This document shows positions 1-64,000 of a stretch of 64,000 bases of DNA, in pieces. The stretch comes from Chitinophagales bacterium (GTDB lineage Bacteria; Bacteroidota; Bacteroidia; Chitinophagales; CAIOSU01): the NCBI GenBank assembly GCA_026003335.1, contig BPHB01000001.1, positions 828,591 to 892,590 of the forward strand, written 5' to 3'. Each line of letters begins with the position of its first letter. Position 1 is the stretch's first letter. Under the pieces are notes generated by a model that saw only the letters and a list, made by a program, of their open reading frames with translations, searched no databases and was not told the DNA's origin. The translations under genes were made by a program, and so were the position numbers.

Positions 1-2426
1 GCAGCTACCTGGTTTTCCATTGAGCCAGAGTCAAATTCATGGCCGCCCTCATACATTACCATACCATTATTTGTTTTGTCAAAGCCGCGACCGAAAACAA
101 GTTTGGCTCCATTGCGCGGAGGGCCTCCATCAGCTGTGGACACAGCAGGCGATGCTCCGATATTCCACCTGCCGGTAGTAAGTGGGATATACCATTGCTC
201 CGATCCGTTGGTAGTTGCCGGAACCATATCGCCTACAAACTGCATAACCGGATGGTCATTAAACTGTGGATTGTAAGTAAAGGGGAGAAGCGGATTTTTG
301 GGGTGTGATTCGGGAATCAAAGGGCCGCACTTATTGGCACCAAAGCATTGCAGGCCGTTTGAAGAAAGAAAATTCATGCGTTTACTCACATCCAGCGGGT
401 CACTGATACCTTCCAGCACGCTCACCGCATGGCACCCCGCCCAGATGTAGCCATTGTTGAGCATATTGAAATCAAGCAAATATTTATGCTCTGCCCAGGT
501 AGGGTCGGCATGCGGAAGCACATAGGTATCTGAGCAATCATTTAAATCGGGGGGAAGACCTACGCTGTAAAAGGAAGACGGTATGCCGGCATTAGTAAAA
601 TACGGAATGACAAGCCCATCATTCTGGTCATCAATTACCACATTGGTAAAACCGCTAAAAGTGTGAAATATAGGTGCTGCAAAATCAGAGGTAGTGTATG
701 TGCCCACCACGCCCTGTGCCTGCCAGTATGCAATTCTGGAGGCTACTGCAGGAGTTATCCATTCTTCATCAATGATAAATGCGCTTCCTCTGTAGTTTAC
801 ACCGTTGTAGGTAAAGTCAATACCGTCTTTTACCTTTCCGGGCCTGATAGACCACCTGACGGGGACCTTGTAGTTTTTTACCAGGTCATACACCATGCCA
901 TAAGGTTTAAGTCCGTTGGCAAAAGTTTGAGGAGTTACACCCAGATTTACAATAAAGCTACCGCTCCGGATGGTATCATAGGGTGTATTATATCCAATCT
1001 GTACAAAGGCTGTTGCTTTGCACCCTATGGCATCAGTAACTGTCACGATATAAACTCCCGGCAGCACACCTGTGATATCCTCGGCAGTGCTGCCATTAGA
1101 CCATAGATATGCATTAGGTAAATTAGAGCCTGTAACGGTAAGGTCAGCGGCTCCGTCAGCAGATCCGTAGCGGGATGCGTCAGTTTTAGTGATGAACAGA
1201 GACATAGCTGGCGGCTCGGTAATGGTTTGGGGTATAGTAGCCGTAGCGCCTGAATAGTCAGTTACTGTTACCGTGTAGTTTCCAGCTGGTATGCCCGAGA
1301 GGTCTTCAGTAGTTGCACCGTTTGACCAGCTAAATGAGTAAGGAGCGCGTCCACCGGTCACAGTAAGGTCAACTGCACCGGAAGAATCTCCCGCACACGG
1401 GATATTGGTGCCGGAGGATGACAGGCTTAAAGCAGCAGGGGGAAAATCTGCCATCACACGTACATCATCCCAATAGTAATATTCATCATTCGCATTTGTC
1501 CGCATGCGTATGATGATTTGTACGGTATTGCCGGAAAGACCAGTTTGCGATGCTGTAAACGTATAGGGAGCCGGAAAATCGTCTGCAAAGTAGCCATTGT
1601 CAGCAAACAATACTTCCGCTCCGCCATTGATTTTGTAATAAACCCCGATATAATCGGTGCTTTCCAATGTATTGGTACTATTTTCCCGCAGTGTGACAAA
1701 AAGACTTATACTGGAATAGCCTGATATATTCACCACAGAGGATGCCCACACTACTTCAGAGGGAGAGTTACGATATTGAAACTCGTTATTCTGCACGCTA
1801 AACGTAGTTGCCGAACCGGTAATAGTCCAGAGAGAGGAAGCAACTGTGCCATTCGGATAGTTAAAAGGTTCATAATACAGATCACTAGACCCGGTAACCT
1901 GGATGTTATCTAAATAGTGACTCTCATTTACGTCATTATTGCTCACTCTGACAATAATCTGCATGGTATTTCCGCTGAGATTGCTTACGGATGCTATGCG
2001 TGTGGAGTAATTTCCAGGATTGTTGCCGTTTGTGGGGAACAGCACCTCAGCTCCGCCATTGATTTTGTAATACACGCGCAAATAGTCGGAGGCCTCCATA
2101 TTGGCCGTTGCCGGTAGTTCCACTGAGGCGTTTACGAACAGCCAGTCATTAATCGGAAAAACCCGTGACTGCCAAACTACCTCTCCACCTGTATTGGTAA
2201 ACTGAACCCTGCTCGACTGCACGCTGAAAACAGCAGGTGAGAAGCCATTGTTATTCAACGTCCAGGAAGGTGGATTCCCCGCACCCTGCATCTGGCCATC
2301 GTCATACGTAAAATTTTCTGAGTAAAGAGTAACCTGAGCTTGCAATTCAAACACAGTGAAGCACAGAATACACAGTATGTACCACCGTGTGATGGGAAAC
2401 ACGGAGCGGGTCCTTATAACGTTCAT
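1..2426 (-). CDS. large secreted SprB-repeat protein, N-terminal part (cut by window edge)
   Basis: The reading frame opens at an ATG at 2426 and runs without a stop off the left edge, so only the first ~808 residues are present. The start is followed by a basic then hydrophobic stretch typical of a signal peptide ending near FELQAQ. Two related ~150-residue beta-sandwich-like modules come next, then SprB-like repeats (VSGG.PY.F.WSNG.TTED pattern). After these is a ~330-residue module with the signatures SFIVNLGVTPQT and GYIWAGCHAVS. The same order occurs in the protein at 21089-27259, so the two are paralogs and this one probably also continues into more SprB repeats and a T9SS sorting domain. 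Function unknown; a surface adhesin or gliding-related protein is inferred from SprB homology. Confidence is high for the gene and low for the role. Confidence 0.85.
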   Translation of the reverse strand, partial: MNVIRTRSVFPITRWYILCILCFTVFELQAQVTLYSENFTYDDGQMQGAGNPPSWTLNNNGFSPAVFSVQSSRVQFTNTGGEVVWQSRVFPINDWLFVNASVELPATANMEASDYLRVYYKINGGAEVLFPTNGNNPGNYSTRIASVSNLSGNTMQIIVRVSNNDVNESHYLDNIQVTGSSDLYYEPFNYPNGTVASSLWTITGSATTFSVQNNEFQYRNSPSEVVWASSVVNISGYSSISLFVTLRENSTNTLESTDYIGVYYKINGGAEVLFADNGYFADDFPAPYTFTASQTGLSGNTVQIIIRMRTNANDEYYYWDDVRVMADFPPAALSLSSSGTNIPCAGDSSGAVDLTVTGGRAPYSFSWSNGATTEDLSGIPAGNYTVTVTDYSGATATIPQTITEPPAMSLFITKTDASRYGSADGAADLTVTGSNLPNAYLWSNGSTAEDITGVLPGVYIVTVTDAIGCKATAFVQIGYNTPYDTIRSGSFIVNLGVTPQTFANGLKPYGMVYDLVKNYKVPVRWSIRPGKVKDGIDFTYNGVNYRGSAFIIDEEWITPAVASRIAYWQAQGVVGTYTTSDFAAPIFHTFSGFTNVVIDDQNDGLVIPYFTNAGIPSSFYSVGLPPDLNDCSDTYVLPHADPTWAEHKYLLDFNMLNNGYIWAGCHAVSVLEGISDPLDVSKRMNFLSSNGLQCFGANKCGPLIPESHPKNPLLPFTYNPQFNDHPVMQFVGDMVPATTNGSEQWYIPLTTGRWNIGASPAVSTADGGPPRNGAKLVFGRGFDKTNNGMVMYEGGHEFDSGSMENQVA

Positions 2427-2714
2427 GCGAGTTGGGTTTTTACTTAGGTTTTCTGGTTAAAGATTTTAGAACAGAATAGTGGTTTTCCTTTTCTGCACCT
2501 TCTTTCTACGAGTAAATGCGCAAAAGGTTGAAATCCCGGATTGCAACGGGGAAAACCGGCCTATTGGTAAAAGTCTTCAGGAATTCAACCGGGGAGTACT
2601 GCGCAGACCTGCATTAAGCACCCATGTAGGGAGGCAAAGTCCGTGATAAGGGCAAAGAAAATCGGTAGTATCGCAAAGGGATAAGGAGAATTGTGCCGGA
2701 TTTTGCAGAAAATT
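2427..2714. other. intergenic region without a gene
   Basis: About 290 bases between the start of the left-edge gene and the terminator of the next one. It must hold the promoter of the left-edge gene, but no convincing TTG/TAnnTTTG pair was found. No RNA gene or riboswitch family was recognised. Confidence 0.4.
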
Positions 2715-2743
2715 CAAAAGCCAGATATGATATCCGGCTTTTG
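2715..2743 (-). terminator. hairpin terminator of the 2766-4082 gene
   Basis: A near-perfect inverted repeat (CAAAAGCCAGATAT against ATATCCGGCTTTTG, one G-T wobble) lies about 23 bases past the stop codon at 2766. The stem ends in an A/T run on each side, so it could act from either strand. The stem outline resembles that of the hairpin at 4380-4409. Confidence 0.7.
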
Positions 2744-2765
2744 TTAAATCAGCTGCAATCTATAT

Positions 2766-4082
2766 TTACCTGGCGAGCACAAACTTGTCATGCACCAGCA
2801 GACCCTTTTGAGAGCGTATTTCCGCCACATAAATACCGTTTGGCAACTCGCTCACATTCAAACTACGGAAGCCCTGTCCGGCAGGTATCGCTCCTTCATA
2901 GACAATTGCGGCTATTTTGCCGGATGTCGAAACAACGCGCACAATAACATAATCATCTTCCTGCAGATTGTATGCCAGCTCTATATTATCAGAAATCTGA
3001 TTATATAAAGTAAAAGGAGGCGCCAGACGCGGACCAATGGCAATGGTATCACAGCAGCCAAGTCTGTCGCCATGTGCCAGATGGGCCTTCAGGGCATGCG
3101 GGCTGATACAAATGGTGTGTGCCTTTTTATTATTGCCAGGAGGAATGTGACAAACCAGCACTTTCTTTGGACCGCACACAGGCGTTCTCACTACCACCCT
3201 GACGCTGTCGGTACCGGTGCAACCGGCAGAATCCGTTACTGTGACATAATACACCTGGCTCACCGTGTCACACACAGTTGTGGTAGCAGAAGAATCCCCT
3301 GAACTCCATATAAAACCATATGGCGGTAAGCCCCCGCTGACAGCAGCAGTTAAAGTGATACAGGAATCTCCGCAGTCTATCACCTGATCCGGACCGGCAT
3401 GCACAGACAGCCCCAGAGAATCATAACTTATAACTATTGTATCCGTTGCAGTGCAACCAGAAGAATCTGTTACCCAAACCCAGTATGCACCGGCAGTATC
3501 GGCAACGAGGGTCTGTCCGTTTGAACTATCAGACCATAAATAAGTAGCCCATCCGGCACCGGCATCCAACACAGGCAGCGAGCCCGGACATACGGTAATG
3601 TCGGGTCCTAAATTCACTGCACAGTTTGGCACCGGAGCACTCACACAACCTCCCAGATAATCTCCATGAGCGAGATGAGCTGCCACCGCATGCACACTTA
3701 TACAAATATTATGTGCCATGGCCGGATTGCCTTTCGGCACATGGCATACCAATACCTTTTTGCCATTGGGATGACAGCTTACATCTATTGCGGTAACAAC
3801 CACCGTATCTGTAGCAACGCAGCCGGATGAATCTGTAACTGTTATGGTATACATTCCGGATGAGTCGCAAACTACTAAACTAGAGGTGGTATCTCCCGTG
3901 CTCCACAAATACGACAGAGATCCCTGGCCAGTGGCAACCGTATGAATGGTGACACACGAAAAAGGAGGATACCCCTTGTAAATAACGGTATCATTACCAG
4001 CAGTTACCGCACATTGGCTATATGCATGATGCGCAAATAACCATCCGGTGAATATCAGGATGACCAAGGCAATTTTTTTCAT
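2766..4082 (-). CDS. secreted SprB-like protein with two Cys/His motifs and T9SS sorting domain
   Basis: A 438-residue secreted protein. Residues 1-22 form a signal peptide (MKK, hydrophobic core, AYSQ). Four SprB/Ig-like segments follow, with YLWSTGD, YLWSDSSNG and FIWSSGD cores. Two copies of a ~40-residue motif are interspersed (around residues 108-148 and 305-345). Each has VLVCH[VI]P.GN, AH.ICIS and AHLAHGD.LG.C, leaving invariant Cys and His residues that could bind metal. This motif is widespread in secreted bacterial proteins but uncharacterised as far as I know. The last ~85 residues (from FTLYNQ to the end, with NGIYVAEI and KFVLAR) fit a type A T9SS C-terminal sorting domain. It is therefore probably exported across the outer membrane and anchored or released there. 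Substrate unknown. Confidence 0.85.
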   Translation of the reverse strand: MKKIALVILIFTGWLFAHHAYSQCAVTAGNDTVIYKGYPPFSCVTIHTVATGQGSLSYLWSTGDTTSSLVVCDSSGMYTITVTDSSGCVATDTVVVTAIDVSCHPNGKKVLVCHVPKGNPAMAHNICISVHAVAAHLAHGDYLGGCVSAPVPNCAVNLGPDITVCPGSLPVLDAGAGWATYLWSDSSNGQTLVADTAGAYWVWVTDSSGCTATDTIVISYDSLGLSVHAGPDQVIDCGDSCITLTAAVSGGLPPYGFIWSSGDSSATTTVCDTVSQVYYVTVTDSAGCTGTDSVRVVVRTPVCGPKKVLVCHIPPGNNKKAHTICISPHALKAHLAHGDRLGCCDTIAIGPRLAPPFTLYNQISDNIELAYNLQEDDYVIVRVVSTSGKIAAIVYEGAIPAGQGFRSLNVSELPNGIYVAEIRSQKGLLVHDKFVLAR

Positions 4083-4379
4083 GTTTTCCTATTTGTACGT
4101 AATATAGCAAATTAACAGCAAACTTCAGAGGCTGATAATTCCTCGCCAGAATATCCGGATATGTATTGTACACTATTCACGATGAAAAAATACACGGAAT
4201 AAACATCATAAAGGATGTAGTTAATACTGTTACTTACCGGTGTGCAAAGGCTGAAGTACACTGCATATATGCAGCTTGATGTATTCATCCCAACACTGAA
4301 TTCCGACCATAGCAGATGCAGACCTTTGGCTATAACATATACGTTACGCCAGGCAGGACTGCTGACCGTGTGAAAACAA
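4083..4379. other. intergenic region without a gene
   Basis: About 300 bases between the terminator of the giant gene at 4436 and the start of the gene ending at 4082. It should contain the promoter of the latter, but no clear -33/-7 pair was seen. The one long antisense reading frame here has no protein-like features. Confidence 0.4.
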
Positions 4380-4409
4380 CAAAAGCCGGAGATTAATCTC
4401 CGGCTTTTG
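4380..4409 (-). terminator. hairpin terminator of the giant adhesin gene at 4436
   Basis: A perfect 14-bp stem (CAAAAGCCGGAGAT / ATCTCCGGCTTTTG) with a 2-base loop, 26 bases past the stop codon of the 4436-11789 gene. The GC-rich core flanked by A and T runs is typical of an intrinsic terminator that can work in both directions. Confidence 0.8.
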
Positions 4410-4435
4410 AGCAATGTGTGCTCCTGAAAGCCTTC

Positions 4436-7400
4436 TTATTTCATCAGCTTAATCAGGTGTTTTTCTTCGTTCTGCTTCAATTCAAGGAAATATATCCCCG
4501 GGGTAAGTGTAGCATCCGGTGAAAGAACGATGCTGTTGAGCCCCTTATTAACGGCAACTCTCTGCGACAGTAGCTTTCTGCCCAATATGTCCATCATGCC
4601 TAACTCTGCTTTACCGGTTGCTGAAGAAACAAATTCCACATTCAGCAAATTCTCAAACGGCACGGGATAAGCCCGCACGCCAGTGAGCACCGGAATATTT
4701 TGATTGGGGGCATATTGCTCTTCATCGCCCGACCGCTTGGGAGCTACATTACAGGGCATACCGGTAATCAGCTCTGCATACAGACTACTGCCTCCATTGG
4801 TTTGACCATCGTGATAATTAGATGTGTGGCCGGGACCAAACCACAAGAACGGATGAGTGCCCCCTACAAATTCCACTTTAAGGATGTGCAGCTCAAAAGG
4901 TCCCGCACCGTTACTGTAAGGAATTTCAATCATGGAAAGTGAAGCAAAATTTCTGCCCGGAAACTCTGATATCGGGATACAGATGGTTATCCAATCTGTT
5001 GAACAGCCTGCAATACCCTGTGGCAAATAATCCCCCAAAACAACATAATCTGTAGAAGCCCCCTGAGGTCTAACCTGCAAACGGCTCCAGTCAGCAGTTC
5101 CCAGCGGATCGCGCAGCGTAATACAGAGCATATTGTTTCCATGATCCAGCACATTCTGTTTGGGCGTCCACAGATTATCGCTATATCCTAACCTGAGCTT
5201 CTTCCAGCTTTTCTGATAGTTAACAACTCTGAGATAGGTTTCAGTGGTATCCACCGGTACATGGGTGCAAACACCCTGTGGATTAATAACATCCACCGTA
5301 CAGGGGTTGCCATCATCACAGGTAAAGGGAGCACAAGGGCCTCCGCAGCCGGCTATTGCAACAAAGGTGCATTCACCATCCATACATATATCTATCGTGC
5401 AGGAGTCTCCGTCATCACACACCATGGGCGTGTTTATGCACTGCCCATTGATACAGCTGTCTGTCGTACACGCATCCCCGTCATCACAGTTTACGTTCGC
5501 ACACAAATCCACACAAGCCGGATCACTCTGATGTATGCATGTGCCGTTTACACATATATCTATCGTGCAGGAGTCTCCGTCATCACACACCATGGGCGTG
5601 TTTATGCACTGCCCATTGATACAGCTGTCTGTCGTACACGCATCCCCGTCATCACAGTTTACGTTCGCACACAAATCCACACAAGCCGGATCACTCTGAT
5701 GTATGCATGTGCCGTTTACACATATATCTATCGTGCAGGAGTCTCCGTCATCACACACCATGGGCGTGTTTATGCACTGCCCATTGATACAGCTGTCTGT
5801 CGTACACGCATCCCCGTCATCACAGTTTACGTTCGCACACAAATCCACACAAGCCGGATCACTCTGATGTATGCATGTGCCGTTTACACATATATCTATC
5901 GTGCAGGAGTCTCCGTCATCGCAAGTTATCGGAATGTGGAAGCATTGAGAATTTTCACAGACATCCATCGTGCAGGGGTTGCCATCATCACAATTAGCTC
6001 CCGCCAGAGTAATAGAATCCGTTGTGGAACATCCTCTGGAATCCGTAACGGTTACATGATACGTTCCTGCACACAATCCCTGACCTGTCTGAACCTGCTG
6101 TGGGCGTACACAAATAGCACTTACCTTACCCCGGTTTACCACATTGGTAAATACAATCGTAATAAATCCATCGGCAACCGTAACTGGGAATGTTTTGATA
6201 ACGGCAATGGCAGCTCCTCCGGCATCAGCAAAGATGTCATAGTCATCCAAAACAAGTGTTCCCTCAATGGTCACATCAAACTTTCTGTTTCCTACACCAC
6301 CGGCAGGAAACAGAGAAGTTCCGAAATATATTTCAGCAAAGTGCAGTTCCACATCGTAAGGTCCGTTTATTACTGGTATGTTATAGGTCAGCGTGGCTCC
6401 GGGTGTATTCACTCCGGTATTGCGTTCTGTTTGATAAAGTGCATCATAGGTAGTACCGGCAATAGACACTCCATTGGAGAATGCAACACCTCCGGTATAG
6501 TAATTATCCGCAAGGAAAGTATCATTTGCAGTACCAATAAATTGTGGTCCTCCTGTGTTCAGACAAATACGGGTACCGTTAAATGAAGTCATATTATTTC
6601 CAATGGTAGCAGTAGTATCCCCGGTAGACCACTGATATGTATAGGGAGGCACTCCACCAAATCCAGAAGCTGTAGCCTGACCGTCACAGACGCCACAGGC
6701 AGTAGGCTGCACGGCCTGTAGCTGCATACCCACAGGGCTGGGCACATACACGCAATTACCTCCGATGCAGGTATCTAAAGTGCAGGGGTCGCCATCATCA
6801 CAAAACACGCCATCACAAGAAGTAAGGCAAGAGTCCTCACCTACCGTCACACAAGCAAATTGTACACACCCGTTGGCATCGCTCACTGTTACACAATATT
6901 CACCAGGACACAAACTATCTATAGATGTGGCAGAGCTGCCATTGCTCCACTGGAATGTATAGGGAGGAGTGCCTCCGGTTGCCACCGCTGAAGCAGTACC
7001 ATCACAACATGTTTCCGATGCGCACTCAAAAACAAAATCTGTTACACCGATAGAATTGGTTGTGGTGATCTCCAGACGTCTGACTCCACTCACCTGCATT
7101 ATCACAGTCTGCACCGAGCCATCGCCAAGTATGGGAATTGCTATGTCTTTCAATACATTATTAAACTCATCATATGCAATCGCATGCGGGTCGCCATCCA
7201 GATGATCTACATCCACAATAACAAAAGATTGGAGCGTTGTAGGCTGATCAAAGGTGACAATGATAGTTCCTCCATCAAAGTTGTCATTCGGTACATCTAC
7301 AATACCATCGCCACCTCCGGTGATATTGATCGGTATGATGGCAAGGTTGCCAATTCCCACTTCCAAATCCGGATCCAAGGTGCCGGTGAGATTTGAATTA

Positions 7401-10400
7401 AAAATAATAAGGGTATCTACGCCAGGGTCATTGGCTATTGCCCGAAAATGGATTCCAAGTGAGTCATACTGATTATTGATAATCTCCCCGTGTTGCAATC
7501 CTGAGAAATCTATCCCGCAGGGAACACGCTGAACTACGCATCCGCAAGTCACATTCGTGGCGGTTATCTCAAGGTGTATGGAATCAGGTTGCCCTACACT
7601 CACCGAGTCAATTACCGAACAACCCAGCACATCGGTGAGAGTAACCGTGTAAGTGCCCGCACAGAGGCCGCTGTCCTGTGGAGTAGTGCTGCCTGAGGAC
7701 CAGAGATAACTATAACAAAACCCGGAAACGCTCACCGTACCATCACACGAGCCATAACAGGATGCCGGTGTGCTGACCGGAGACTGGCGTGGATTAAGCA
7801 TAGTGATTTGCTGTACAACCGTATCGGTTGATAGGTTACCACAAGAATCCAAGGCAACCCATTTTCTGCTGAACACATACACTTCAGGACACCATAAGGT
7901 CAGTGTGTCATCACCCAGATGCACTACAAATGCGTCTCCGCATGCATCTGACGCCTGCGGCATTCCAAAGGTGAACCCCTCTGTACAATACACTGTATCA
8001 TCTTGCGGCACAAAGGTAAAATAAGGTAACCCGTCATCCACTACCTGTATGGTTTGCGTACAGGAAGCTCTATTTCCGCATGCATCAACACACATCCATG
8101 TGCGGTAGATGGTATATTCCTGCGGGCAAGTGCCGGGAATGACTTCATCGGAATAAGCCGGTGCCGAGGCTGCTCCACAATTATCCTGACATACGGCATA
8201 ACCAGTATTCTGCGGGTGGGTGGATTCCGTGCAACTGATCGTTACATCGGGAGGACAAATCACCACGGGTGGAATAGTATCGGTAATAGTAATATGTTGT
8301 ACACAGCTGGCACTGTTGCCACACACGTCCGTGCAGGTCCAGGTACGCTGGATGAGGGTAAGACAACCCTCTTGCGTAACCGGTTTTACACAGATTCCCG
8401 ACACTTTCGCATTGTTTACTACTCCATCAAAAACAATATTCAGCGTGTCATCAGAAACCGAAACCATAAATGTTTTTACCACCGCAATAGCGGCACCTCC
8501 GGCATCGGCAAATATGTCGTAATCATCTAATACGATATTGCCCTCTATGGTCACATCAAATTTCCGGCTTCCCACTCCGCCTCCGGGATTCTGTGCGGTA
8601 CCAAAATAGATTTCAGCAAAATGCAGTTCCACCTGATATTGTCCACTGGCCACCGGAATGTTATAATTGAAGATGCCTCCACCCGAAGCAAACCGTTCGG
8701 TTTGATATAACAGGTCATCTGTGGTATTTGCAATAGGTATGGGATTGCTATATGTAGTTCCTCCGGTAAAATACTGATCATTTCCGAATAGGCTACCACC
8801 TGAGGCAAGGTAAGGCCCGTCTCCGGCATTAATGCATATTTCTGTAGCTGCCGGAGCTGAAATATGAATAACCGTATCATGATATGTGGGCTGAATGCCA
8901 GGAGTACAATCAACACAGGAAGCCATGCCCGTATGGCTGGGATCAGTGGATGCTCCACAGGTCAATGTAAGATCAGGCGGACAGCTAACAACCGGAGGCA
9001 GAGTATCTATAACCGTAACACTCTGGCTCGCAGTAGCAGAGTTACCGCATGCGTCCGTGGCTGTCCACGTGCGTGTGATGGTGTAAGAGTTGGGACACTG
9101 CCCCGCTAAAGTGTCATCCATATACGCAAGCTGTACCTGACCACCACATCCATCCTGCGCAGTCGCCTGATCAAACTCTACAGCCTCTTCGCATGTAATG
9201 CTCTTGTCCGGTCCGATGCCCGTTATCACAGGAGGTGTGTCGTCTGTCACCGTAATAGCCTGCGTGGCGCTGCTGCTGTTGCCACATGCGTCCGTGGCTA
9301 TCCATGTGCGTGTGATGGTGTATGCATTTGTGCAGGCACCTGAGACGGTGTCTGTTTGCGTAGTAATCATCACCTGCGGATCACAGTTGTCTGTTACCTG
9401 CGGCATACCAAATTCAGGCTCGTCAAAACAGGAGGCCTCTATATCGGCAGGAATAAAAGTGAACACGGGAGGGAGGCTATCTACAATATACACTGTATCG
9501 CGGCAGGTTGCCACACAGCTATCGTTACCAGCGGTAAGTTCAATGACAAAGAAGCCGCAAGCGCCAGCCACTACAGTGACCGAGGGCTCATCGGAAGATC
9601 CCTGGATTACAGCATTTCCAGAAACACTCCAATTGTAGGGTCCGGATGCACCGGATGCATACATCTGCATGCTATTTGGACAAATCGTATCAACTCCGGA
9701 TATTTCACATATTCCCCCACTGTTAGGCACGACCGCAGTTTCCGTTGTAGAGCATCCGCCACCATCCGTTATGGTTACCGTATAGGTCCCTCCGCATACA
9801 CCTGAAAGGTCTTCTGTGGTTGCTCCGTTTGACCACGAAAAAGTAAAAGGTCCGCTTCCGGAAAGAACAGTAAGATTCACCGTGCCATCGCAATTGGGTA
9901 CACAGGGTGGCACGCAATGCACTGAATCAACCGGTTCTGTATTATTACCCGTTTTGCTGGGGCTGGCATGTATACCGGTAATCATCGGGTAACCGAAACC
10001 GGATGAACCGAAAACACTGAGCCTTACCGTAACTTCATACCATACTTCAAAAATCCAGTTAGGATAAGACGGGTTAGGGGTATAGTTTGCATCCGTTGCC
10101 GGTGAGTTCACGGTAAGTATATAGCCATAGGTGTTAAAATTTTCACTTAATGATGTTTTCACATGTACCACATCACTGGCACTTCCGAAATGCATACTTC
10201 CATCCCCTCCGGTAACGCCCAAGGTGCCATATCCCGAGGGGAACAGGGACGAAGCCGACATGTAGTCCATGGTAAACTCTATCTTCTTGGTCCCGTTTTT
10301 ATCATAGAGAGCAAGCCTCAGATCATCCGACCCTACGAGGTTGTTGAAAGAATGATTTCCGGGCCATCCTACCGTATTGGTGCCGTATGTATTATCTACA

Positions 10401-11620
10401 AATGTTTTGGCGAGGGTTGTACGAATGGTGACGGTTTGCATAGTCTGATCAAACGTCCATGAGGAAACGGCATGAACGATGGAAGGATTGGTCGGGCTCT
10501 CAAAACAGAGCTGATTGCCTGCATCCGGCGGGCAATCCGGAGCACACTTCGTATTGGGCGTGACGCTTACCGTTGAAGTGATATCGGAAGGCGCCTGGAG
10601 CACCGTATAGGTGAAAGCTGCCGTGCATCCACCCGCATCGGTAACCGTCACTGAATAGGAGCCATCACACACTCCCAATATATCTTCAGATGTTGCTCCA
10701 TTTGACCATAAAAAGCTAAAGGGTGCATTGCCCGCTGTAACCGTAAGATCAATACTACCGGTGCAAACTACCGGATTACATACGTTCCATGAACCATCGG
10801 TGTAGCCCAACACAGTAAAGTGCCCAAAGGTCAACCCAAGTATCACCTGAGAACAAGAAGTATGGATGGCCGTCAACGTACCTCCATTGACCCTAAAATA
10901 AGTATTGGATTCAAATCGTCCGGATGAACCATAACCCGCTGCACTGACGGTTAGCACCTGCCCGGTTTGTACACTGGTAAACGTGGCAAACTTGTAGCTC
11001 AGATCCGTTTTGTTAAAGACTTCAACTGTTGCCCCCGAGGGACCGTTGTAGCGCACAGTAATACTCCGCATCTTCCCTTCACACAAACACGGTCCGGGAG
11101 TGTTGCTGCCACAGCTTGCGTCATTCGTTATCACTTCCGACACCTGAATAGTGCTGCTCACCTGCCCCACCGAAAATGAGGCCGCTTTAGTATATCCGTT
11201 TTTATCTTTAACGGTTACCGCATAAGTGCCCGGGCAAAGGCGAATGGGATCTTCCGAGGTTGAACCATTGCTCCATTTGTAAGTGTATGGTGGCATTCCA
11301 CCGGTTACAGTGAGGTCGATACTGCCGTCACATAAATGCATGTTGCAGGGATTTCCCGCTCCATCCACATAGCCTACCACAGTAAAAGGCCCATAAGTGC
11401 GACCTATGATAACCCGGGAACAAGAGGTATGAATGCTAAATTTGCTGGATGTAGGTTTTGACGGATCCCAGAACCAGGTATCCGCCTCAAACTGACCTCC
11501 GTTGGGCGCGTTCACAACATAGACCTGACCACTCTGCAGGTTGGTGAGTGTAGTAATAAGATTGCTGTTGTTGAGATCTTTTTTCTTATACACTTTAATA
11601 GTCGCTCCCATTGGGGCCAT
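4436..11620 (-). CDS. giant modular T9SS surface protein (main reading frame, N-terminus frameshifted off)
   Basis: Main frame, 2394 residues. The true protein most likely starts at 11789 (about 2450 residues) and is separated from it by a one-base frameshift near 11608. Approximate domain order, numbering from 11789: two KMRSL...IHTSCS modules (40-150, 233-336), each followed by SprB repeats; an unnamed ~200-residue module starting CFESPTNP (426-623); HYR-like repeats ending TATDACGN (770-963); a malectin-like domain (985-1133, ICINAGDGPY ... LHFAEIYFG ... FDVTIEG); more HYR and SprB; a DPDLEVGIGN module (1420-1590). Then come a second malectin domain (1745-1895), a CDDGD cysteine-rich array (1930-2180) and a C-terminal sorting domain (VRAYPVPFENLLNVEF to KLMK). 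It is probably a carbohydrate- or matrix-binding adhesin exported by T9SS. The malectin domains suggest sugar binding; the rest is inference. Confidence 0.85.
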   Translation of the reverse strand: MAPMGATIKVYKKKDLNNSNLITTLTNLQSGQVYVVNAPNGGQFEADTWFWDPSKPTSSKFSIHTSCSRVIIGRTYGPFTVVGYVDGAGNPCNMHLCDGSIDLTVTGGMPPYTYKWSNGSTSEDPIRLCPGTYAVTVKDKNGYTKAASFSVGQVSSTIQVSEVITNDASCGSNTPGPCLCEGKMRSITVRYNGPSGATVEVFNKTDLSYKFATFTSVQTGQVLTVSAAGYGSSGRFESNTYFRVNGGTLTAIHTSCSQVILGLTFGHFTVLGYTDGSWNVCNPVVCTGSIDLTVTAGNAPFSFLWSNGATSEDILGVCDGSYSVTVTDAGGCTAAFTYTVLQAPSDITSTVSVTPNTKCAPDCPPDAGNQLCFESPTNPSIVHAVSSWTFDQTMQTVTIRTTLAKTFVDNTYGTNTVGWPGNHSFNNLVGSDDLRLALYDKNGTKKIEFTMDYMSASSLFPSGYGTLGVTGGDGSMHFGSASDVVHVKTSLSENFNTYGYILTVNSPATDANYTPNPSYPNWIFEVWYEVTVRLSVFGSSGFGYPMITGIHASPSKTGNNTEPVDSVHCVPPCVPNCDGTVNLTVLSGSGPFTFSWSNGATTEDLSGVCGGTYTVTITDGGGCSTTETAVVPNSGGICEISGVDTICPNSMQMYASGASGPYNWSVSGNAVIQGSSDEPSVTVVAGACGFFVIELTAGNDSCVATCRDTVYIVDSLPPVFTFIPADIEASCFDEPEFGMPQVTDNCDPQVMITTQTDTVSGACTNAYTITRTWIATDACGNSSSATQAITVTDDTPPVITGIGPDKSITCEEAVEFDQATAQDGCGGQVQLAYMDDTLAGQCPNSYTITRTWTATDACGNSATASQSVTVIDTLPPVVSCPPDLTLTCGASTDPSHTGMASCVDCTPGIQPTYHDTVIHISAPAATEICINAGDGPYLASGGSLFGNDQYFTGGTTYSNPIPIANTTDDLLYQTERFASGGGIFNYNIPVASGQYQVELHFAEIYFGTAQNPGGGVGSRKFDVTIEGNIVLDDYDIFADAGGAAIAVVKTFMVSVSDDTLNIVFDGVVNNAKVSGICVKPVTQEGCLTLIQRTWTCTDVCGNSASCVQHITITDTIPPVVICPPDVTISCTESTHPQNTGYAVCQDNCGAASAPAYSDEVIPGTCPQEYTIYRTWMCVDACGNRASCTQTIQVVDDGLPYFTFVPQDDTVYCTEGFTFGMPQASDACGDAFVVHLGDDTLTLWCPEVYVFSRKWVALDSCGNLSTDTVVQQITMLNPRQSPVSTPASCYGSCDGTVSVSGFCYSYLWSSGSTTPQDSGLCAGTYTVTLTDVLGCSVIDSVSVGQPDSIHLEITATNVTCGCVVQRVPCGIDFSGLQHGEIINNQYDSLGIHFRAIANDPGVDTLIIFNSNLTGTLDPDLEVGIGNLAIIPINITGGGDGIVDVPNDNFDGGTIIVTFDQPTTLQSFVIVDVDHLDGDPHAIAYDEFNNVLKDIAIPILGDGSVQTVIMQVSGVRRLEITTTNSIGVTDFVFECASETCCDGTASAVATGGTPPYTFQWSNGSSATSIDSLCPGEYCVTVSDANGCVQFACVTVGEDSCLTSCDGVFCDDGDPCTLDTCIGGNCVYVPSPVGMQLQAVQPTACGVCDGQATASGFGGVPPYTYQWSTGDTTATIGNNMTSFNGTRICLNTGGPQFIGTANDTFLADNYYTGGVAFSNGVSIAGTTYDALYQTERNTGVNTPGATLTYNIPVINGPYDVELHFAEIYFGTSLFPAGGVGNRKFDVTIEGTLVLDDYDIFADAGGAAIAVIKTFPVTVADGFITIVFTNVVNRGKVSAICVRPQQVQTGQGLCAGTYHVTVTDSRGCSTTDSITLAGANCDDGNPCTMDVCENSQCFHIPITCDDGDSCTIDICVNGTCIHQSDPACVDLCANVNCDDGDACTTDSCINGQCINTPMVCDDGDSCTIDICVNGTCIHQSDPACVDLCANVNCDDGDACTTDSCINGQCINTPMVCDDGDSCTIDICVNGTCIHQSDPACVDLCANVNCDDGDACTTDSCINGQCINTPMVCDDGDSCTIDICMDGECTFVAIAGCGGPCAPFTCDDGNPCTVDVINPQGVCTHVPVDTTETYLRVVNYQKSWKKLRLGYSDNLWTPKQNVLDHGNNMLCITLRDPLGTADWSRLQVRPQGASTDYVVLGDYLPQGIAGCSTDWITICIPISEFPGRNFASLSMIEIPYSNGAGPFELHILKVEFVGGTHPFLWFGPGHTSNYHDGQTNGGSSLYAELITGMPCNVAPKRSGDEEQYAPNQNIPVLTGVRAYPVPFENLLNVEFVSSATGKAELGMMDILGRKLLSQRVAVNKGLNSIVLSPDATLTPGIYFLELKQNEEKHLIKLMK
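5384..5920 (-). repeat. three perfect 168-bp tandem repeats (cysteine-rich module)
   Basis: The unit TCTATCGTGCAGGAGTCTCC recurs at 5391, 5559, 5727 and 5895, an exact 168-bp period. By eye the three full copies are identical, with a partial fourth copy of 26 bp. Each encodes 56 residues carrying two CDDGD.CT.D.C..G.C modules with regular Cys and Asp-rich loops. DNA identity including silent sites points to recent tandem duplication or to homogenisation. Confidence 0.9.
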
Positions 11621-11789
11621 TGTACAACAACGTCAGGCTGCGCATTTTACCTTCACAGGGACAAGACGGCACACTGAAATCACAGGTGCTATTGTCCTGG
11701 GTTACCCCGGTAATATGAAGCTGATTGCTTGCAATGGCTACAGCTACCATACCGGTTAGTAAAACGATAATCTGAATAAGGTTTTTCAT
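11595..11789 (-). pseudogene. N-terminal fragment of the giant adhesin, split off by a frameshift
   Basis: A 64-residue frame starting at ATG 11789 with a signal peptide (MKNLIQIIVLLTGMVAVAIA). It then enters the CPCEGKMRSL...YNGPNG motif that opens the KMRSL module, and runs into a stop. The downstream frame begins in the middle of the same motif (PMGATIKVY), and paralogous copies in this window read straight through. Removing one G from the run at 11607-11609 would join the two frames. Either the sequence carries an indel error or the gene is truly broken. Translation of the downstream part without this fragment would lack a secretion signal. Confidence 0.75.
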
Positions 11790-11964
11790 AAGCTTGAAGT
11801 AATTATGTTATAATCAGGGTATAAGCATGCAAGGAAGCATTGGTTCTCACAAAGGAAGAAAAATGGATTTGAGGAAGTGCGTAATTCAAGGAAATTTCGC
11901 TTTATATCTATACGCAATTTTTCTTACAGCAATTTTTAGATGCCTATAAACAATATTATAAATA

Positions 11965-11997
11965 AAAAGGGAGAAGAATCGGATTCTCCTCCCTTTT
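11965..11997 (-). terminator. hairpin terminator after the 12021 gene
   Basis: AAAAGGGAGAAGAAT pairs with ATTCTCCTCCCTTTT (one wobble) about 24 bases past the stop codon at 12021, flanked by A and T runs. It separates the transcript of the 12021-20927 gene from the giant gene at 11789. Confidence 0.75.
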
Positions 11998-12020
11998 ACA
12001 CCCTCTGTAAATCTGCTGTG

Positions 12021-14762
12021 TTAGTAGTTTTTATTTAGTTTTTTGTATTCTGCATAATCCTTTTTTCTGAGTTCCAGAATATATACCCCGTCTGCAAGAG
12101 TTTCACCAAAATGCAACGCAACGCGATTTACTCCTTCCTGTGCATACATTTTTCTTTGATACACAACCTGCCCTAACATGTCAAAGATCCTTATCTGGGT
12201 TTCTCCCTCTTCGCGGGCTAAGTAGTGCATAAACAACACGTCATCAAACGGCACCGGATAAGCGGTGAAGTTCTCAAACTCATCCTGCATCATTCTGAAA
12301 GCAGACTGCTGCTGGCCGGCTACAATCTCAATACTGTCAACCCTTGTGCAGCCATTGGCATCCGTGACAGTTACGGTATAAATACCTGCACACAGGCTAT
12401 CGGCTGTGGCGGTAGTATCTCCGTTACTCCACAGGTAACTGAAAGGAGGTGTTCCTCCGCTCACCAGCACAGAGGCAGAACCATCGCAGCATACCGAGTC
12501 GCAGGCAAAAATAATATCAGAGGTGCCTCCTGAGTCATCATCATCAATAACCAGCTTGCTCACTCCGGATGCGTTTATGGGAATGGTGGCCACACCACCG
12601 TTTGGAATAATAGGCAGCGGTACAGAAACAATCAGGTTATTAAATGCGTCATATGCTTTGATGCTGCCACCCGGACGGTCATGGTCTACAATTACCACCG
12701 AAATCACTGTTCGCGGAAAATCAAAAGTGTAAATCTGCTGACCACCCCAGCGGGTATCATTGGGCACATCCACCAGGCCGTCTCCATTAGCATCTGTAAG
12801 GTTTTCAGGGAAAATGGCAATGTTTCCAATACCCACTTCCAAATCGGGATCAGGAGTACCGGTCTTATAGGTATCAAATATGATCAGCTGATTGATATTG
12901 GGGGTATTCGTCCAGGTATTGGGGTATGCCACCCATGTAATGTGAATACCATCGGAGGCATATTCTTCACCATTCAGAATATACCCATGGGGGAATCCGG
13001 CAAAGTCTAGCTTACACAATTGCTGTCCTGAGGGGCAGGAGGTATGTATGGTATCAAATTCCAGATCAAAACCCGGATAGCCCAGCAGTTCATATGTTCC
13101 TTCAGTTGTGCAGCCGTATATATCGGTAACTGTCACGGAGTAAACACCTGCGGACAAGCCTGACAAATCTTCGGTAGTAGCACCATTAGACCACCCATAG
13201 CTGTATGGGCCTGTGCCACCGGACACTGTAAGATCAATGGCTCCGGCATCTTCTCCGGGACAACCCGCATCTTGCAGTAAAGCACTCAGAATAATCGGAT
13301 CCGGTTGCAGCACTTCAGCAGAGACAACTGCTTCACACTGCCGGGCATCTGTCACCGTTACACTGTATACACCCGCGGAAAGCCCTTCCACGTTCTGAGT
13401 TGTGTCGCCCGTTGACCACAAAAAACTATAGGGTGATGAACCTCCTGCAACAGTCAGGGTAATCATGCCATCCGATCCATTGTAGCAAGATGCAGGAACA
13501 GCTATGGCACCCAATTCCAGCGGATCAGGTTGAGGTATTTCCACTACCAGAGTATCTGAACATCCGTGGCTATCAGATACGGTAACTATGTAAGAGCCGA
13601 ATAGCAGGCCACTGACATGCTGCGTGGTTGCTCCGAAAGACCACAAGAACGTGTAGGGAGGCGTTCCCCCACCTGCAATAACTGTAGCCGCACCATCACT
13701 CGCTCCATAACAGGATACCTGCTGCACCTCAGCTGCCAGTATAATCGGATCCGGTGCCACAAGCACTACGGTATCCGTTACAGCATAACCAAAGGCATCT
13801 GTCATGGTAACGATATATATGCCATCACACAAACCGTTAACAACCGGAGTCGTATCCCCTGTTGACCATTGGTAGCTATAGCAATCCCCACCGACAGCAA
13901 CACTGCCGTCACATGTACCGGTACAGGATGGATGGATGCCTGTAGCCGGAATCCGATTATTTATCAAAACAATTCGCTGCTTTACCGTATCGGAGGTATT
14001 GCCGCAGGCATCTGTAGCAAGAAAGCTGCGGATAAAAACGACATGCTCCGGAGCCTGTTCAAAAATAGTATCATCTTCAAAGCTCACTGTAATCTGCGTA
14101 CAATCCATGTATAAAGGAGCATCAAAGGTAACATCCGGACACTGCAGGGTATCATCTGCCGGCATGTACACTAACTGAGGTGCATCCGCATCCACTACTG
14201 TGATGGTCTGTGAAGCTGTTGACGTATTTCCACATGCATCTGTAGCTATCCAGACTCGGGTTACCGAGTATTCACCCAGGCAATTACCGAAGGTAATGTC
14301 ATCAATAAAAGTAATTATAGCTTGGCTGCACGCATCTTCTGCAAATGGTGTACTGAACTGTGGAATTGCTGGACAGCTGATTGTCTCGTCTGCCCCTACT
14401 CCCGTTATCACAGGAGGCGTGTCGTCTGTCACCGTAATAGCCTGCGTGGCACTGCTGCTGTTACCGCATGCGTCCGTGGCTGTCCACGTGCGAATAATAA
14501 TGTATGCATTTGCACACTGCCCGGCTATTGTGTCATCCTCATACGTAAGCTGCACCTGACCACCACATCCATCCTGCGCGGTTGCCTGATCAAACTCTAC
14601 AGCCTCTTCGCATGTAATGCTCTTGTCCGGTCCGATGCCCGTTATCACAGGAGGCGTGTCGTCTGTCACCGTAATAGCCTGCGTGGCACTGCTGCTGTTA
14701 CCGCATGCGTCCGTGGCTGTCCACGTGCGTGTGATGGTGAAGCTGTTGCTGCACTGTCCCAA
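12021..14762 (-). CDS. C-terminal fragment of a giant HYR/SprB T9SS surface protein
   Basis: A 913-residue frame that is the downstream end of one gene spanning 12021-20927. It begins mid-repeat (SNSFTITRTWTATDACGN), not at a natural start. It contains about five HYR-like repeats (residues 1-~290, TATDACGNSSSATQ cores), then four or five SprB repeats (WSTGDTT, WSNGATTEDLSGLSAGVYSVTVTD). A DPDLEVGIGN module follows (~560-740), shared with the giant gene at 4436, then one more SprB repeat. The last ~80 residues are a T9SS type A sorting domain (FTAYPVPFDDVLFMHY ... LADGVYILEL). Read alone it would have no signal peptide. It is probably an adhesin-like surface protein. Confidence 0.8.
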   Translation of the reverse strand: MGQCSNSFTITRTWTATDACGNSSSATQAITVTDDTPPVITGIGPDKSITCEEAVEFDQATAQDGCGGQVQLTYEDDTIAGQCANAYIIIRTWTATDACGNSSSATQAITVTDDTPPVITGVGADETISCPAIPQFSTPFAEDACSQAIITFIDDITFGNCLGEYSVTRVWIATDACGNTSTASQTITVVDADAPQLVYMPADDTLQCPDVTFDAPLYMDCTQITVSFEDDTIFEQAPEHVVFIRSFLATDACGNTSDTVKQRIVLINNRIPATGIHPSCTGTCDGSVAVGGDCYSYQWSTGDTTPVVNGLCDGIYIVTMTDAFGYAVTDTVVLVAPDPIILAAEVQQVSCYGASDGAATVIAGGGTPPYTFLWSFGATTQHVSGLLFGSYIVTVSDSHGCSDTLVVEIPQPDPLELGAIAVPASCYNGSDGMITLTVAGGSSPYSFLWSTGDTTQNVEGLSAGVYSVTVTDARQCEAVVSAEVLQPDPIILSALLQDAGCPGEDAGAIDLTVSGGTGPYSYGWSNGATTEDLSGLSAGVYSVTVTDIYGCTTEGTYELLGYPGFDLEFDTIHTSCPSGQQLCKLDFAGFPHGYILNGEEYASDGIHITWVAYPNTWTNTPNINQLIIFDTYKTGTPDPDLEVGIGNIAIFPENLTDANGDGLVDVPNDTRWGGQQIYTFDFPRTVISVVIVDHDRPGGSIKAYDAFNNLIVSVPLPIIPNGGVATIPINASGVSKLVIDDDDSGGTSDIIFACDSVCCDGSASVLVSGGTPPFSYLWSNGDTTATADSLCAGIYTVTVTDANGCTRVDSIEIVAGQQQSAFRMMQDEFENFTAYPVPFDDVLFMHYLAREEGETQIRIFDMLGQVVYQRKMYAQEGVNRVALHFGETLADGVYILELRKKDYAEYKKLNKNY

Positions 14763-14819
14763 ACTCTATATCATCCTGTATAACTTAGGGTTGCCCTGAC
14801 CGCCACGTCTGTCACTGCG

Positions 14820-15623
14820 CTAGTGGGGCGCTGCAACTGTGGAATTGCTCGGACAGCTGATTGTCTCGTCTGCCCCTACTCCCGTTATCACAGGAGGCGT
14901 GTCGTCTGTCACCGTAATAGCCTGCGTGGCACTGCTGCTGTTACCGCATGCGTCCGTGGCTGTCCACGTGCGAATAATAATGTATGCATTTGCACACTGC
15001 CCGGCTATTGTGTCATCCTCATACGCAAGCTGCACCTGACCACCACATCCATCCTGCGCGGTTGCCTGATCAAACTCTACAACCTCTTCGCATGTAATAC
15101 TCTTGTCCGGTCCGATGCCCGTTATCACAGGAGGCGTGTCGTCTGTCACCGTAATAGCCTGCGTGGCGCTGCTGCTGTTACCGCATGCGTCCGTGGCTGT
15201 CCACGTGCGAATAATAATGTATGCATTTGCACACTGCCCGGCTATTGTGTCATCCTCATACGCAAGCTGCACCTGACCACCACATCCATCCTGCGCGGTT
15301 GCCTGATCAAACTCTACAGCCTCTTCGCATGTAATGCTCTTGTCCGGTCCGATGCCCGTTATCACAGGAGGCGTGTCGTCTGTCACCGTAATAGCCTGCG
15401 TGGCGCTGCTGCTGTTACCGCATGCGTCCGTGGCTGTCCACGTGCGAATAATAATGTATGCATTTGCACACTGCCCGGCTATTGTGTCATCCTCATACGT
15501 AAGCTGCACCTGACCACCACATCCATCCTGCGCGGTTGCCTGATCAAACTCTACAGCCTCTTCGCATGTAATGCTCTTGTCCGGTCCGATGCCCGTTATC
15601 ACAGGAGGCGTGTCGTCTGTCAC
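14820..15623 (-). CDS. internal HYR-repeat fragment of the broken giant gene
   Basis: A 267-residue frame made wholly of about three and a half HYR-like units (SITCEEAVEFDQATAQDGCG ... TWTATDACGN). It has neither a signal peptide nor a sorting domain. It ends in CPSNSTVAAPH, a garbled version of the CPAIPQFSTPLASDN sequence seen intact at ~16700. It is an internal piece of the 12021-20927 gene and not an independent protein. Confidence 0.6.
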   Translation of the reverse strand: MTDDTPPVITGIGPDKSITCEEAVEFDQATAQDGCGGQVQLTYEDDTIAGQCANAYIIIRTWTATDACGNSSSATQAITVTDDTPPVITGIGPDKSITCEEAVEFDQATAQDGCGGQVQLAYEDDTIAGQCANAYIIIRTWTATDACGNSSSATQAITVTDDTPPVITGIGPDKSITCEEVVEFDQATAQDGCGGQVQLAYEDDTIAGQCANAYIIIRTWTATDACGNSSSATQAITVTDDTPPVITGVGADETISCPSNSTVAAPH

Positions 15624-15983
15624 CGTAATAGCCTGCGTGGCACTGCTGCTGTTACCGCATGCGTCCGTGGCTGTCCACGTGCGTGTGATGGTGATGCTGT
15701 TGCTGCACTGTCCCGGACTCTTGTGTCATCTGTCATAACTTAGGGTTGCCCTGACCGCCAGTTCCGTCACTGGCTAGCGGTGGCGCTGTCAACTGTGGAA
15801 CCTCTGCGGACATGCTGATTGTCTCGTCTGCCCCTACTCCCGTTATCACAGGAGGCGTGTCGTCTGTCACCGTAATAGCCTGCGTGGCGCTGCTGCTGTT
15901 ACCGCATGCGTCCGTGGCTGTCCACGTGCGTGTGATGGTGAAGCTGTTGCTGCATGTCCCAAACTCTATATCATCTGTATAAC
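15624..15983 (-). pseudogene. corrupted repeat segment without a continuous frame
   Basis: This segment is clearly HYR-repeat DNA on the minus strand, but extra and missing bases disrupt all frames. Compared with the clean copy at 16655-16750, positions ~15700-15835 carry many small insertions. The copy at ~16010-16025 lacks one base net (CTGGCAGCGGGTGC against CTGGCCAGCGGAGTGC). The pattern of scattered indels in only one repeat type looks like a consensus error from a collapsed repeat rather than ordinary gene decay. Confidence 0.65.
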
Positions 15984-18900
15984 TTAGGGTTGCCTGACCA
16001 CAGTTGTCACTGGCAGCGGGTGCCTGAACTGTGGAATTGCTGGACAGCTGATTGTCTCGTCTGCCCCTACTCCCGTTATCACAGGAGGCGTGTCGTCTGT
16101 CACCGTAATAGCCTGCGTGGCGCTGCTGCTGTTACCGCATGCGTCCGTGGCTGTCCACGTGCGAATAATAATGTATGCATTTGCACACTGCCCGGCTATT
16201 GTGTCATCCTCATACGTAAGCTGCACCTGACCACCACATCCATCCTGCGCGGTTGCCTGATCAAACTCTACAGCCTCTTCGCATGTAATACTCTTGTCCG
16301 GTCCGATGCCCGTTATCACAGGAGGCGTGTCGTCTGTCACCGTAATAGCCTGCGTGGCGCTGCTGCTGTTACCGCATGCGTCCGTGGCTGTCCACGTGCG
16401 AATAATAATGTATGCATTTGCACACTGCCCGGCTATTGTGTCATCCTCATACGCAAGCTGCACCTGACCACCACATCCATCCTGCGCGGTCGCCTGATCA
16501 AACTCTACAACCTCTTCGCATGTAATACTCTTGTCCGGTCCGATGCCCGTTATCACAGGAGGCGTGTCGTCTGTCACCGTAATAGCCTGCGTGGCACTGC
16601 TGCTGTTGCCGCATGCGTCCGTGGCTGTCCACGTGCGTGTGATGGTGAAGCTGTTGCTGCATGTCCCAAACTCTATATCATCTGTATAACTTAGGGTTGC
16701 CTGACCACAGTTGTCACTGGCCAGCGGAGTGCTGAACTGTGGAATTGCTGGACAGCTGATTGTCTCGTCTGCCCCTACTCCCGTTATCACAGGAGGCGTG
16801 TCGTCTGTCACCGTAATAGCCTGCGTGGCGCTGCTGCTGTTACCGCATGCGTCCGTGGCTGTCCACGTGCGAATAATAATGTATGCATTTGCACACTGCC
16901 CGGCTATTGTGTCATCCTCATACGCAAGCTGCACCTGACCACCACATCCATCCTGCGCGGTCGCCTGATCAAACTCTACAGCCTCTTCGCATGTAATGCT
17001 CTTGTCCGGTCCGATGCCCGTTATCACAGGAGGCGTGTCGTCTGTCACCGTAATAGCCTGCGTGGCACTGCTGCTGTTGCCGCATGCGTCCGTGGCTGTC
17101 CACGTGCGAATAATAATGTATGCATTTGCACACTGCCCGGCTATTGTGTCATCCTCATACGTAAGCTGCACCTGACCACCACATCCATCCTGCGCGGTCG
17201 CCTGATCAAACTCTACAGCCTCTTCGCATGTAATGCTCTTGTCCGGTCCGATGCCCGTTATCACAGGGGCGGCTGTATCCACCACAGAAACACTGAAAGT
17301 AGCAGAACTGCTATTCCCACAAAGGTCGTAAACCGAAAATGTTCTGATAATAGTATATGCATTCGGGCAGTTACCTACCAATGTATCATCCCCATCCACA
17401 TGAACAATCAAGGATAATCCGCTGTTATCAGCAACCAGAGGCGAAGGGAAGATGATTGCTTCATCACAGGAAAACGCATCCTCAGCAGGGGGGAAATCAA
17501 TCATCGGAGGTTCCGTATCTTCTACCATCACCATTAAGGAGGTGGAGCCGTTACAATTTCCGATTGCAGTTTGTAAGGTCAGGATAAAGCTATCGCAACT
17601 ATCCAGTGCAACCACCGTAACCGTCTGCTGATCCGCGGGACCTGAAATCCTTGCGCTGCCCTGAACAAACCAGGAGTAACTCTGCACTCCGGAGGGCCCA
17701 CTGTAGATGACCGAATCTCCAGGCAGGATTACAAGGTCACCCTGAATGGCTGCCGGAATATGTGCACAGGTATAACCGGCATCAGCCGTGGTGTTGATTT
17801 CTCCGGGGGCAAGAACATACACAGAAGTTTGACCGGTAATTTCATCCGCATTACTGTCTGTGGAATCATCCCCTACATGGCTTTGCACCGGTGAAAGTCC
17901 TGCGGGCACGGAGGCATGATCAAAAACGAGATAATAACTGCCGGGAGGTAGCAGACAGAAAAGATAATGACCTGAAGAATCTGTCCACTGTGTTCCCACC
18001 AAATCAAGAGTTAAAGCATCATAGAGCGTTACTTTGACATCAGCAATACCGGGCTCTCCGGGATCCTGACGATTGTTTTGATTTAAATCATTCCAGACCA
18101 TATCCCCTAGGCAGGCTAAAGCATAGTAGCCAGCATCCACAGTAAGCACCGAATCACCTGCCGAAAGGGTGTAAATACTCGTTTGTCCTGTTACCTGATC
18201 TGCATCACTGTCCTTATCGTCATCCCCGGCATTCACATACGTAGGTACAAAGTTGGCTGGTGCTGTAGTATGGTCAAATATCAAATAATAACTGCCTGGA
18301 GGAAGGCCATCAAACAGATAAAAGCCCAACGAATCGGTAAAAGTGGAAGCCACCACAGCCTGAGTACCTGCATCAATTAAAGTAACCTTTATTGCGGGAA
18401 TACCTGTTTCGGAGCTATCTTGCACCCCGTTGGCATTTGTATCGTTCCAGACATAGTCCCCAATTACCGCACTGGCACAAGGAATATCCTGAATGGTAAA
18501 ACCCCCCGTTGCAGAGCAACCGTTGGCATCCGTCACCGTCACGGTGTAATTACCGCTACAGAGATTATTCAGGTTTTGGGTGTCTTCACCGTTGGACCAT
18601 TCATAAGTATAAGGCGGCTGACCTCCGTTTACCTGAAGGGCAATGCTGCCATTACACTTCAGCAGACTGCAGGAGTTATATTGTCCGTCAGTATATCCAA
18701 GCACCTCAAAATATCCGAAAGTCAACCCCAAAATATACTGTGAACAAGAGGTATGAATAGCGGTAAACCCAGATGACCCGGCAATCTGGAAATACGTATT
18801 GGATTCAAATTGCCCCCCGATAGTGGAGGCATCTATGTAAAGCAGATCGCCTTGTTGCACATTATTAAAAGTAACAATGATATTACCAGCCGAAGAAGAG

Positions 18901-20927
18901 GATTTTTTATAGACATGAATGGTTACCCCGCTTGGGCCATGATAGCGCACCGTGAGGTTACGCATCTTCCCCTCACAATCACAGGGAGAGGTGCAACCGT
19001 TTGAAGCATCACAGGATTGATATTGTCCGTCAGTATATCCAAGCACCTTAAAGTCTCCAAAAGTTAATCCTGCAATGAACTGAGAACAGGATGTATGGAT
19101 TTTTGTTACAGTCCCCCCATCACTTACAAAATAAGTATTGGATTCAAAAGTGCCACCTTTAAGTGAGGCAGCCGAAACAGTAAGTATCTGTCCGTGCTGT
19201 ACATTGGTAAAGGTTGTAATGAGTTTTTTCTTTTTCTTATCGGCATATACATGAATGTTCACTCCGCTGCTTCCCAAATATTGCACAGTCAAACTGCGCA
19301 TTTTCCCGTCACAGGGGCAGTTGCAGGATTCTGGCAGGGAATCACAGCCATCATTAGGTTTCAGACTGGCCGTTAAAGCAATGAAGGTGCTGTCGCAATT
19401 GTAAGGGCAATTGCCGGGAACAACAATTTCAGAATTATTGCCGGTTTTGCTGGGAGAGGCATGAATTTCCGATATTTGAGGATAGCCGAATCCTGCCGGG
19501 CCGAAGGCATGTAAATCTACCGTTACTTCATACCACACATCAAAGATCCAGTTCGGATAAGCCGGATCAGGATCATAGTAACTGTTGGTGACAGGAGAAT
19601 TTGTGGTGAGCACATAACCGTAAGTATTAAAGTTTTCAGAAAGAGAAGTAGTTACCGATTTAACAGCAGATGCATTGCCATAGATTATGCCTCCATCTCC
19701 GCCCCATACTCCAAGGCTTTTATAGCCCGAAGGAGCAGAAGAGGATGCGGAGATATAGTCCATCTTGAATTCCAGCTTTTTGCTGCCATTCGCATCATAT
19801 AGTGCCAGCTGCAGTTTGTCGGAGCTTACCAGATGATGAAAAAAATGATTCCCGGACCAGCCGATAGTGTTTGTGCCATAAGTATTGTCCACAAAGGTTT
19901 TCGCCAGTGTAGTCCGAATGGTGACGGTTTGATCCGGATTATAAGTCCACTCGGAAAAAGCATTAACGATATCCGGTATCAGAGGGCTACTGAAGCACAG
20001 TTTTCCAGCGGGGCAGGTAGTGTCTGCAACTACAGCCGAGCCTATCAGAGTATCGGCATTGGACGTGATGACTGTTACGGTGTATGTGCCTGCACACAAG
20101 CCCGAGATATCCTTGGTTGTTTCCCCATTAGACCAGGCATAGGCAAAAGGTGGGAAAGGATGATGCACCGTTAGACGAATACTTTCGCTGCAATCCTGTG
20201 TACAATTTCCTATTACCTGCAGCTCTAAAGGATCGGGACACGAAACCGGCTCAACAGGTTCAGAGTGGTTGCCGGTTTTGCTGGGAGAAGCATGTACACC
20301 TGTTATTACAGGTGTACCAAAACCGGCAGCCCCAAATGCATTCAGGTCAACAGTTACTTCATACCATACATCAAAGATCCAGTTCGGATAAGCCGGATCA
20401 GGATCATAATTGCTGTTGGTGACAGGAGAATTCGAGGTGAGAACATAACCATAAGTATTAAAGTTTTCGGAAAGCGAAGTAGTTACCGATTTAACAGCAG
20501 ATGCATTGCCATAGATCATGCCTCCATCTCCGCCCCATACTCCAAGGCTTTTATAGCCCGAAGGAGCAGAAGAGGATGCGGAAATGTAATCCAATTTAAA
20601 TTCCAGCTTCTTCACACCATTACCATCCAGTAAGCTCAAACGCAGATGATCAGAGCCGACAAGCTGGTTAAAGGAGTGACCACCAGGCCAGCCTATGGCA
20701 TTTGAGCCATAGGTATTGTCAGTAAAGTTTCTTGAGAGGATAGTTTTAATTTTTACTGTTTGGGTATTTGTATCCACGGAGGTTTGGATGACCCACTCAA
20801 TGCGGGCGCTTACATTATCCGGATTTGTAGGGCTCTCAAAACAAATTTGCCCGGAAGTTTGTCCCTGAGCACTTACCCGACAGCACACGGATAGGAGGAT
20901 GAGTATAGCGTAAAATAACTGCTTCAT
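15984..20927 (-). CDS. N-terminal fragment of a giant HYR/SdrD_B/SprB surface protein
   Basis: A 1647-residue frame starting at ATG 20927 with a signal peptide (MKQLFYAILILLSVCCRVSA). Approximate order: two copies of an unnamed ~200-residue module starting CFESPTNP/CFSSPLIP (25-230 and 310-510) with a SprB-like repeat between them; two KMRSL...IHTSCSQ modules (535-640, 650-755); a SprB repeat. Two SdrD_B-like domains follow (820-1055; GDYVWNDTNANGVQD, GDMVWNDLNQNNRQD), then an Ig-like segment and HYR-like repeats from ~1135. It ends in a garbled repeat (PQFRHPLPVTTVVRQP). Together with 14820-15623 and 12021-14762 it would make one protein of roughly 2950 residues with a T9SS sorting domain. 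Surface adhesion is inferred from domain content. Confidence 0.85.
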   Translation of the reverse strand: MKQLFYAILILLSVCCRVSAQGQTSGQICFESPTNPDNVSARIEWVIQTSVDTNTQTVKIKTILSRNFTDNTYGSNAIGWPGGHSFNQLVGSDHLRLSLLDGNGVKKLEFKLDYISASSSAPSGYKSLGVWGGDGGMIYGNASAVKSVTTSLSENFNTYGYVLTSNSPVTNSNYDPDPAYPNWIFDVWYEVTVDLNAFGAAGFGTPVITGVHASPSKTGNHSEPVEPVSCPDPLELQVIGNCTQDCSESIRLTVHHPFPPFAYAWSNGETTKDISGLCAGTYTVTVITSNADTLIGSAVVADTTCPAGKLCFSSPLIPDIVNAFSEWTYNPDQTVTIRTTLAKTFVDNTYGTNTIGWSGNHFFHHLVSSDKLQLALYDANGSKKLEFKMDYISASSSAPSGYKSLGVWGGDGGIIYGNASAVKSVTTSLSENFNTYGYVLTTNSPVTNSYYDPDPAYPNWIFDVWYEVTVDLHAFGPAGFGYPQISEIHASPSKTGNNSEIVVPGNCPYNCDSTFIALTASLKPNDGCDSLPESCNCPCDGKMRSLTVQYLGSSGVNIHVYADKKKKKLITTFTNVQHGQILTVSAASLKGGTFESNTYFVSDGGTVTKIHTSCSQFIAGLTFGDFKVLGYTDGQYQSCDASNGCTSPCDCEGKMRNLTVRYHGPSGVTIHVYKKSSSSAGNIIVTFNNVQQGDLLYIDASTIGGQFESNTYFQIAGSSGFTAIHTSCSQYILGLTFGYFEVLGYTDGQYNSCSLLKCNGSIALQVNGGQPPYTYEWSNGEDTQNLNNLCSGNYTVTVTDANGCSATGGFTIQDIPCASAVIGDYVWNDTNANGVQDSSETGIPAIKVTLIDAGTQAVVASTFTDSLGFYLFDGLPPGSYYLIFDHTTAPANFVPTYVNAGDDDKDSDADQVTGQTSIYTLSAGDSVLTVDAGYYALACLGDMVWNDLNQNNRQDPGEPGIADVKVTLYDALTLDLVGTQWTDSSGHYLFCLLPPGSYYLVFDHASVPAGLSPVQSHVGDDSTDSNADEITGQTSVYVLAPGEINTTADAGYTCAHIPAAIQGDLVILPGDSVIYSGPSGVQSYSWFVQGSARISGPADQQTVTVVALDSCDSFILTLQTAIGNCNGSTSLMVMVEDTEPPMIDFPPAEDAFSCDEAIIFPSPLVADNSGLSLIVHVDGDDTLVGNCPNAYTIIRTFSVYDLCGNSSSATFSVSVVDTAAPVITGIGPDKSITCEEAVEFDQATAQDGCGGQVQLTYEDDTIAGQCANAYIIIRTWTATDACGNSSSATQAITVTDDTPPVITGIGPDKSITCEEAVEFDQATAQDGCGGQVQLAYEDDTIAGQCANAYIIIRTWTATDACGNSSSATQAITVTDDTPPVITGVGADETISCPAIPQFSTPLASDNCGQATLSYTDDIEFGTCSNSFTITRTWTATDACGNSSSATQAITVTDDTPPVITGIGPDKSITCEEVVEFDQATAQDGCGGQVQLAYEDDTIAGQCANAYIIIRTWTATDACGNSSSATQAITVTDDTPPVITGIGPDKSITCEEAVEFDQATAQDGCGGQVQLTYEDDTIAGQCANAYIIIRTWTATDACGNSSSATQAITVTDDTPPVITGVGADETISCPAIPQFRHPLPVTTVVRQP

Positions 20928-20944
20928 AATAGAAGATTTTATTA

Positions 20945-20962
20945 TATCCTGATGCCAGGATA
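20945..20962 (-). promoter_or_regulatory. perfect hairpin in the 5' leader of the 20927 gene
   Basis: TATCCTG and CAGGATA form a perfect 7-bp stem around a 4-base loop, 18 bases upstream of the start codon and downstream of the proposed promoter. It could affect translation start or mRNA stability, or be a protein-binding operator. No function is known. Confidence 0.35.
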
Positions 20963-20979
20963 TGTTTTGTCTTATGAAG

Positions 20980-21009
20980 CAAAGTATTCTTAAGCAAAAG
21001 GAAAGTCAA
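20980..21009 (-). promoter_or_regulatory. possible promoter of the 20927 gene
   Basis: On the minus strand, TTG (21007-21009) is followed after 19 bases by ATACTTTG (20980-20987). The spacing and the TTTG half match the Bacteroidota TTG-N19-TAnnTTTG pattern, but the TA half is imperfect. Confidence 0.35.
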
Positions 21010-21029
21010 AAAAAATTTTCCGAAAATTT
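21008..21029 (-). terminator. weak A/T-rich hairpin after the 21089 gene
   Basis: On the minus strand AAATTTT-cgg-AAAATTT is followed by a T run, about 60 bases past the stop at 21089. The stem has only A-T pairs, so it is weak. It overlaps the -33 box of the next gene's proposed promoter. Confidence 0.3.
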
Positions 21030-21088
21030 CGTGGTAAGGGGAAATACGGGGAAGATATACCCAAAATACGGCCGGATAAAGTGCAGAA

Positions 21089-24000
21089 TTACTTTCTGAA
21101 CAGCATGAGCTTACGGGTAACAGATTGGCCTTCTCCTAAGTCGGCTTTGAGATGATAAACTCCCGGCTCAAATCCCGTATCCAGATTGAGCAGGTAACCA
21201 AAATCGGGAGTGTCAGCAGCAAAGGCATCCTGGAAAACCAGGGATCCCTCGGCGTCAAACAGATAGATAACCACTCGTTCTGCAGGCCGCTTTAGCTTCA
21301 GAGTAAACTGACCTCCCGAAGGATTGGGGAATACCAGCAGGTCATTCGCATGGGTTTCCGGCTTGCGGTTATAAGTAACTGAAACAATCTGTGAATATTC
21401 AAATTTCCCGTCAAAGTCGGTTTGTTTCAAACGGTAATAAGATGTGCCATACAGAGGATCATAATCAATGTGGGAGTAGTATTTTTTTTCACTGCTGGTG
21501 CCAGCTCCGGGAATGATGGCTACCTGCTTGAAAACAGTGCCATCTGACTTTTCAATGGTAAAATAATCATTATTGGTTTCAGTAGCGGTAATCCAGCTTA
21601 GTTCCACCTGGTCGCCTACGAGTTCAGCTTTAAATTCCAGCAACTCAATGGGCAAGCCGCTTCCGCCCCCTCCGCCTACTCCACCATCCGAAAATGTGGT
21701 AAGCATAGTGCGCATAGCGTAGCCGTCAGACACTTTGCGCCCTTCTCCTCCAAAAGGTTTCATTTTCCCTTTGCCGCTTGTCCAGTATAAGGCGCCAGAG
21801 CCTGTGGGACGCTTAAGCACACCAAAATTGTTGTCTGAAAGTCCGCTGAAATTTGTGATATATAATATCAGGTCATAATATCCTCCGGTAGGCTGCTGAT
21901 CGGGTTCCAGGCGCCAGAGTCCTTCCGGTGCAAGATAGGAATACATAATTCCGTCATCTTCTATTGCTCTGTTGAGACTAAAATCTTCATTGAGGTGCTG
22001 GCGCATAGACTGATTTACCTGGTTTTTCTGAAACACACTAAGCAGGTTATAAGCCAGACCTGTCGGCAGTTCCAAAACCCCATCCTGATTTCCATCTACA
22101 GCATCTAGCCTGCCATTCAGCATGTCCACACAATAGTCGCGCAGGGGCATGGTGAGCGTATCCCCGTTATTGCTGATCCAGGAAATAACAGGATTGTAAT
22201 CTTCGTAATAATCAAATATGTCCTCCGGAGGTGCCAGAGCAGCCTGTGCCAGTTCCTGATCGGAATGATTGTACAACGAGTCAAACCAAACTGTCAGATA
22301 GTTGGTACCTTTCAACTTATGTGTTTTAATATAAGCGCGGAAAAATCGGGACGGATCTCCGGCATCACCAACAGGGAACTCATATCCTCTGGACTGTCCG
22401 GGCTCAAATTTTCTGCGCAGTTTGCCCACGATAAAGCTATTGGAACCAAACACCAACAGCGCACCCTGATCATACGTTTCCAGTTTCACCGTATCGGGGC
22501 CGGTAAACAGGTAGCCGTCCAGTAATCTGAGATCACCATACACGCGGATGCTTTTTCCGTTTAGACGCACTCCGGTGGATGAGGTGTTTTCAATATACAG
22601 ATAATGGAAGGATGTCTCAGACGTGCCGGAAATCAGCTGCTCTGCATTTCCTTTGAAATGCACATGGCTGGAGTTGTGTACCAGTGTACCGTTGTTAATC
22701 AGATTGCCAAAGATTTCAAGATGATTTGACCCTTCCAAGACCAAAGTAGCACCCGTCTGAATAAGCAGACTTTTGCATTTGGCATAGCTCTCCACACGGC
22801 AGGTATTCGGTGTGCCAGGAGCAATGACCACATCACAGGTATCCGATGGTTCAAAGCCACAATCCCAGTTAGTAGCTTCACGCCAGCGGTCATTGGTTAT
22901 CCCTATCCACGTGCACGGACAAGCTCCCGGCTGGGTTACCGTAGCTGACTCCGTTAATGTGCAACCCAGTGCATCGGTGATAGTGACAGTATAAATACCA
23001 GCAGATAAGCCCACAACATTTTTCGTTGTTGCTCCATGCGACCAGTTATAGGTATAAGGACCCACACCACCGGTAACCACTTGGCTGATAGCTCCGTCTG
23101 AGCCACCATGTGTAGACACGTCAGTCACCGTAAATACCGTCCCTATGTTGGATCGTACCGCTATAGTTTCGGAAGTCGTTTGCATGCATCCGGTAGAATC
23201 GGTCACCGTAACCGAATAGCTGCCTGCACCCAAACCGGAAAGGTCTTCCGTGGCTGCACCCGTATTCCAAACAAACTCCAACGGACCACTGCCGCCAGCA
23301 GCGGTCACATCAATGGCACCATCCTGAAGATAAGAACACGATACATCGGTTTTTGATACAGAGACAGTGATTGCATCAGGTTGTCGGATAATGATTTGTT
23401 GCGTATCGGTAGTGCACCCATTATCATCGATTACCCACGCGTAAATCTCCATAGCAGATAGGTCCCCAAAGGTATCGGGCACCTCCAGGCTCAACCCGTT
23501 ATCAGCATAAAGCATGTAAGGAGCTACACCTCCGCTTACCGAAACGATAGCCTCACCATCGTTTGCTTCAAAGCAGGAAAGGTCAGATACTGCAACGGAA
23601 AAATACAGCGAATCGGGTTGCGCAACAGAAACCGATCCGACAGCGGTACAGCCATGATCATCGGTAACCGTCACGCTGTATATGCCAGACGAAAGGTTAG
23701 TAATATCCTGAGAGATTGCCAGGTTGGACCACTGATACACATAAGGAGCCGTACCCCCGGCAACACTCAAATCTACCGATCCGCTTGCGTCATTATAACA
23801 TGTCAGATCTGCACTCTGAAGTATAAGAGTAAGCGTTGCCGGCTCCTCAACAAGCAGGCTGGCTGTAGCTGAACAATTGTTTAAGTCAGTTACTGTTACC
23901 ACATAAGTACCTCCTGACAAGCCGCTTAAAGCGCTGGTGTTTGCACCATTAGACCAGGCATAGGTGTATGGTACGGCGCCCCCACTCACCGATACCTGAG

Positions 24001-27000
24001 CCGTTCCATTTGCCAGTCCGTGACAAGGGACATCCGTTTTGCTGGATGATATGACCAGGGGGGCCAACTCCGTCACCGTATCCCGCGCTACGAGCGAGCA
24101 GTTATTGGCATCGGTGATGGTGACAATATAAATGCCTGCAGAGAGGCTGGATATATCCTGGGATGTTGCTGTATTGGACCAACTATACACATAGGGCTCA
24201 ACACCACCGGAAGGCATCAGATCTATGGAGCCGGTTGAAAAACCATTGCACAGTACATCAATGGTGGTAAAGGATGCAGCCAGTGGTGCAGGCCCATTGA
24301 GAGTGAAAGTATCCATAATAGCGTAACCTTCAGCATCTGTTATGGTAACGCTATAGGTACCGGCAGTAAGGCTACTGAGATCTTCCGTAGCTGCACCATT
24401 TGACCACGTATAGGAAAGGGGGAGTTTACCTCCGCTGACAGTCAGGTTAATATAACCATCAGCCGCTCCGAAACAGCTTACTCCATATCCATTATAATCA
24501 GAGGCAGCCTGAGCAGCGATATGAAAAACATCTACAGGCACAGTAGCGAAGTATATTCTTCCGCAGGCATCTGTTACCTGAACGGTAATTTTCACCCGTG
24601 AAGAGCCGCTGCCGGCAGGTAAAGTAAAAGTAGTGGACAAGGCAGATGTATCACCAAAATATCCGCTGGAATTAGAGCTCCAGGCAATGGTATAAGGAGC
24701 CGTACCCTGAGTAACCGTAACACTGACAGGAATAGTCTGACCCTCAGCCATCTTCTCCGGAATATTGGCTGTAGCATACAACCGGTTATCAATGGACGCA
24801 TGGAGAATAAAATTCATAAATGCCCGTTGAGCAGCTACCTGATTTTCAATGGTTCCTTTGTTGTGAGCTGTATGGCCTGCCAGATACATAACCATGCCGT
24901 AATCTTTATCATCAAAGGCACGGCCAAAGACCAGCTTCACACCTTCGGCCGGAGACGTGCCGTTAGCAGTGGTAATAGCCCTGTGGGCATTGTCATTCCA
25001 GCCACCGGTGCTAAGTGGAATATACATTCTCTCTGAGCCATTATCGGTGGATGGAACCAGATCCGTTACAAACTGCATAACCGGATGCGAAGCCAGATCT
25101 GAATTATAGCTATAAGGACCTGAGGGGTTGCCGTGTGTTTCTGTGATCAGGTTGCCGCAGTCATTGGAACTATAACATTGTAATCCCGTTTTAGAGAGAA
25201 AATTCATCCTCTCAGCAGGGTTGGACGGATTGTAAATGCCTTCCAGCACACTCACCGCATGACAGCCGCTCCACAAATAGCCCCCTTCATTTTTAACAAA
25301 ATTCAACAGGTAATGATGGTTTGCCCAGGTCGGATCGGCATGGGGCAGAATGTAGGCATCATCGCACCCTTCCAGATCCTGCGGCAAACCTACGTAGTAA
25401 ATGGAGGAGGGAATACCGGCATTATTAAAATATGGGATAACCAGATTCTCATTAGCCTGATCCACCCCTAAATTTGAAAATCCTGTAATGGTATTGTAAA
25501 CCGGCACTACGACATCGCTCACGGTAGTATTGCCTACCACTCCCAGAGCCTCCCAGGCTGCAATGACTGAATCCACAGTTGCCTCACGCAGGCTAGCATC
25601 TATGATAAATGCGCTACCTTTATAGCTGATGCCATTATGGGTAAAGTCCACTTCAGTTTGAGCTGTTTTGTTGGGCTTAATAGCCCATTTTACCGGTACC
25701 TTCCGATTCTTCACCAGTTCATATACCAGACCGTAAGGCTTCAGCCCGTTTCCAATGGTTTGGGGGGAAACACCCATGTTGATGATATAGGAACCTGCTT
25801 TAATGGTGTCATAGTGCACCACCATAGCTTCTTTGCTGATGCGACAGCCTCCGGCATCGGTGATCTCCACTTCATAGATGCCGTTGTAGATATTAGTAAG
25901 ATCTTCCACCGTGTCTCGGGTTACTGAGTTCCACGAAAATGTATAAGGAGCCCACCCTCCGGAAACGGTTACATCAATGGCACCATTGGGATTTGTGGCA
26001 TCGCCCGTCATGTGCGTTACCGAAAGAGATGCTGCCAAGGGGGCGGGGGGTTGCTGAATTGTTACTGATGCAGTAGCCGAGGAGCCATCCCAATCCGTAA
26101 CTGTGAGCGAATATGTTCCTGCACTTAGTCCGGAAAGGTCTTCAGTTGTCGCACCCTGAGACCACGCAAAAGTATAGGGAGCCTTACCACCCGAAATAGC
26201 CGCATCAATAGAGCCGTCTGCCATTCCATAGCAGGAAGTGTTGGTGCCGGTGGCGGTAACTGCCAATGGAGGTGGTACGGTATCGGCAGTTACCGTTACA
26301 TTATCCCAGAAATGATATTCAGAAGTGCTGTTGCTTTTTGAACGAATGATAATTTGCAGCGTGCTGCCGGATAACCCGGAAGCTGAAGCCACAGCCGAAC
26401 CAAAGCTGGAAGTGAACTCTCCATTCACCGGGAAAAGGGTTTCGCTCCCCCCATTAAGCTTGTAATACACCCTCAGGTAATCAGAATTATTAAGGCCTCC
26501 GCTTTCACTCAGGTTTACTGAAGCATTTACCCTGATTCCTTCCGGGATATTAATTACGCGGGAAATCCACTCACCACCCCCTGAAGCTTTGTTGGACTCA
26601 AAGCGGTTATTCCGCACTTTAAAATAGGTTGTCCCACTAGAATTAATGGTCCATTCAGAAGAAGTTACGGTGCCATTCGGATAGTTAAAGGGTTCGTAAT
26701 AGAAGGTGTTCGAGCCGGTAACAAGGATATTATCCACAAAATGATCTTCATTTGTGTTGTTATTTTTAATGCGGATTATAATCTGCATGGTTGTCCCCCG
26801 CAGATACGTTTGAGAAACCGTGGTGTTGGAATAGTTACCGGTCATTTCTCCATTGGTCTCCCATAAAGTTTCCGGGCCACCATCTATTTTGTAGTAGATC
26901 CTGATATAATCGGATGATTCCATTCTATCCGCCTGCGGCAATGACAACGTAGCGGTAACATTCATGTGGCCGGTAATGTAGAAAACAGAAGATGCCCAAA

Positions 27001-27259
27001 CGACTTCCTCCCCGGTATTCTGGGCTTCCAGCCTATCGCTTCGCACCGAAAAGATATCCGGATCGGCACCGTTGGTAATAAGAGTCCACCTGGAAGAAGT
27101 GGTAGTGCCGTTAGGGTAACTGTTGAAGTTTTCTTCATACAGAATGGCATCCGCCCATAATTCTGTTGAAATGCAAAGTATGCAAAGCAGTGCGCCTGCA
27201 AAACGGAACAGTTCCCTGAGCAGGCACCAGGATCTATGAGAGATGGTCAGGTAGTTCAT
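21089..27259 (-). CDS. giant secreted SprB-repeat protein with GATase-like module and T9SS sorting domain
   Basis: A 2056-residue protein. Signal sequence ~1-37; two related beta-sandwich modules (~38-330, each with D-IR-YYK--G-ET pattern); two SprB repeats (~330-475). A ~340-residue module follows (480-826) with GVSPQTIGNGLKPYGLVYEL, YILPHADPTWANHH, YLWSGCHAVSVLE and MVMYLAGHTAHNKG. Then come an Ig-like segment and seven or eight SprB repeats (920-1443), a beta-helix-like module starting W.G...DRW.EATNW (1445-1650), an FnIII-like segment (GLPIELLEFKAEL) and a T9SS sorting domain (LLVFPNPSGGQFTLKL to LMLFRK). The GCHA motif recalls the nucleophile elbow of class I glutamine amidotransferase-like folds, which is only an inference. 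It is a paralog of the left-edge gene. Likely role: surface adhesion, possibly with a catalytic or binding module. Confidence 0.88.
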   Translation of the reverse strand: MNYLTISHRSWCLLRELFRFAGALLCILCISTELWADAILYEENFNSYPNGTTTSSRWTLITNGADPDIFSVRSDRLEAQNTGEEVVWASSVFYITGHMNVTATLSLPQADRMESSDYIRIYYKIDGGPETLWETNGEMTGNYSNTTVSQTYLRGTTMQIIIRIKNNNTNEDHFVDNILVTGSNTFYYEPFNYPNGTVTSSEWTINSSGTTYFKVRNNRFESNKASGGGEWISRVINIPEGIRVNASVNLSESGGLNNSDYLRVYYKLNGGSETLFPVNGEFTSSFGSAVASASGLSGSTLQIIIRSKSNSTSEYHFWDNVTVTADTVPPPLAVTATGTNTSCYGMADGSIDAAISGGKAPYTFAWSQGATTEDLSGLSAGTYSLTVTDWDGSSATASVTIQQPPAPLAASLSVTHMTGDATNPNGAIDVTVSGGWAPYTFSWNSVTRDTVEDLTNIYNGIYEVEITDAGGCRISKEAMVVHYDTIKAGSYIINMGVSPQTIGNGLKPYGLVYELVKNRKVPVKWAIKPNKTAQTEVDFTHNGISYKGSAFIIDASLREATVDSVIAAWEALGVVGNTTVSDVVVPVYNTITGFSNLGVDQANENLVIPYFNNAGIPSSIYYVGLPQDLEGCDDAYILPHADPTWANHHYLLNFVKNEGGYLWSGCHAVSVLEGIYNPSNPAERMNFLSKTGLQCYSSNDCGNLITETHGNPSGPYSYNSDLASHPVMQFVTDLVPSTDNGSERMYIPLSTGGWNDNAHRAITTANGTSPAEGVKLVFGRAFDDKDYGMVMYLAGHTAHNKGTIENQVAAQRAFMNFILHASIDNRLYATANIPEKMAEGQTIPVSVTVTQGTAPYTIAWSSNSSGYFGDTSALSTTFTLPAGSGSSRVKITVQVTDACGRIYFATVPVDVFHIAAQAASDYNGYGVSCFGAADGYINLTVSGGKLPLSYTWSNGAATEDLSSLTAGTYSVTITDAEGYAIMDTFTLNGPAPLAASFTTIDVLCNGFSTGSIDLMPSGGVEPYVYSWSNTATSQDISSLSAGIYIVTITDANNCSLVARDTVTELAPLVISSSKTDVPCHGLANGTAQVSVSGGAVPYTYAWSNGANTSALSGLSGGTYVVTVTDLNNCSATASLLVEEPATLTLILQSADLTCYNDASGSVDLSVAGGTAPYVYQWSNLAISQDITNLSSGIYSVTVTDDHGCTAVGSVSVAQPDSLYFSVAVSDLSCFEANDGEAIVSVSGGVAPYMLYADNGLSLEVPDTFGDLSAMEIYAWVIDDNGCTTDTQQIIIRQPDAITVSVSKTDVSCSYLQDGAIDVTAAGGSGPLEFVWNTGAATEDLSGLGAGSYSVTVTDSTGCMQTTSETIAVRSNIGTVFTVTDVSTHGGSDGAISQVVTGGVGPYTYNWSHGATTKNVVGLSAGIYTVTITDALGCTLTESATVTQPGACPCTWIGITNDRWREATNWDCGFEPSDTCDVVIAPGTPNTCRVESYAKCKSLLIQTGATLVLEGSNHLEIFGNLINNGTLVHNSSHVHFKGNAEQLISGTSETSFHYLYIENTSSTGVRLNGKSIRVYGDLRLLDGYLFTGPDTVKLETYDQGALLVFGSNSFIVGKLRRKFEPGQSRGYEFPVGDAGDPSRFFRAYIKTHKLKGTNYLTVWFDSLYNHSDQELAQAALAPPEDIFDYYEDYNPVISWISNNGDTLTMPLRDYCVDMLNGRLDAVDGNQDGVLELPTGLAYNLLSVFQKNQVNQSMRQHLNEDFSLNRAIEDDGIMYSYLAPEGLWRLEPDQQPTGGYYDLILYITNFSGLSDNNFGVLKRPTGSGALYWTSGKGKMKPFGGEGRKVSDGYAMRTMLTTFSDGGVGGGGGSGLPIELLEFKAELVGDQVELSWITATETNNDYFTIEKSDGTVFKQVAIIPGAGTSSEKKYYSHIDYDPLYGTSYYRLKQTDFDGKFEYSQIVSVTYNRKPETHANDLLVFPNPSGGQFTLKLKRPAERVVIYLFDAEGSLVFQDAFAADTPDFGYLLNLDTGFEPGVYHLKADLGEGQSVTRKLMLFRK

Positions 27260-27358
27260 GGGGTTACCTTGTGTGATAGGTGCACAAAGGGTTACTCCTT
27301 CCTACGGAGATTACGGCACTTTGGTTACAAAAAAACACAAAAAGATTGACGGGAAAAT

Positions 27359-28930
27359 CTATTGCAGCAGAATGAGCTGCCGGTGAAACACTCCGTTTGT
27401 TGCAGCCAGGGACAAAACGTAACAGCCAGGCTGGGCCGAGGCACAGGGAAGCTTGACATTCATATTCCCTGAAGAGGCGATGCGCTGGGAAAATACCACC
27501 CTTCCGGTAACATCAGAAATGGTTATCAACATATCCTTTCCGTTGAGATATTTGGGTATGCCCTGTAGATTAAGTTCACCCGTGGCGGGAACAGGATAGA
27601 CACGGACATTATTATCTGCCGGATGTTGTCCCGCAGCGATGTTTACAGTATCTGGGGGAAGATAGCGCAAAGTAATTAATTCCGCATCCTGACAGCCATC
27701 CTCGCTGGCTATACAGGCTACATATTTGAAGGCGGTATCCCGGGGTTCAAAGGTTAAACCGGGGCCCGAGCTGGTTTCAAAACAATCAATACTACACCAC
27801 TGGATGTGTGCCTGCCCCTGGCTGTGCTGCAGTTGGGCATGCACAGTCTGAGGCCCGGAGTGCGGCTGATAAAAGAGTGTATCTGTTGGAGTTGTTTCCA
27901 CTGATAACGGACAGCAAAATGAACGGTCATGAATAACGGCATGCATGCGCAGCATGAGACGGTAAACAACACTTTTAAGATATTCTATGCCGAAACTTTC
28001 TGAAGGATGACCTTTACCTTCCATTGTGAACAGATAACTGCATACCCCGTTGGCCCGGGCAGCCGAATCTACTACGGCACTACCATACATATTAAAAAAG
28101 CCAAGTGTCAGCCCTGAAAAAGGACCGGTGCCGTAAGGCACTATATCATCTGCATTTCCATGGGCAGAAATAACGGGAATATCCCCCGGCTCAATCCAGT
28201 CATCACTCAGCAAAGCCCCGGACACCTGAAACACAGCACGTGCCTTCCAGCTGTAGGTTGGGTAAAAGCCAGAAGTGCTGTAAAATCCGCCTAAGGCGTC
28301 AATGGGCACAAGACTGCCGGCTCCGAGCTCTCCCAGTTCGCCCGGTTTATCGCAATAGGCAACCATCAGGGCAGTGATGCCTCCGGACGATGCGCCTCCG
28401 ATGAGGATGCGGCTGGTATCAATGCGATAGGTATTGCCCAGCTCGGCATAGTCAGCTTTGAAATATTGCACTGCCGCACGCATGTCCTGCATGGGGCGAA
28501 AGAATATGCGCATATGGTAAGGCACACCGGAAATAAGGAGTCCACTGGCTACTTCGGAGGCCAACTCGCCTGCATCATTATATATGCGGTAGTCAATGGA
28601 TGCGACAACATAACCGGCCCTTGCCAGATGCTCACATACCAGTACCACATACCAGTCGTCCCGGCTGCCGGTGACAAAGGCTCCACCAAAGGCGAAAATG
28701 GCTAAAGGCCTGTTTATGGCAGTATCTCCATAGGGTTGGTAGATGTCCATATATAAATCCTGCATGCTGCCATCTGCCCTTGCTCCTCGACCGAACTTTA
28801 CCGTGCTGACCGTTACGGAATCAAATACCGGAGCAATGTATCGGCACTCTGCACATGTCTGAGCTACCACAAAACAGTGTGTGAGCAGCAAAAACAAACT
28901 TGTAATACCTGGTTTCTTAAGCAGAGACAT
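27359..28930 (-). CDS. secreted alpha/beta hydrolase (carboxylesterase-like) with T9SS sorting domain
   Basis: A 523-residue secreted enzyme. Signal peptide 1-23 (LFLLLTHCFVVAQ). The alpha/beta-hydrolase core has an oxyanion-type FAFGGAFVTGSRDDW, nucleophile elbow GGASSGG (Ser in GxSxG), acid candidate HGNADDIVPY and base candidate GKGHPSE, i.e. a full Ser-Asp-His triad in order. A Cys-containing linker follows, and residues ~440-523 form a T9SS type A sorting domain (VRVYPVPATGELNL ... GCYVLSL). It would hydrolyse an ester outside the cell, perhaps on polysaccharide or lipid; substrate not deducible. Downstream of the adhesins' strand and separated from the 27259 gene by 99 bases, so co-regulation is possible but not shown. 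Confidence 0.85.
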   Translation of the reverse strand: MSLLKKPGITSLFLLLTHCFVVAQTCAECRYIAPVFDSVTVSTVKFGRGARADGSMQDLYMDIYQPYGDTAINRPLAIFAFGGAFVTGSRDDWYVVLVCEHLARAGYVVASIDYRIYNDAGELASEVASGLLISGVPYHMRIFFRPMQDMRAAVQYFKADYAELGNTYRIDTSRILIGGASSGGITALMVAYCDKPGELGELGAGSLVPIDALGGFYSTSGFYPTYSWKARAVFQVSGALLSDDWIEPGDIPVISAHGNADDIVPYGTGPFSGLTLGFFNMYGSAVVDSAARANGVCSYLFTMEGKGHPSESFGIEYLKSVVYRLMLRMHAVIHDRSFCCPLSVETTPTDTLFYQPHSGPQTVHAQLQHSQGQAHIQWCSIDCFETSSGPGLTFEPRDTAFKYVACIASEDGCQDAELITLRYLPPDTVNIAAGQHPADNNVRVYPVPATGELNLQGIPKYLNGKDMLITISDVTGRVVFSQRIASSGNMNVKLPCASAQPGCYVLSLAATNGVFHRQLILLQ

Positions 28931-29398
28931 TATACAGAAATTTTATCCATACGTCTTGATCATGCCTATATCCCTTACAAGTACTTTCTTTAAACCATAA
29001 AGCACGCAGTATTCAGGTGGTTAAAAATAACAGTAAAGCGCAGCTTAGCCAAATCATAACCCTTATTGGATTGCGGTATGCTTCAAGCAGTTTCATGTAC
29101 ATCTTTCCACCTTTTCTGGGATTGTACAGAAATGTGCAGCAAAATGCTCGTTGTGTGGAGTGCATGATGGTGTTGGCTGACAAAAGCATAAAGAGACCAA
29201 TAAAAAATGATCTCTACAACGGTTTTGTATCAGGTCGAGGTGATATTGACAAAAAAAATTCCATTTTCCATTGATCCGAAAAACGGATAAACAGCCACAA
29301 TTTTTCGGACATAAGCAACCGCCTTCTCTGGTCAGACAAACCCGATAAGCATAACCGGAGCATGTCCATCGGAAACAGCAACCGGCAGTATTCTGCAC
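28931..29398. other. intergenic region without a gene
   Basis: About 470 bases between the esterase start and the tRNA terminator. Short frames on both strands have Cys/Trp-rich, unprotein-like translations and no start context. The region should hold the esterase promoter, but no clear TTG/TAnnTTTG pair was found. Confidence 0.4.
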
Positions 29399-29434
29399 AA
29401 AAAAAAAGCGGCTTCCTCATCTCATAGAAGCCGC
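29399..29434 (-). terminator. intrinsic terminator of the tRNA-Arg gene
   Basis: On the minus strand GCGGCTTC pairs perfectly with GAAGCCGC around an 11-base loop and is followed by nine T residues. It lies just past the 3' end of the tRNA. Confidence 0.88.
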
Positions 29435-29440
29435 CAAAGG

Positions 29441-29515
29441 TGATCCCGTAGGGACTCGAACCCCAAACCTTCTGATCCGTAGTCAGATGCTCTAATCCAA
29501 TTGAGCTACGGGACC
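29441..29515 (-). tRNA. tRNA-Arg (anticodon ACG)
   Basis: The minus strand folds as a cloverleaf. Acceptor GGTCCCG pairs with CGGGATC (one G-U), with discriminator A. The D arm is GCTC...GAGC, the anticodon stem TCTGA/TCAGA with loop CTACGGA giving anticodon ACG, and the T arm contains GGTTCGAGTCC. The 3' CCA is not encoded. Anticodon ACG (read as ICG after deamination) decodes CGU/CGC/CGA arginine codons. Confidence 0.95.
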
Positions 29516-29548
29516 GTTTTAGCTGTTTATGGCTGCAAATTTAGTGCA

Positions 29549-30535
29549 TCAGTCTTTATCCTTGCCCTCTTTTTTTCCGGATGAGCGCGAAAAAGATTCC
29601 CGCATGTCTGTATCAGCCTGAATGTTACGGAGGTTGTAATAATCCATAACTCCCAGATTACCGCTGCGCAGGGCTTCTGCAATAGCCTTGGGTATTTCAG
29701 CCTCCGCCTCAATAACTTTAGCGCGGGCCTCCTGTGCTTTGGCCTTCATTTCCTGTTCCAGCGCCACAGCCATGGCTCGTCTTTCTTCGGCTTTGGCCTG
29801 GGCAATGTTTTTATCTGCATTGGCTTGATCCATCTGCAGCACCGCCCCGATGTTTTTCCCTACGTCAATATCGGCAATGTCAATAGAAAGGATTTCAAAG
29901 GCTGTTCCCGAATCCAGTCCTTTTTCCAGCACCACTTTGGATATCAGATCAGGATTTTCCAGCACCTGCTTGTGGGTCAGGGCCGACCCGATGGAAGTGA
30001 CGATACCTTCCCCTACCCTGGCTAAAACGGTTTCCTCTCCGGCTCCGCCCACCAGTCTGGCAATGTTGGCACGCACCGTAACGCGGGCTTTAGCTACCAG
30101 CTGAATGCCGTCTTTGGCAACGGCAGTTACCGGGGGTGTATCTATCACCTTGGGATTCACCGACATCTGCACAGCTTCCAGCACGTCTCTGCCCGCAAGG
30201 TCAATTGCTGTAGCGGCTTTGAAGGTGAGAGGAATGTTTGCCTTGTCTGCTGAAATCAGGGCATTTACCACCGAAGTTACATTGCCTCCTGCAAGGTAGT
30301 GTGCCTCCAGTTCATTCCGGGTAAGCGACAACCCGGCTTTAGTGGCTGTAATCAGAGACTGCACAATTACCGATGGCGGCACTTTCCTGATGCGCATGAA
30401 AATGAGCTGCACAAGGCTGATATGCACGCCTGAAAGCAGGGCCGAAAGCCACAGGCCAAGCGGAATGAAATAAAAAAAGATGGACAATCCCACTAAGATG
30501 CCTATGGCAATGAGTATGAGCAAAACAGCATTCAT
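29549..30535 (-). CDS. floA: flotillin-like protein FloA
   Basis: A 328-residue FloA/UPF0365 protein. An N-terminal membrane hairpin (residues ~5-50) is followed by a band-7-like domain ([51 protein letters not shown]). The Ala/Glu-rich region ~225-290 ([14 protein letters not shown]) is coiled coil. FloA scaffolds functional membrane microdomains. The gene directly follows the NfeD-like gene with two bases between them, the usual pairing for this family, so both likely act together in the inner membrane. The C-terminus is short, charged and low complexity. Last gene of a three-gene operon starting at 31439. Confidence 0.95.
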
Positions 30536-30537
30536 GA

Positions 30538-31014
30538 CTATTGGGTTATAGGTTTAACATAAATTTTATTTTCACTGACCTTCACCACTTTGATTCTTGT
30601 GTTTTTTTCAATCAACTCTCCCAATGAAAAAACCTCTACCCTACGACCATTAATGAGGGCTTTCCCATTTGGACGCAGCAACGAAACTGTTAAGCCCTCA
30701 TCTCCCGGCACAGGAAGCCCTTCTTCAGGCTCATTCACCTTTCCGGTTATGCTTTCCTTTAGCGCAAACTTCCCTGAACTATATGTCCGTATTCCGGTAT
30801 ACAAAAGCACTCCGGTAGCTACCGCAGAAAGAGCCAGAGTAATGCTGCCGGTTTTAAGTCCATGATCGCGAAAGGCTAAAAACACCCCGATCACAACAAT
30901 CACTCCTCCTACGACACCGATAATCGTAGTGCCCGGAACAAGGAAAATCTCTACCATGATAATCAGCAGACCGAAAACAATGATGCCGGCAATGAGCCAC
31001 ATATCCATAATCAT
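30538..31014 (-). CDS. NfeD-like membrane protein
   Basis: A 158-residue protein with two or three membrane segments (~6-50 and 57-75) and a C-terminal OB-fold-like domain (~85-158; [39 protein letters not shown]), the layout of short NfeD proteins. These lack the ClpP-like protease domain of long NfeD. The start codon overlaps the preceding lipoprotein gene by four bases (ATGA). FloA follows, so it is probably the FloA partner. An ATG three codons in is an alternative start. Confidence 0.9.
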
Positions 31015-31439
31015 TCAGCAGTTGGAGTGGTTAAAGGTACAAGTGTAATGGTTACTTCCAGGTCAACACTATCCAGTTTGCTGTGTAACATAAGTGTATC
31101 GGCAGAAAGTTTCTGCAGGTCAAACTGGTGTTCTCCCCGTAAGTTTGATTTCAGCACCAGACTGTTCCTCTTCAGGTACCATGTTCCTTCATCGGATTGA
31201 AGTCCAAGAGCCAGAGATACCGGCCCCATGATAATCCTGTAACTGCCGTCTTTATTGAATTCCATAATAGGGCTCCCCAGTTGCTCTCCGGTTGCCCTGT
31301 CGTAATTGGTTTTAAATTCCTGATATACCCACTGCCGGGCAAGGAGGTTTCTTTTCTCATTGCCCGCGTGCGTGCAGGCTAATGTGCCCCACAAAAGCAT
31401 AACCGCAACGCCTATGCCGCCCATAATCCTTATGACCAT
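31011..31439 (-). CDS. small lipocalin-like lipoprotein
   Basis: A 142-residue protein with a lipoprotein signal (hydrophobic core then TLAC, lipidated Cys ~22). The rest reads as a small beta-barrel-like domain: ARQWVYQEFKT near the start, GSPIMEFNKDGSYRI, and GTWYLKRNSLVLKS. This pattern is common in Bacteroidota lipocalin-like lipoproteins of unknown ligand. First gene of the lipoprotein-NfeD-FloA operon; overlap with the next gene indicates translational coupling. A link to microdomain function is only contextual. Confidence 0.75.
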   Translation of the reverse strand: MVIRIMGGIGVAVMLLWGTLACTHAGNEKRNLLARQWVYQEFKTNYDRATGEQLGSPIMEFNKDGSYRIIMGPVSLALGLQSDEGTWYLKRNSLVLKSNLRGEHQFDLQKLSADTLMLHSKLDSVDLEVTITLVPLTTPTAE

Positions 31440-31570
31440 ATAAATTTGAATTTTACTGGCACAAGATAATCAACTTTTAATGACCTTTGATGCATTTACG
31501 ATTTAACTGGTTCGTATGTCGTTAGTGGTTATCCTGCGTTGCAGGAATATAATAAAAACACCTCAGGGAA

Positions 31571-31578
31571 TACTTTTG
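31571..31578 (+). promoter_or_regulatory. -7 box upstream of rlmH
   Basis: TACTTTTG matches the Bacteroidota TAnnTTTG element and lies 23 bases before the rlmH start. No TTG was found at the expected -33 distance. Confidence 0.4.
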
Positions 31579-31601
31579 GCGGAAGCTAAAATATCCTTCC
31601 C

Positions 31602-32063
31602 ATGAAGTTTGAACTCTGGCTAGTCGGCAAGAATGATCCAGCTATCGCAGATGCGTTTGAAAAATATATCAGTCGCATTAAGCGATATATTGCTTTTGAG
31701 GTAAAATACTTTGCGACAGGTAAATCCACAACCAGCCCTGAGCACATAAAAAAAGAAGAAGCCGAAAGGATTTTGAAGAAAACCGATCAGGATGACTTTT
31801 TGATAGTACTGGATGAGCGTGGACAGACTTACACTTCCGAGGCTTTTGCCCGACTGATTGAACAACTGCTTGTTAGAAGCAACAAGCGCATTATTTTTAT
31901 CATAGGAGGGTCGTATGGCATTACCCGTGCTCTGAGGGAAAGTAGCAGCTTGCTGCTTTCTCTCTCACCGCTGACTCTTTCTCACCAGCTTGCCCGTTTG
32001 GTATTTGCCGAACAACTTTACAGGGCTTTTACTATTTTAAAAAACGAACCCTATCATCATTAA
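31602..32063 (+). CDS. rlmH: 23S rRNA (pseudouridine1915-N3)-methyltransferase RlmH
   Basis: A 153-residue SPOUT-family enzyme that methylates pseudouridine 1915 in helix 69 of 23S rRNA on the assembled ribosome. Family signatures are present: MKFELWLVGK at the start, LDERGQTYTSEAFA, FIIGGSYGI (SAM-binding knot) and the C-terminal LSPLTLSHQLARLVFAEQLYRAFTILKNEPYHH region with the conserved YH end. The length is as expected (~155). The rhomboid gene follows after 3 bases. Confidence 0.96.
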   Translation: MKFELWLVGKNDPAIADAFEKYISRIKRYIAFEVKYFATGKSTTSPEHIKKEEAERILKKTDQDDFLIVLDERGQTYTSEAFARLIEQLLVRSNKRIIFIIGGSYGITRALRESSSLLLSLSPLTLSHQLARLVFAEQLYRAFTILKNEPYHH

Positions 32064-32066
32064 GAC

Positions 32067-32684
32067 ATGATTATCACCCTGTGCATTATTCTGATTACAT
32101 CATTTGTTTCTATAAGCGCTTTCAGCAACCAGCATACTGTGCAGCGCTTAATTTTTTCTCCGTATGCGATTAAGAGAAACAAAGAGTGGTATCGGTTTAT
32201 CACCTACGGCTTTATCCATGCCAACTGGATACATCTGCTTTTTAATATGTGGGTGTTATACCTGTTTGGTAACATCACGGAATCATACTTTAAACATGTT
32301 TTCGGCATAGCTGGCGGCATCACATATCTGTTTATGTATATGGCAGGTATGATATTATCCGAGATGTATTCTTTCTTCAGGCATCAGGATAATCCGGGGT
32401 ATATGAGCCTGGGGGCATCTGGGGCGGTGTCTGCAGTGCTGTTTGCCAGTATTCTTTTCAAGCCGTTGCAAAAGCTTTACATTATTTTTCTGCCCATTGG
32501 AATACCGGGATTCATCTTCGGTTTGCTTTACCTGCTTTACTCGTGGTATATGGCGCGGCAGGCCCGGGATAACATTGGTCATTATGCGCATTTTTTCGGA
32601 GCGGTCTTCGGTTTTCTTTTTCCCATTTTGATGAAGCCCGCTTTGTTTATAGAATTTATTCAGGGAATAGCGTATGGCTTCTGA
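32067..32684 (+). CDS. rhomboid-family intramembrane serine protease
   Basis: A 205-residue protein with about six membrane segments. HANWIHLLFNMWVLYLFG is the rhomboid H...LFNM loop, MSLGASGAVSAVLF carries the catalytic Ser of GASG, and GHYAHFFGAVFGF supplies the catalytic His. It cleaves membrane proteins within the bilayer; its substrate is unknown. It sits between rlmH (3 bases upstream) and threonine aldolase (11-base overlap), so the three are probably co-transcribed. Confidence 0.93.
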   Translation: MIITLCIILITSFVSISAFSNQHTVQRLIFSPYAIKRNKEWYRFITYGFIHANWIHLLFNMWVLYLFGNITESYFKHVFGIAGGITYLFMYMAGMILSEMYSFFRHQDNPGYMSLGASGAVSAVLFASILFKPLQKLYIIFLPIGIPGFIFGLLYLLYSWYMARQARDNIGHYAHFFGAVFGFLFPILMKPALFIEFIQGIAYGF

Positions 32685-33702
32685 ACGGCCTATTGATTTA
32701 CGAAGTGATACCGTTACGCGTCCTACTCCCGGCATGCTGCAAGCCATGATGTGCGCTGAGGTGGGAGATGACGTTTTCGGAGAAGATCCCTCTGTAAACC
32801 GTCTTGAAGAAAAAGCCGCACTGCTTTTTGGAAAGGAGGCAGCGCTTTTCTGTCCTTCAGGCACTATGACCAATCAGATTGCCATTCACATCCTGACGGG
32901 CCCTTTCTGTGAAGTGATCTGCGACAAGCTCTCCCACATTTATCTTTACGAGAGCGCAGGTATGGCTTTTCATTCGCGTGCTTCCGTACGACCGCTAGAG
33001 GGAATACGCGGGCGGCTTTGTGCATCAGACATAGAAGCCAATATCCATCCCGATGATATACACCTGCCTATCTCTAAAGTTGTAGCTCTGGAAAACACCT
33101 GCAATAAAGGAGGTGGATCGTGCTATGATTTTGCTGAAATAAAAAAAATACATTCTGTGTGCAAGACCCATCATTTGTATTTGCACCTGGATGGCGCCCG
33201 CTTGTTTAATGCCCTGGCCGAAACCGGTGAAAGTCCCCGGGATTATGGTGCATTGTTTGACACTATTTCCATTTGTCTTTCAAAAGGACTCGGCGCACCT
33301 GCCGGCTCCCTGCTGATTAGCAGCAGCGAGAATATCCAAAAAGCACGCAGGGTAAGAAAAGTGATGGGTGGCGGCATGCGCCAGGCCGGCTATCTGGCTG
33401 CTGCTGGCATATATGCCCTAGACCACCATGTGCCGCGTCTCAAAGAAGATCACAAACGGGCAAGGGCGTTAGGCGAAACTTTACAAAGCGCTTCTTTTGT
33501 CAGTGAATTATATCCGGTAGAAACCAACATCGTGCTTTTCACCCTTAATGATAAATACGATGACCACTCCTTTCTGAAGAAGCTTCAGGAAGAGAATATT
33601 CTTGCCGTAGCCATGGCGCCCCGGATGATGCGCATGGTTACCCATCTGGACTTTAATGACGATATGCTGGAGAAAACTATCCGCGTGCTGAAAAGCCTGT
33701 AG
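32674..33702 (+). CDS. ltaE: low-specificity L-threonine aldolase
   Basis: A 342-residue PLP enzyme of the beta-eliminating lyase family that cleaves L-threonine/allo-threonine to glycine and acetaldehyde. Family signs: IDLRSDTVTRPT at the N-terminus, GDDVFGEDPSVNRLE, FCPSGTMTNQIA, LHLDGARLFN (PLP Asp) and SICLSKGLGAPAGSLL with the Schiff-base Lys. It overlaps the rhomboid gene by 11 bases and converges on hemL with a 12-base gap. Confidence 0.95.
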   Translation: MASERPIDLRSDTVTRPTPGMLQAMMCAEVGDDVFGEDPSVNRLEEKAALLFGKEAALFCPSGTMTNQIAIHILTGPFCEVICDKLSHIYLYESAGMAFHSRASVRPLEGIRGRLCASDIEANIHPDDIHLPISKVVALENTCNKGGGSCYDFAEIKKIHSVCKTHHLYLHLDGARLFNALAETGESPRDYGALFDTISICLSKGLGAPAGSLLISSSENIQKARRVRKVMGGGMRQAGYLAAAGIYALDHHVPRLKEDHKRARALGETLQSASFVSELYPVETNIVLFTLNDKYDDHSFLKKLQEENILAVAMAPRMMRMVTHLDFNDDMLEKTIRVLKSL

Positions 33703-33714
33703 CTTTCCACGCCT

Positions 33715-34995
33715 TTACAACCGGAAAGAAGCCGCAGCAGCGATAGTCCGGTCAAGATGCTCTCTTTCATGTAAAGCTGAAACAAACCACGCTTCATACG
33801 GTGATGGGGGCAGGTAAATTCCCGCCTGTAACATATGATGAAAAAATTTTCTGAAAAACACATTGTCACCCTCCCTGGCTGACGCAAAATCCATCACAGG
33901 TTTTTCCGTGAAGTGCACACTCAACATGGAGCCCACGCGGTTTATCTGAAAAGGGACTGACAGTGCACCGAGAGCTTCACGGAGGCCGCTTTCCAGGTAA
34001 TGGCTCTGCTCTTCCAGTTTCTCATAAAACCCGGGGGTTTGCCGGATCACCTGCAGGGTTACAAAACCGGCCGTCATTGCCAGAGGATTGCCGGAGAGGG
34101 TGCCCGCCTGATAAACCGGTCCAACCGGTGCCACCAGGTCCATTATTTCAGCCCTTCCGCCATAGGCTCCTACCGGGAGTCCTCCGCCTATAATCTTTCC
34201 GAAGGTAAAAAGGTCAGGCTGGATGCCAAACCTTTCTGCAGCTCCTCCGGGTGCCAGCCGGAATCCTGTCATCACTTCATCAAATATCAGCAGTGCACCC
34301 GCTTCATCACATAAGTGCCGCAGGCCGGCAAGGAAGTGTTCAGCCGGTGCAATGCATCCCATATTGCCGGCAACAGGCTCAGTAATAATAGCTGCAATTT
34401 CATTTTTGTAAGCATCCACCGCCCGTTCCACTGCTTTCAGGTTGTTGAAAGGGACTATGATTGTATCCTGCACTGCTGCGGGAGGAACACCTGCTGCATT
34501 CGGAATACCCAAGGTACTCATGCCACTACCCGCTTTTACAAGAAAAGCATCAGCATGTCCGTGGTAGCAGCCCTCAAATTTCAATATCTTGCTTTTCCGG
34601 GTAAAAGCACGGGCCAAGCGCACTGCACTCATGCAAGCCTCCGTGCCGGAGTTTACCATTCTTATTTTTCCCATTCCAGGCACCATCCGGGTGATGACTT
34701 CGGCAAGGCGCATTTCTGCTTCAACCGGTGCCCCAAACGAAACCGATTGCACAACTGCTTCCTGTAACGCGGCAGTTACCGCAGGATGCGCATGCCCTAG
34801 AATCATCGGCCCCCATGAGCCCACATAATCAATGTATGTGTTACCATCTTCGTCTTGCAGAATAGCTCCCTGTGCCGAACGTATAAACAGCGGGTGTCCT
34901 CCTACAGCTTTGAATGAGCGCACCGGAGAATTTACTCCTCCCGGTAAGAGGCGGCACGCTTTGGCAAACAATTCCTCAGAACGCTGCGTTTTCAT
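33715..34995 (-). CDS. hemL: glutamate-1-semialdehyde 2,1-aminomutase HemL
   Basis: A 426-residue class III aminotransferase-fold PLP enzyme that turns glutamate-1-semialdehyde into 5-aminolevulinate, the second step of C5 tetrapyrrole synthesis after HemA. Signatures: LLPGGVNSPVRSFKAVGG, GSWGPMILGHAHP, MVNSGTEACMSAVRLARAFT, KFEGCYHGHAD, IFDEVMTGFR and FGKIIGGGLPVGAYGG with the PLP Lys. It overlaps hemB by 20 bases and is the last gene of the nine-gene operon. Confidence 0.97.
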   Translation of the reverse strand: MKTQRSEELFAKACRLLPGGVNSPVRSFKAVGGHPLFIRSAQGAILQDEDGNTYIDYVGSWGPMILGHAHPAVTAALQEAVVQSVSFGAPVEAEMRLAEVITRMVPGMGKIRMVNSGTEACMSAVRLARAFTRKSKILKFEGCYHGHADAFLVKAGSGMSTLGIPNAAGVPPAAVQDTIIVPFNNLKAVERAVDAYKNEIAAIITEPVAGNMGCIAPAEHFLAGLRHLCDEAGALLIFDEVMTGFRLAPGGAAERFGIQPDLFTFGKIIGGGLPVGAYGGRAEIMDLVAPVGPVYQAGTLSGNPLAMTAGFVTLQVIRQTPGFYEKLEEQSHYLESGLREALGALSVPFQINRVGSMLSVHFTEKPVMDFASAREGDNVFFRKFFHHMLQAGIYLPPSPYEAWFVSALHEREHLDRTIAAAASFRL

Positions 34996-35977
34996 TTCCC
35001 TGCAACCTCAAAAAGTCATATACAAAGTAAGTCGCTATTAAATCTGCACCGGCTCTTCTGATTGCTGTGAGTATTTCCAACATAGCCTGCTGCTCATGCA
35101 ACCAGCCCTTTCCGGCAGCAGCCTTCACCATAGCATATTCACCCGACACCTGATAGGCGGCCACAGGTACCTTGACCGCCTGCCTTACCCTCCATATAAT
35201 ATCCAGATAAGCCAGAGCCGGCTTCACCATGACGATATCTGCACCTTCGGCAACATCATCGCAGGCTTCACGTATGGCCTCCCGTGCATTAGCGTAATCC
35301 ATCTGGTAGGATTTTTTATCTCCGAAAGCCGGAGCCGAATCCAGCGCATCGCGGAAGGGTCCATACAAGCCGGATGCGTATTTAACAGAGTAAGCCATAA
35401 TGCCCGTGTGCTGGTAACCATGGTGTTCCAGTATTTCCCTGATTTTGAGTATCCTGCCATCCATCATGTCGGAGGGAGCAACAAAATCAGCTCCCGCACG
35501 GGCATGCAGCAATGCCATTTTCGCCAACACTTGCAGGGTGGCATCATTGTCAATTTGCCGGCCTGTTACTATGCCGTCATGACCATATACCGAGTAGGGA
35601 TCCAGAGCCACGTCTGACATTACACAGAGTTCAGGAACAGCCCTCTTGATGGCACGTATAGCCCTTGGAAGAAGCCCCCTCGGATTGAGGGCTTCTTTGC
35701 CTGTGTTGTCTTTTTTGCCGACAGGTATTCGGGCAAACACCAATACTGCCCGAATGCCCTGGCTGAACAAAAAGTGGGCTTCCCTGACTGCACGGTCAAC
35801 CGAAAAACGATAATATCCGGGCAAGGAAGCAATAGGCTCTTTTTTGTTGTTGCCTTCCACAACAAAAAGCGGAGCTATCAGGTCGCTCACACTCAAATGC
35901 GTTTCGGCAACCATCTGGCGTATGGCTTCGGTTTTTCTAAGCCTCCTTCCACGGGACAAGGGAAACATATCAAACAA
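34976..35977 (-). CDS. hemB: porphobilinogen synthase HemB (Asp-rich metal-site type)
   Basis: A 333-residue enzyme condensing two 5-aminolevulinates to porphobilinogen. The two active-site lysines lie in YSVKYASGLYGPFR and VMVKPALAYLD. The metal loop reads DVALDPYSVYGHDG in place of the cysteine-rich zinc form, so it belongs to the zinc-independent, Mg-type variant. It overlaps hemD by 8 and hemL by 20 bases, consistent with translational coupling. Confidence 0.97.
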   Translation of the reverse strand: MFDMFPLSRGRRLRKTEAIRQMVAETHLSVSDLIAPLFVVEGNNKKEPIASLPGYYRFSVDRAVREAHFLFSQGIRAVLVFARIPVGKKDNTGKEALNPRGLLPRAIRAIKRAVPELCVMSDVALDPYSVYGHDGIVTGRQIDNDATLQVLAKMALLHARAGADFVAPSDMMDGRILKIREILEHHGYQHTGIMAYSVKYASGLYGPFRDALDSAPAFGDKKSYQMDYANAREAIREACDDVAEGADIVMVKPALAYLDIIWRVRQAVKVPVAAYQVSGEYAMVKAAAGKGWLHEQQAMLEILTAIRRAGADLIATYFVYDFLRLQGNENAAF

Positions 35978-36683
35978 GTTGTTGGGATGTAGTGGACCAG
36001 TATTCTGCTACTTTATCAAAAATGGATTCCATATCGGGCTGACGTGCAATCATAATAGGGGCTGACGTCCAGCGCATCACTTCCTCGGCCGTAGTTCTTC
36101 CGATGCAGAAACAAGGAAGAGTGTCGGTGCGATTTGCCTGAAAAAAACTCTTCACAGCGCTAGGACTCATAAACACAATGCCCTCTATACCGGCTAGCGG
36201 TATTTTGCGCAAAAGCTGAATGGTGGAATAGAGGATGAGCTCTTTGACGGCAACCTGATGTCTTTTAAGCCATTCGGGCAGATCTTCCAGATGATGTTCG
36301 GCACAGGGAAACAACAGGGTTTTGACCTCCGGATGGCTTAAAATAAGTTCAGCCAGTGCCACAGCATCGTTGATTTTGGGGACCAGGGGTTTTACTTCCA
36401 GCAAGTTCAGATGCCGTGCCGTTGAATCTCCAATGGCAAAAAACTTTACTTTGGGCACCCTTATTTTTTCTTCCCAGATAATTTCACTGAAAGCCTTTAC
36501 TGCATTCTGGCTGGTAAAGGCAATGGCATCGTATCGTGAATTGACGATTTCTTCAATCATCTCAGGGGTATGCGGAAGAAATTCTATCTTGATAACTGGG
36601 TCAACCACCAGGTCAATACCAAGCTGACGGGCATACCGGGCTGAAAAAGCATCTACTTCTCTTGTTACCAGAATCCTGGGCAT
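35970..36683 (-). CDS. hemD: uroporphyrinogen-III synthase HemD
   Basis: A 237-residue protein. Sequence conservation in this family is low, but the start (RILVTREVDAFS), AIAFTSQNAVKAF, FFAIGDSTARHL, and IVFMSPSAVKSFF with CFCIGRTTAEEV all fit HemD. Its position between hemC and hemB is decisive. It cyclises hydroxymethylbilane with D-ring inversion to give uroporphyrinogen III, the branch point for siroheme and heme. Two bases separate it from hemC. Confidence 0.92.
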   Translation of the reverse strand: MPRILVTREVDAFSARYARQLGIDLVVDPVIKIEFLPHTPEMIEEIVNSRYDAIAFTSQNAVKAFSEIIWEEKIRVPKVKFFAIGDSTARHLNLLEVKPLVPKINDAVALAELILSHPEVKTLLFPCAEHHLEDLPEWLKRHQVAVKELILYSTIQLLRKIPLAGIEGIVFMSPSAVKSFFQANRTDTLPCFCIGRTTAEEVMRWTSAPIMIARQPDMESIFDKVAEYWSTTSQQLV

Positions 36684-36685
36684 AT

Positions 36686-37597
36686 TTATTTCTGTTTTGA
36701 AAACAATAAAATCCTGTCAGCACCCTTGTTTTTAGCCATTGTTGCAGCCAGTAAACCGAGGTTGGGGGTTTGGGCTTTTTCCTGAAAAGTTATTTCCACC
36801 TTTTCTCTTCCGTCCGGTGATAATACTTCTCCTTTAAAAGTAATCAAACCCGCATCAAAGGAAGCCAAGGCACCAACAGGCGCTGTGCAACCGGCCGCCA
36901 AAGCCTGCAGAAACTGCCTTTCTGCATTTACAGCTATGCGTGAGGGTGCATGATCCATCTTTGACAGCAGCCTGACCACAGAGTGATTGTCCCTGCGTGC
37001 CACCACACCTATTGCCCCCTGAGCCGGAGCAGGAATCATCCAATGCAATACTTTATAGGGTGCCTGAGCACCAAGCCGGCTGAGCCCCGCCTGCGCCAAT
37101 ATGATTCCATCCCATGCACTTTGCTGCAATTTGATGAGGCGCGAATCTACATTTCCTCTCACCGGCAGTATGCGATGGGATGGAAAGCGGTATAGCCATT
37201 GGGCTTTCCTTCTGATGCTGCCTGTCGCCACCGTAGCCGTATAAGCAGACTCCAACGAAAACCCCCGTTTGCGAAAAACGATTACATCAAAAGGGCTGGC
37301 TCTTTGGGGAACTGCAGCTAATATCAGATCAGGATGCAACTCCACAGGCAAATCTTTCAGCGAATGCACTCCGGCATCAGCCTGCCCGTTCAGCACGGCA
37401 TCATCTATGGCTTTGGTAAAAATGCCTGTGTCCTGTGTATAGGCGACTCCAGCCTCCCGTATCATATCCCCTTTTGATTTAACCGGTATCACTTTTGATG
37501 TAATACCCAAAGCCGACAGTTGGTTGCACACCCAAGCAGTTTGTGTGAGGGCAAGGGGGCTCTCGCGCGTAGCTAAGCGCAATACCATGCTTTTCAT
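36686..37597 (-). CDS. hemC: hydroxymethylbilane synthase HemC
   Basis: A 303-residue porphobilinogen deaminase: LRLATRESPLALTQT at the start, VHSLKDLPVELHPDL (active-site Asp region), ATGSIRRKAQWL, RGNVDSRLIKL and FLQALAAGCTAPVGALA with the cofactor-bearing Cys. It polymerises four porphobilinogens. The start overlaps hemA by four bases (ATGA); a second ATG three codons later is possible. Confidence 0.96.
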   Translation of the reverse strand: MKSMVLRLATRESPLALTQTAWVCNQLSALGITSKVIPVKSKGDMIREAGVAYTQDTGIFTKAIDDAVLNGQADAGVHSLKDLPVELHPDLILAAVPQRASPFDVIVFRKRGFSLESAYTATVATGSIRRKAQWLYRFPSHRILPVRGNVDSRLIKLQQSAWDGIILAQAGLSRLGAQAPYKVLHWMIPAPAQGAIGVVARRDNHSVVRLLSKMDHAPSRIAVNAERQFLQALAAGCTAPVGALASFDAGLITFKGEVLSPDGREKVEITFQEKAQTPNLGLLAATMAKNKGADRILLFSKQK

Positions 37598-38751
37598 CCA
37601 GACACAAGATATGACGATTGCTTTACTTTCTGAAAATGGCGCAGGTGGTTAAAGGTAATCTTCTCCAGAAACCGGGAAGATACTTCCGGGGTGTCTTTGT
37701 CCAGATGATTGTCAAATATGGAGCTGTGCAACTCGGCCGTAATGGTCTGCGCTAGTTCATAGCGTTTTAGCCAATCCTGATATTCCCGGACTGTTTCGCT
37801 GATAATTCGTTGTGCGTGGCGGATATAACTCTGCTGTTCTTCAGCATGGCACAATCCAATTTGGTCAATATCAACAACAGTTGCCGGCAATCCGGGCTCC
37901 ACGTTGCGGGGGACAGATAAGTCAACAAAAGTCTTATTGTAAAGGGCTATGTTGCTGAGAGAGGCTGCGGTAAACAGCGGCTCGCAGGCTGCCGTAGCCA
38001 CCAGAATGATATCAGCTGCGCTGACGGCTTGCCGCAGTTGCGTATATTGCTGTGTGTGCAGGCCAAATTCAGCAGCCAGAGCCGCAGCCTTTTCTCTCCT
38101 GCGGTTTATCAGGGTAATGTTGCTCGCTGGCACTTCTTTCAGGAGGCTTTTCAAAGCTAGCCTTCCCATTTTACCGGTACCGACAAGGAGCACCCGGGAA
38201 TGCTTCTTCAGGATATGGTTGGTTTTTAAATAGCGGATTGCTGCATGCGACAGGGAATGTGCTCCGGTATTATAACCCGTTTCGCTGCGGATCTTTTTAC
38301 CGGCAGCGACAGCAGCTTCAATCAAGCGATTTAATTCAGGCCGAAGGCGCATTCCTGCGGCAAGGGCCTGTTTGCGGGCTTGCCTTATCTGACCGGTGAT
38401 CTGGGCATCTCCCGTAAGACGGGAATCCAGCCCGACAGCAACGTGAAACAGATGTTCAACCACTAACTCTCCCTGCAGGATATATCCGAAGTTGTAAAAG
38501 ACCTCAGGTTTATTACCGGTCATGTTGCATAACACCGATACCACCTCCCCGGGTATGGCTTCACCGGAATATATCTCCACGCGGTTACAGGTGACAAGTG
38601 GAAAAATAGAGCAGATACCTCTGGCACGAAACTCCCGGAGCAGAGACAGTACCTGTGCCTCAGACAAGTGGAATTTTTCACGCTCCTCCAATGGTGCGCT
38701 GCGATGGCTTATTCCCACAACAAAGAGGTGATTTATTTTGGCACTATACAT
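37594..38751 (-). CDS. hemA: glutamyl-tRNA reductase HemA
   Basis: A 385-residue enzyme reducing Glu-tRNA(Glu) to glutamate-1-semialdehyde, the committed step of C5 tetrapyrrole synthesis. Key features: VGISHRSAPLEEREKF, LVTCNRVEIYS with the catalytic Cys, GDAQITGQIRQA, a Rossmann motif VLLVGTGKMGRLAL, and the C-terminal dimerisation helix. Slightly short compared with ~415-420 typical lengths, at the C-terminus. One base separates it from cysH. Confidence 0.96.
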   Translation of the reverse strand: MYSAKINHLFVVGISHRSAPLEEREKFHLSEAQVLSLLREFRARGICSIFPLVTCNRVEIYSGEAIPGEVVSVLCNMTGNKPEVFYNFGYILQGELVVEHLFHVAVGLDSRLTGDAQITGQIRQARKQALAAGMRLRPELNRLIEAAVAAGKKIRSETGYNTGAHSLSHAAIRYLKTNHILKKHSRVLLVGTGKMGRLALKSLLKEVPASNITLINRRREKAAALAAEFGLHTQQYTQLRQAVSAADIILVATAACEPLFTAASLSNIALYNKTFVDLSVPRNVEPGLPATVVDIDQIGLCHAEEQQSYIRHAQRIISETVREYQDWLKRYELAQTITAELHSSIFDNHLDKDTPEVSSRFLEKITFNHLRHFQKVKQSSYLVSG

Positions 38752-38752
38752 T

Positions 38753-39445
38753 TCAGGCGCTGAGTTTTACATTACTTTTGGAGAATGGAGGCAAATGCAG
38801 ACCACACTCTGTTTTTGACTTTCCGGCCCACCGACCGGATCGGCCTGCGCCTTTCACTGTGCAGTGTACACACCCCACTGAGCCGTATCCCTGAGCCAGC
38901 AACGGATGCCGGGGTAAGTTATGGGTACGGATATAGCGTTCTACTTCCTGTTCGGATACATCAATAATGGGATTGAATTTCAACATGCCGTTAAATTCAA
39001 ATAGCTTCATACTTTTCCGGTGGCTGTTTTGAAAAGCCAGCAGCCCGGTGACCCAGACGTTATACTGCGGTTTGATTTTATTCAGGGGCTCTACCTTGTT
39101 AATCATGCAGCAGAAGTCGGGGTCTGTGTTCCAGGTAGCATTTCGTTGAGTAAAGTCATGATCCAACGGGTTGGGTTCTACGTCCACTACTTCAAGTTCC
39201 AGTAACCTGGCAAGATGGTTTTTATATTCCAGTGTTTCCTTAAATAAAAAGCGGGTGTTGATGAAATGAATTTTCTGACTTTTGTTTACGGTGCTTATCA
39301 AACTCAAAAGATACACGGAGGAGGTGCCAAACGAAGAAGTGACCAGCACTTTTTCTTTGCCGAAATCCTGATAGAACCGTTGCAGCCGCATCAGCGGAGT
39401 TAGGGGTTGATAGGTTGCATTGAGCTGGTCTAAACTGTACTTCAT
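38753..39445 (-). CDS. cysH: phosphoadenylyl/adenylyl-sulfate reductase (4Fe-4S type)
   Basis: A 230-residue PAPS-reductase-fold protein reducing activated sulfate to sulfite. It has VTSSFGTSSVYLLSLIS (nucleotide loop), FINTRFLFKETLEY, FCCMINKVEPLNK (Cys-Cys) and a later GCVHC plus TECGLH. The CC...CxxC cysteines are those of the iron-sulfur APS-reductase subgroup, so APS is the probable substrate. Placed directly behind the siroheme genes, it supplies sulfite to the sulfite reductase of the same operon. Four-base overlap with the preceding gene. Confidence 0.93.
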   Translation of the reverse strand: MKYSLDQLNATYQPLTPLMRLQRFYQDFGKEKVLVTSSFGTSSVYLLSLISTVNKSQKIHFINTRFLFKETLEYKNHLARLLELEVVDVEPNPLDHDFTQRNATWNTDPDFCCMINKVEPLNKIKPQYNVWVTGLLAFQNSHRKSMKLFEFNGMLKFNPIIDVSEQEVERYIRTHNLPRHPLLAQGYGSVGCVHCTVKGAGRSGRWAGKSKTECGLHLPPFSKSNVKLSA

Positions 39446-40044
39446 TCCTTTGAAATGAGGTTTAAGGTTAGTGCATTTAATATTTTTACCTTTTGAGAAA
39501 AGTCAACTTTCAGCCTGTCTCTGAGTGTGTGCAGGCTTTTGAGCAGTTGGGGTAATTCATCGGGAAGGCTTTCTTCCAGCAACTCCCGAAACCTTCTGGC
39601 AAAAGTGGGTGAGCGTCCATTGGTAGAAATGGCAATCTTCAAATCGCCCCGCGTAACGATAGACCCCAGATAGAAGTCGCACAGGTGAGGTGTGTCGGCC
39701 ACATTTGCCAGCACTTTTAGCTCTTTAGCCTGTTCCCGGATGGCGCGGTTCAGGGCAGGATTTTCCGTAGCAATAATCACTACATCTTTACCCTTGAGGT
39801 CATCGGGAGAAAACGCCCTCAGCAACAGGGTTACATTCGGATGGCTAGCTGCCAGGGTGGTAATTTCTTCTGAAACCTCAGGAGCCACAAGAGTAACACG
39901 GGCTGTAGGGCTGCTTTTCAGCAGAAACCGAAGCTTCTCACTGCCGGCATTCCCCCCGCCTACAATAAGCAACTGCAGCCTTTCGGGCTTGAGAAAGATG
40001 GGGAAAAGGTTATTCCGAGACTCCCGCTGCTGTGCGTTGCTCAT
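39442..40044 (-). CDS. precorrin-2 dehydrogenase / sirohydrochlorin ferrochelatase
   Basis: About 200 residues, equivalent to the N-terminal half of CysG and to Met8p. LFPIFLKPERLQLLIVGGGNAGSEK is the Rossmann NAD site, VVIIATENPALN follows, and NVADTPHLCDFYLGSIVTRGDLKIAISTNGRSP is the family core with the catalytic Asp. It oxidises precorrin-2 and inserts iron to finish siroheme. I chose the ATG at 40044, which overlaps the methyltransferase by 35 bases. An in-frame ATG at 40077 (211 residues) is possible. Confidence 0.92.
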   Translation of the reverse strand: MSNAQQRESRNNLFPIFLKPERLQLLIVGGGNAGSEKLRFLLKSSPTARVTLVAPEVSEEITTLAASHPNVTLLLRAFSPDDLKGKDVVIIATENPALNRAIREQAKELKVLANVADTPHLCDFYLGSIVTRGDLKIAISTNGRSPTFARRFRELLEESLPDELPQLLKSLHTLRDRLKVDFSQKVKILNALTLNLISKE

Positions 40045-40795
40045 AAGTAATCTGTTTTTCTGTGAATGAATTCGCATATTGAATCAGGGCTACCGTTTCT
40101 CCAATGACAATAATGGCTGGTGTAGTAATACGGGCAGCCTGCACTTCCTCAAATAGGGTTGCCACCGTTGCCTTGACCACCGCTGCATCAGGCAGAGATC
40201 CGTTGCAAATGACTGCTGCCGGAAGGTCAGCTTTGCCTGCCTTGATAAAAACTTCTGTAATTTCCTCTAGCCTGCCCAAACCCATCAGTATAACCACAGT
40301 AGCATCCGAGCGTGCCGCCTGATAGAGCGCATCTGGCAGCCATCCATCGGCTGAGGAAGCAGTTACAACCCAGAAGCTCTCACTGATTCCACGTGTTGTA
40401 AGCGGTATGCCGTGCAAAGCCGGAACAGCCGTAGCGCTGCTGATGCCCGGAATAATCTCTGTCGGAATGCCATGCTTTCGGGCAAACTCAACCTCCTCAT
40501 AGCCTCTGCCAAATACAAAAGGATCGCCACCTTTCAAACGCACAACTTTTCCGTATTGCAAAGCATAATCCACAATCTGTTGATTAATTTCCCTTTGGCT
40601 TTTTTCATGACTGCCAGCTCTTTTACCCACGAATATTTTCACAGCCTGGGGGGCATACTCCAGCAAGCGGGGATGAATCAGGGCATCATACAAGATAACA
40701 TCGGCAGTTTCCAGTGCCCGCACTCCTTTGAGGCTTATCAGCTCCGGATCACCCGGACCTGCGCCAACCAAAACCAATTGTGGTATATTCTTCAT
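40010..40795 (-). CDS. cobA: uroporphyrinogen-III C-methyltransferase (SUMT)
   Basis: A 261-residue SAM-dependent tetrapyrrole methylase that makes precorrin-2 from uroporphyrinogen III. LVGAGPGDPELISLKG at the N-terminus, VRLKGGDPFVFGRGYEE, PGISSATAVPALHGIPLTTRG and the C-terminal PAIIVIGETV are all classic. Four-base overlap with the upstream sulfite reductase. The methyltransferase and dehydrogenase are separate proteins here, unlike the fused CysG of enterobacteria. Confidence 0.96.
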   Translation of the reverse strand: MKNIPQLVLVGAGPGDPELISLKGVRALETADVILYDALIHPRLLEYAPQAVKIFVGKRAGSHEKSQREINQQIVDYALQYGKVVRLKGGDPFVFGRGYEEVEFARKHGIPTEIIPGISSATAVPALHGIPLTTRGISESFWVVTASSADGWLPDALYQAARSDATVVILMGLGRLEEITEVFIKAGKADLPAAVICNGSLPDAAVVKATVATLFEEVQAARITTPAIIVIGETVALIQYANSFTEKQITYEQRTAAGVSE

Positions 40796-42936
40796 GCTCT
40801 GTAATAATTAGCTATCACCTGTTTGTCAACCTGTTCTTTGTCAATGCCGAGCTGTGCCGCCCGGAAAGCTTTAACCTTTTCCAGAAAGGCTGCTGCATCA
40901 GCCAGATATTTTGATGCAAAGGCCGCATCCGGCTCGTGTTTATTAATCTGATAAACCAGTGTTTCAAAATCTTCGCTGCTGAACAATCCGGGTTTAACCA
41001 GTTTTTCATTAAAATCCTTAATGATGCCGGCCTGCGTGTTACACTGCACATCCTTACTCAGCAACAGAGCCTTGGCCCCAATGACAAACGTATTGTAGCT
41101 GTTGTAAATAGCATCAGCAAAAAGATTTTCCTGCAGGGCTTCTTTTGCAGCTTCAAATTTTTCAGCAGCCTCGCTGATAACGGTGGACACCACATCCAGC
41201 ATGATACCAGCACATTCGCCCACTCCGATAGCCTGTTCATAAGTTTCCACATGGCCCCAGTCAATGAAATCGTCAGCAGTAAGCTCTGTTTCAGCCAAGG
41301 GTTTCAGCAACTGGTAGAAGTAGGTCTTACCTTGCCGTCTGAAGTAGGCATTAAAATATTCCCCTTCACCAGCGTGAGCCTGAAAGTCATTCAGGAGCAG
41401 CCGTAATGCCTGCGGAATTCTGCGGGTTGGCAGCTTCACAATTTTTTCTCCTATAAAACCCGTACCATCAGGGTCAACACCTCCGCCCAGCACTACCTGC
41501 ATAGCCGGTGCAACCATTTCTCCTTTTTTTATTGAACTACCGTGAAAACCTATTTGTGCAGCCATATGCTGACCGCAGGAGTTCATGCACCCACTGATTT
41601 TTATTTTGATATCATGGTCATAAATGAGGTCATCATATTCCTCACGCAGCAGACGCTCCAGCACACGGGCAAGCTCCATGCTGTTGGTTACACCCAGGTT
41701 GCAGGTGTCTGTGCCGGGGCACGTGGTAATGTCATGCGTGGAGTCAAAACCCGGTTCTGCCAAACCCTCGCGATCCAGCTCGGCAAAGAGAGCAGGCAGG
41801 GCTTCCTTGCGCACATAGCGCAGCAGTAAGCCCTGATTAACTGTAACGCGGATATCGTCAGCTGCGTAGCGTTTTACAATGCCGGCAAGGGCCCTGGCTT
41901 TGTGATGGGAAATATCTCCGGTCTGAATTTTTAGATACACTCCATAGAAGCCTTTTTGCTTTTGCTCAAAAGTGTTTGTGCGCAGCCAGCGTTCATATTT
42001 GGATTGATCTTCTATTTCCATTGTAGGGAAGACAGGTTCGGGCAAAACAGGGGGCGGGACCACTGATTCATCAATGACATACTTTTTGTACCGCAAGGCA
42101 GGTTTTTCGGCTTCAACCAGTTGCATGAACTGAGACAAGCCAATTTTCTGAATTAAAAATTTAAACCGTGCCTTATGGCGTTTTACCCTCTCCCCATAGC
42201 GGTCAAATACGCGCAGGACGGCCTCGGCAAAAGGAATGATTTCATCGGCCGGCAGAAATTCGTAAGCTACCTGAGCAGCCATGGCCTGTGCACCAAGCCC
42301 GCCTCCGATAAGCACTTTAAATCCCTTAATCTCTTTATCCCCTTCTCTGCGGATGCGTGGAATAAATCCCAGGTCATGAAAGTAGGTAAATCCCGAGTCA
42401 TCATCAGCCGATGAGAAGGCTACTTTAAACTTTCTGCCCATATCCTGACAAACAGGATTTCTTAAGAAGTAACGGGCAAAAGCTTCCGCATAGGGGGTAA
42501 TGTCAAACAATTCTTTCGGGTCAATGCCGGCAATGGCTGAAGCTGTAACATTCCTGACGGTATTGCCGCAGGCTTCGCGTAAAGTGATGTGTTCTTCTTC
42601 CAGTTCGGCCCAGACCTTAGGGCTGTCATCCAATTTTACAAAGTGTAGCTGGATATCCTGGCGGGTAGTCAGATGCAGATTGCCGGTGGCATACTTTTCC
42701 GACACATCCGCTATCCTGATGAGCTGCCTTGCGGTCAAACGGCCATGCGGAATTTTAATCCTCACCATTTGTACACCCAGTTGCCGCTGACCGTACACTC
42801 CGCGTGTCAGGCGAAAATGCTTGAACTTATCTTCCGGAATTTCACCTGCCCGGAATCTGCGAATCTTATCTTCCAGTTCAAGAATATCCTTCTGCGCGGC
42901 AGGATCTATGTTTTTGGAGAGGTTTAAGGCACTCAT
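40792..42936 (-). CDS. siroheme sulfite/nitrite reductase with C-terminal helical extension
   Basis: About 714 residues. Two ferredoxin-like and siroheme half-domains (~20-540) carry the Fe4S4-siroheme cysteines in TCPGTDTCNLG and ISGCMNSCGQH, and HLTTRQDIQLHFV is the siroheme-binding arginine region. It reduces sulfite to sulfide with six electrons. Its operon partners (siroheme synthesis and APS reductase) favour sulfite over nitrite. Residues ~545-714 form a mainly helical extension (AEKFEAAKEALQENLFADA ... YNTFVIGAKALLL) that resembles the HEPN-like tail of many Bacteroidota homologs. A TTG at 42954 could extend the frame, but the ATG at 42936 fits better. First structural gene after the attenuator. 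Confidence 0.94.
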   Translation of the reverse strand: MSALNLSKNIDPAAQKDILELEDKIRRFRAGEIPEDKFKHFRLTRGVYGQRQLGVQMVRIKIPHGRLTARQLIRIADVSEKYATGNLHLTTRQDIQLHFVKLDDSPKVWAELEEEHITLREACGNTVRNVTASAIAGIDPKELFDITPYAEAFARYFLRNPVCQDMGRKFKVAFSSADDDSGFTYFHDLGFIPRIRREGDKEIKGFKVLIGGGLGAQAMAAQVAYEFLPADEIIPFAEAVLRVFDRYGERVKRHKARFKFLIQKIGLSQFMQLVEAEKPALRYKKYVIDESVVPPPVLPEPVFPTMEIEDQSKYERWLRTNTFEQKQKGFYGVYLKIQTGDISHHKARALAGIVKRYAADDIRVTVNQGLLLRYVRKEALPALFAELDREGLAEPGFDSTHDITTCPGTDTCNLGVTNSMELARVLERLLREEYDDLIYDHDIKIKISGCMNSCGQHMAAQIGFHGSSIKKGEMVAPAMQVVLGGGVDPDGTGFIGEKIVKLPTRRIPQALRLLLNDFQAHAGEGEYFNAYFRRQGKTYFYQLLKPLAETELTADDFIDWGHVETYEQAIGVGECAGIMLDVVSTVISEAAEKFEAAKEALQENLFADAIYNSYNTFVIGAKALLLSKDVQCNTQAGIIKDFNEKLVKPGLFSSEDFETLVYQINKHEPDAAFASKYLADAAAFLEKVKAFRAAQLGIDKEQVDKQVIANYYRA

Positions 42937-42954
42937 GGTTATGATTTTTAGCAA

Positions 42955-42992
42955 ATAAAAAAGGCCTTCAAGGTTTTTAACCGAGAAGGCCT
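42955..42992 (-). terminator. attenuator terminator before the sulfite reductase operon
   Basis: On the minus strand AGGCCTTC pairs perfectly with GAAGGCCT, with an inner GGTT/AACC stem, and is followed by TTTTTTATTT. It sits between the leader peptide stop and the sulfite reductase ATG (18 bases past the end of the T-tract region), so it can only serve to stop transcription before the operon. Confidence 0.9.
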
Positions 42993-43040
42993 GTGTTACT
43001 TATTTTTCTGAATTATAATCTCATGTAGCACACTTCCTTC
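42985..43040 (-). promoter_or_regulatory. antiterminator pairing that competes with the attenuator
   Basis: On the minus strand GAAGGaaGTGT (43030-43040) can pair with ACACaggCCTTC (42985-42996). This gives GAAGG/CCTTC and GTGT/ACAC helices around a small internal loop. The second strand includes the left arm of the terminator stem, so the two folds exclude each other. The first strand lies within the last codons of the leader peptide, 10 bases after its cysteine run. A ribosome stalled on cysteine codons would leave it free, whereas a ribosome reaching the stop would cover it. Confidence 0.7.
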
Positions 43041-43116
43041 CCGGGTCGCCTGCACAACAACAACAGCAGCAACAACAAACAGCCACCATAACGGGAAGAT
43101 GGACTTGTGCTTTCAT
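43021..43116 (-). CDS. polycysteine leader peptide (31 aa)
   Basis: A short frame, ATG at 43116 and TGA at 43023-43021. It encodes 31 residues beginning MKAQVHLPVMVAV, then eight consecutive cysteines (TGT TGT TGC TGC TGT TGT TGT TGT), then AGDPGRKCAT, with a ninth Cys near the end. It lies between a good promoter and the attenuator terminator, 84 bases before the sulfite reductase ATG. It is most likely translated as a sensor of charged Cys-tRNA rather than as a functional product. Cysteine-responsive leader peptides of this kind are known in mycobacteria; I know of no described case in Bacteroidota. Confidence 0.85.
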   Translation of the reverse strand: MKAQVHLPVMVAVCCCCCCCCAGDPGRKCAT

Positions 43117-43122
43117 AATGTG

Positions 43123-43153
43123 CAAATGTACATCATGGCAAAGAAAAAATCAA
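43123..43153 (-). promoter_or_regulatory. promoter of the cysteine leader and siroheme/sulfur operon
   Basis: On the minus strand TTG (43151-43153), 20 bases, then TACATTTG (43123-43130): an exact match to the Bacteroidota TTG-N19/20-TAnnTTTG consensus. Only six bases separate it from the leader ATG, so the transcript is probably leaderless or nearly so. Confidence 0.7.
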
Positions 43154-43225
43154 AAATTACTTACCTACGGTCGTATTCAGGCTGATTTTAGTAGCTTTAT
43201 GCCCCTTGCCAGATGCAAAGAACTC

Positions 43226-43765
43226 ATGAAAACCCCTTATTGTATTTTTCTGTTGTTTATCGTAGGCTCGTTTGCAGGTTGTGATGCCTATAAAAGTCTG
43301 AGCCCCCGGGGAAAGCTAATGATAAAAAACAAGGAGACCCTCTTCAGAGGAGTGCATTTTGATAGCTCCATCAGCACTGTAAAAGCTCTGGAGGAAATTA
43401 CCCCAGAACTGGAGTACAATGACTATCTCCGCTATAATATATCAGCAGACTCCATTGCTGCCGGTGAATCTCTTGAAGTGGAGTACTTCTTTAACAAGAA
43501 AGACCAACTGGACATGATTATTGCCTTTTACTACGTAACAAACAAAAATGCCATTAAACCGCTGACCGAAGAGCTGAGAAGATATTTTGAACAGAAAATA
43601 GGACCGGCAAGGAGAGATGAATCAGGCGCTTATCACTGGGAGCTACCGGATGAACAGGGTCTTAAGGGTACTATTGAAATTAATCTCACCGGGGAAACCG
43701 AAGAAGGATACATGGGCGTTGAACTGGAACTCATAAAGTATTATGAATATGAAAGAAGACTTTGA
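43226..43765 (+). CDS. lipoprotein of unknown function
   Basis: About 179 residues. The ATG at 43226 gives a lipoprotein signal (MKTPYCIFLLFIVGSFAGC, lipobox FAGC); upstream in-frame codons lack this. The mature part has LMIKNKETLFRGVHFDSSIS and YFFNKKDQLDMIIAFYY and looks like a small alpha/beta domain. I do not recognise the family. Divergent from the sulfur operon, and two bases upstream of the sirtuin start, so probably co-transcribed with cobB and the Nudix gene. Confidence 0.75.
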   Translation: MKTPYCIFLLFIVGSFAGCDAYKSLSPRGKLMIKNKETLFRGVHFDSSISTVKALEEITPELEYNDYLRYNISADSIAAGESLEVEYFFNKKDQLDMIIAFYYVTNKNAIKPLTEELRRYFEQKIGPARRDESGAYHWELPDEQGLKGTIEINLTGETEEGYMGVELELIKYYEYERRL

Positions 43766-43767
43766 GC

Positions 43768-44457
43768 ATGAAGAAAGTTGTCGTGTTAACCGGAGCCGGC
43801 ATCAGCGCAGAAAGCGGGCTGAGCACCTTTCGTGATGCAGGCGGATTGTGGGAAGGCTATGATATCAACGAAGTAGCCACACCGGAGGGTTGGGCTAAAA
43901 ACCCCCAGCGCGTGTTGGAGTTTTACAATCAACGCAGGCGTCAGCTTCTAAAAGCCCAACCTAATGCCGCTCATTATGCACTCGCTGAAATGGAAAAACA
44001 TTTTGACGTGCACATTATTACCCAAAATGTGGATGACCTTCACGAGCGGGCAGGATCCACAAAGGTGTTACATCTGCATGGCGAGCTGCTCAAAGTCAGA
44101 AGTTCTGTATACCCTCAACTGGTGTATGAGTGGAAGAAAGATCTGAAAATGGGCGACACCTGCGAACTCGGCACGCAGCTGAGACCACACGTTGTCTGGT
44201 TTGGTGAGGAAGTGCTGCTTCTGCCTCAGGCCGCTAAAATAGCGTCCGCTGCTGACATTTTTTTGGTTGTGGGTACTTCTCTAGTGGTGTATCCTGCAGC
44301 CGGATTAATTCATTACACCGGCTATGACATCCCAAAATATATTATTGACCCGAAAGCACCTCAGGTGCATCATGTGCCGAATGTCACATACATTCCTGCG
44401 CAGGCAACAGTTGGCGTGCCGCAATTATTTAAACAACTGCTGAATGAACAATCCTGA
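43768..44457 (+). CDS. cobB: NAD-dependent protein deacylase, CobB/Sir2 family, zinc-cysteine-less type
   Basis: A 229-residue sirtuin. LTGAGISAESGLSTFRDAGGLW (NAD site), TQNVDDLHERAGS with the catalytic His in HLHGEL, and FLVVGTSLVVYPAAGL are typical. The region between HLHGEL and RPHVVWFGE has one Cys only, so the four-cysteine zinc site of classical sirtuins is missing; this is common in Bacteroidota homologs. It removes acyl groups from lysines using NAD, producing nicotinamide and O-acyl-ADP-ribose. Start taken at ATG 43768 rather than the TTG at 43762. It overlaps the Nudix gene by 14 bases. Confidence 0.93.
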   Translation: MKKVVVLTGAGISAESGLSTFRDAGGLWEGYDINEVATPEGWAKNPQRVLEFYNQRRRQLLKAQPNAAHYALAEMEKHFDVHIITQNVDDLHERAGSTKVLHLHGELLKVRSSVYPQLVYEWKKDLKMGDTCELGTQLRPHVVWFGEEVLLLPQAAKIASAADIFLVVGTSLVVYPAAGLIHYTGYDIPKYIIDPKAPQVHHVPNVTYIPAQATVGVPQLFKQLLNEQS

Positions 44458-45016
44458 ATTAAAAGAAGAACAAAATCCCTGGACCACCCTTTCGGAAAAG
44501 ATTGTGTATGACAATCCCTGGATGCAGGTCAGGGAATACCGTGTAATAAATCCAGCCGGAAAAGCATCACTCTATGGTATTGTGTCTGCCAAGCATCTGG
44601 CCATTGGCATCATACCGCTGGATGCTCAAAACAACACATGGCTGGTCGGACAATATCGCTACCCATTGAAAGCGTATAGCTGGGAGATAGTAGAGGGGGG
44701 AGGCAAGCCGGATATCGATCCGGTGGAATCTGCCAGACGCGAGCTGAAAGAAGAAACCGGACTGGAAGCCCGTCACTATACCAAGATTATGGAAATGCAC
44801 ACCTCTAACTGCATTTCCGATGAAAAGGCCATTATTTATGTTGCCAGAGGCATCTCCGAAGGCATTGCCTCTCCGGATGAAGATGAAAAACTAAAAGTGG
44901 TCAAACTGCCTTTTGATGAAGTTTTTAAAATGGTTATGGAAGGACGCATAACCGACAGCCTTTCAGTTGCCGGCATTCTGAAAACCCATTTACTTCTGCA
45001 AACCGGAACAGTATGA
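44444..45016 (+). CDS. Nudix hydrolase, ADP-ribose pyrophosphatase-like
   Basis: A 190-residue protein with a Nudix box ending RRELKEETGLEA (REUXEEXGU) preceded by EIVEGGGKP. The upstream GQYRYPLKAYSWEI is typical of ADP-ribose/sugar-nucleotide pyrophosphatases. It cleaves NDP-linked substrates to AMP plus phospho-sugar. The 14-base overlap with cobB suggests that it clears O-acyl-ADP-ribose made by the sirtuin, an inference from context. Confidence 0.92.
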   Translation: MNNPELKEEQNPWTTLSEKIVYDNPWMQVREYRVINPAGKASLYGIVSAKHLAIGIIPLDAQNNTWLVGQYRYPLKAYSWEIVEGGGKPDIDPVESARRELKEETGLEARHYTKIMEMHTSNCISDEKAIIYVARGISEGIASPDEDEKLKVVKLPFDEVFKMVMEGRITDSLSVAGILKTHLLLQTGTV

Positions 45017-45197
45017 ATTTGATTACATGATAAACACAATAAAAATCAGGCAGCGGCACTAAAACTGGTGATGAGAAAAATCAGATTGCTTTTTACTTTG
45101 CAATATACACTTCAATATACAATTCGCAGGTTAAACCATCCTGTTTCCAGAAGGTCAAAGCCCTGACTCTTAAAAAAATCTTATTGTATTATTCCTC

Positions 45198-47615
45198 ATG
45201 ACCGGTAGCCCGCTTTTTTTTGTTCTCTATGCTGTTTTATTTATTTCCGGTGCTGTTTGGGCGCAACCAAAGTCCAAAGACTCCGCACTATGGATCGGGG
45301 GAAAAGTGACTGACCCGGCACACCAGCCGATTCCCTACGCTTCGGTAGCCCTTTTTAATACAGCCGATTCGTCTCTAACCACAGGCACCACAACAGATGA
45401 AGACGGTAAATTTGAACTAACAGCGGAGCCTGGTTCCTACAATTTAAAAATAACCTTTCTCTCTTACCGAACGGTGACGTTACCGGTGCTGCTCGGTAGC
45501 TCTCCGCTTCAGCTCGGCAAAATCATTATGCAACCGGATGAGAAAGCCATTCAGGAGGTGGAGGTAGTGTCTGAAAAGAGCTCCATGCAACTCCAGTTAG
45601 ACAAAAGAGTTTTCAACGTAGGCAAAGACCTGAGTAGCACAGGGAGTAATGCCCTGGAAGTACTGGATAATGTGCCCTCAGTATCTGTAGATATAGACGG
45701 CAACGTAAGCCTGCGCGGTAGCCAAAACGTAAGATTACTCATTAACGGCAAGCCTTCCTCACTCACCGGCATCAGCAGTACAGACGCTCTGAGAATGCTA
45801 CAGGGAAGTCTGATTGAGAAAATTGAGGTAATTACCAACCCTTCAGCCCGATATGATGCCGAAGGAGAGGCAGGTATCATTAATATCGTGCTCAAAAAAG
45901 AAAAAAATAAAGGCGTCAACGGCTCATTTGACCTGACAGCCGGATACCCTCACAATTACAGTGCTGCCTACCAGATAAATTTTCGGAAAAAATGGTTCAA
46001 CCTGTTCTCCAGTTATGGAGTACATTATCGTAGGAATCCCGGCAGTGGCCACACCTTTCTGCGCTATCAAACGCCTGACACAACATACAGCTATGAAAGC
46101 TCTCGTGCACATACGCGCGGGGGATGGGGCAACACCCTTAAGCTGGGTTCGGATTTTTATCTGAATGAGCGCAATGTGCTCACGGTGTCAGGGCTATTCC
46201 GCTTTTCTAAAAATCAAAATAAAGCAGAAACAACCTATCTGGATAAAGACCTTAACGGTGTTGTTATACAAACAACTGAACGTACGGATAGCGAGCGGGA
46301 AGATCAACGCAACTGGGAAGCCTCCGTGCATTATGAAAAAACATTCAAATCAAACAATGAACACAAGCTTACCCTTGACTTTCAGTGGTCTACTTCCGAT
46401 GATACTGAAAACAGTGCAATTACCGAAACCGAGCTTGCGAGCAGCAGCACGCTGTTGCAACGCTCTACAAACACCGAAGATGAACAAAGGTGGCTTGCCC
46501 AGGCTGATTATATTCATCCGTTCAGGCTACAAGGAAAATTTGAAACCGGAGTGAAAGCAAACTGGCGTTTTATCCAGAATGACTATCGGGTGGAAGAATT
46601 ATCGGCCACCGGTACCTGGGAGCCATTGCCTGCGTTTAATGATTTTTTTCACTATGATGAAAATATCTATGCAGCCTATGTGATGGCTGGAGATAAGATC
46701 AAAAAATTCAGCTGGCAGGCAGGTCTCCGTGTTGAATTTTCGGCAGTCACCACCCGTTTGCTTGAATCGGCTTACCGCAACACCCGTCAGTATCTTGACT
46801 TGTTCCCCAGCGCCCATCTGTCTTATGAATTTAACCCTAATCACACCGTGCAGTTGAGTTATAGCCGCAGGTTAAGCAGGCCATCCTTTCGCTGGCTGCT
46901 GCCCTTTTCCGGCTACAGTGATGCGCGCAACTACTGGAGCGGTAACCCGGACCTCAACCCCGAGTACACGCATTCCTTTGAACTGGGTTACCTGAAACAC
47001 TGGGAAAAGGGTTCAGTTCTGTCTTCCCTGTATTATCGCTATCGCACCGGTGTTATAGAACAGATTACCCTTGCCGATTCTGCCGGTTCCACTACACGTT
47101 TTCCCATAAATCTCTCCACACAACACGCTTTCGGGATAGAGTTAAACGGTAATTATGACCCCTTCCGATGGTGGAAACTTACCGGATCCATGAATTTTTA
47201 CCGATCTGTTACAAATGGCAGTTATGCAGGCCAAAGCTTGCAGAGTGATACCTACGGCTGGCAGATGCGGGCTTCTTCCAGAATGACACTTTTTAAAAAA
47301 GTGGACTTTCAACTCACCTTCGGTTATAAAGGCCCGGAAACAACCACGCAGGGCAAAAACAAATCGTCTTACAGCCTGGATACTGGCCTGTCTCTGGATG
47401 TGTTTAAAGGAAAGGGTACACTTACCCTTACCGGAAGAGATATTCTCAACAGCCGCAAGCGCAGAAGCGTGGTTGATACTGATACATTGTATAGCGAATC
47501 GGAATTTCAATGGCGGTCGTGGCAGGTACTGCTGAACTTCAACTACCGTCTCAACCAGAAAAAGAAGCGTACAGGGGCACTGCCTTCTGGCGCGGAAGAG
47601 GGTGGCGACTTCTGA
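45198..47615 (+). CDS. outer-membrane beta-barrel protein, TonB-receptor-like with carboxypeptidase-regulatory domain
   Basis: An 805-residue protein. Signal peptide 1-22 (VLFISGAVWA); a carboxypeptidase-regulatory-like Ig domain (~32-110, GGKVTDPAHQPIPYASVALF); a plug-like domain (~120-235, VFNVGKDLSSTGSNALEVL, NPSARYDAEGEAGIINIVLKK); and a large beta-barrel ending in aromatic-rich strands (LLNFNYRLNQKKK). This is the outer-membrane beta-barrel family-3 layout. Substrate unknown. It converges with the RNA methyltransferase gene with a 5-base gap. Confidence 0.9.
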   Translation: MTGSPLFFVLYAVLFISGAVWAQPKSKDSALWIGGKVTDPAHQPIPYASVALFNTADSSLTTGTTTDEDGKFELTAEPGSYNLKITFLSYRTVTLPVLLGSSPLQLGKIIMQPDEKAIQEVEVVSEKSSMQLQLDKRVFNVGKDLSSTGSNALEVLDNVPSVSVDIDGNVSLRGSQNVRLLINGKPSSLTGISSTDALRMLQGSLIEKIEVITNPSARYDAEGEAGIINIVLKKEKNKGVNGSFDLTAGYPHNYSAAYQINFRKKWFNLFSSYGVHYRRNPGSGHTFLRYQTPDTTYSYESSRAHTRGGWGNTLKLGSDFYLNERNVLTVSGLFRFSKNQNKAETTYLDKDLNGVVIQTTERTDSEREDQRNWEASVHYEKTFKSNNEHKLTLDFQWSTSDDTENSAITETELASSSTLLQRSTNTEDEQRWLAQADYIHPFRLQGKFETGVKANWRFIQNDYRVEELSATGTWEPLPAFNDFFHYDENIYAAYVMAGDKIKKFSWQAGLRVEFSAVTTRLLESAYRNTRQYLDLFPSAHLSYEFNPNHTVQLSYSRRLSRPSFRWLLPFSGYSDARNYWSGNPDLNPEYTHSFELGYLKHWEKGSVLSSLYYRYRTGVIEQITLADSAGSTTRFPINLSTQHAFGIELNGNYDPFRWWKLTGSMNFYRSVTNGSYAGQSLQSDTYGWQMRASSRMTLFKKVDFQLTFGYKGPETTTQGKNKSSYSLDTGLSLDVFKGKGTLTLTGRDILNSRKRRSVVDTDTLYSESEFQWRSWQVLLNFNYRLNQKKKRTGALPSGAEEGGDF

Positions 47616-47620
47616 AAATG

Positions 47621-48358
47621 CTATCGGGTTTTAAAACAATACATCAATATTCCTGCTGCAACAGCAGCGTTGAGTGATTCAGCTTTTCCAAAACGCGGTA
47701 TGGCAATTTTTTTTACCGCAACAGTTTGTATCTTTTCCGAAAGGCCGCGCGACTCATTGCCTATGACCAGAATTGCCTCTTGAGGAAGTTTATCCCGTTC
47801 CAGAATGGATCCGTTTGTAACGGCAGCATATACGGGCAATCCCGCTCTTTTTAATACATCATACAGGTTAACGTAAAAAACTTTTACGCGCAGCAATGCA
47901 CCCATGGTTGCCTGCACTACCTTAGGATTATATACATCCACACAATTTTCGGAGCACAGCACGGAGTGAATCCCGAACCAGTCAGCCGTGCGGATTATGG
48001 TGCCCATGTTACCCGGGTCCTGTATATCTTCCAGAGCTACGTGAACACCGGCATTCAGCGTTGGAAACGAAGGTTCAGGTATAGACACCACGGCCAACAC
48101 CTGATTGGGTGTCGTCAGTGCAGATATTTTTTTCAGCTCCGCTTCGTTAACCTGATGTATTTTTATTTTTCTGTTAGCAAGCATATGTTCGTATTCGCTA
48201 ATCCAGGAAGCCGTAGCCCAAAGTTGTTGCACCGCATGGCCTGCCTGCAGATATTCCAGAACCATTTTCTCTCCTTCTATAATGTACACCTGAAGGGTGT
48301 GTCTAATTTTCTTATGCCTCAGTGACTGAATGTATTTAATTTGTGCCTTACTCAGCAT
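47621..48358 (-). CDS. TrmH/SpoU-family RNA 2'-O-methyltransferase
   Basis: About 245 residues from ATG 48358 (MLSKAQIKYIQSLRHKK, the usual start for Bacteroidota homologs). An N-terminal substrate-binding domain is followed by the SPOUT knot: VHVALEDIQDPGNMGTIIRTADWFG, IQATMGALLRV-like VVQATMGALLRVKVF, LVIGNESRGLS and IPRFGKAESLNAAVAAGILMY, the three SpoU motifs. It methylates a ribose in rRNA or tRNA; the site is not predictable. Its start overlaps that of the divergent gene at 48357. Confidence 0.92.
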   Translation of the reverse strand: MLSKAQIKYIQSLRHKKIRHTLQVYIIEGEKMVLEYLQAGHAVQQLWATASWISEYEHMLANRKIKIHQVNEAELKKISALTTPNQVLAVVSIPEPSFPTLNAGVHVALEDIQDPGNMGTIIRTADWFGIHSVLCSENCVDVYNPKVVQATMGALLRVKVFYVNLYDVLKRAGLPVYAAVTNGSILERDKLPQEAILVIGNESRGLSEKIQTVAVKKIAIPRFGKAESLNAAVAAGILMYCFKTR

Positions 48359-50684
48359 GAGCGTTCGTTTGAAGCCAATATCTTTCTTTTTTTTTATTTC
48401 AGGACTATTCGTTTTTTCCGGATGCGTCAATACCCGATTTCTTAAGGATAATGAAATCCTCTTTCGCAGAAACAAAATTGAGCTGGAGTCTATTGAAAAA
48501 GTAAAGCATCCAGCTCAGTTCAAAAATGACCTCATCAGCATTTCTCAGCTACAACCCAATAAAAAATTTCTGGGCCTGTTTAAAATAAGACTCTGGTTTT
48601 ACAATGTTTCCAGCCAGGGTAAAATGAACAAGTTCAAATACTGGATGCGGGATAAAATAGGAGAACCTCCAGTGCTCTATGATTCTTTAATGGCGGCAAA
48701 ATCAACGCTCCTCATTACCAATTATCTTAAAAACAAAGGCTATTTCTATGCAGAAGCCGATTACAGGCATCGCATCCACCACAAAAGGGCTGAGGTAATC
48801 TATACTGTCAAACCAGGCTATTTGTATCGTATGCGCAACATCTATTTCCCGGATGGCACATCACAGCTGCATCAAATTATTTCAAAACACAAAAACAAAT
48901 CTCTGCTACAATCGGGCGAACCCTTTGATGTTTCTGCACTTAAAGCCGAGAGAGAACGTATAGCCGACCTGCTGCGCAATCAGGGATATTATTTGTTTAA
49001 CCGGGAGATGGTATATTTTGACCTTGACAGCACGCCCGGCAACCGCAGGGTGGATGTATATCTTAGAATCAGCGACCCGGAAGATTCCCTGCAACATGCC
49101 GTATTTTATATTGACAGCATCTACGTCTTTCCTGATATCACAGACAACAAAGCTGTAAAAAAGCCAACCACTCTGGATACCTCTTATTACCGTGAATTTG
49201 TATTTATCAGTAAAAAGAAAAGATACCGCAAGAAAGTGCTGGCATCTGCAATTCACTTTGCTCGAGACAGTATATATCGTGTAACAGACCACAACGCTAC
49301 CATAAGCCATTTATCAGAATTGGGGGTTTTCCGGTATGTAAATATTGACTACCGCCTTAAAACGCAGAATGGGAAAAATTACCTGAATTGCTATATTTAT
49401 CTCTCCCCTTCCAAGCGTCAGGAGATTGCAGCCGAATTTGAGGCAAATAACAATACAGACTACAACCTTGGCACCTCTCTGACCATAAGCTATCGCAACA
49501 AAAATACTTTCCGCGGCACCGAGCTACTAAGCCTGAGCATATCGGGAGGTTTTGAATCCAATCTGGAGAGGGGCTCTCGCTTCTTTAACACCGTTGACCT
49601 GCAGTTTAAGGCCGATTTGTATTTCAATCAGTTTTTGCTGCCTTTCAGAATAAAAGTACCAAAAACTGCCCGCCCCAAAACCCGCCTCACTTTCCGCAAT
49701 GAATACCTGCGTAGAACAGAGTATTACACTACCAACACTTTCATCTTTCTGTTCGGCTACGAATGGTACAGAGGACAGACTCAACGCCATATCGTAAATC
49801 CGCTGGTATTCAATTTTGTGAAAATCTTTGAATCTACTCCGACTTTTCAGGAAATTCTCCGCCAAAGTCCTTCCCTGCGCAACAGCTTCACCCAACAGAT
49901 GATTTTTGGGTTTGAATATAATTTTATCTGGACCAACCAGAGCATACACCGCGGCAGAAGTTTTTTTTACTATATAGGCAAAATCAATAGCTCCGGAAAC
50001 TTTCTGCATCTGATTAACCTGCTTGCGCACCTGAATGACAGTAAAAAGCCGCCCTATCAGGTTGTGGGGGTAGATTATTCTCAGTTTTTTCTGGTTGACT
50101 CCGACATCAGAAACTATCTGCGCCTGCATCGCACCGTGCAACTTGTTTCCCGTCTTTACGGGGGCATTGGCGTGCCCTTCGGTAATTCAACCACCCTGAC
50201 CTATGTCAAGCAGTTCTTCTCCGGAGGCGCCAACAGCATGCGTGGATGGCGCATCCGCTCACTGGGCCCCGGAGCTTTTAATTTTGAAACTTCCAATATA
50301 TACAATGAAACCGGGCAGTTTTTCTTTGATCAGACCGGAGAAATCAAACTGGAAGCCAACACCGAACTGCGTTTTGATATCTACAAATTCATTAAAGGGG
50401 CTGTCTTCTTTGATATCGGCAACATCTGGCTGTTAAGAGCCGACACCTCACGTCCCTACGCCAACATAGACATCAGCCGCTTCTGGAATGAGTTTGCCAT
50501 TGGCTCCGGGCTGGGGCTACGTTTTGACTTCACCTATTTTGTGCTGAGGTTTGATGTAGGTCTGAAACTCCGTGAACCCGCACTGGGTAAACAACGCTGG
50601 CCCATTGCCAGCTTTAATCCCGGCAACAAAGCGTGGCGACAGGAGAATATGCGTTTTAACCTTGCCATTGGTTACCCCTTTTAA
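48357..50684 (+). CDS. BamA/TamA-like outer-membrane lipoprotein (surface antigen D15 family)
   Basis: About 775 residues from ATG 48357. Lipoprotein signal with lipobox FSGC near residue 22. POTRA-like segments (~90-340; LITNYLKNKGYFYAEADY, ADLLRNQGYYLFN, HLSELGVFRYVNIDY) lead to a C-terminal beta-barrel with the D15 signature YVKQFFSGGANSMRGWRIRSLGPG, ending MRFNLAIGYPF. It probably assembles or moves proteins or lipids at the outer membrane. Most BamA proteins are not lipidated, so a TamA-like branch is more likely. Confidence 0.9.
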   Translation: MSVRLKPISFFFFISGLFVFSGCVNTRFLKDNEILFRRNKIELESIEKVKHPAQFKNDLISISQLQPNKKFLGLFKIRLWFYNVSSQGKMNKFKYWMRDKIGEPPVLYDSLMAAKSTLLITNYLKNKGYFYAEADYRHRIHHKRAEVIYTVKPGYLYRMRNIYFPDGTSQLHQIISKHKNKSLLQSGEPFDVSALKAERERIADLLRNQGYYLFNREMVYFDLDSTPGNRRVDVYLRISDPEDSLQHAVFYIDSIYVFPDITDNKAVKKPTTLDTSYYREFVFISKKKRYRKKVLASAIHFARDSIYRVTDHNATISHLSELGVFRYVNIDYRLKTQNGKNYLNCYIYLSPSKRQEIAAEFEANNNTDYNLGTSLTISYRNKNTFRGTELLSLSISGGFESNLERGSRFFNTVDLQFKADLYFNQFLLPFRIKVPKTARPKTRLTFRNEYLRRTEYYTTNTFIFLFGYEWYRGQTQRHIVNPLVFNFVKIFESTPTFQEILRQSPSLRNSFTQQMIFGFEYNFIWTNQSIHRGRSFFYYIGKINSSGNFLHLINLLAHLNDSKKPPYQVVGVDYSQFFLVDSDIRNYLRLHRTVQLVSRLYGGIGVPFGNSTTLTYVKQFFSGGANSMRGWRIRSLGPGAFNFETSNIYNETGQFFFDQTGEIKLEANTELRFDIYKFIKGAVFFDIGNIWLLRADTSRPYANIDISRFWNEFAIGSGLGLRFDFTYFVLRFDVGLKLREPALGKQRWPIASFNPGNKAWRQENMRFNLAIGYPF

Positions 50685-50722
50685 TAGTTTTGTTGATTAT
50701 CAATACTATTGCACTCCATTCC

Positions 50723-52975
50723 ATGTACTGCAAAAAACTCCTGGCTATCACTCTGGCATTAGCATTCAAAACCACCCCTGCGGAGGCCCAGTTTTCCTTT
50801 AAAAAAATCACCCACATTCCGGCAACTGAATACGGCCATACGAAAAAATTTCCCTGGACAGGTGGATTCAACAACCCTCAGTTTTCGGCTGCCGACCTGA
50901 ACAATGATGGCATCAAAGATTTGTTTGTATTTGACCGCACAGGCAACAAAGCCGTTACCTTCATCAATAACGGAACACCGAATGTAACCGATTACATATA
51001 TGACCCAGCATACGAAGCTGCCTTTTCAAAATTTATTCAGTGGGTGCTATTAGATGATTTTGATTGTGACGGCATACCGGATGCCTTTACCTTTCATGTA
51101 GGAGCCGCGGATTACTATAAAGGGAAATATTCTCCCCAGAACATCTTGCAACTGGACTCTGTCACGTTTTTTGGGTATCATTCTTCCGGCAGTTATCTGA
51201 ATATTTTTATCTCTCCCGTTGACATTCCGGCTATTGTAGATGTGAACAATGATGGCGATCTGGACGTACTTACTTTTCACATTCTGGGAGGTACGGTGAT
51301 GTATTATGAAAACTTATCTCAGGAGCTGACCGGCACATGTGGAGACACGGTTCTTTTTCAATTGGTCACGGAATGTTGGGGCAATTTCTACGAAACCAGC
51401 TCCTGCCACATAGACACCAACTCCTGCGGGGGATTTACCCCTGACAGTTGTTTGCTTTCTCCTAAAACCTCTGCCGGAGCGGAAGCCCGAAGTAACCGCC
51501 ATGCAGGCTCAACCATACTGGCTTATGATGCCGATGGAGACGGAGACAAGGAACTTATTCTGGGCGATATCTCCTGCCAGACATTAGATTGGCTACACAA
51601 CAGCGGAACACCCGATTGTGCATATGTGGATTATGAAGACCCCACTTTCCCATCCTATGACCGCAGCTATCAGTCGCCCATCTTTCCTGCTGCTTATTAC
51701 GTTGATGTTGACAACGACAACAAGCGGGATTTGCTGGTGGCTCCTAATGAACCCCGTGCATCAGAAAACTACAAGAACATCTGGCTGTATAAAAACATAG
51801 GTACGGAAGACAGTGTGCGTTTTACTTTTGTCAGCGACACTTTTTTGATCAGTGAAACGATTGATTTCGGAGAGGGCGCTTACCCTGCGTTCTTGGACTA
51901 TGACGGTGATTCTTTGCTGGACCTTGTGGTGGGCAACTACGGTTATTACGTTAATGGTGTTACCTACCGCAATGGTCTTGCTCTTCTCAGAAATGTAGGC
52001 ACCCGGTCGTCTCCCGCCTTTGAACTTATTGACAGAGATTGGCAATCCCTGAGCTCTCTGGGGATTAAAGCCATTTATCCAGCTTTTGGCGACCTGGATA
52101 ATGATGGGGATATGGATATGGTTGTGGGTGAATTTAATGGCTACCTGCACTTTTTTCGTAACACGGCTGGGCCGGGTAACCCCGCCTCATTTACTGCTGA
52201 AATGTTTCAGATGTTTGATATTGACGTAGGACAATACAGCTCACCTTTCCTGTTTGATGTGAACCGCGATGGTCTGCTGGATTTAATTGTAGGCGAAAAA
52301 TCCGGCAATCTGAATTACTTTGAAAATACCGGAACCCCCACTGCCTTTAAGTTCAATAATACTCCTACAAACAGCTTTTTCGGGGAAGTAAACACGCGCA
52401 TACCCGGTTTTGTGGATGGATACAGCAGTGCGGTGATTACCACGCTGGACTCTACTTCCACACTTTATCTGATTGCCGGCAGTGACGAGGGTCAGCTCCG
52501 CCTCTATGCATACGACTCCACCCTCAGATATGGAGGAGCGTTCCCAAAGCTCTTTAATAATTATTCCAAAATAGATGAAGGAGAAAAAATAGCCGTAGCA
52601 GTAGCTGACCTGAATGGAGATGGAAAGATGGAAATGGTAGCCGGCAACTATCGCGGAGGCCTTGCATTCTTCACCCAGTCTGACACCATTTATACGGTTG
52701 TTTCCGACAACGTCAGGCCTACCCCTTTCTCCGGCCTGGAAGTGTTCCCTAATCCGGCACGCGATAAAATAACCATTCGCTTTACTTCCGGTAATTTAAA
52801 TGAAAGAGTATGCATTCAGCTCACCGATTTACCCGGCAAAACTTTGAAAACATCCTCTCTGCTACCCAACCCGGATATTACTTTCAGTATTCCTCGCGTT
52901 ACAAACGGAATTTACCTCTTGAGTCTCTCTTCAGGGGAGTATCACTATACACACAAACTACTCATACAACATTAA
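50723..52975 (+). CDS. secreted FG-GAP/VCBS repeat protein with T9SS sorting domain
   Basis: About 750 residues from ATG 50723 (MYCKKLLAITLALAFKTTPAEA signal). At least six FG-GAP/VCBS-like repeats with Ca-binding-type loops: DLNNDGIKDLFVFD, DCDGIPDAFTF, DVNNDGDLDVLTF, DADGDGDKELILGD, DLDNDGDMDMVVGEF, DVNRDGLLDLIVGE, together a likely beta-propeller. A T9SS type A domain closes the protein (LEVFPNPARDKITIRF ... GIYLLSL ... KLLIQH). Ligand unknown. Confidence 0.9.
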   Translation: MYCKKLLAITLALAFKTTPAEAQFSFKKITHIPATEYGHTKKFPWTGGFNNPQFSAADLNNDGIKDLFVFDRTGNKAVTFINNGTPNVTDYIYDPAYEAAFSKFIQWVLLDDFDCDGIPDAFTFHVGAADYYKGKYSPQNILQLDSVTFFGYHSSGSYLNIFISPVDIPAIVDVNNDGDLDVLTFHILGGTVMYYENLSQELTGTCGDTVLFQLVTECWGNFYETSSCHIDTNSCGGFTPDSCLLSPKTSAGAEARSNRHAGSTILAYDADGDGDKELILGDISCQTLDWLHNSGTPDCAYVDYEDPTFPSYDRSYQSPIFPAAYYVDVDNDNKRDLLVAPNEPRASENYKNIWLYKNIGTEDSVRFTFVSDTFLISETIDFGEGAYPAFLDYDGDSLLDLVVGNYGYYVNGVTYRNGLALLRNVGTRSSPAFELIDRDWQSLSSLGIKAIYPAFGDLDNDGDMDMVVGEFNGYLHFFRNTAGPGNPASFTAEMFQMFDIDVGQYSSPFLFDVNRDGLLDLIVGEKSGNLNYFENTGTPTAFKFNNTPTNSFFGEVNTRIPGFVDGYSSAVITTLDSTSTLYLIAGSDEGQLRLYAYDSTLRYGGAFPKLFNNYSKIDEGEKIAVAVADLNGDGKMEMVAGNYRGGLAFFTQSDTIYTVVSDNVRPTPFSGLEVFPNPARDKITIRFTSGNLNERVCIQLTDLPGKTLKTSSLLPNPDITFSIPRVTNGIYLLSLSSGEYHYTHKLLIQH

Positions 52976-52987
52976 AAATTAAAACCC

Positions 52988-52995
52988 TATCTTTG
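52988..52995 (+). promoter_or_regulatory. -7 box before the HYC_CC_PP-like gene
   Basis: TATCTTTG matches TAnnTTTG, 44 bases before the ATG at 53040. No TTG was seen at the -33 distance. Confidence 0.4.
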
Positions 52996-53039
52996 AAACG
53001 ATTTTACCCCAGTTGCGTTTAAATCTTTATAAGTACCTT

Positions 53040-53459
53040 ATGTTTTTCCGGGTATTTCATGTTCTTCTTTCTCTCATACTGGTCATTCTGTCCAGCGGGT
53101 TCACTATTACCCAACATTTCTGCAAAGAACGCCTTGTCCACGTTGGTATTTATGTAGATGCAGAATCCTGCAGCCCTGATAATGATATACCCTGCTGCAA
53201 CCTGACCGACTCTCGTCACTGTTCAGACCAAAACACGGCTTCTGATTGCTGCAGAAATCAAAGTAAGTATATCCGTCTTACGGAGCTTTTCATCCATAAG
53301 GTCGAAAAAACACAACCTATAGCGGACGATGGTTTTGCAGATTTAACGCCACTGCAACTTTTCCCTCCTGTAAAGGATGTGCACTTTACCTCACTCGCAT
53401 TTTATACGGCTTGGGTATTCACGGAACTGCCGGTTTTATTCTGTCGTCTTCTGTTATGA
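53040..53459 (+). CDS. small exported Cys-rich protein, HYC_CC_PP-like
   Basis: About 139 residues from ATG 53040. N-terminal signal/membrane segment (FRVFHVLLSLILVILSSGFTI), then a Cys pattern (TQHFCKE, CNLTDSRHC, DCCRNQSKYIRL) and a late PP (LFPPVKD). This matches the H-[YF]-C, CC, PP arrangement of small Bacteroidota proteins usually next to TonB receptors. The next gene is such a receptor, so a metal (copper or other soft metal) role is inferred. The TTG at 53013 is a less likely start. Confidence 0.7.
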   Translation: MFFRVFHVLLSLILVILSSGFTITQHFCKERLVHVGIYVDAESCSPDNDIPCCNLTDSRHCSDQNTASDCCRNQSKYIRLTELFIHKVEKTQPIADDGFADLTPLQLFPPVKDVHFTSLAFYTAWVFTELPVLFCRLLL

Positions 53460-53557
53460 CTTATCAGGCCATTTAGGGCTATTCCATTCTCCATCACCTG
53501 ACCGCAAATAACTGCGGTTTGCTTCCTGTTTTCTTTTACCGGATAAAACAATTTGAA

Positions 53558-55849
53558 ATGGGAAAATTTAAAATACCTTTTCTGTTATTTCTTATGCTAT
53601 TCGCTGTGGGTCCTCTTTCAGCGCAGGACACCCTGAAAGGAATAGTAGCTGAGGAAAATCACAAAGGGCATCTGAATCCCCTTGTGGGAGTAAATGTGTA
53701 CTGGCCCGGAACAAGCATTGGTACGGTGACTGACTCAAATGGAATTTTCACGGTAGAATGCCTGCACGAAACACATCCTTTGGTGGTTAGCTATGTGGGC
53801 TATGTGTCCGATACCCTTAGCATTGCCAATCATGATTTTCTAACCATTATCCTGAAAAACACAAGAGAGCTTCAGGAAGTGGAAATATCTTACCGGAAAA
53901 AATCTGCTGAAATTTCCTTTCTTGACCCCGCAAAAACACTTCAGATCTCACAGAAAGAATTGTTCAAAGCTGCCTGTTGCAACTTGTCTGAAAGTTTTGA
54001 AACCACTCCCTCGGTGGATGTATCTTTTACAGACGCCATCACAGGTACCCGTCAGATTCAGATGCTAGGCCTGGCCAGTGCATATACCTCCGTCACAAAA
54101 GAAAATTTACCCTACCTGCGTGGATTGGGGGCCGGACAAGGCTTTTCCTGGTTACCAGGAACATGGATTCAGTCTATTCAGCTCAGCAAAGGCTGTGGCT
54201 CCGTTGTAAACGGCTATGAAGGCATAGCCGGTCAGATCAACGTAGAACCCCTCAAAGCCGAAGAGTCTCCTCCCAACACGTTGAATGTATTTCTCAATCA
54301 GGAGGGCCGGACCGAAATGAATATGAACCTGTTTAACTCGGTAAACCCCAACTGGAGTGCAACTACTTTGCTGCACGGCAGTGGCAAACCCTTTAAGATA
54401 GATAACAACAAAGATGGCTTCATGGACTTCCCCAGAAAATATCTCGTAACAGGAATGAGCCGTTGGAAATATGATAGCCATACAGGCCTGGAAAGCGAAA
54501 TTGGCCTCACCGCCTTGCGACAGGATGAAGTGGGAGGGCAAATGCGTTTCCGCATAACCGAGCCCCGGGATACCCTTCATCCCTATGGATACGGAATGAA
54601 AACCAACCGCGTGGAAGCATTTCTGAAATTAGGATACGTGTTTCCGGAAAAAAGATATAAAAGCTTTGGCCTGCAGCTCTCCGGGGTATGGCACGACCTC
54701 AACGGCTTTTTCGGACTACGCAATTATTCGGCCACCCAGTATAGCAGTTATTCCAATTTCATTTATCAATCTATTCTTGGAAATTCCAACAATAAATTCA
54801 AAACCGGTATCAGCATGCAGGCTGATTTTTTTGATGAAAGCCTGGACTCCCTCCGCTTTGACCGAACTGAATATGTCCCCGGAGCTTTCTTTGAATACAC
54901 GTTTACGCATCTGGATAAAATAACCCTCGTCGCTGGCGGCCGCGTAGACTACAATCCTAATTACGGGCTGTATGCCGTACCGCGCCTGCATGCCCGTTTT
55001 GCGCTTACGCCAACTACGGTACTGCGCCTTTCCGGAGGAGCAGGGCATCGCACACCCAGTATCATAGCCGAAAACATAGGCCTGCTGGCGACCTCAAGAA
55101 CGTTAATCATTATTCCCAATGATGATGTGCACACCGGCTTTCGCCTGAAACCCGAACTGGCATGGAACTATGGCATCAGCTTCACACAGGAATTTTCATT
55201 AAAAGAACGCGATGGCACTTTCAGCATAGATTTTTACAGAACAGATTTTCAAAATCAGGTGGTGATTGATCTGGACCACAATCCGCGGGAAGTGCGGTTC
55301 TATAACCTGAACGGCAAATCGCGCTCCAACAGCATTCAGGCGCAGCTTGACATGGAAATCATAGAGCGCTTTGACATCCGGCTTTCCTATCGCTGGTATG
55401 ATGTGAAAACAACTTATACGCGCGGCTTTCTGGAAAAACCGCTGGTGGCTGCCCACCGGGCATTTATCAATCTGGCTTACGAAACCGCCAAAAAAGACAG
55501 AGCATGGAAATTTGACATCACCGCACAGTGGTTGAGTCGCAAGCGCATTCCCTACACGGCATCCAATCCGATGCCCTATCGCCTCCATGCATATTCTCCC
55601 CACTTCTTTCTGATGAATGCACAGATAAGCAAAGCCTTTAAACGAGGCGTGGAAATCTATGCCGGCATGGAAAACATACTTAACTTCATGCAGCATGATC
55701 CTATTCTGGCTTCTGATCAGCCTTACAGCGGCTATTTTGACAGCTCACTGATTTGGGGGCCGGTTTTCGGACGCACAGCCTATGCCGGCTTTCGGTATAA
55801 CTTCTACTGGAAAAAAGATTCTCCTCCTGCCCAAAGCGGCCCGAAGTAA
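53558..55849 (+). CDS. TonB-dependent receptor, likely metal related
   Basis: About 763 residues from ATG 53558. Signal peptide (LLFLMLFAVGPLSAQ), carboxypeptidase-regulatory Ig domain (~20-105), plug (~125-250) with KAACCNLSESFETTPSVDV and a Cys-Cys pair near its start, TGTRQIQMLGL, and YEGIAGQINVE, then a 22-strand-type barrel ending AYAGFRYNFYW. The plug Cys-Cys and the neighbouring Cys-rich protein fit receptors linked to copper or other metals. Substrate not proven. Confidence 0.9.
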   Translation: MGKFKIPFLLFLMLFAVGPLSAQDTLKGIVAEENHKGHLNPLVGVNVYWPGTSIGTVTDSNGIFTVECLHETHPLVVSYVGYVSDTLSIANHDFLTIILKNTRELQEVEISYRKKSAEISFLDPAKTLQISQKELFKAACCNLSESFETTPSVDVSFTDAITGTRQIQMLGLASAYTSVTKENLPYLRGLGAGQGFSWLPGTWIQSIQLSKGCGSVVNGYEGIAGQINVEPLKAEESPPNTLNVFLNQEGRTEMNMNLFNSVNPNWSATTLLHGSGKPFKIDNNKDGFMDFPRKYLVTGMSRWKYDSHTGLESEIGLTALRQDEVGGQMRFRITEPRDTLHPYGYGMKTNRVEAFLKLGYVFPEKRYKSFGLQLSGVWHDLNGFFGLRNYSATQYSSYSNFIYQSILGNSNNKFKTGISMQADFFDESLDSLRFDRTEYVPGAFFEYTFTHLDKITLVAGGRVDYNPNYGLYAVPRLHARFALTPTTVLRLSGGAGHRTPSIIAENIGLLATSRTLIIIPNDDVHTGFRLKPELAWNYGISFTQEFSLKERDGTFSIDFYRTDFQNQVVIDLDHNPREVRFYNLNGKSRSNSIQAQLDMEIIERFDIRLSYRWYDVKTTYTRGFLEKPLVAAHRAFINLAYETAKKDRAWKFDITAQWLSRKRIPYTASNPMPYRLHAYSPHFFLMNAQISKAFKRGVEIYAGMENILNFMQHDPILASDQPYSGYFDSSLIWGPVFGRTAYAGFRYNFYWKKDSPPAQSGPK

Positions 55850-56005
55850 TTCAACAATTAAAAAAAACAGACTTATACAAGCAAAGTCTTTCCCTGTCAG
55901 CAACTCTTCCGTGGCTGAGGTATAGTCCGATGGAACTCATTGTGGTAAAAAAGTGCACACTGCTTTCAGTTTAAATATGCACCCCTACAGCTTTTCAAAC
56001 TGCCT

Positions 56006-56013
56006 TATCTTTG
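56006..56013 (+). promoter_or_regulatory. -7 box before ychF
   Basis: TATCTTTG matches TAnnTTTG and lies 30 bases before the ychF ATG at 56044. No -33 TTG at the expected distance. Confidence 0.4.
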
Positions 56014-56043
56014 CCCGTTCATTTTTCAAAAAAGTCATTACGA

Positions 56044-57141
56044 ATGGGACTCCAATGCGGTATAGTCGGTTTGCCTAATGTTGGAAAATCCACGCTGTTC
56101 AATGCTTTGTCCAATGCCAAAGCACAGGCTGCAAACTTTCCGTTTTGCACCATAGAACCCAATGTCGGTGTAATCACTGTGCCGGATGAGCGGCTGATAC
56201 GACTGGCAGAACTGGTTAAGCCCGAAAAAGTAACTCCCGCCACGATTGAAATCGTGGATATTGCCGGCCTGGTTAAAGGCGCAAGCAAAGGGGAAGGTCT
56301 AGGCAATCAGTTTTTAGCCAACATCAGAGAAACAGATGCCATCATCCATGTGCTGCGTTGTTTTGAAAACGAACATATCGTGCATGTGGATGGCAGCGTC
56401 AATCCTGTCCGTGATAAAGAAATTATTGATGCAGAGCTCCAGCTTAAAGATCTGGAAACACTGGAGAAAAAAACACAGAAACTGGAGCGGCTGGTCAAGG
56501 CAAATGACAAAGATGCTATTGCCGCACTGACCTTAATAAACGAACTGAAAACGCATCTGGGTAAGGGTCTTTCTGCTCGCACCTTCCCAAAGAAATATAC
56601 CGAAAACAAACATCTGGCTGATTTGCATCTGCTTACAGACAAGCCGGTTCTGTATGTATGTAATGTAGATGAAAAATCTGTGGTTACAGGCAATGTCTTT
56701 GTGGAGCAGGTAAAGACAGCCATTAAAGATGAAAATGCAGAGCTGTTAATCATTTCAGCAGCCATTGAGGCGGAAATAGCTCAGCTGGACAACTATGCCG
56801 ATCGACAGGTGTTTCTTGCTGACTTAGGGCTTGAGGAGTCCGGAGCAGCAAGGCTGGTGCGCAGCGCTTATCATTTGCTTAACCAGATCACCTACTTCAC
56901 AGCCGGAGAAAAGGAAGTGCGCGCATGGACCATTCCCAAAGGGATAACTGCTCCTCAGGCAGCCGGTGTAATTCATTCTGACTTTGAAAAAGGATTTATC
57001 CGTGCTGAAGTAATAGCCTATGATGATTATATACGCTATGGCTCTGAAGCTGCCTGCCGTGAAGCCGGAAAACTCAGAATGGAAGGACGCGATTACATCG
57101 TGCAAGATGGCGATGTCATGCATTTCCGCTTTAATGTGTAG
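56044..57141 (+). CDS. ychF: redox-regulated ATPase YchF
   Basis: A 365-residue Obg-superfamily P-loop protein. GLPNVGKSTLFNAL (G1), DIAGLVKGASKGEGLGNQFL (G3) and YVCNVDEKS, where NVDE replaces the NKxD base motif, which gives ATP preference. A coiled-coil insert (~130-190, TLEKKTQKLERLV) and a C-terminal TGS/DUF933 domain (FTAGEKEVRAWTIPKGITAPQAAG ... YIVQDGDVMHFRF) follow. It binds ribosomes and is linked to stress responses. Start chosen at ATG 56044, matching the family start MGLQCGIVG. Confidence 0.97.
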   Translation: MGLQCGIVGLPNVGKSTLFNALSNAKAQAANFPFCTIEPNVGVITVPDERLIRLAELVKPEKVTPATIEIVDIAGLVKGASKGEGLGNQFLANIRETDAIIHVLRCFENEHIVHVDGSVNPVRDKEIIDAELQLKDLETLEKKTQKLERLVKANDKDAIAALTLINELKTHLGKGLSARTFPKKYTENKHLADLHLLTDKPVLYVCNVDEKSVVTGNVFVEQVKTAIKDENAELLIISAAIEAEIAQLDNYADRQVFLADLGLEESGAARLVRSAYHLLNQITYFTAGEKEVRAWTIPKGITAPQAAGVIHSDFEKGFIRAEVIAYDDYIRYGSEAACREAGKLRMEGRDYIVQDGDVMHFRFNV

Positions 57142-57540
57142 CATTGCGGAAAACACGAACTATCATTCCCCTTCTGATCATCTGAGTGACCAGCATGGAA
57201 AATGCCCGTATGCCACAAACCTCCTGCCGGCTGTTAAAAATCAGAGTCAAAAAAATAATCAGCCATTGACGGTCAGCGCAATGACGCGGTTAACCCGCGC
57301 TACACCGATAAGCAACTGGCTGATAAGTGAAATACACAACTACTCCCACCATGATAATCCAGCGGTCACCGGACAAAAATCATTTGGGTAGGCCACAGAG
57401 GTTATATATAGAAACTTCACGCCATGTTTCTTCAACAGCAGGATCGGTTAATTTGAAATAAATCGCACTCCAATAGGCAAACACATATACACCTGCCAAA
57501 TGTCATCAGTTGGTCAGCACGATTTTAAATACTGTTTTCA
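57142..57540. other. intergenic region, possible decayed frame on minus strand
   Basis: About 400 bases with no intact gene. On the minus strand an ATG at 57541 overlaps the stop of the GH3-family gene (TGATG) and opens a frame reading MKTVFKIVLTN, then two TGA codons. A hydrophobic, protein-like stretch follows to about 57290 with one more TGA. Three stops in ~84 codons is about what chance predicts, so this may be nothing. Confidence 0.25.
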
Positions 57541-59052
57541 TCAGCCGATAGTAGTTTGAAGATATCCAAACTGCAGGGCATCGGCCATTTTCCGGTCGTT
57601 AGAGAGATGGGGAACCTTATTCTGCCCTCCCAGCCTGCCTTCCTGCTTCATGTAATCAATGAAGGTGTTCTTTCTCAAAAAGCGAATCTTCAAAGGCCGC
57701 AATACCTTACCAACAATAAGGTCGCGATAGTAAAAATTTCTTGCACAGAGGTGCGCATCCAGTTCTGCGGCAAAACGTTTAGGATTTGCTGGTGGCTGTT
57801 CAAATTCAATAAGCCATTCATGATAAGGCAATTCCCCATCGGGTGGATTAACACAGGGCGCAACCGTAAACTCTGTAACCACAGCCGGCTCTACCTGTAG
57901 CGTTTCTTGCAAGGCGGCCTCTACTTCTTCGGCAATGACGTGCTCACCAAAAGCTGAAATATATTGCGAGATTCTACCGGTTACCATTATCCTTGGCGGC
58001 TGCAATGACACAAATTTTACAGTATCACCGAGCACATAGCCCCACAAACCCGCATTGGAATTAATGATAACTGCATACTGCACTCCCGTCTGCACCTGGC
58101 TTACAGAATATCGGGGTGGCTGCGGGTCATAAATACGATCAGCAGGTACGAACTCAAAAAAAATACCCGAGTCCACATTCAATAGCAGACCTCGCCACTC
58201 GGGCGTATCCTGATAGGCAATAAAACCCTCGGAAGCAGGATAGGTTTCCAGCATCTGCACCTCCCCGCCCAATGATTCCTCCATACGCCTGCGATAAGGT
58301 TCAAAATTCACGCCTCCATGGACAACCACTTCCAGCTGGGGAAACAACTGCTTCACCGGCAAGCCGGTTTTCGCAATAAGGCGGTCAAAATACATTTGAA
58401 CCCAGGGCGGAATACCGCTTATGAGCGTCATGTTCTCATGACAGGTTTCGCTGACTATGGCATCTATTTTTCGCTCCCAATCTTCTATGCAGTTGGTTTC
58501 CCATAAAGGCAACTGATGGGTTCTGAGATAGGCAGGGATATGATGATTTACTATGCCTGAAAGCCTGCCGGCAGGGATACCGTTTTTATCTTCCAGGCGG
58601 GGACTACCAGAAAGAAATATCATCTTTCCATCCATGATGCGCCACTTTCCTGTTTGTGCCATGAAAAGGAGTAAGGCTGTTTGCGCTGAATAGAAATGAT
58701 TCCCGAGAGAATCTCGGGTAATGGGAATGTATTTCATCCCGGAGGTAGTGCCGGATGTCTTGGCAAAGTAAAGCGGCTGACCCGGCCATAAAATGTTTTT
58801 ACCCCCTTGAAAGATGAGCTCCAGATAGTGCCTGTAATCCTCATAGCTCCGCAAAGGAACACGCTGTTGAAAATCCTCATAATTTCTGATGGCATCAAAA
58901 TCATGTTCCTGACCAAAAACGGTTTTTGCAGCTATGGTGACAATGCTTTTCAGCGTTTTTTCCTGCGCCTCCTCGGGTCTGGCAGACCATTGCCGCACCT
59001 TATGCATTACGTAGCGGGCCACCGGCCGCACCAGTATGGATTTTATTCTCAT
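57541..59052 (-). CDS. GH3-family acyl-adenylating enzyme homolog
   Basis: A 503-residue protein of the GH3 auxin-responsive family, a branch of the adenylate-forming enzymes. The ATP-binding P-loop-like FAKTSGTTSGMKYIPIT, then YPASEGFIAYQD and YVLGDTVKFVSL with ISAFGEHV are the family motifs in order. Plant GH3 proteins join amino acids to acyl hormones; bacterial homologs have no settled substrate. The C-terminal domain (~400-503) carries the expected YRDLIVGKVLRPLKI segment. Confidence 0.9.
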   Translation of the reverse strand: MRIKSILVRPVARYVMHKVRQWSARPEEAQEKTLKSIVTIAAKTVFGQEHDFDAIRNYEDFQQRVPLRSYEDYRHYLELIFQGGKNILWPGQPLYFAKTSGTTSGMKYIPITRDSLGNHFYSAQTALLLFMAQTGKWRIMDGKMIFLSGSPRLEDKNGIPAGRLSGIVNHHIPAYLRTHQLPLWETNCIEDWERKIDAIVSETCHENMTLISGIPPWVQMYFDRLIAKTGLPVKQLFPQLEVVVHGGVNFEPYRRRMEESLGGEVQMLETYPASEGFIAYQDTPEWRGLLLNVDSGIFFEFVPADRIYDPQPPRYSVSQVQTGVQYAVIINSNAGLWGYVLGDTVKFVSLQPPRIMVTGRISQYISAFGEHVIAEEVEAALQETLQVEPAVVTEFTVAPCVNPPDGELPYHEWLIEFEQPPANPKRFAAELDAHLCARNFYYRDLIVGKVLRPLKIRFLRKNTFIDYMKQEGRLGGQNKVPHLSNDRKMADALQFGYLQTTIG

Positions 59053-59056
59053 GCCT

Positions 59057-59064
59057 CAAAGATA
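59057..59064 (-). promoter_or_regulatory. -7 box immediately before the GH3-family gene
   Basis: On the minus strand TATCTTTG ends four bases before the ATG at 59052, so the transcript would be leaderless. No -33 TTG at the usual distance. Confidence 0.4.
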
Positions 59065-59265
59065 GAGAGAACGATGCTTCCATCCCTCGTATCGTTGAAA
59101 GCAAGGTAATAACGGCTGAAATACGGAATAAGCAGTTATTTGCGCGAGGGAACTCCTGCCATATAGGCTACCGGGCCGGCATAATGAAAAGTAGTTTCTC
59201 AACAGTCTTTGGTATAAAGCCATTTGATACACATGAGATGTTTTTTCTGCTGCATAAGTTTAAGG

Positions 59266-59284
59266 TTTCGCCTAAAGGGCGAAA
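59266..59284 (-). terminator. hairpin after gltD
   Basis: TTTCGCC and GGCGAAA form a perfect 7-bp stem 26 bases past the gltD stop. There is no T run after it, so terminator activity is uncertain. Confidence 0.3.
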
Positions 59285-59309
59285 GGAAGAATTTGAAAAA
59301 ACATGACTG

Positions 59310-60749
59310 CTATTTCACATGTGAAATTTGGCCCAGGGGTTGTGCACCAATATTATCCGAGGTTGCCTGCTCCAGCAGGTATTCTGCAATAGCCAGGGCA
59401 GCCGCCCGTCCGTCTGCAGCCGCATTAACCACCAGATCAGCGCCTCTTACAGCATCTCCGCCTGCGAATACCCCTTTACGCGAGGTTTGCATTTTGTCAT
59501 CCACCACTACGGCACCGTAGCGATCTGTTTGTATGCCATTTTCGTTCAAAAATTTTAACTGCTCATGATTAAAGCCAAGAGCCAAGATAATTACATCTCC
59601 TTCAATGATATGGTCAGAGCCGGGAATTTCCCTGAATCCCGGTCGCCCCTCGGCACTATCTATCAGCTCGGTTTTCATAAACTTCATACCCATGATATTT
59701 CCCTTTGCGTCAGCCATAAAGTGTTTGGGTGCAGTATTGAAAATAAACTCTACTCCTTCCTCCTTTGAAGCCTTGACTTCTTTTCTGCTTCCGGGCATGC
59801 TGGCTTCATCTCGCCTGTAAATGCAACGCACACTCAAAGCCCCTTCACGCACAGCGGTGCGCACACAGTCCATCGCTGTGTCTCCACCTCCAATGACCAG
59901 GACATTTTTCTTTCTCACCTGATATTTAGGATCAAAGCGCTTGCCCATGAGCTTTTTCTGTATATTGGTAAGAAAGGGCACCGCCATATATATGTTGTCA
60001 GCATTATATCCTTCATGGGAAAGCACTTTACCCTCAGTGGCTCCGAATCCAAGGAATACCGCATCATACTCTTCACATAAAACATTGAACGCAATATCCC
60101 GTCCGATTTCAGTTTGCAGGTGCATCTCCATACCTGCATCTTTTAATAGTTTAATTCTGCGATAGACAGCCTCTTTCTCCAGCTTGAAGCCGGGAATGCC
60201 ATACGTAAGAAGACCTCCGGGCTCATCAGCCCGTTCAAAGACCACCGGACGAATACCCGCACGCAGCAAAAAAGTAGCACAGGACAACCCTGCAGGACCT
60301 GAGCCAATAATTGCTACGCGCTTGGAGCCAGGCTTATCGGGAAACAACGGTTTCAGTCCTTTGTTAAATCCGGTTTCATTAATAAAAATTTCTATTGCTC
60401 CAATGGTTACGGCACCATGACCGTCATTTAGGGTACAGGCCCCCTCGCATAAACGGTCGTGTGGGCAAATGCGTCCTAGTATTTCTGGAAACGGAGAGGT
60501 CTCGTTGGAAATGTGAAATGCCTGTTCCAGATCTTTTTCGGCAATATATTTAAGCCACTGAGGGATATAATTATGCAGCGGACATCCTGCCGCAGAACAA
60601 TAAGGAATGCCACACTGAATGCAGCGGCTGGCCTGGGCTCCGGCTGCATCTGCTGAATACAGAGCATAAATCTCACGGTAATCGCGAATACGTTCCTTGG
60701 ATAGTTTCAACTCCGGCTCAATACGTTCAATTTTCGTGTACTCGTACAT
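59310..60749 (-). CDS. gltD: glutamate synthase small subunit / GltD-like oxidoreductase
   Basis: A 479-residue flavoprotein. An N-terminal iron-sulfur domain (RCIQCGIPYC, AGCPLHN, ICPHDRLCEGACTL) is followed by an FAD Rossmann motif (VAIIGSGPAGLSCATFLL) and an NADPH Rossmann motif (VLVIGGGDTAMDCVRTA). The C-terminal KGVFAGGDAVRGADLVVNA closes the FAD site. In glutamate synthase it passes electrons from NADPH to the large subunit, which makes glutamate from glutamine and 2-oxoglutarate. No gltB lies in this window, so it must be elsewhere or the protein serves another partner. Confidence 0.93.
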   Translation of the reverse strand: MYEYTKIERIEPELKLSKERIRDYREIYALYSADAAGAQASRCIQCGIPYCSAAGCPLHNYIPQWLKYIAEKDLEQAFHISNETSPFPEILGRICPHDRLCEGACTLNDGHGAVTIGAIEIFINETGFNKGLKPLFPDKPGSKRVAIIGSGPAGLSCATFLLRAGIRPVVFERADEPGGLLTYGIPGFKLEKEAVYRRIKLLKDAGMEMHLQTEIGRDIAFNVLCEEYDAVFLGFGATEGKVLSHEGYNADNIYMAVPFLTNIQKKLMGKRFDPKYQVRKKNVLVIGGGDTAMDCVRTAVREGALSVRCIYRRDEASMPGSRKEVKASKEEGVEFIFNTAPKHFMADAKGNIMGMKFMKTELIDSAEGRPGFREIPGSDHIIEGDVIILALGFNHEQLKFLNENGIQTDRYGAVVVDDKMQTSRKGVFAGGDAVRGADLVVNAAADGRAAALAIAEYLLEQATSDNIGAQPLGQISHVK

Positions 60750-60910
60750 ATTTATTATCCATCGTTTTACGAGCAGATTATCACCATCCGTTCTTCTCAG
60801 CTACCAAAAAAGGATAAGGGAAACCCCGAAAGATGACAACAGCCCCAATAAAGTCAAATCGCCTTCAAAATAACCAAATAATTCCAAAAATGCACAAAGG
60901 CGAAACTCTG

Positions 60911-62551
60911 TTACAAAAGCATACCTGCAATGGTTGCATTGAGGCAGGAAGCAATGGCTCCTCCGAACATTGCTTTTAATCCGATGCGTGACAAATCCCC
61001 TTTTCTGCTTGGTGCAAGAGCGCTTATGCCTCCTATCTGAATACCTATAGAAGAGAAATTGGCAAAGCCACAGAGAGCGTACGTAGCTATTACTACCGAG
61101 CGCTGACTGATGGCATTATCCAGAATGTAGCCGCTCATCGTTCCGTAAGCAACAAATTCATTCAGGGAAAGTTTAATGCCGATAAGGTTACCCACGTAGG
61201 AGGCATCCTCCCATGGCACTCCCATCAGAAACGCAATAGGCTTCAGCAGGCTGCCGAAGATAGTGCGCACCGAACCCGGGAAGTAACCAGTGTATTCCCC
61301 CGTTGCTGGAGATAAGCCAGCTGAGCTATACTGGACATAAGTGCCTTGCAACAGACGCCCGTCAATATAGGCATCGGCAATGTTTAGCAGCCAGTCGGCC
61401 AGTGCTACCAATGCTATAAACCCAATCAGCATGGCACCTACGTTTACTGCAAGGCGGAAGCCATCACTGATACCATTGGCAATGGCTTCAATAATGTTGC
61501 TGCCCGTTTTAATATCGGGCATCTGCACATCACCCAGGGTTTGAGACATTTCTTTTTCCGGATAAATAAGTTTACCGATTACCAGCGCTGCCGGAGCGCC
61601 CATTACACTTGCCGCTATCAGATGACTGGCAGGAATACCCATGGCAATGTAGCCGGCCAGCACTCCACCGGCAATGGTGGCAAATCCCCCCACCATAATG
61701 GTAAGTAATTCCGAGCGCGTCATCCCCTCCAGAAAAGGCTTTACCAGCAGAGGCGCTTCGGTCTGTCCTACGAAAATGTTGGCCGTGCAGGACATCGTTT
61801 CGGCACCGCTGGTACCCAGGGTCCAGCGCATAAATCTGCTGAGTGCTTCAATGATTTTCTGCATGATCCCTGCATAGTACAGCAAGCTCATGAAGGCTCC
61901 GAAAAATATAATGGTCGGAAGCACTTTAAAAGCGAATTGAAAGCCAAATCCCGGCCATGTTCCCTCCTGCGGAAAAAAATATTTGGGATTAACCAGGTTG
62001 CCAAACAGAAAAGCGGCCCCGTAATCAGACATGCTGAGAAATGCCGTCACCTTGTCACCCAGCGTTTTGAAAAGGTATTGACCGTGCCAGTTATTTACAA
62101 CCATCAGGATGATAACCGAGGCAATAAGAAACACCGAAAAGAAGGGCTGCAGTGCAGGATTCCACCTGCGCCAGCTGTTAACCGCAAGGGAAATCAGCAA
62201 CGCTGCAATTAGTATCTTAAGGGTAACAATGCCGGTATTGATAGTGAATGCATACACAATAGTGCCTGCCATCAACCCGATAAGGGATGTCGTGATGAAC
62301 CTCAACCTGCGATTCTCAGAAAACGGCAGGGGTGCTTCTCTAAGCAGAAAAGTAATTATCAGCAAGCCAAGAATACTCATACCGATAAAGCTCCAATAAT
62401 TATCCTTCAACACGATGAGAGCAAAAGTAACTTGCAACCCAAGGCCCCATCCCAGCTGCCTAATGTTCACTGCGGAGCGGTCATAGGAAAGCAGCCAGGC
62501 CAAACCCAGAAGGGTAAGCATACCGGCCATACTGATAAGGCTGGCACTCAT
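60911..62551 (-). CDS. Na+/H+-coupled nucleoside transporter (CNT/NupC family)
   Basis: About 546 residues from ATG 62551, roughly 13-14 membrane segments. CNT signatures: VLPTIIFFGAFMSLLYYAG, GTSGAETMSCTANIFVGQTEAPLLVKP, MVGGFATIAGGVLAGYI and the C-terminal NEFVAYGTMSGYILDN ... YALCGFANFSSIGIQIGG. It imports nucleosides with sodium or protons. The N-terminal extension of ~180 residues before the core is typical of this subgroup. Divergent from panB. Confidence 0.93.
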   Translation of the reverse strand: MSASLISMAGMLTLLGLAWLLSYDRSAVNIRQLGWGLGLQVTFALIVLKDNYWSFIGMSILGLLIITFLLREAPLPFSENRRLRFITTSLIGLMAGTIVYAFTINTGIVTLKILIAALLISLAVNSWRRWNPALQPFFSVFLIASVIILMVVNNWHGQYLFKTLGDKVTAFLSMSDYGAAFLFGNLVNPKYFFPQEGTWPGFGFQFAFKVLPTIIFFGAFMSLLYYAGIMQKIIEALSRFMRWTLGTSGAETMSCTANIFVGQTEAPLLVKPFLEGMTRSELLTIMVGGFATIAGGVLAGYIAMGIPASHLIAASVMGAPAALVIGKLIYPEKEMSQTLGDVQMPDIKTGSNIIEAIANGISDGFRLAVNVGAMLIGFIALVALADWLLNIADAYIDGRLLQGTYVQYSSAGLSPATGEYTGYFPGSVRTIFGSLLKPIAFLMGVPWEDASYVGNLIGIKLSLNEFVAYGTMSGYILDNAISQRSVVIATYALCGFANFSSIGIQIGGISALAPSRKGDLSRIGLKAMFGGAIASCLNATIAGMLL

Positions 62552-62609
62552 GTCAGTAAATATACAAATGCCTCGCAAAGCGCAATAATCTGCTTAAAAG
62601 ATTGCGGCT

Positions 62610-62639
62610 TTGTTAATCCTGTGCATTCTTTCTAATTTG
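62610..62639 (+). promoter_or_regulatory. possible promoter of panB
   Basis: TTG (62610-62612), 20 bases, then TAATTTG (62633-62639). The -7 element is one base short of TAnnTTTG. It ends six bases before the ATG, so a leaderless transcript is possible. Confidence 0.3.
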
Positions 62640-62645
62640 CGCCCC

Positions 62646-63476
62646 ATGCCTGAAAAGAAGAAATCCAACGGGAAACAGCCCAAGCGTATCACCACGCATG
62701 TGCTGCGCTCTATGAAAGACAGTGGTGAAAAAATAGCCATGCTCACTGCCTATGATTATTCACTTGCCCGAATTGTAGATGCTGCCGGCATTGATATTAT
62801 TCTTGTAGGCGACTCGGCCTCCAACGTAATGGCCGGACATGAAACCACACTCCCTATTACCCTTGATCAGATGATTTATCACGCAAGTTCCGTGGTGCGG
62901 GCAGTTAAAAGAGCGCTGGTGGTGGTAGATCTGCCTTTCGGCTCCTATCAGGGTAATTCCCGGCTGGCACTGGAGTCTTCCATCCGCATCATGAAAGAAT
63001 CCGGAGCACATGCCGTGAAGCTGGAAGGCGGTGCCGAAGTGCAGGAGTCTGTAATCAGAATTTTATCTGCCGGTATTCCGGTAATGGGACATCTGGGGCT
63101 CACCCCTCAGTCCATTTATAAATTTGGCACCTATGAAGTGCGGGCTAAAGCAAAGGAAGAAGCCGAACGCCTTATCTCTGATGCCGTGCTGCTGGAGAAG
63201 CTGGGCTGCTTTGCCATTGTGCTGGAAAAAATACCTGCCACGTTGGGGGCTCAGATTGCAGGCATGCTTAAAATACCCGTTATTGGCATTGGTGCCGGCA
63301 ATGGAGTAGACGGCCAGGTACTCGTTCTGCATGATATGCTGGGTATTACCAAAGAATTTCAGCCGCGTTTTCTGAGACGGTATCTCAATCTGTTTGAAGA
63401 TATCAAAGGGGCTGTAGAACATTATGTGCATGACGTGAAAACCGGTGAATTTCCAAATGAAAAGGAACAATATTAA
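62646..63476 (+). CDS. panB: 3-methyl-2-oxobutanoate hydroxymethyltransferase PanB
   Basis: About 276 residues from ATG 62646. A TIM-barrel enzyme adding a hydroxymethyl group from methylene-tetrahydrofolate to 2-oxoisovalerate, the first committed step to pantothenate and Co[42 protein letters not shown] (metal Asp), [25 protein letters not shown] and [17 protein letters not shown](L)HD are all family motifs. The next gene is 21 bases away and unrelated in function. Confidence 0.96.
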
Positions 63477-63497
63477 TCCAACTGTTTGTGCTCAAAA

Positions 63498-64000
63498 GTG
63501 AATCGGGTAATCAAAGTGTTTGTCTTTTTCGTGCTACCGACATGTATGCCTGCAGCCGGTTGGACACAGCAGCCTTTTGACGTGCTGCACTATGCCATAC
63601 ATTTGAACCTGACAAACCTGAGCGCACGTACTCTAAGCGGGAAAACCACCGTAACAATCCGATCTGCTCAGCAGCCGCTTCAGCAGGTCAGTTTGAGTTT
63701 GCTCAGCCTGCAGGTTGATTCGGTGAGGGTGGGTAATCAGTCGGCTCCTTTTACCAATGACGATACGCTTATCCTGATTTCTTTGCCTCAGCCGGTCATT
63801 GCCGGTGACTCTGCTGAAATCACTATATGGTATCATGGACAGCCGGTAACCGATGCCTCCTGGGGCGGATTTTATTTTACAGGAAATTACGCCTTCAACA
63901 TAGGAGTGGGCTTTGATTCGGAGCCCCATAACTTCGGCCGGGTATGGTTTCCCTGTATAGATAATTTCACCGATAAAGCTACCTATGATATACAAGTCAC
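63498..64000 (+). CDS. M1-family metallopeptidase, N-terminal part (cut by window edge)
   Basis: A frame open to the right edge, 167 codons seen. Starts at GTG 63498 with a signal peptide (VFVFFVLPTCMPAAG). The visible part matches the N-terminal beta domain of M1 aminopeptidases: FDVLHYAIHLNL, TLSGKTTVTIRS, and GGFYFTGNYAFNIGVGFDSEPHNFGRVWFPCIDNFTDKATY (seen across 63860-63990). The zinc site HEXXH lies beyond the window, so activity cannot be checked. Confidence 0.8.
   Translation, partial: MNRVIKVFVFFVLPTCMPAAGWTQQPFDVLHYAIHLNLTNLSARTLSGKTTVTIRSAQQPLQQVSLSLLSLQVDSVRVGNQSAPFTNDDTLILISLPQPVIAGDSAEITIWYHGQPVTDASWGGFYFTGNYAFNIGVGFDSEPHNFGRVWFPCIDNFTDKATYDIQV

What the first reader, a model, noticed from the sequence alone, without database searches (positions are those of the whole stretch)
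42955..43153. Polycysteine leader peptide and attenuator controlling the sulfite reductase/siroheme/heme operon
The elements line up on the minus strand. First is a TTG-N20-TACATTTG promoter, then a 31-codon frame with eight cysteine codons in a row. Next is a GAAGGaaGTGT segment in the last codons that can pair with ACACaggCCTTC, then an intrinsic terminator using that same CCTTC arm, and then the sulfite reductase ATG. This is the logic of amino-acid attenuation. Low Cys-tRNA would stall the ribosome in the Cys run, let the antiterminator form and transcribe the operon. Plentiful cysteine would let the ribosome cover the antiterminator and stop transcription. Cysteine leader peptides are known in mycobacteria; I know of none described in Bacteroidota. 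The gene content, the order of elements and the pairing are seen in the sequence; the regulation is inferred.
Basis: partly seen in the sequence, partly recalled or inferred. Interest (0 to 1): 0.93.

Follow-up and report, generated by a model that had tools for sequence, protein, structure and literature searches.

The report
Cysteine-sensing switch before sulfite reductase operon
A tiny gene rich in cysteine codons sits in front of this bacterium's sulfur-assimilation operon and, judging by RNA folds kept in many relatives, most likely switches the operon on only when the cell runs short of cysteine.

Summary
On the minus strand a Bacteroidota-type promoter leads, 6 nt later, into a 31-codon frame with eight consecutive Cys codons, then an intrinsic terminator, then a sulfite/nitrite-reductase-family gene (taken as sir) with siroheme, cysH and heme genes. 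Transcription attenuation is well supported by comparison, but untested. The window folds as a four-segment attenuator. Poly-Cys short frames plus terminators precede sir in 13 of 18 strong matches in related genomes and 20 of 78 named loci (18 of 78 under a stricter rule that finds 0 of 1492 control stretches), and cysteine-synthase-like genes at 13 of 23 places. Letters diverge, yet the segment after the Cys run pairs with the terminator's 5' arm better than shuffles in 30 of 45 units and 12 of 16 further ones. It begins a median 13 nt after the last Cys codon, just beyond a stalled ribosome. Twelve loci carry two units in series. A second design, a Cys run ending at the stop codon without strong terminator, follows a SAM riboswitch by 6-10 nt in ten named loci. 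Closest known: mycobacterial polycysteine attenuators and the rhodobacterial uORFC-8-2 motif. My searches found no cysteine attenuator described in Bacteroidota; one key paper and all supplements were unreadable.

The parts
43123..43154 (-). Bacteroidota-type promoter: TTTG (43154-43151), 20 nt, TACATTTG (43130-43123)
   Evidence: sequence and scan; consensus recalled; not measured
43021..43116 (-). leader frame of 31 codons plus stop; ATG 6 nt after TACATTTG, so probably little or no untranslated leader
   Evidence: similar frames in relatives
43054..43077 (-). eight consecutive Cys codons, TGT and TGC mixed
43091..43110 (-). segment 1: start of the frame, pairs with segment 2 (protector)
   Evidence: -15.7 kcal/mol duplex, p = 0.010; part of the minimum-energy fold
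43025..43044 (-). segment 2: last codons of the frame, pairs with segment 3 (antiterminator)
42981..42999 (-). segment 3: holds the terminator's 5' arm
42957..42992 (-). intrinsic terminator (3:4) with T run
   Evidence: -17.6 kcal/mol, 0 of 1000 shuffles as stable
40792..42936 (-). sulfite/nitrite-reductase-family gene, taken as sulfite reductase (sir)
   Evidence: Pfam NIR_SIR; NCBIfam below cut-offs
35970..40795 (-). rest of the operon: tetrapyrrole methylase, siroheme synthase part, cysH, hemA, hemC, hemD
   Evidence: Pfam; cysH also NCBIfam PRK02090 over cut-off

Best explanation
A cysteine-responsive, ribosome-mediated transcription attenuator. RNA polymerase starts at about 43118 and a ribosome starts on the poly-Cys frame at or very near the 5' end. 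With ample Cys-tRNA the ribosome reaches the stop codon and covers segment 2, so the terminator (3:4) forms and transcription ends near 42957. With scarce Cys-tRNA it stalls in the Cys run; segment 2 lies just beyond its leading edge and pairs with segment 3, so the terminator cannot form and the operon is transcribed. With no ribosome, segment 1 holds segment 2 and the terminator forms by default. Shown by sequence and computation: the frame, the Cys run, the terminator, their recurrence before cysteine-supply genes, the alternative pairing in relatives and its spacing. Inferred: start site, translation, stalling, termination and the response to cysteine.
For: Sir loci: 13 of 18 strong matches in relatives; 20 of 78 named loci, 18 of 78 against 0 of 1492 control stretches under one stricter rule. 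Cysteine-synthase-like genes 13 of 23 places, three more by way of a peroxiredoxin gene. Antiterminator better than shuffles in 30 of 45 and 12 of 16 further units. Geometry: start of segment 2 a median 13 nt after the last Cys codon, overlap with a ribosome at the stop in 53 of 59, terminator forms behind it in 61 of 61. Coding signs: TGT and TGC mixed in 50 of 54 units; 73 of 129 later TGY triplets in frame against 11 of 43 before the run.
Against: No expression data. In the window alone the antiterminator is borderline. 15 of 45 and 4 of 16 units miss p < 0.05; the duplex-only test passes in only 18 of 45. The 1:2 protector is significant in only 11 of 59 units. Leu and Val frames also score upstream of sir (9 and 4 of 78 loci, 3 and 2 with terminator), which I take to be partly other frames of the same repeats, unchecked. 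Most sir genes further away lack it: 2 of 47 in the phylum sample. Ten named loci have poly-Cys frames without a strong terminator.
Confidence: 0.85

Rival explanations
1. Translational control, as reported for mycobacteria: stalling in the Cys run changes access to the sir start, and the terminator-like hairpin is incidental or only ends stray transcripts.
For: Poly-Cys frames exist without a strong terminator in ten named loci, before cysH in L083 and L084 and before cysS in L030; the mycobacterial precedent is described as translational (passages of PMC9031893 and PMC13236596).
Against: In the window and in 61 of 61 units the stem is followed by a T run (detection rule, window added by hand), and the alternative pairing involves the terminator's own 5' arm, not the sir start.
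Confidence: 0.08
2. The Cys-rich microprotein itself acts, for instance as a metal or redox sensor, and its place before the operon is secondary.
For: Poly-Cys peptides could bind metals (general knowledge); a peroxiredoxin gene follows the leader in three relatives.
Against: Outside the Cys run the peptides show no shared pattern by eye, lengths run from 16 to 45 residues, and the RNA folds are tied to the frame's end.
Confidence: 0.03
3. The TGY run is a chance simple repeat, or a binding site read as RNA or DNA rather than translated.
For: TGT repeats occur elsewhere, for example a low-complexity run in the own genome (L005-L008).
Against: Mixed TGT and TGC codons in 50 of 54 units, in-frame bias of later TGY triplets, gene contexts of cysteine supply, 0 control frames in 876,817 nt against 24 of 78 loci. 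The in-frame ATG is part of the detection rule and is no extra evidence.
Confidence: 0.02

Closest known systems
Polycysteine-encoding leaderless short ORFs of mycobacteria (Canestrari et al. 2020, doi 10.1111/mmi.14498; not held; seen only as reference entries and in passages of PMC9031893, PMC13236596, PMC9094748)
   Same: Run of Cys codons in a short frame before cysteine-supply genes, described as a cysteine-responsive attenuator; start at or near the 5' end (here only predicted)
   Different: Mycobacterial cases are described as translational, and PMC1262725 (passages) found no conserved terminator hairpins; here a terminator and an antiterminator go with the frame. No sign of shared ancestry was tested
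uORFC-8-2 motif upstream of cysS in Rhodobacterales (PMC8632094, passages)
   Same: Proposed ribosome-mediated transcription attenuation by cysteine with an intrinsic terminator
   Different: Two tandem Cys codons inside a stem, found only before cysS in one alphaproteobacterial order; here long Cys runs before sulfite reductase and cysteine-synthase-like genes in Bacteroidota, often in tandem
trp-type four-segment attenuators of proteobacteria (recalled)
   Same: Segments 1:2, 2:3 and 3:4 with regulatory codons between 1 and 2
   Different: Amino acid, phylum; protector hairpin strong in the window but significant in only 11 of 59 units
Leader-peptide attenuation clues in Flavobacterium psychrophilum (PMC9723704, section 19 read) and the Bacteroid-trp motif RF01692 (PMC2864571, table entry)
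   Same: Same phylum; candidate cis-regulation of amino-acid operons
   Different: The text read names neither cysteine nor sulfite reductase; Table S7 was not readable; the Trp leader in Bacteroid-trp is recalled, not read

Membership tests
Ribosome-mediated transcription attenuators | Short translated frame rich in codons of the regulated amino acid | tested here: met
   Frame and codons present and recurrent; translation itself not tested
Ribosome-mediated transcription attenuators | Intrinsic terminator between leader frame and first gene | tested here: met
   Window: 0 of 1000 shuffles as stable
Ribosome-mediated transcription attenuators | Alternative antiterminator using the terminator's 5' arm | tested here: met
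   30 of 45 and 12 of 16 units; borderline in the window alone
Ribosome-mediated transcription attenuators | Operon makes the amino acid that the codons sense | tested here: met
   Reductase, siroheme and cysH genes; heme genes in addition
Ribosome-mediated transcription attenuators | Termination that depends on supply of the charged tRNA | not testable with these tools
   No expression data or bench work
Mycobacterial polycysteine leaderless attenuators | Leaderless start of the poly-Cys frame | tested here: inconclusive
   TACATTTG 6 nt before the ATG; exact TAnnTTTG within 6 nt in 6 of 61 units as the best-scoring element; no start-site data
Mycobacterial polycysteine leaderless attenuators | Control without an intrinsic terminator | tested here: not met
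   Window has a terminator; met only by the second design in other loci
uORFC-8-2 | Two Cys codons near positions 14-15, before cysS, Rhodobacterales | tested here: not met
   Eight Cys codons before sir, Bacteroidota; the motif's own model was not available to run
Known RNA families of Rfam 15 (riboswitches, T-boxes) | Match of the leader region to a curated family | tested here: not met
   Only a tRNA elsewhere in the window at gathering score; below it only weak, unrelated matches

The most novel reading that the evidence does not exclude
Several lineages of Bacteroidota run a cysteine regulon by poly-Cys leader frames in two designs. In one (the window's) a transcription attenuator, often two in series on one transcript, works as an AND gate that needs two stalled ribosomes. 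In the other a SAM riboswitch aptamer ends 6-10 nt before the start of a poly-Cys frame, so that one leader could read both S-adenosylmethionine and Cys-tRNA before opening sulfite reductase and related genes. In the window's operon heme precursor genes come under cysteine control as well.
Probability: 0.5. Interest if true: 0.8.

Novelty: new variant of a known kind. Interest (0 to 1): 0.66.

Why it matters
It would give a large environmental phylum a simple tRNA-sensing control of sulfur assimilation where my searches found none described. Poly-Cys frames would become a marker for finding cysteine-supply genes; the tandem units would be a natural system for asking what serial attenuators add; the SAM riboswitch plus poly-Cys arrangement would be a two-input leader that can be tested directly; and the window's operon would couple heme precursor synthesis to cysteine supply.

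Tried and rejected
Own genome: the four-Cys pattern has 73 matches. Its places were read as loci or fetched stretches (one low-complexity place only); besides the sir leader, seven short ATG frames with four Cys in a row turned up, with terminator scores of 11.6 or less or none, and were set aside. By eye no leader precedes the own cysS or the best cysteine-synthase-like gene, and no Cys run follows the own SAM riboswitch (L349). Many poly-Cys pattern hits in the relatives' loci that I read are coding or low-complexity repeats and were dropped; the hit list was itself capped. Dropped before tests: one overlapping frame of L021 and exact duplicates; the window was added by hand (45 units). L076 was given in the wrong orientation to and so is missing from the 45 units; one search scores it at 20.0. 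Not counted because seen only by eye: frames with GTG start (L210, L211), sparse Cys (L094 near sir, L111, L123, L216) or unclear start (L091). Alignment-based covariation counts were not used because the leaders do not align. The built-in promoter/terminator scan did not list the window's terminator or the Bacteroidota promoter, which its rules do not cover.

Full report
WHAT IS THERE. On the minus strand TTTG-N20-TACATTTG (43154-43123) is followed after 6 nt by ATG (43116) and a 31-codon frame, MKAQVHLPVMVAVCCCCCCCCAGDPGRKCAT, stop 43023-43021; a terminator lies at 42992-42957 and the sir ATG at 42936. Pfam gives the operon: NIR_SIR reductase, tetrapyrrole methylase, siroheme synthase part, PAPS reductase domain, hemA, hemC, hemD. 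NCBIfam names cysH over cut-off but the reductase only below cut-offs, with nitrite reductase models on top; I take it as sulfite reductase from its neighbours. A run of six or more TGY codons occurs once in the window and never in 60 order-2 Markov windows.

FOLDS IN THE WINDOW. The whole leader folds with z = -3.10, and its minimum-energy structure holds a hairpin of the frame's start with its end (1:2) plus the terminator (3:4). Cut before the terminator's 3' arm the RNA folds instead into CCGGGAAGG..GTGTGCTAC with GTAACACAGGCCTTCTCGG, -19.2 kcal/mol; the terminator alone is -17.6, with 0 of 1000 shuffles as stable. The antiterminator by itself is borderline (p 0.043; 0.071; duplex 0.25, and 0.59); 1:2 has p 0.010.

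SIR IN RELATIVES. Of 99 genomes (own included) 24 have a match to the sir protein at E 0.001. Upstream DNA was read for the 18 strong places other than the own one. Thirteen have a frame with clustered Cys (12 with three or more in a row, one CCFC) and a terminator, of which 12 score 18 or more and one 16.9. Two more, L083 and L084, have a Cys-run frame without strong terminator before cysH, which precedes sir. Three have none in the stretch read.

NAMED GENOMES. A scan of named genomes kept the best 80 of 586 sir loci; 78 have upstream DNA. Four Cys in five codons in a short ATG frame within 600 nt: 22 of 78, with terminator 18 of 78; with terminator in 1492 control stretches of the same loci: 0. 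The same count for other amino acids: Leu 9 and 3, Val 4 and 2, Phe 2 and 0, Ala 2 and 0, Tyr 1 and 1, Lys 1 and 0, Arg 1 and 0, none for the other twelve. The looser rule (three in four codons, terminator 18 or more, all held upstream DNA): 20 of 78. Carriers are Saprospiraceae and unnamed Bacteroidetes, Flexithrix, Fulvivirga, Marinoscillum, Cesiribacter and Pedobacter; Flexithrix belongs to Cytophagales, Pedobacter to Sphingobacteriales, Saprospiraceae to Saprospirales. In a phylum sample 59 of 395 genomes match at E 1e-100. Of these, 47 not read before were examined and 2 have the leader; 6 weaker ones were not examined; the rest are the own genome and five already counted. So the device is common near the window and patchy beyond.

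WHERE THE WINDOW BELONGS. G077, in the same order as the window's genome, has a contig of 62,336 bases whose upstream stretch lies letter for letter in L105, named an uncultured Chitinophagales bacterium. The window is therefore probably from that order; the species is unknown to me.

OTHER GENES. A cysteine-synthase-like protein (PALP domain; best NCBIfam models cysM and cysKM, below cut-off) has 23 places in 22 of 99 genomes. Poly-Cys frame plus terminator lies within 700 nt upstream of 13 of 23. In three more (G002, G003, G006) it lies before a peroxiredoxin gene that precedes the synthase gene (peroxiredoxin checked in G006 only). In L087 such a leader precedes an unassigned frame and a ThiF-rhodanese gene; in L031 a gene without Pfam match; in L030 a Cys-run frame without terminator lies 60 nt before cysteinyl-tRNA synthetase. 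No other such leader with a strong terminator was found in the own genome.

COVARIATION WITHOUT ALIGNMENT. The leaders do not align, so each locus was tested against itself. For 45 units the segment after the Cys run plus the terminator's 5' arm and loop was folded against 300 dinucleotide shuffles of the segment: 30 of 45 below 0.05. Duplex only: 18 of 45; with segments swapped between loci 19 of 45 rank in the best tenth. A second set of 16 units, 14 before cysteine-synthase-like genes and 2 before sir, not used before: 12 of 16. The units are related, so I do not lean on pooled p-values. The 1:2 pairing is below 0.05 in 11 of 59 units, so the protector is clear in the window and some others only.

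GEOMETRY. In the 59 of 61 units with at least five arm bases paired, segment 2 begins a median 13 nt (IQR 11-16.5) after the last Cys codon and 11 nt before the stop codon, and overlaps a ribosome at the stop in 53 of 59. In the RNA left free by that ribosome the terminator forms in 61 of 61. Coverage of about 12 nt downstream of the translated codon is the figure quoted in PMC4833913 (passage). This is the spacing that attenuation needs.

CODING. TGT and TGC are mixed in 50 of 54 units with four or more Cys in the twelve codons from the run's start. After the first run 73 of 129 TGY triplets keep the frame, before it 11 of 43. Peptides of the 61 units are 16 to 45 residues long, with no shared pattern outside the Cys run by eye.

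TANDEM UNITS. Twelve loci have two units that both pass, nine before sir and three before cysteine-synthase-like genes; L068 and L069 have one terminator just under the cut-off. The gap from the first hairpin to the second ATG is 10 to 86 nt. Paired units resemble each other more than shuffled letters in 12 of 12, which suggests duplication but may reflect shared composition and function. In several loci the second frame starts right behind the first T run and so is most likely translated from read-through RNA; in L109 a promoter-like element precedes it.

A SECOND DESIGN. With the terminator rule dropped, 24 of 78 named loci have a short ATG frame with four or more Cys in a row in the held upstream DNA, against 0 such frames in 876,817 nt of control sequence. 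In ten of them (L093, L094, L096, L100, L110, L115, L116, L117, L119, L165) at most one residue follows the last Cys and no strong terminator is near. Rfam places a SAM riboswitch (RF00162) in all ten, and the frame's ATG follows the aptamer by 6-10 nt in nine and by 8 nt in L094, by a longer frame. Next come sir in five loci and a ferredoxin-like gene in the other five (names by eye). Four of the ten (L110, L115, L116, L117) also have a terminator-type unit nearer to sir. Of 20 other loci scanned only L106 has a SAM riboswitch, with no Cys run behind it. In L321 the riboswitch has its own terminator and the Cys frame lies behind that. So the pairing is a trait of some genes and lineages. A leader reading both SAM and Cys-tRNA is the natural guess; it is not tested, and the literature was not searched for it.

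START. In the window and five other of 61 units the best promoter-like element is an exact TAnnTTTG within 6 nt of the ATG. If the usual distance to the start site holds (recalled), these frames are leaderless or nearly so, like the mycobacterial ones.

LITERATURE. Searches. None of the listings or passages seen describes a cysteine attenuator in Bacteroidota. PMC9723704 (section 19) reports strong clues for leader-peptide attenuation before amino-acid operons in F. psychrophilum without naming them; its tables were not readable. PMC7366714 (passages) mentions short frames in long 5' UTRs of Bacteroides thetaiotaomicron, reminiscent of attenuation leader peptides. PMC8632094 (passages): uORFC-8-2. 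PMC1262725 (passages): mycobacterial Cys leaders without conserved terminators. PMC9031893, PMC9094748 and PMC13236596 (passages) cite Canestrari et al. 2020, which I could not read.

VERDICT. By the sequence tests available this is a real, recurrent, cysteine-specific transcription attenuator; the regulation itself is unmeasured.

Noticed in passing
L093, L094, L096, L100, L110, L115, L116, L117, L119, L165 (named); L352, L360, L367, L371, L385, L321 (unnamed): A SAM riboswitch followed by a short frame with a Cys run, mostly ending at its stop codon: the ATG lies 6-10 nt behind the aptamer in the ten named loci, and farther behind it in some unnamed ones.
   Followed up: partly
L030, frame ending 60 nt before the next gene: MFFLSHTCCCCCCC and stop directly before a cysteinyl-tRNA synthetase gene, without a strong terminator.
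   Followed up: partly
L088 (exact); L090, L095, L159 (three mismatches); L078 and L168 by eye: Palindrome like CTACTAAATTRGTAG upstream of sir in 4 of 78 named loci, only one of them with a Cys leader; perhaps a DNA-binding regulator used instead.
   Followed up: no
L108, L120, L124, L131, L138, L145: CTATAGA 15-36 nt before sir; 8 of 78 loci have it in 350 nt upstream (two of these inside or near Cys leaders) against 7 of 1201 control stretches.
   Followed up: no
L079, L154, L163: TCATATGATCR with similar surroundings upstream of sir, two of 78 named loci and L079 by eye; nature unknown.
   Followed up: no
window 40792-42936, residues 586-661 of the protein: The reductase has a C-terminal extension with a marginal HEPN match (23.7 bits, cut-off 22).
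   Followed up: no
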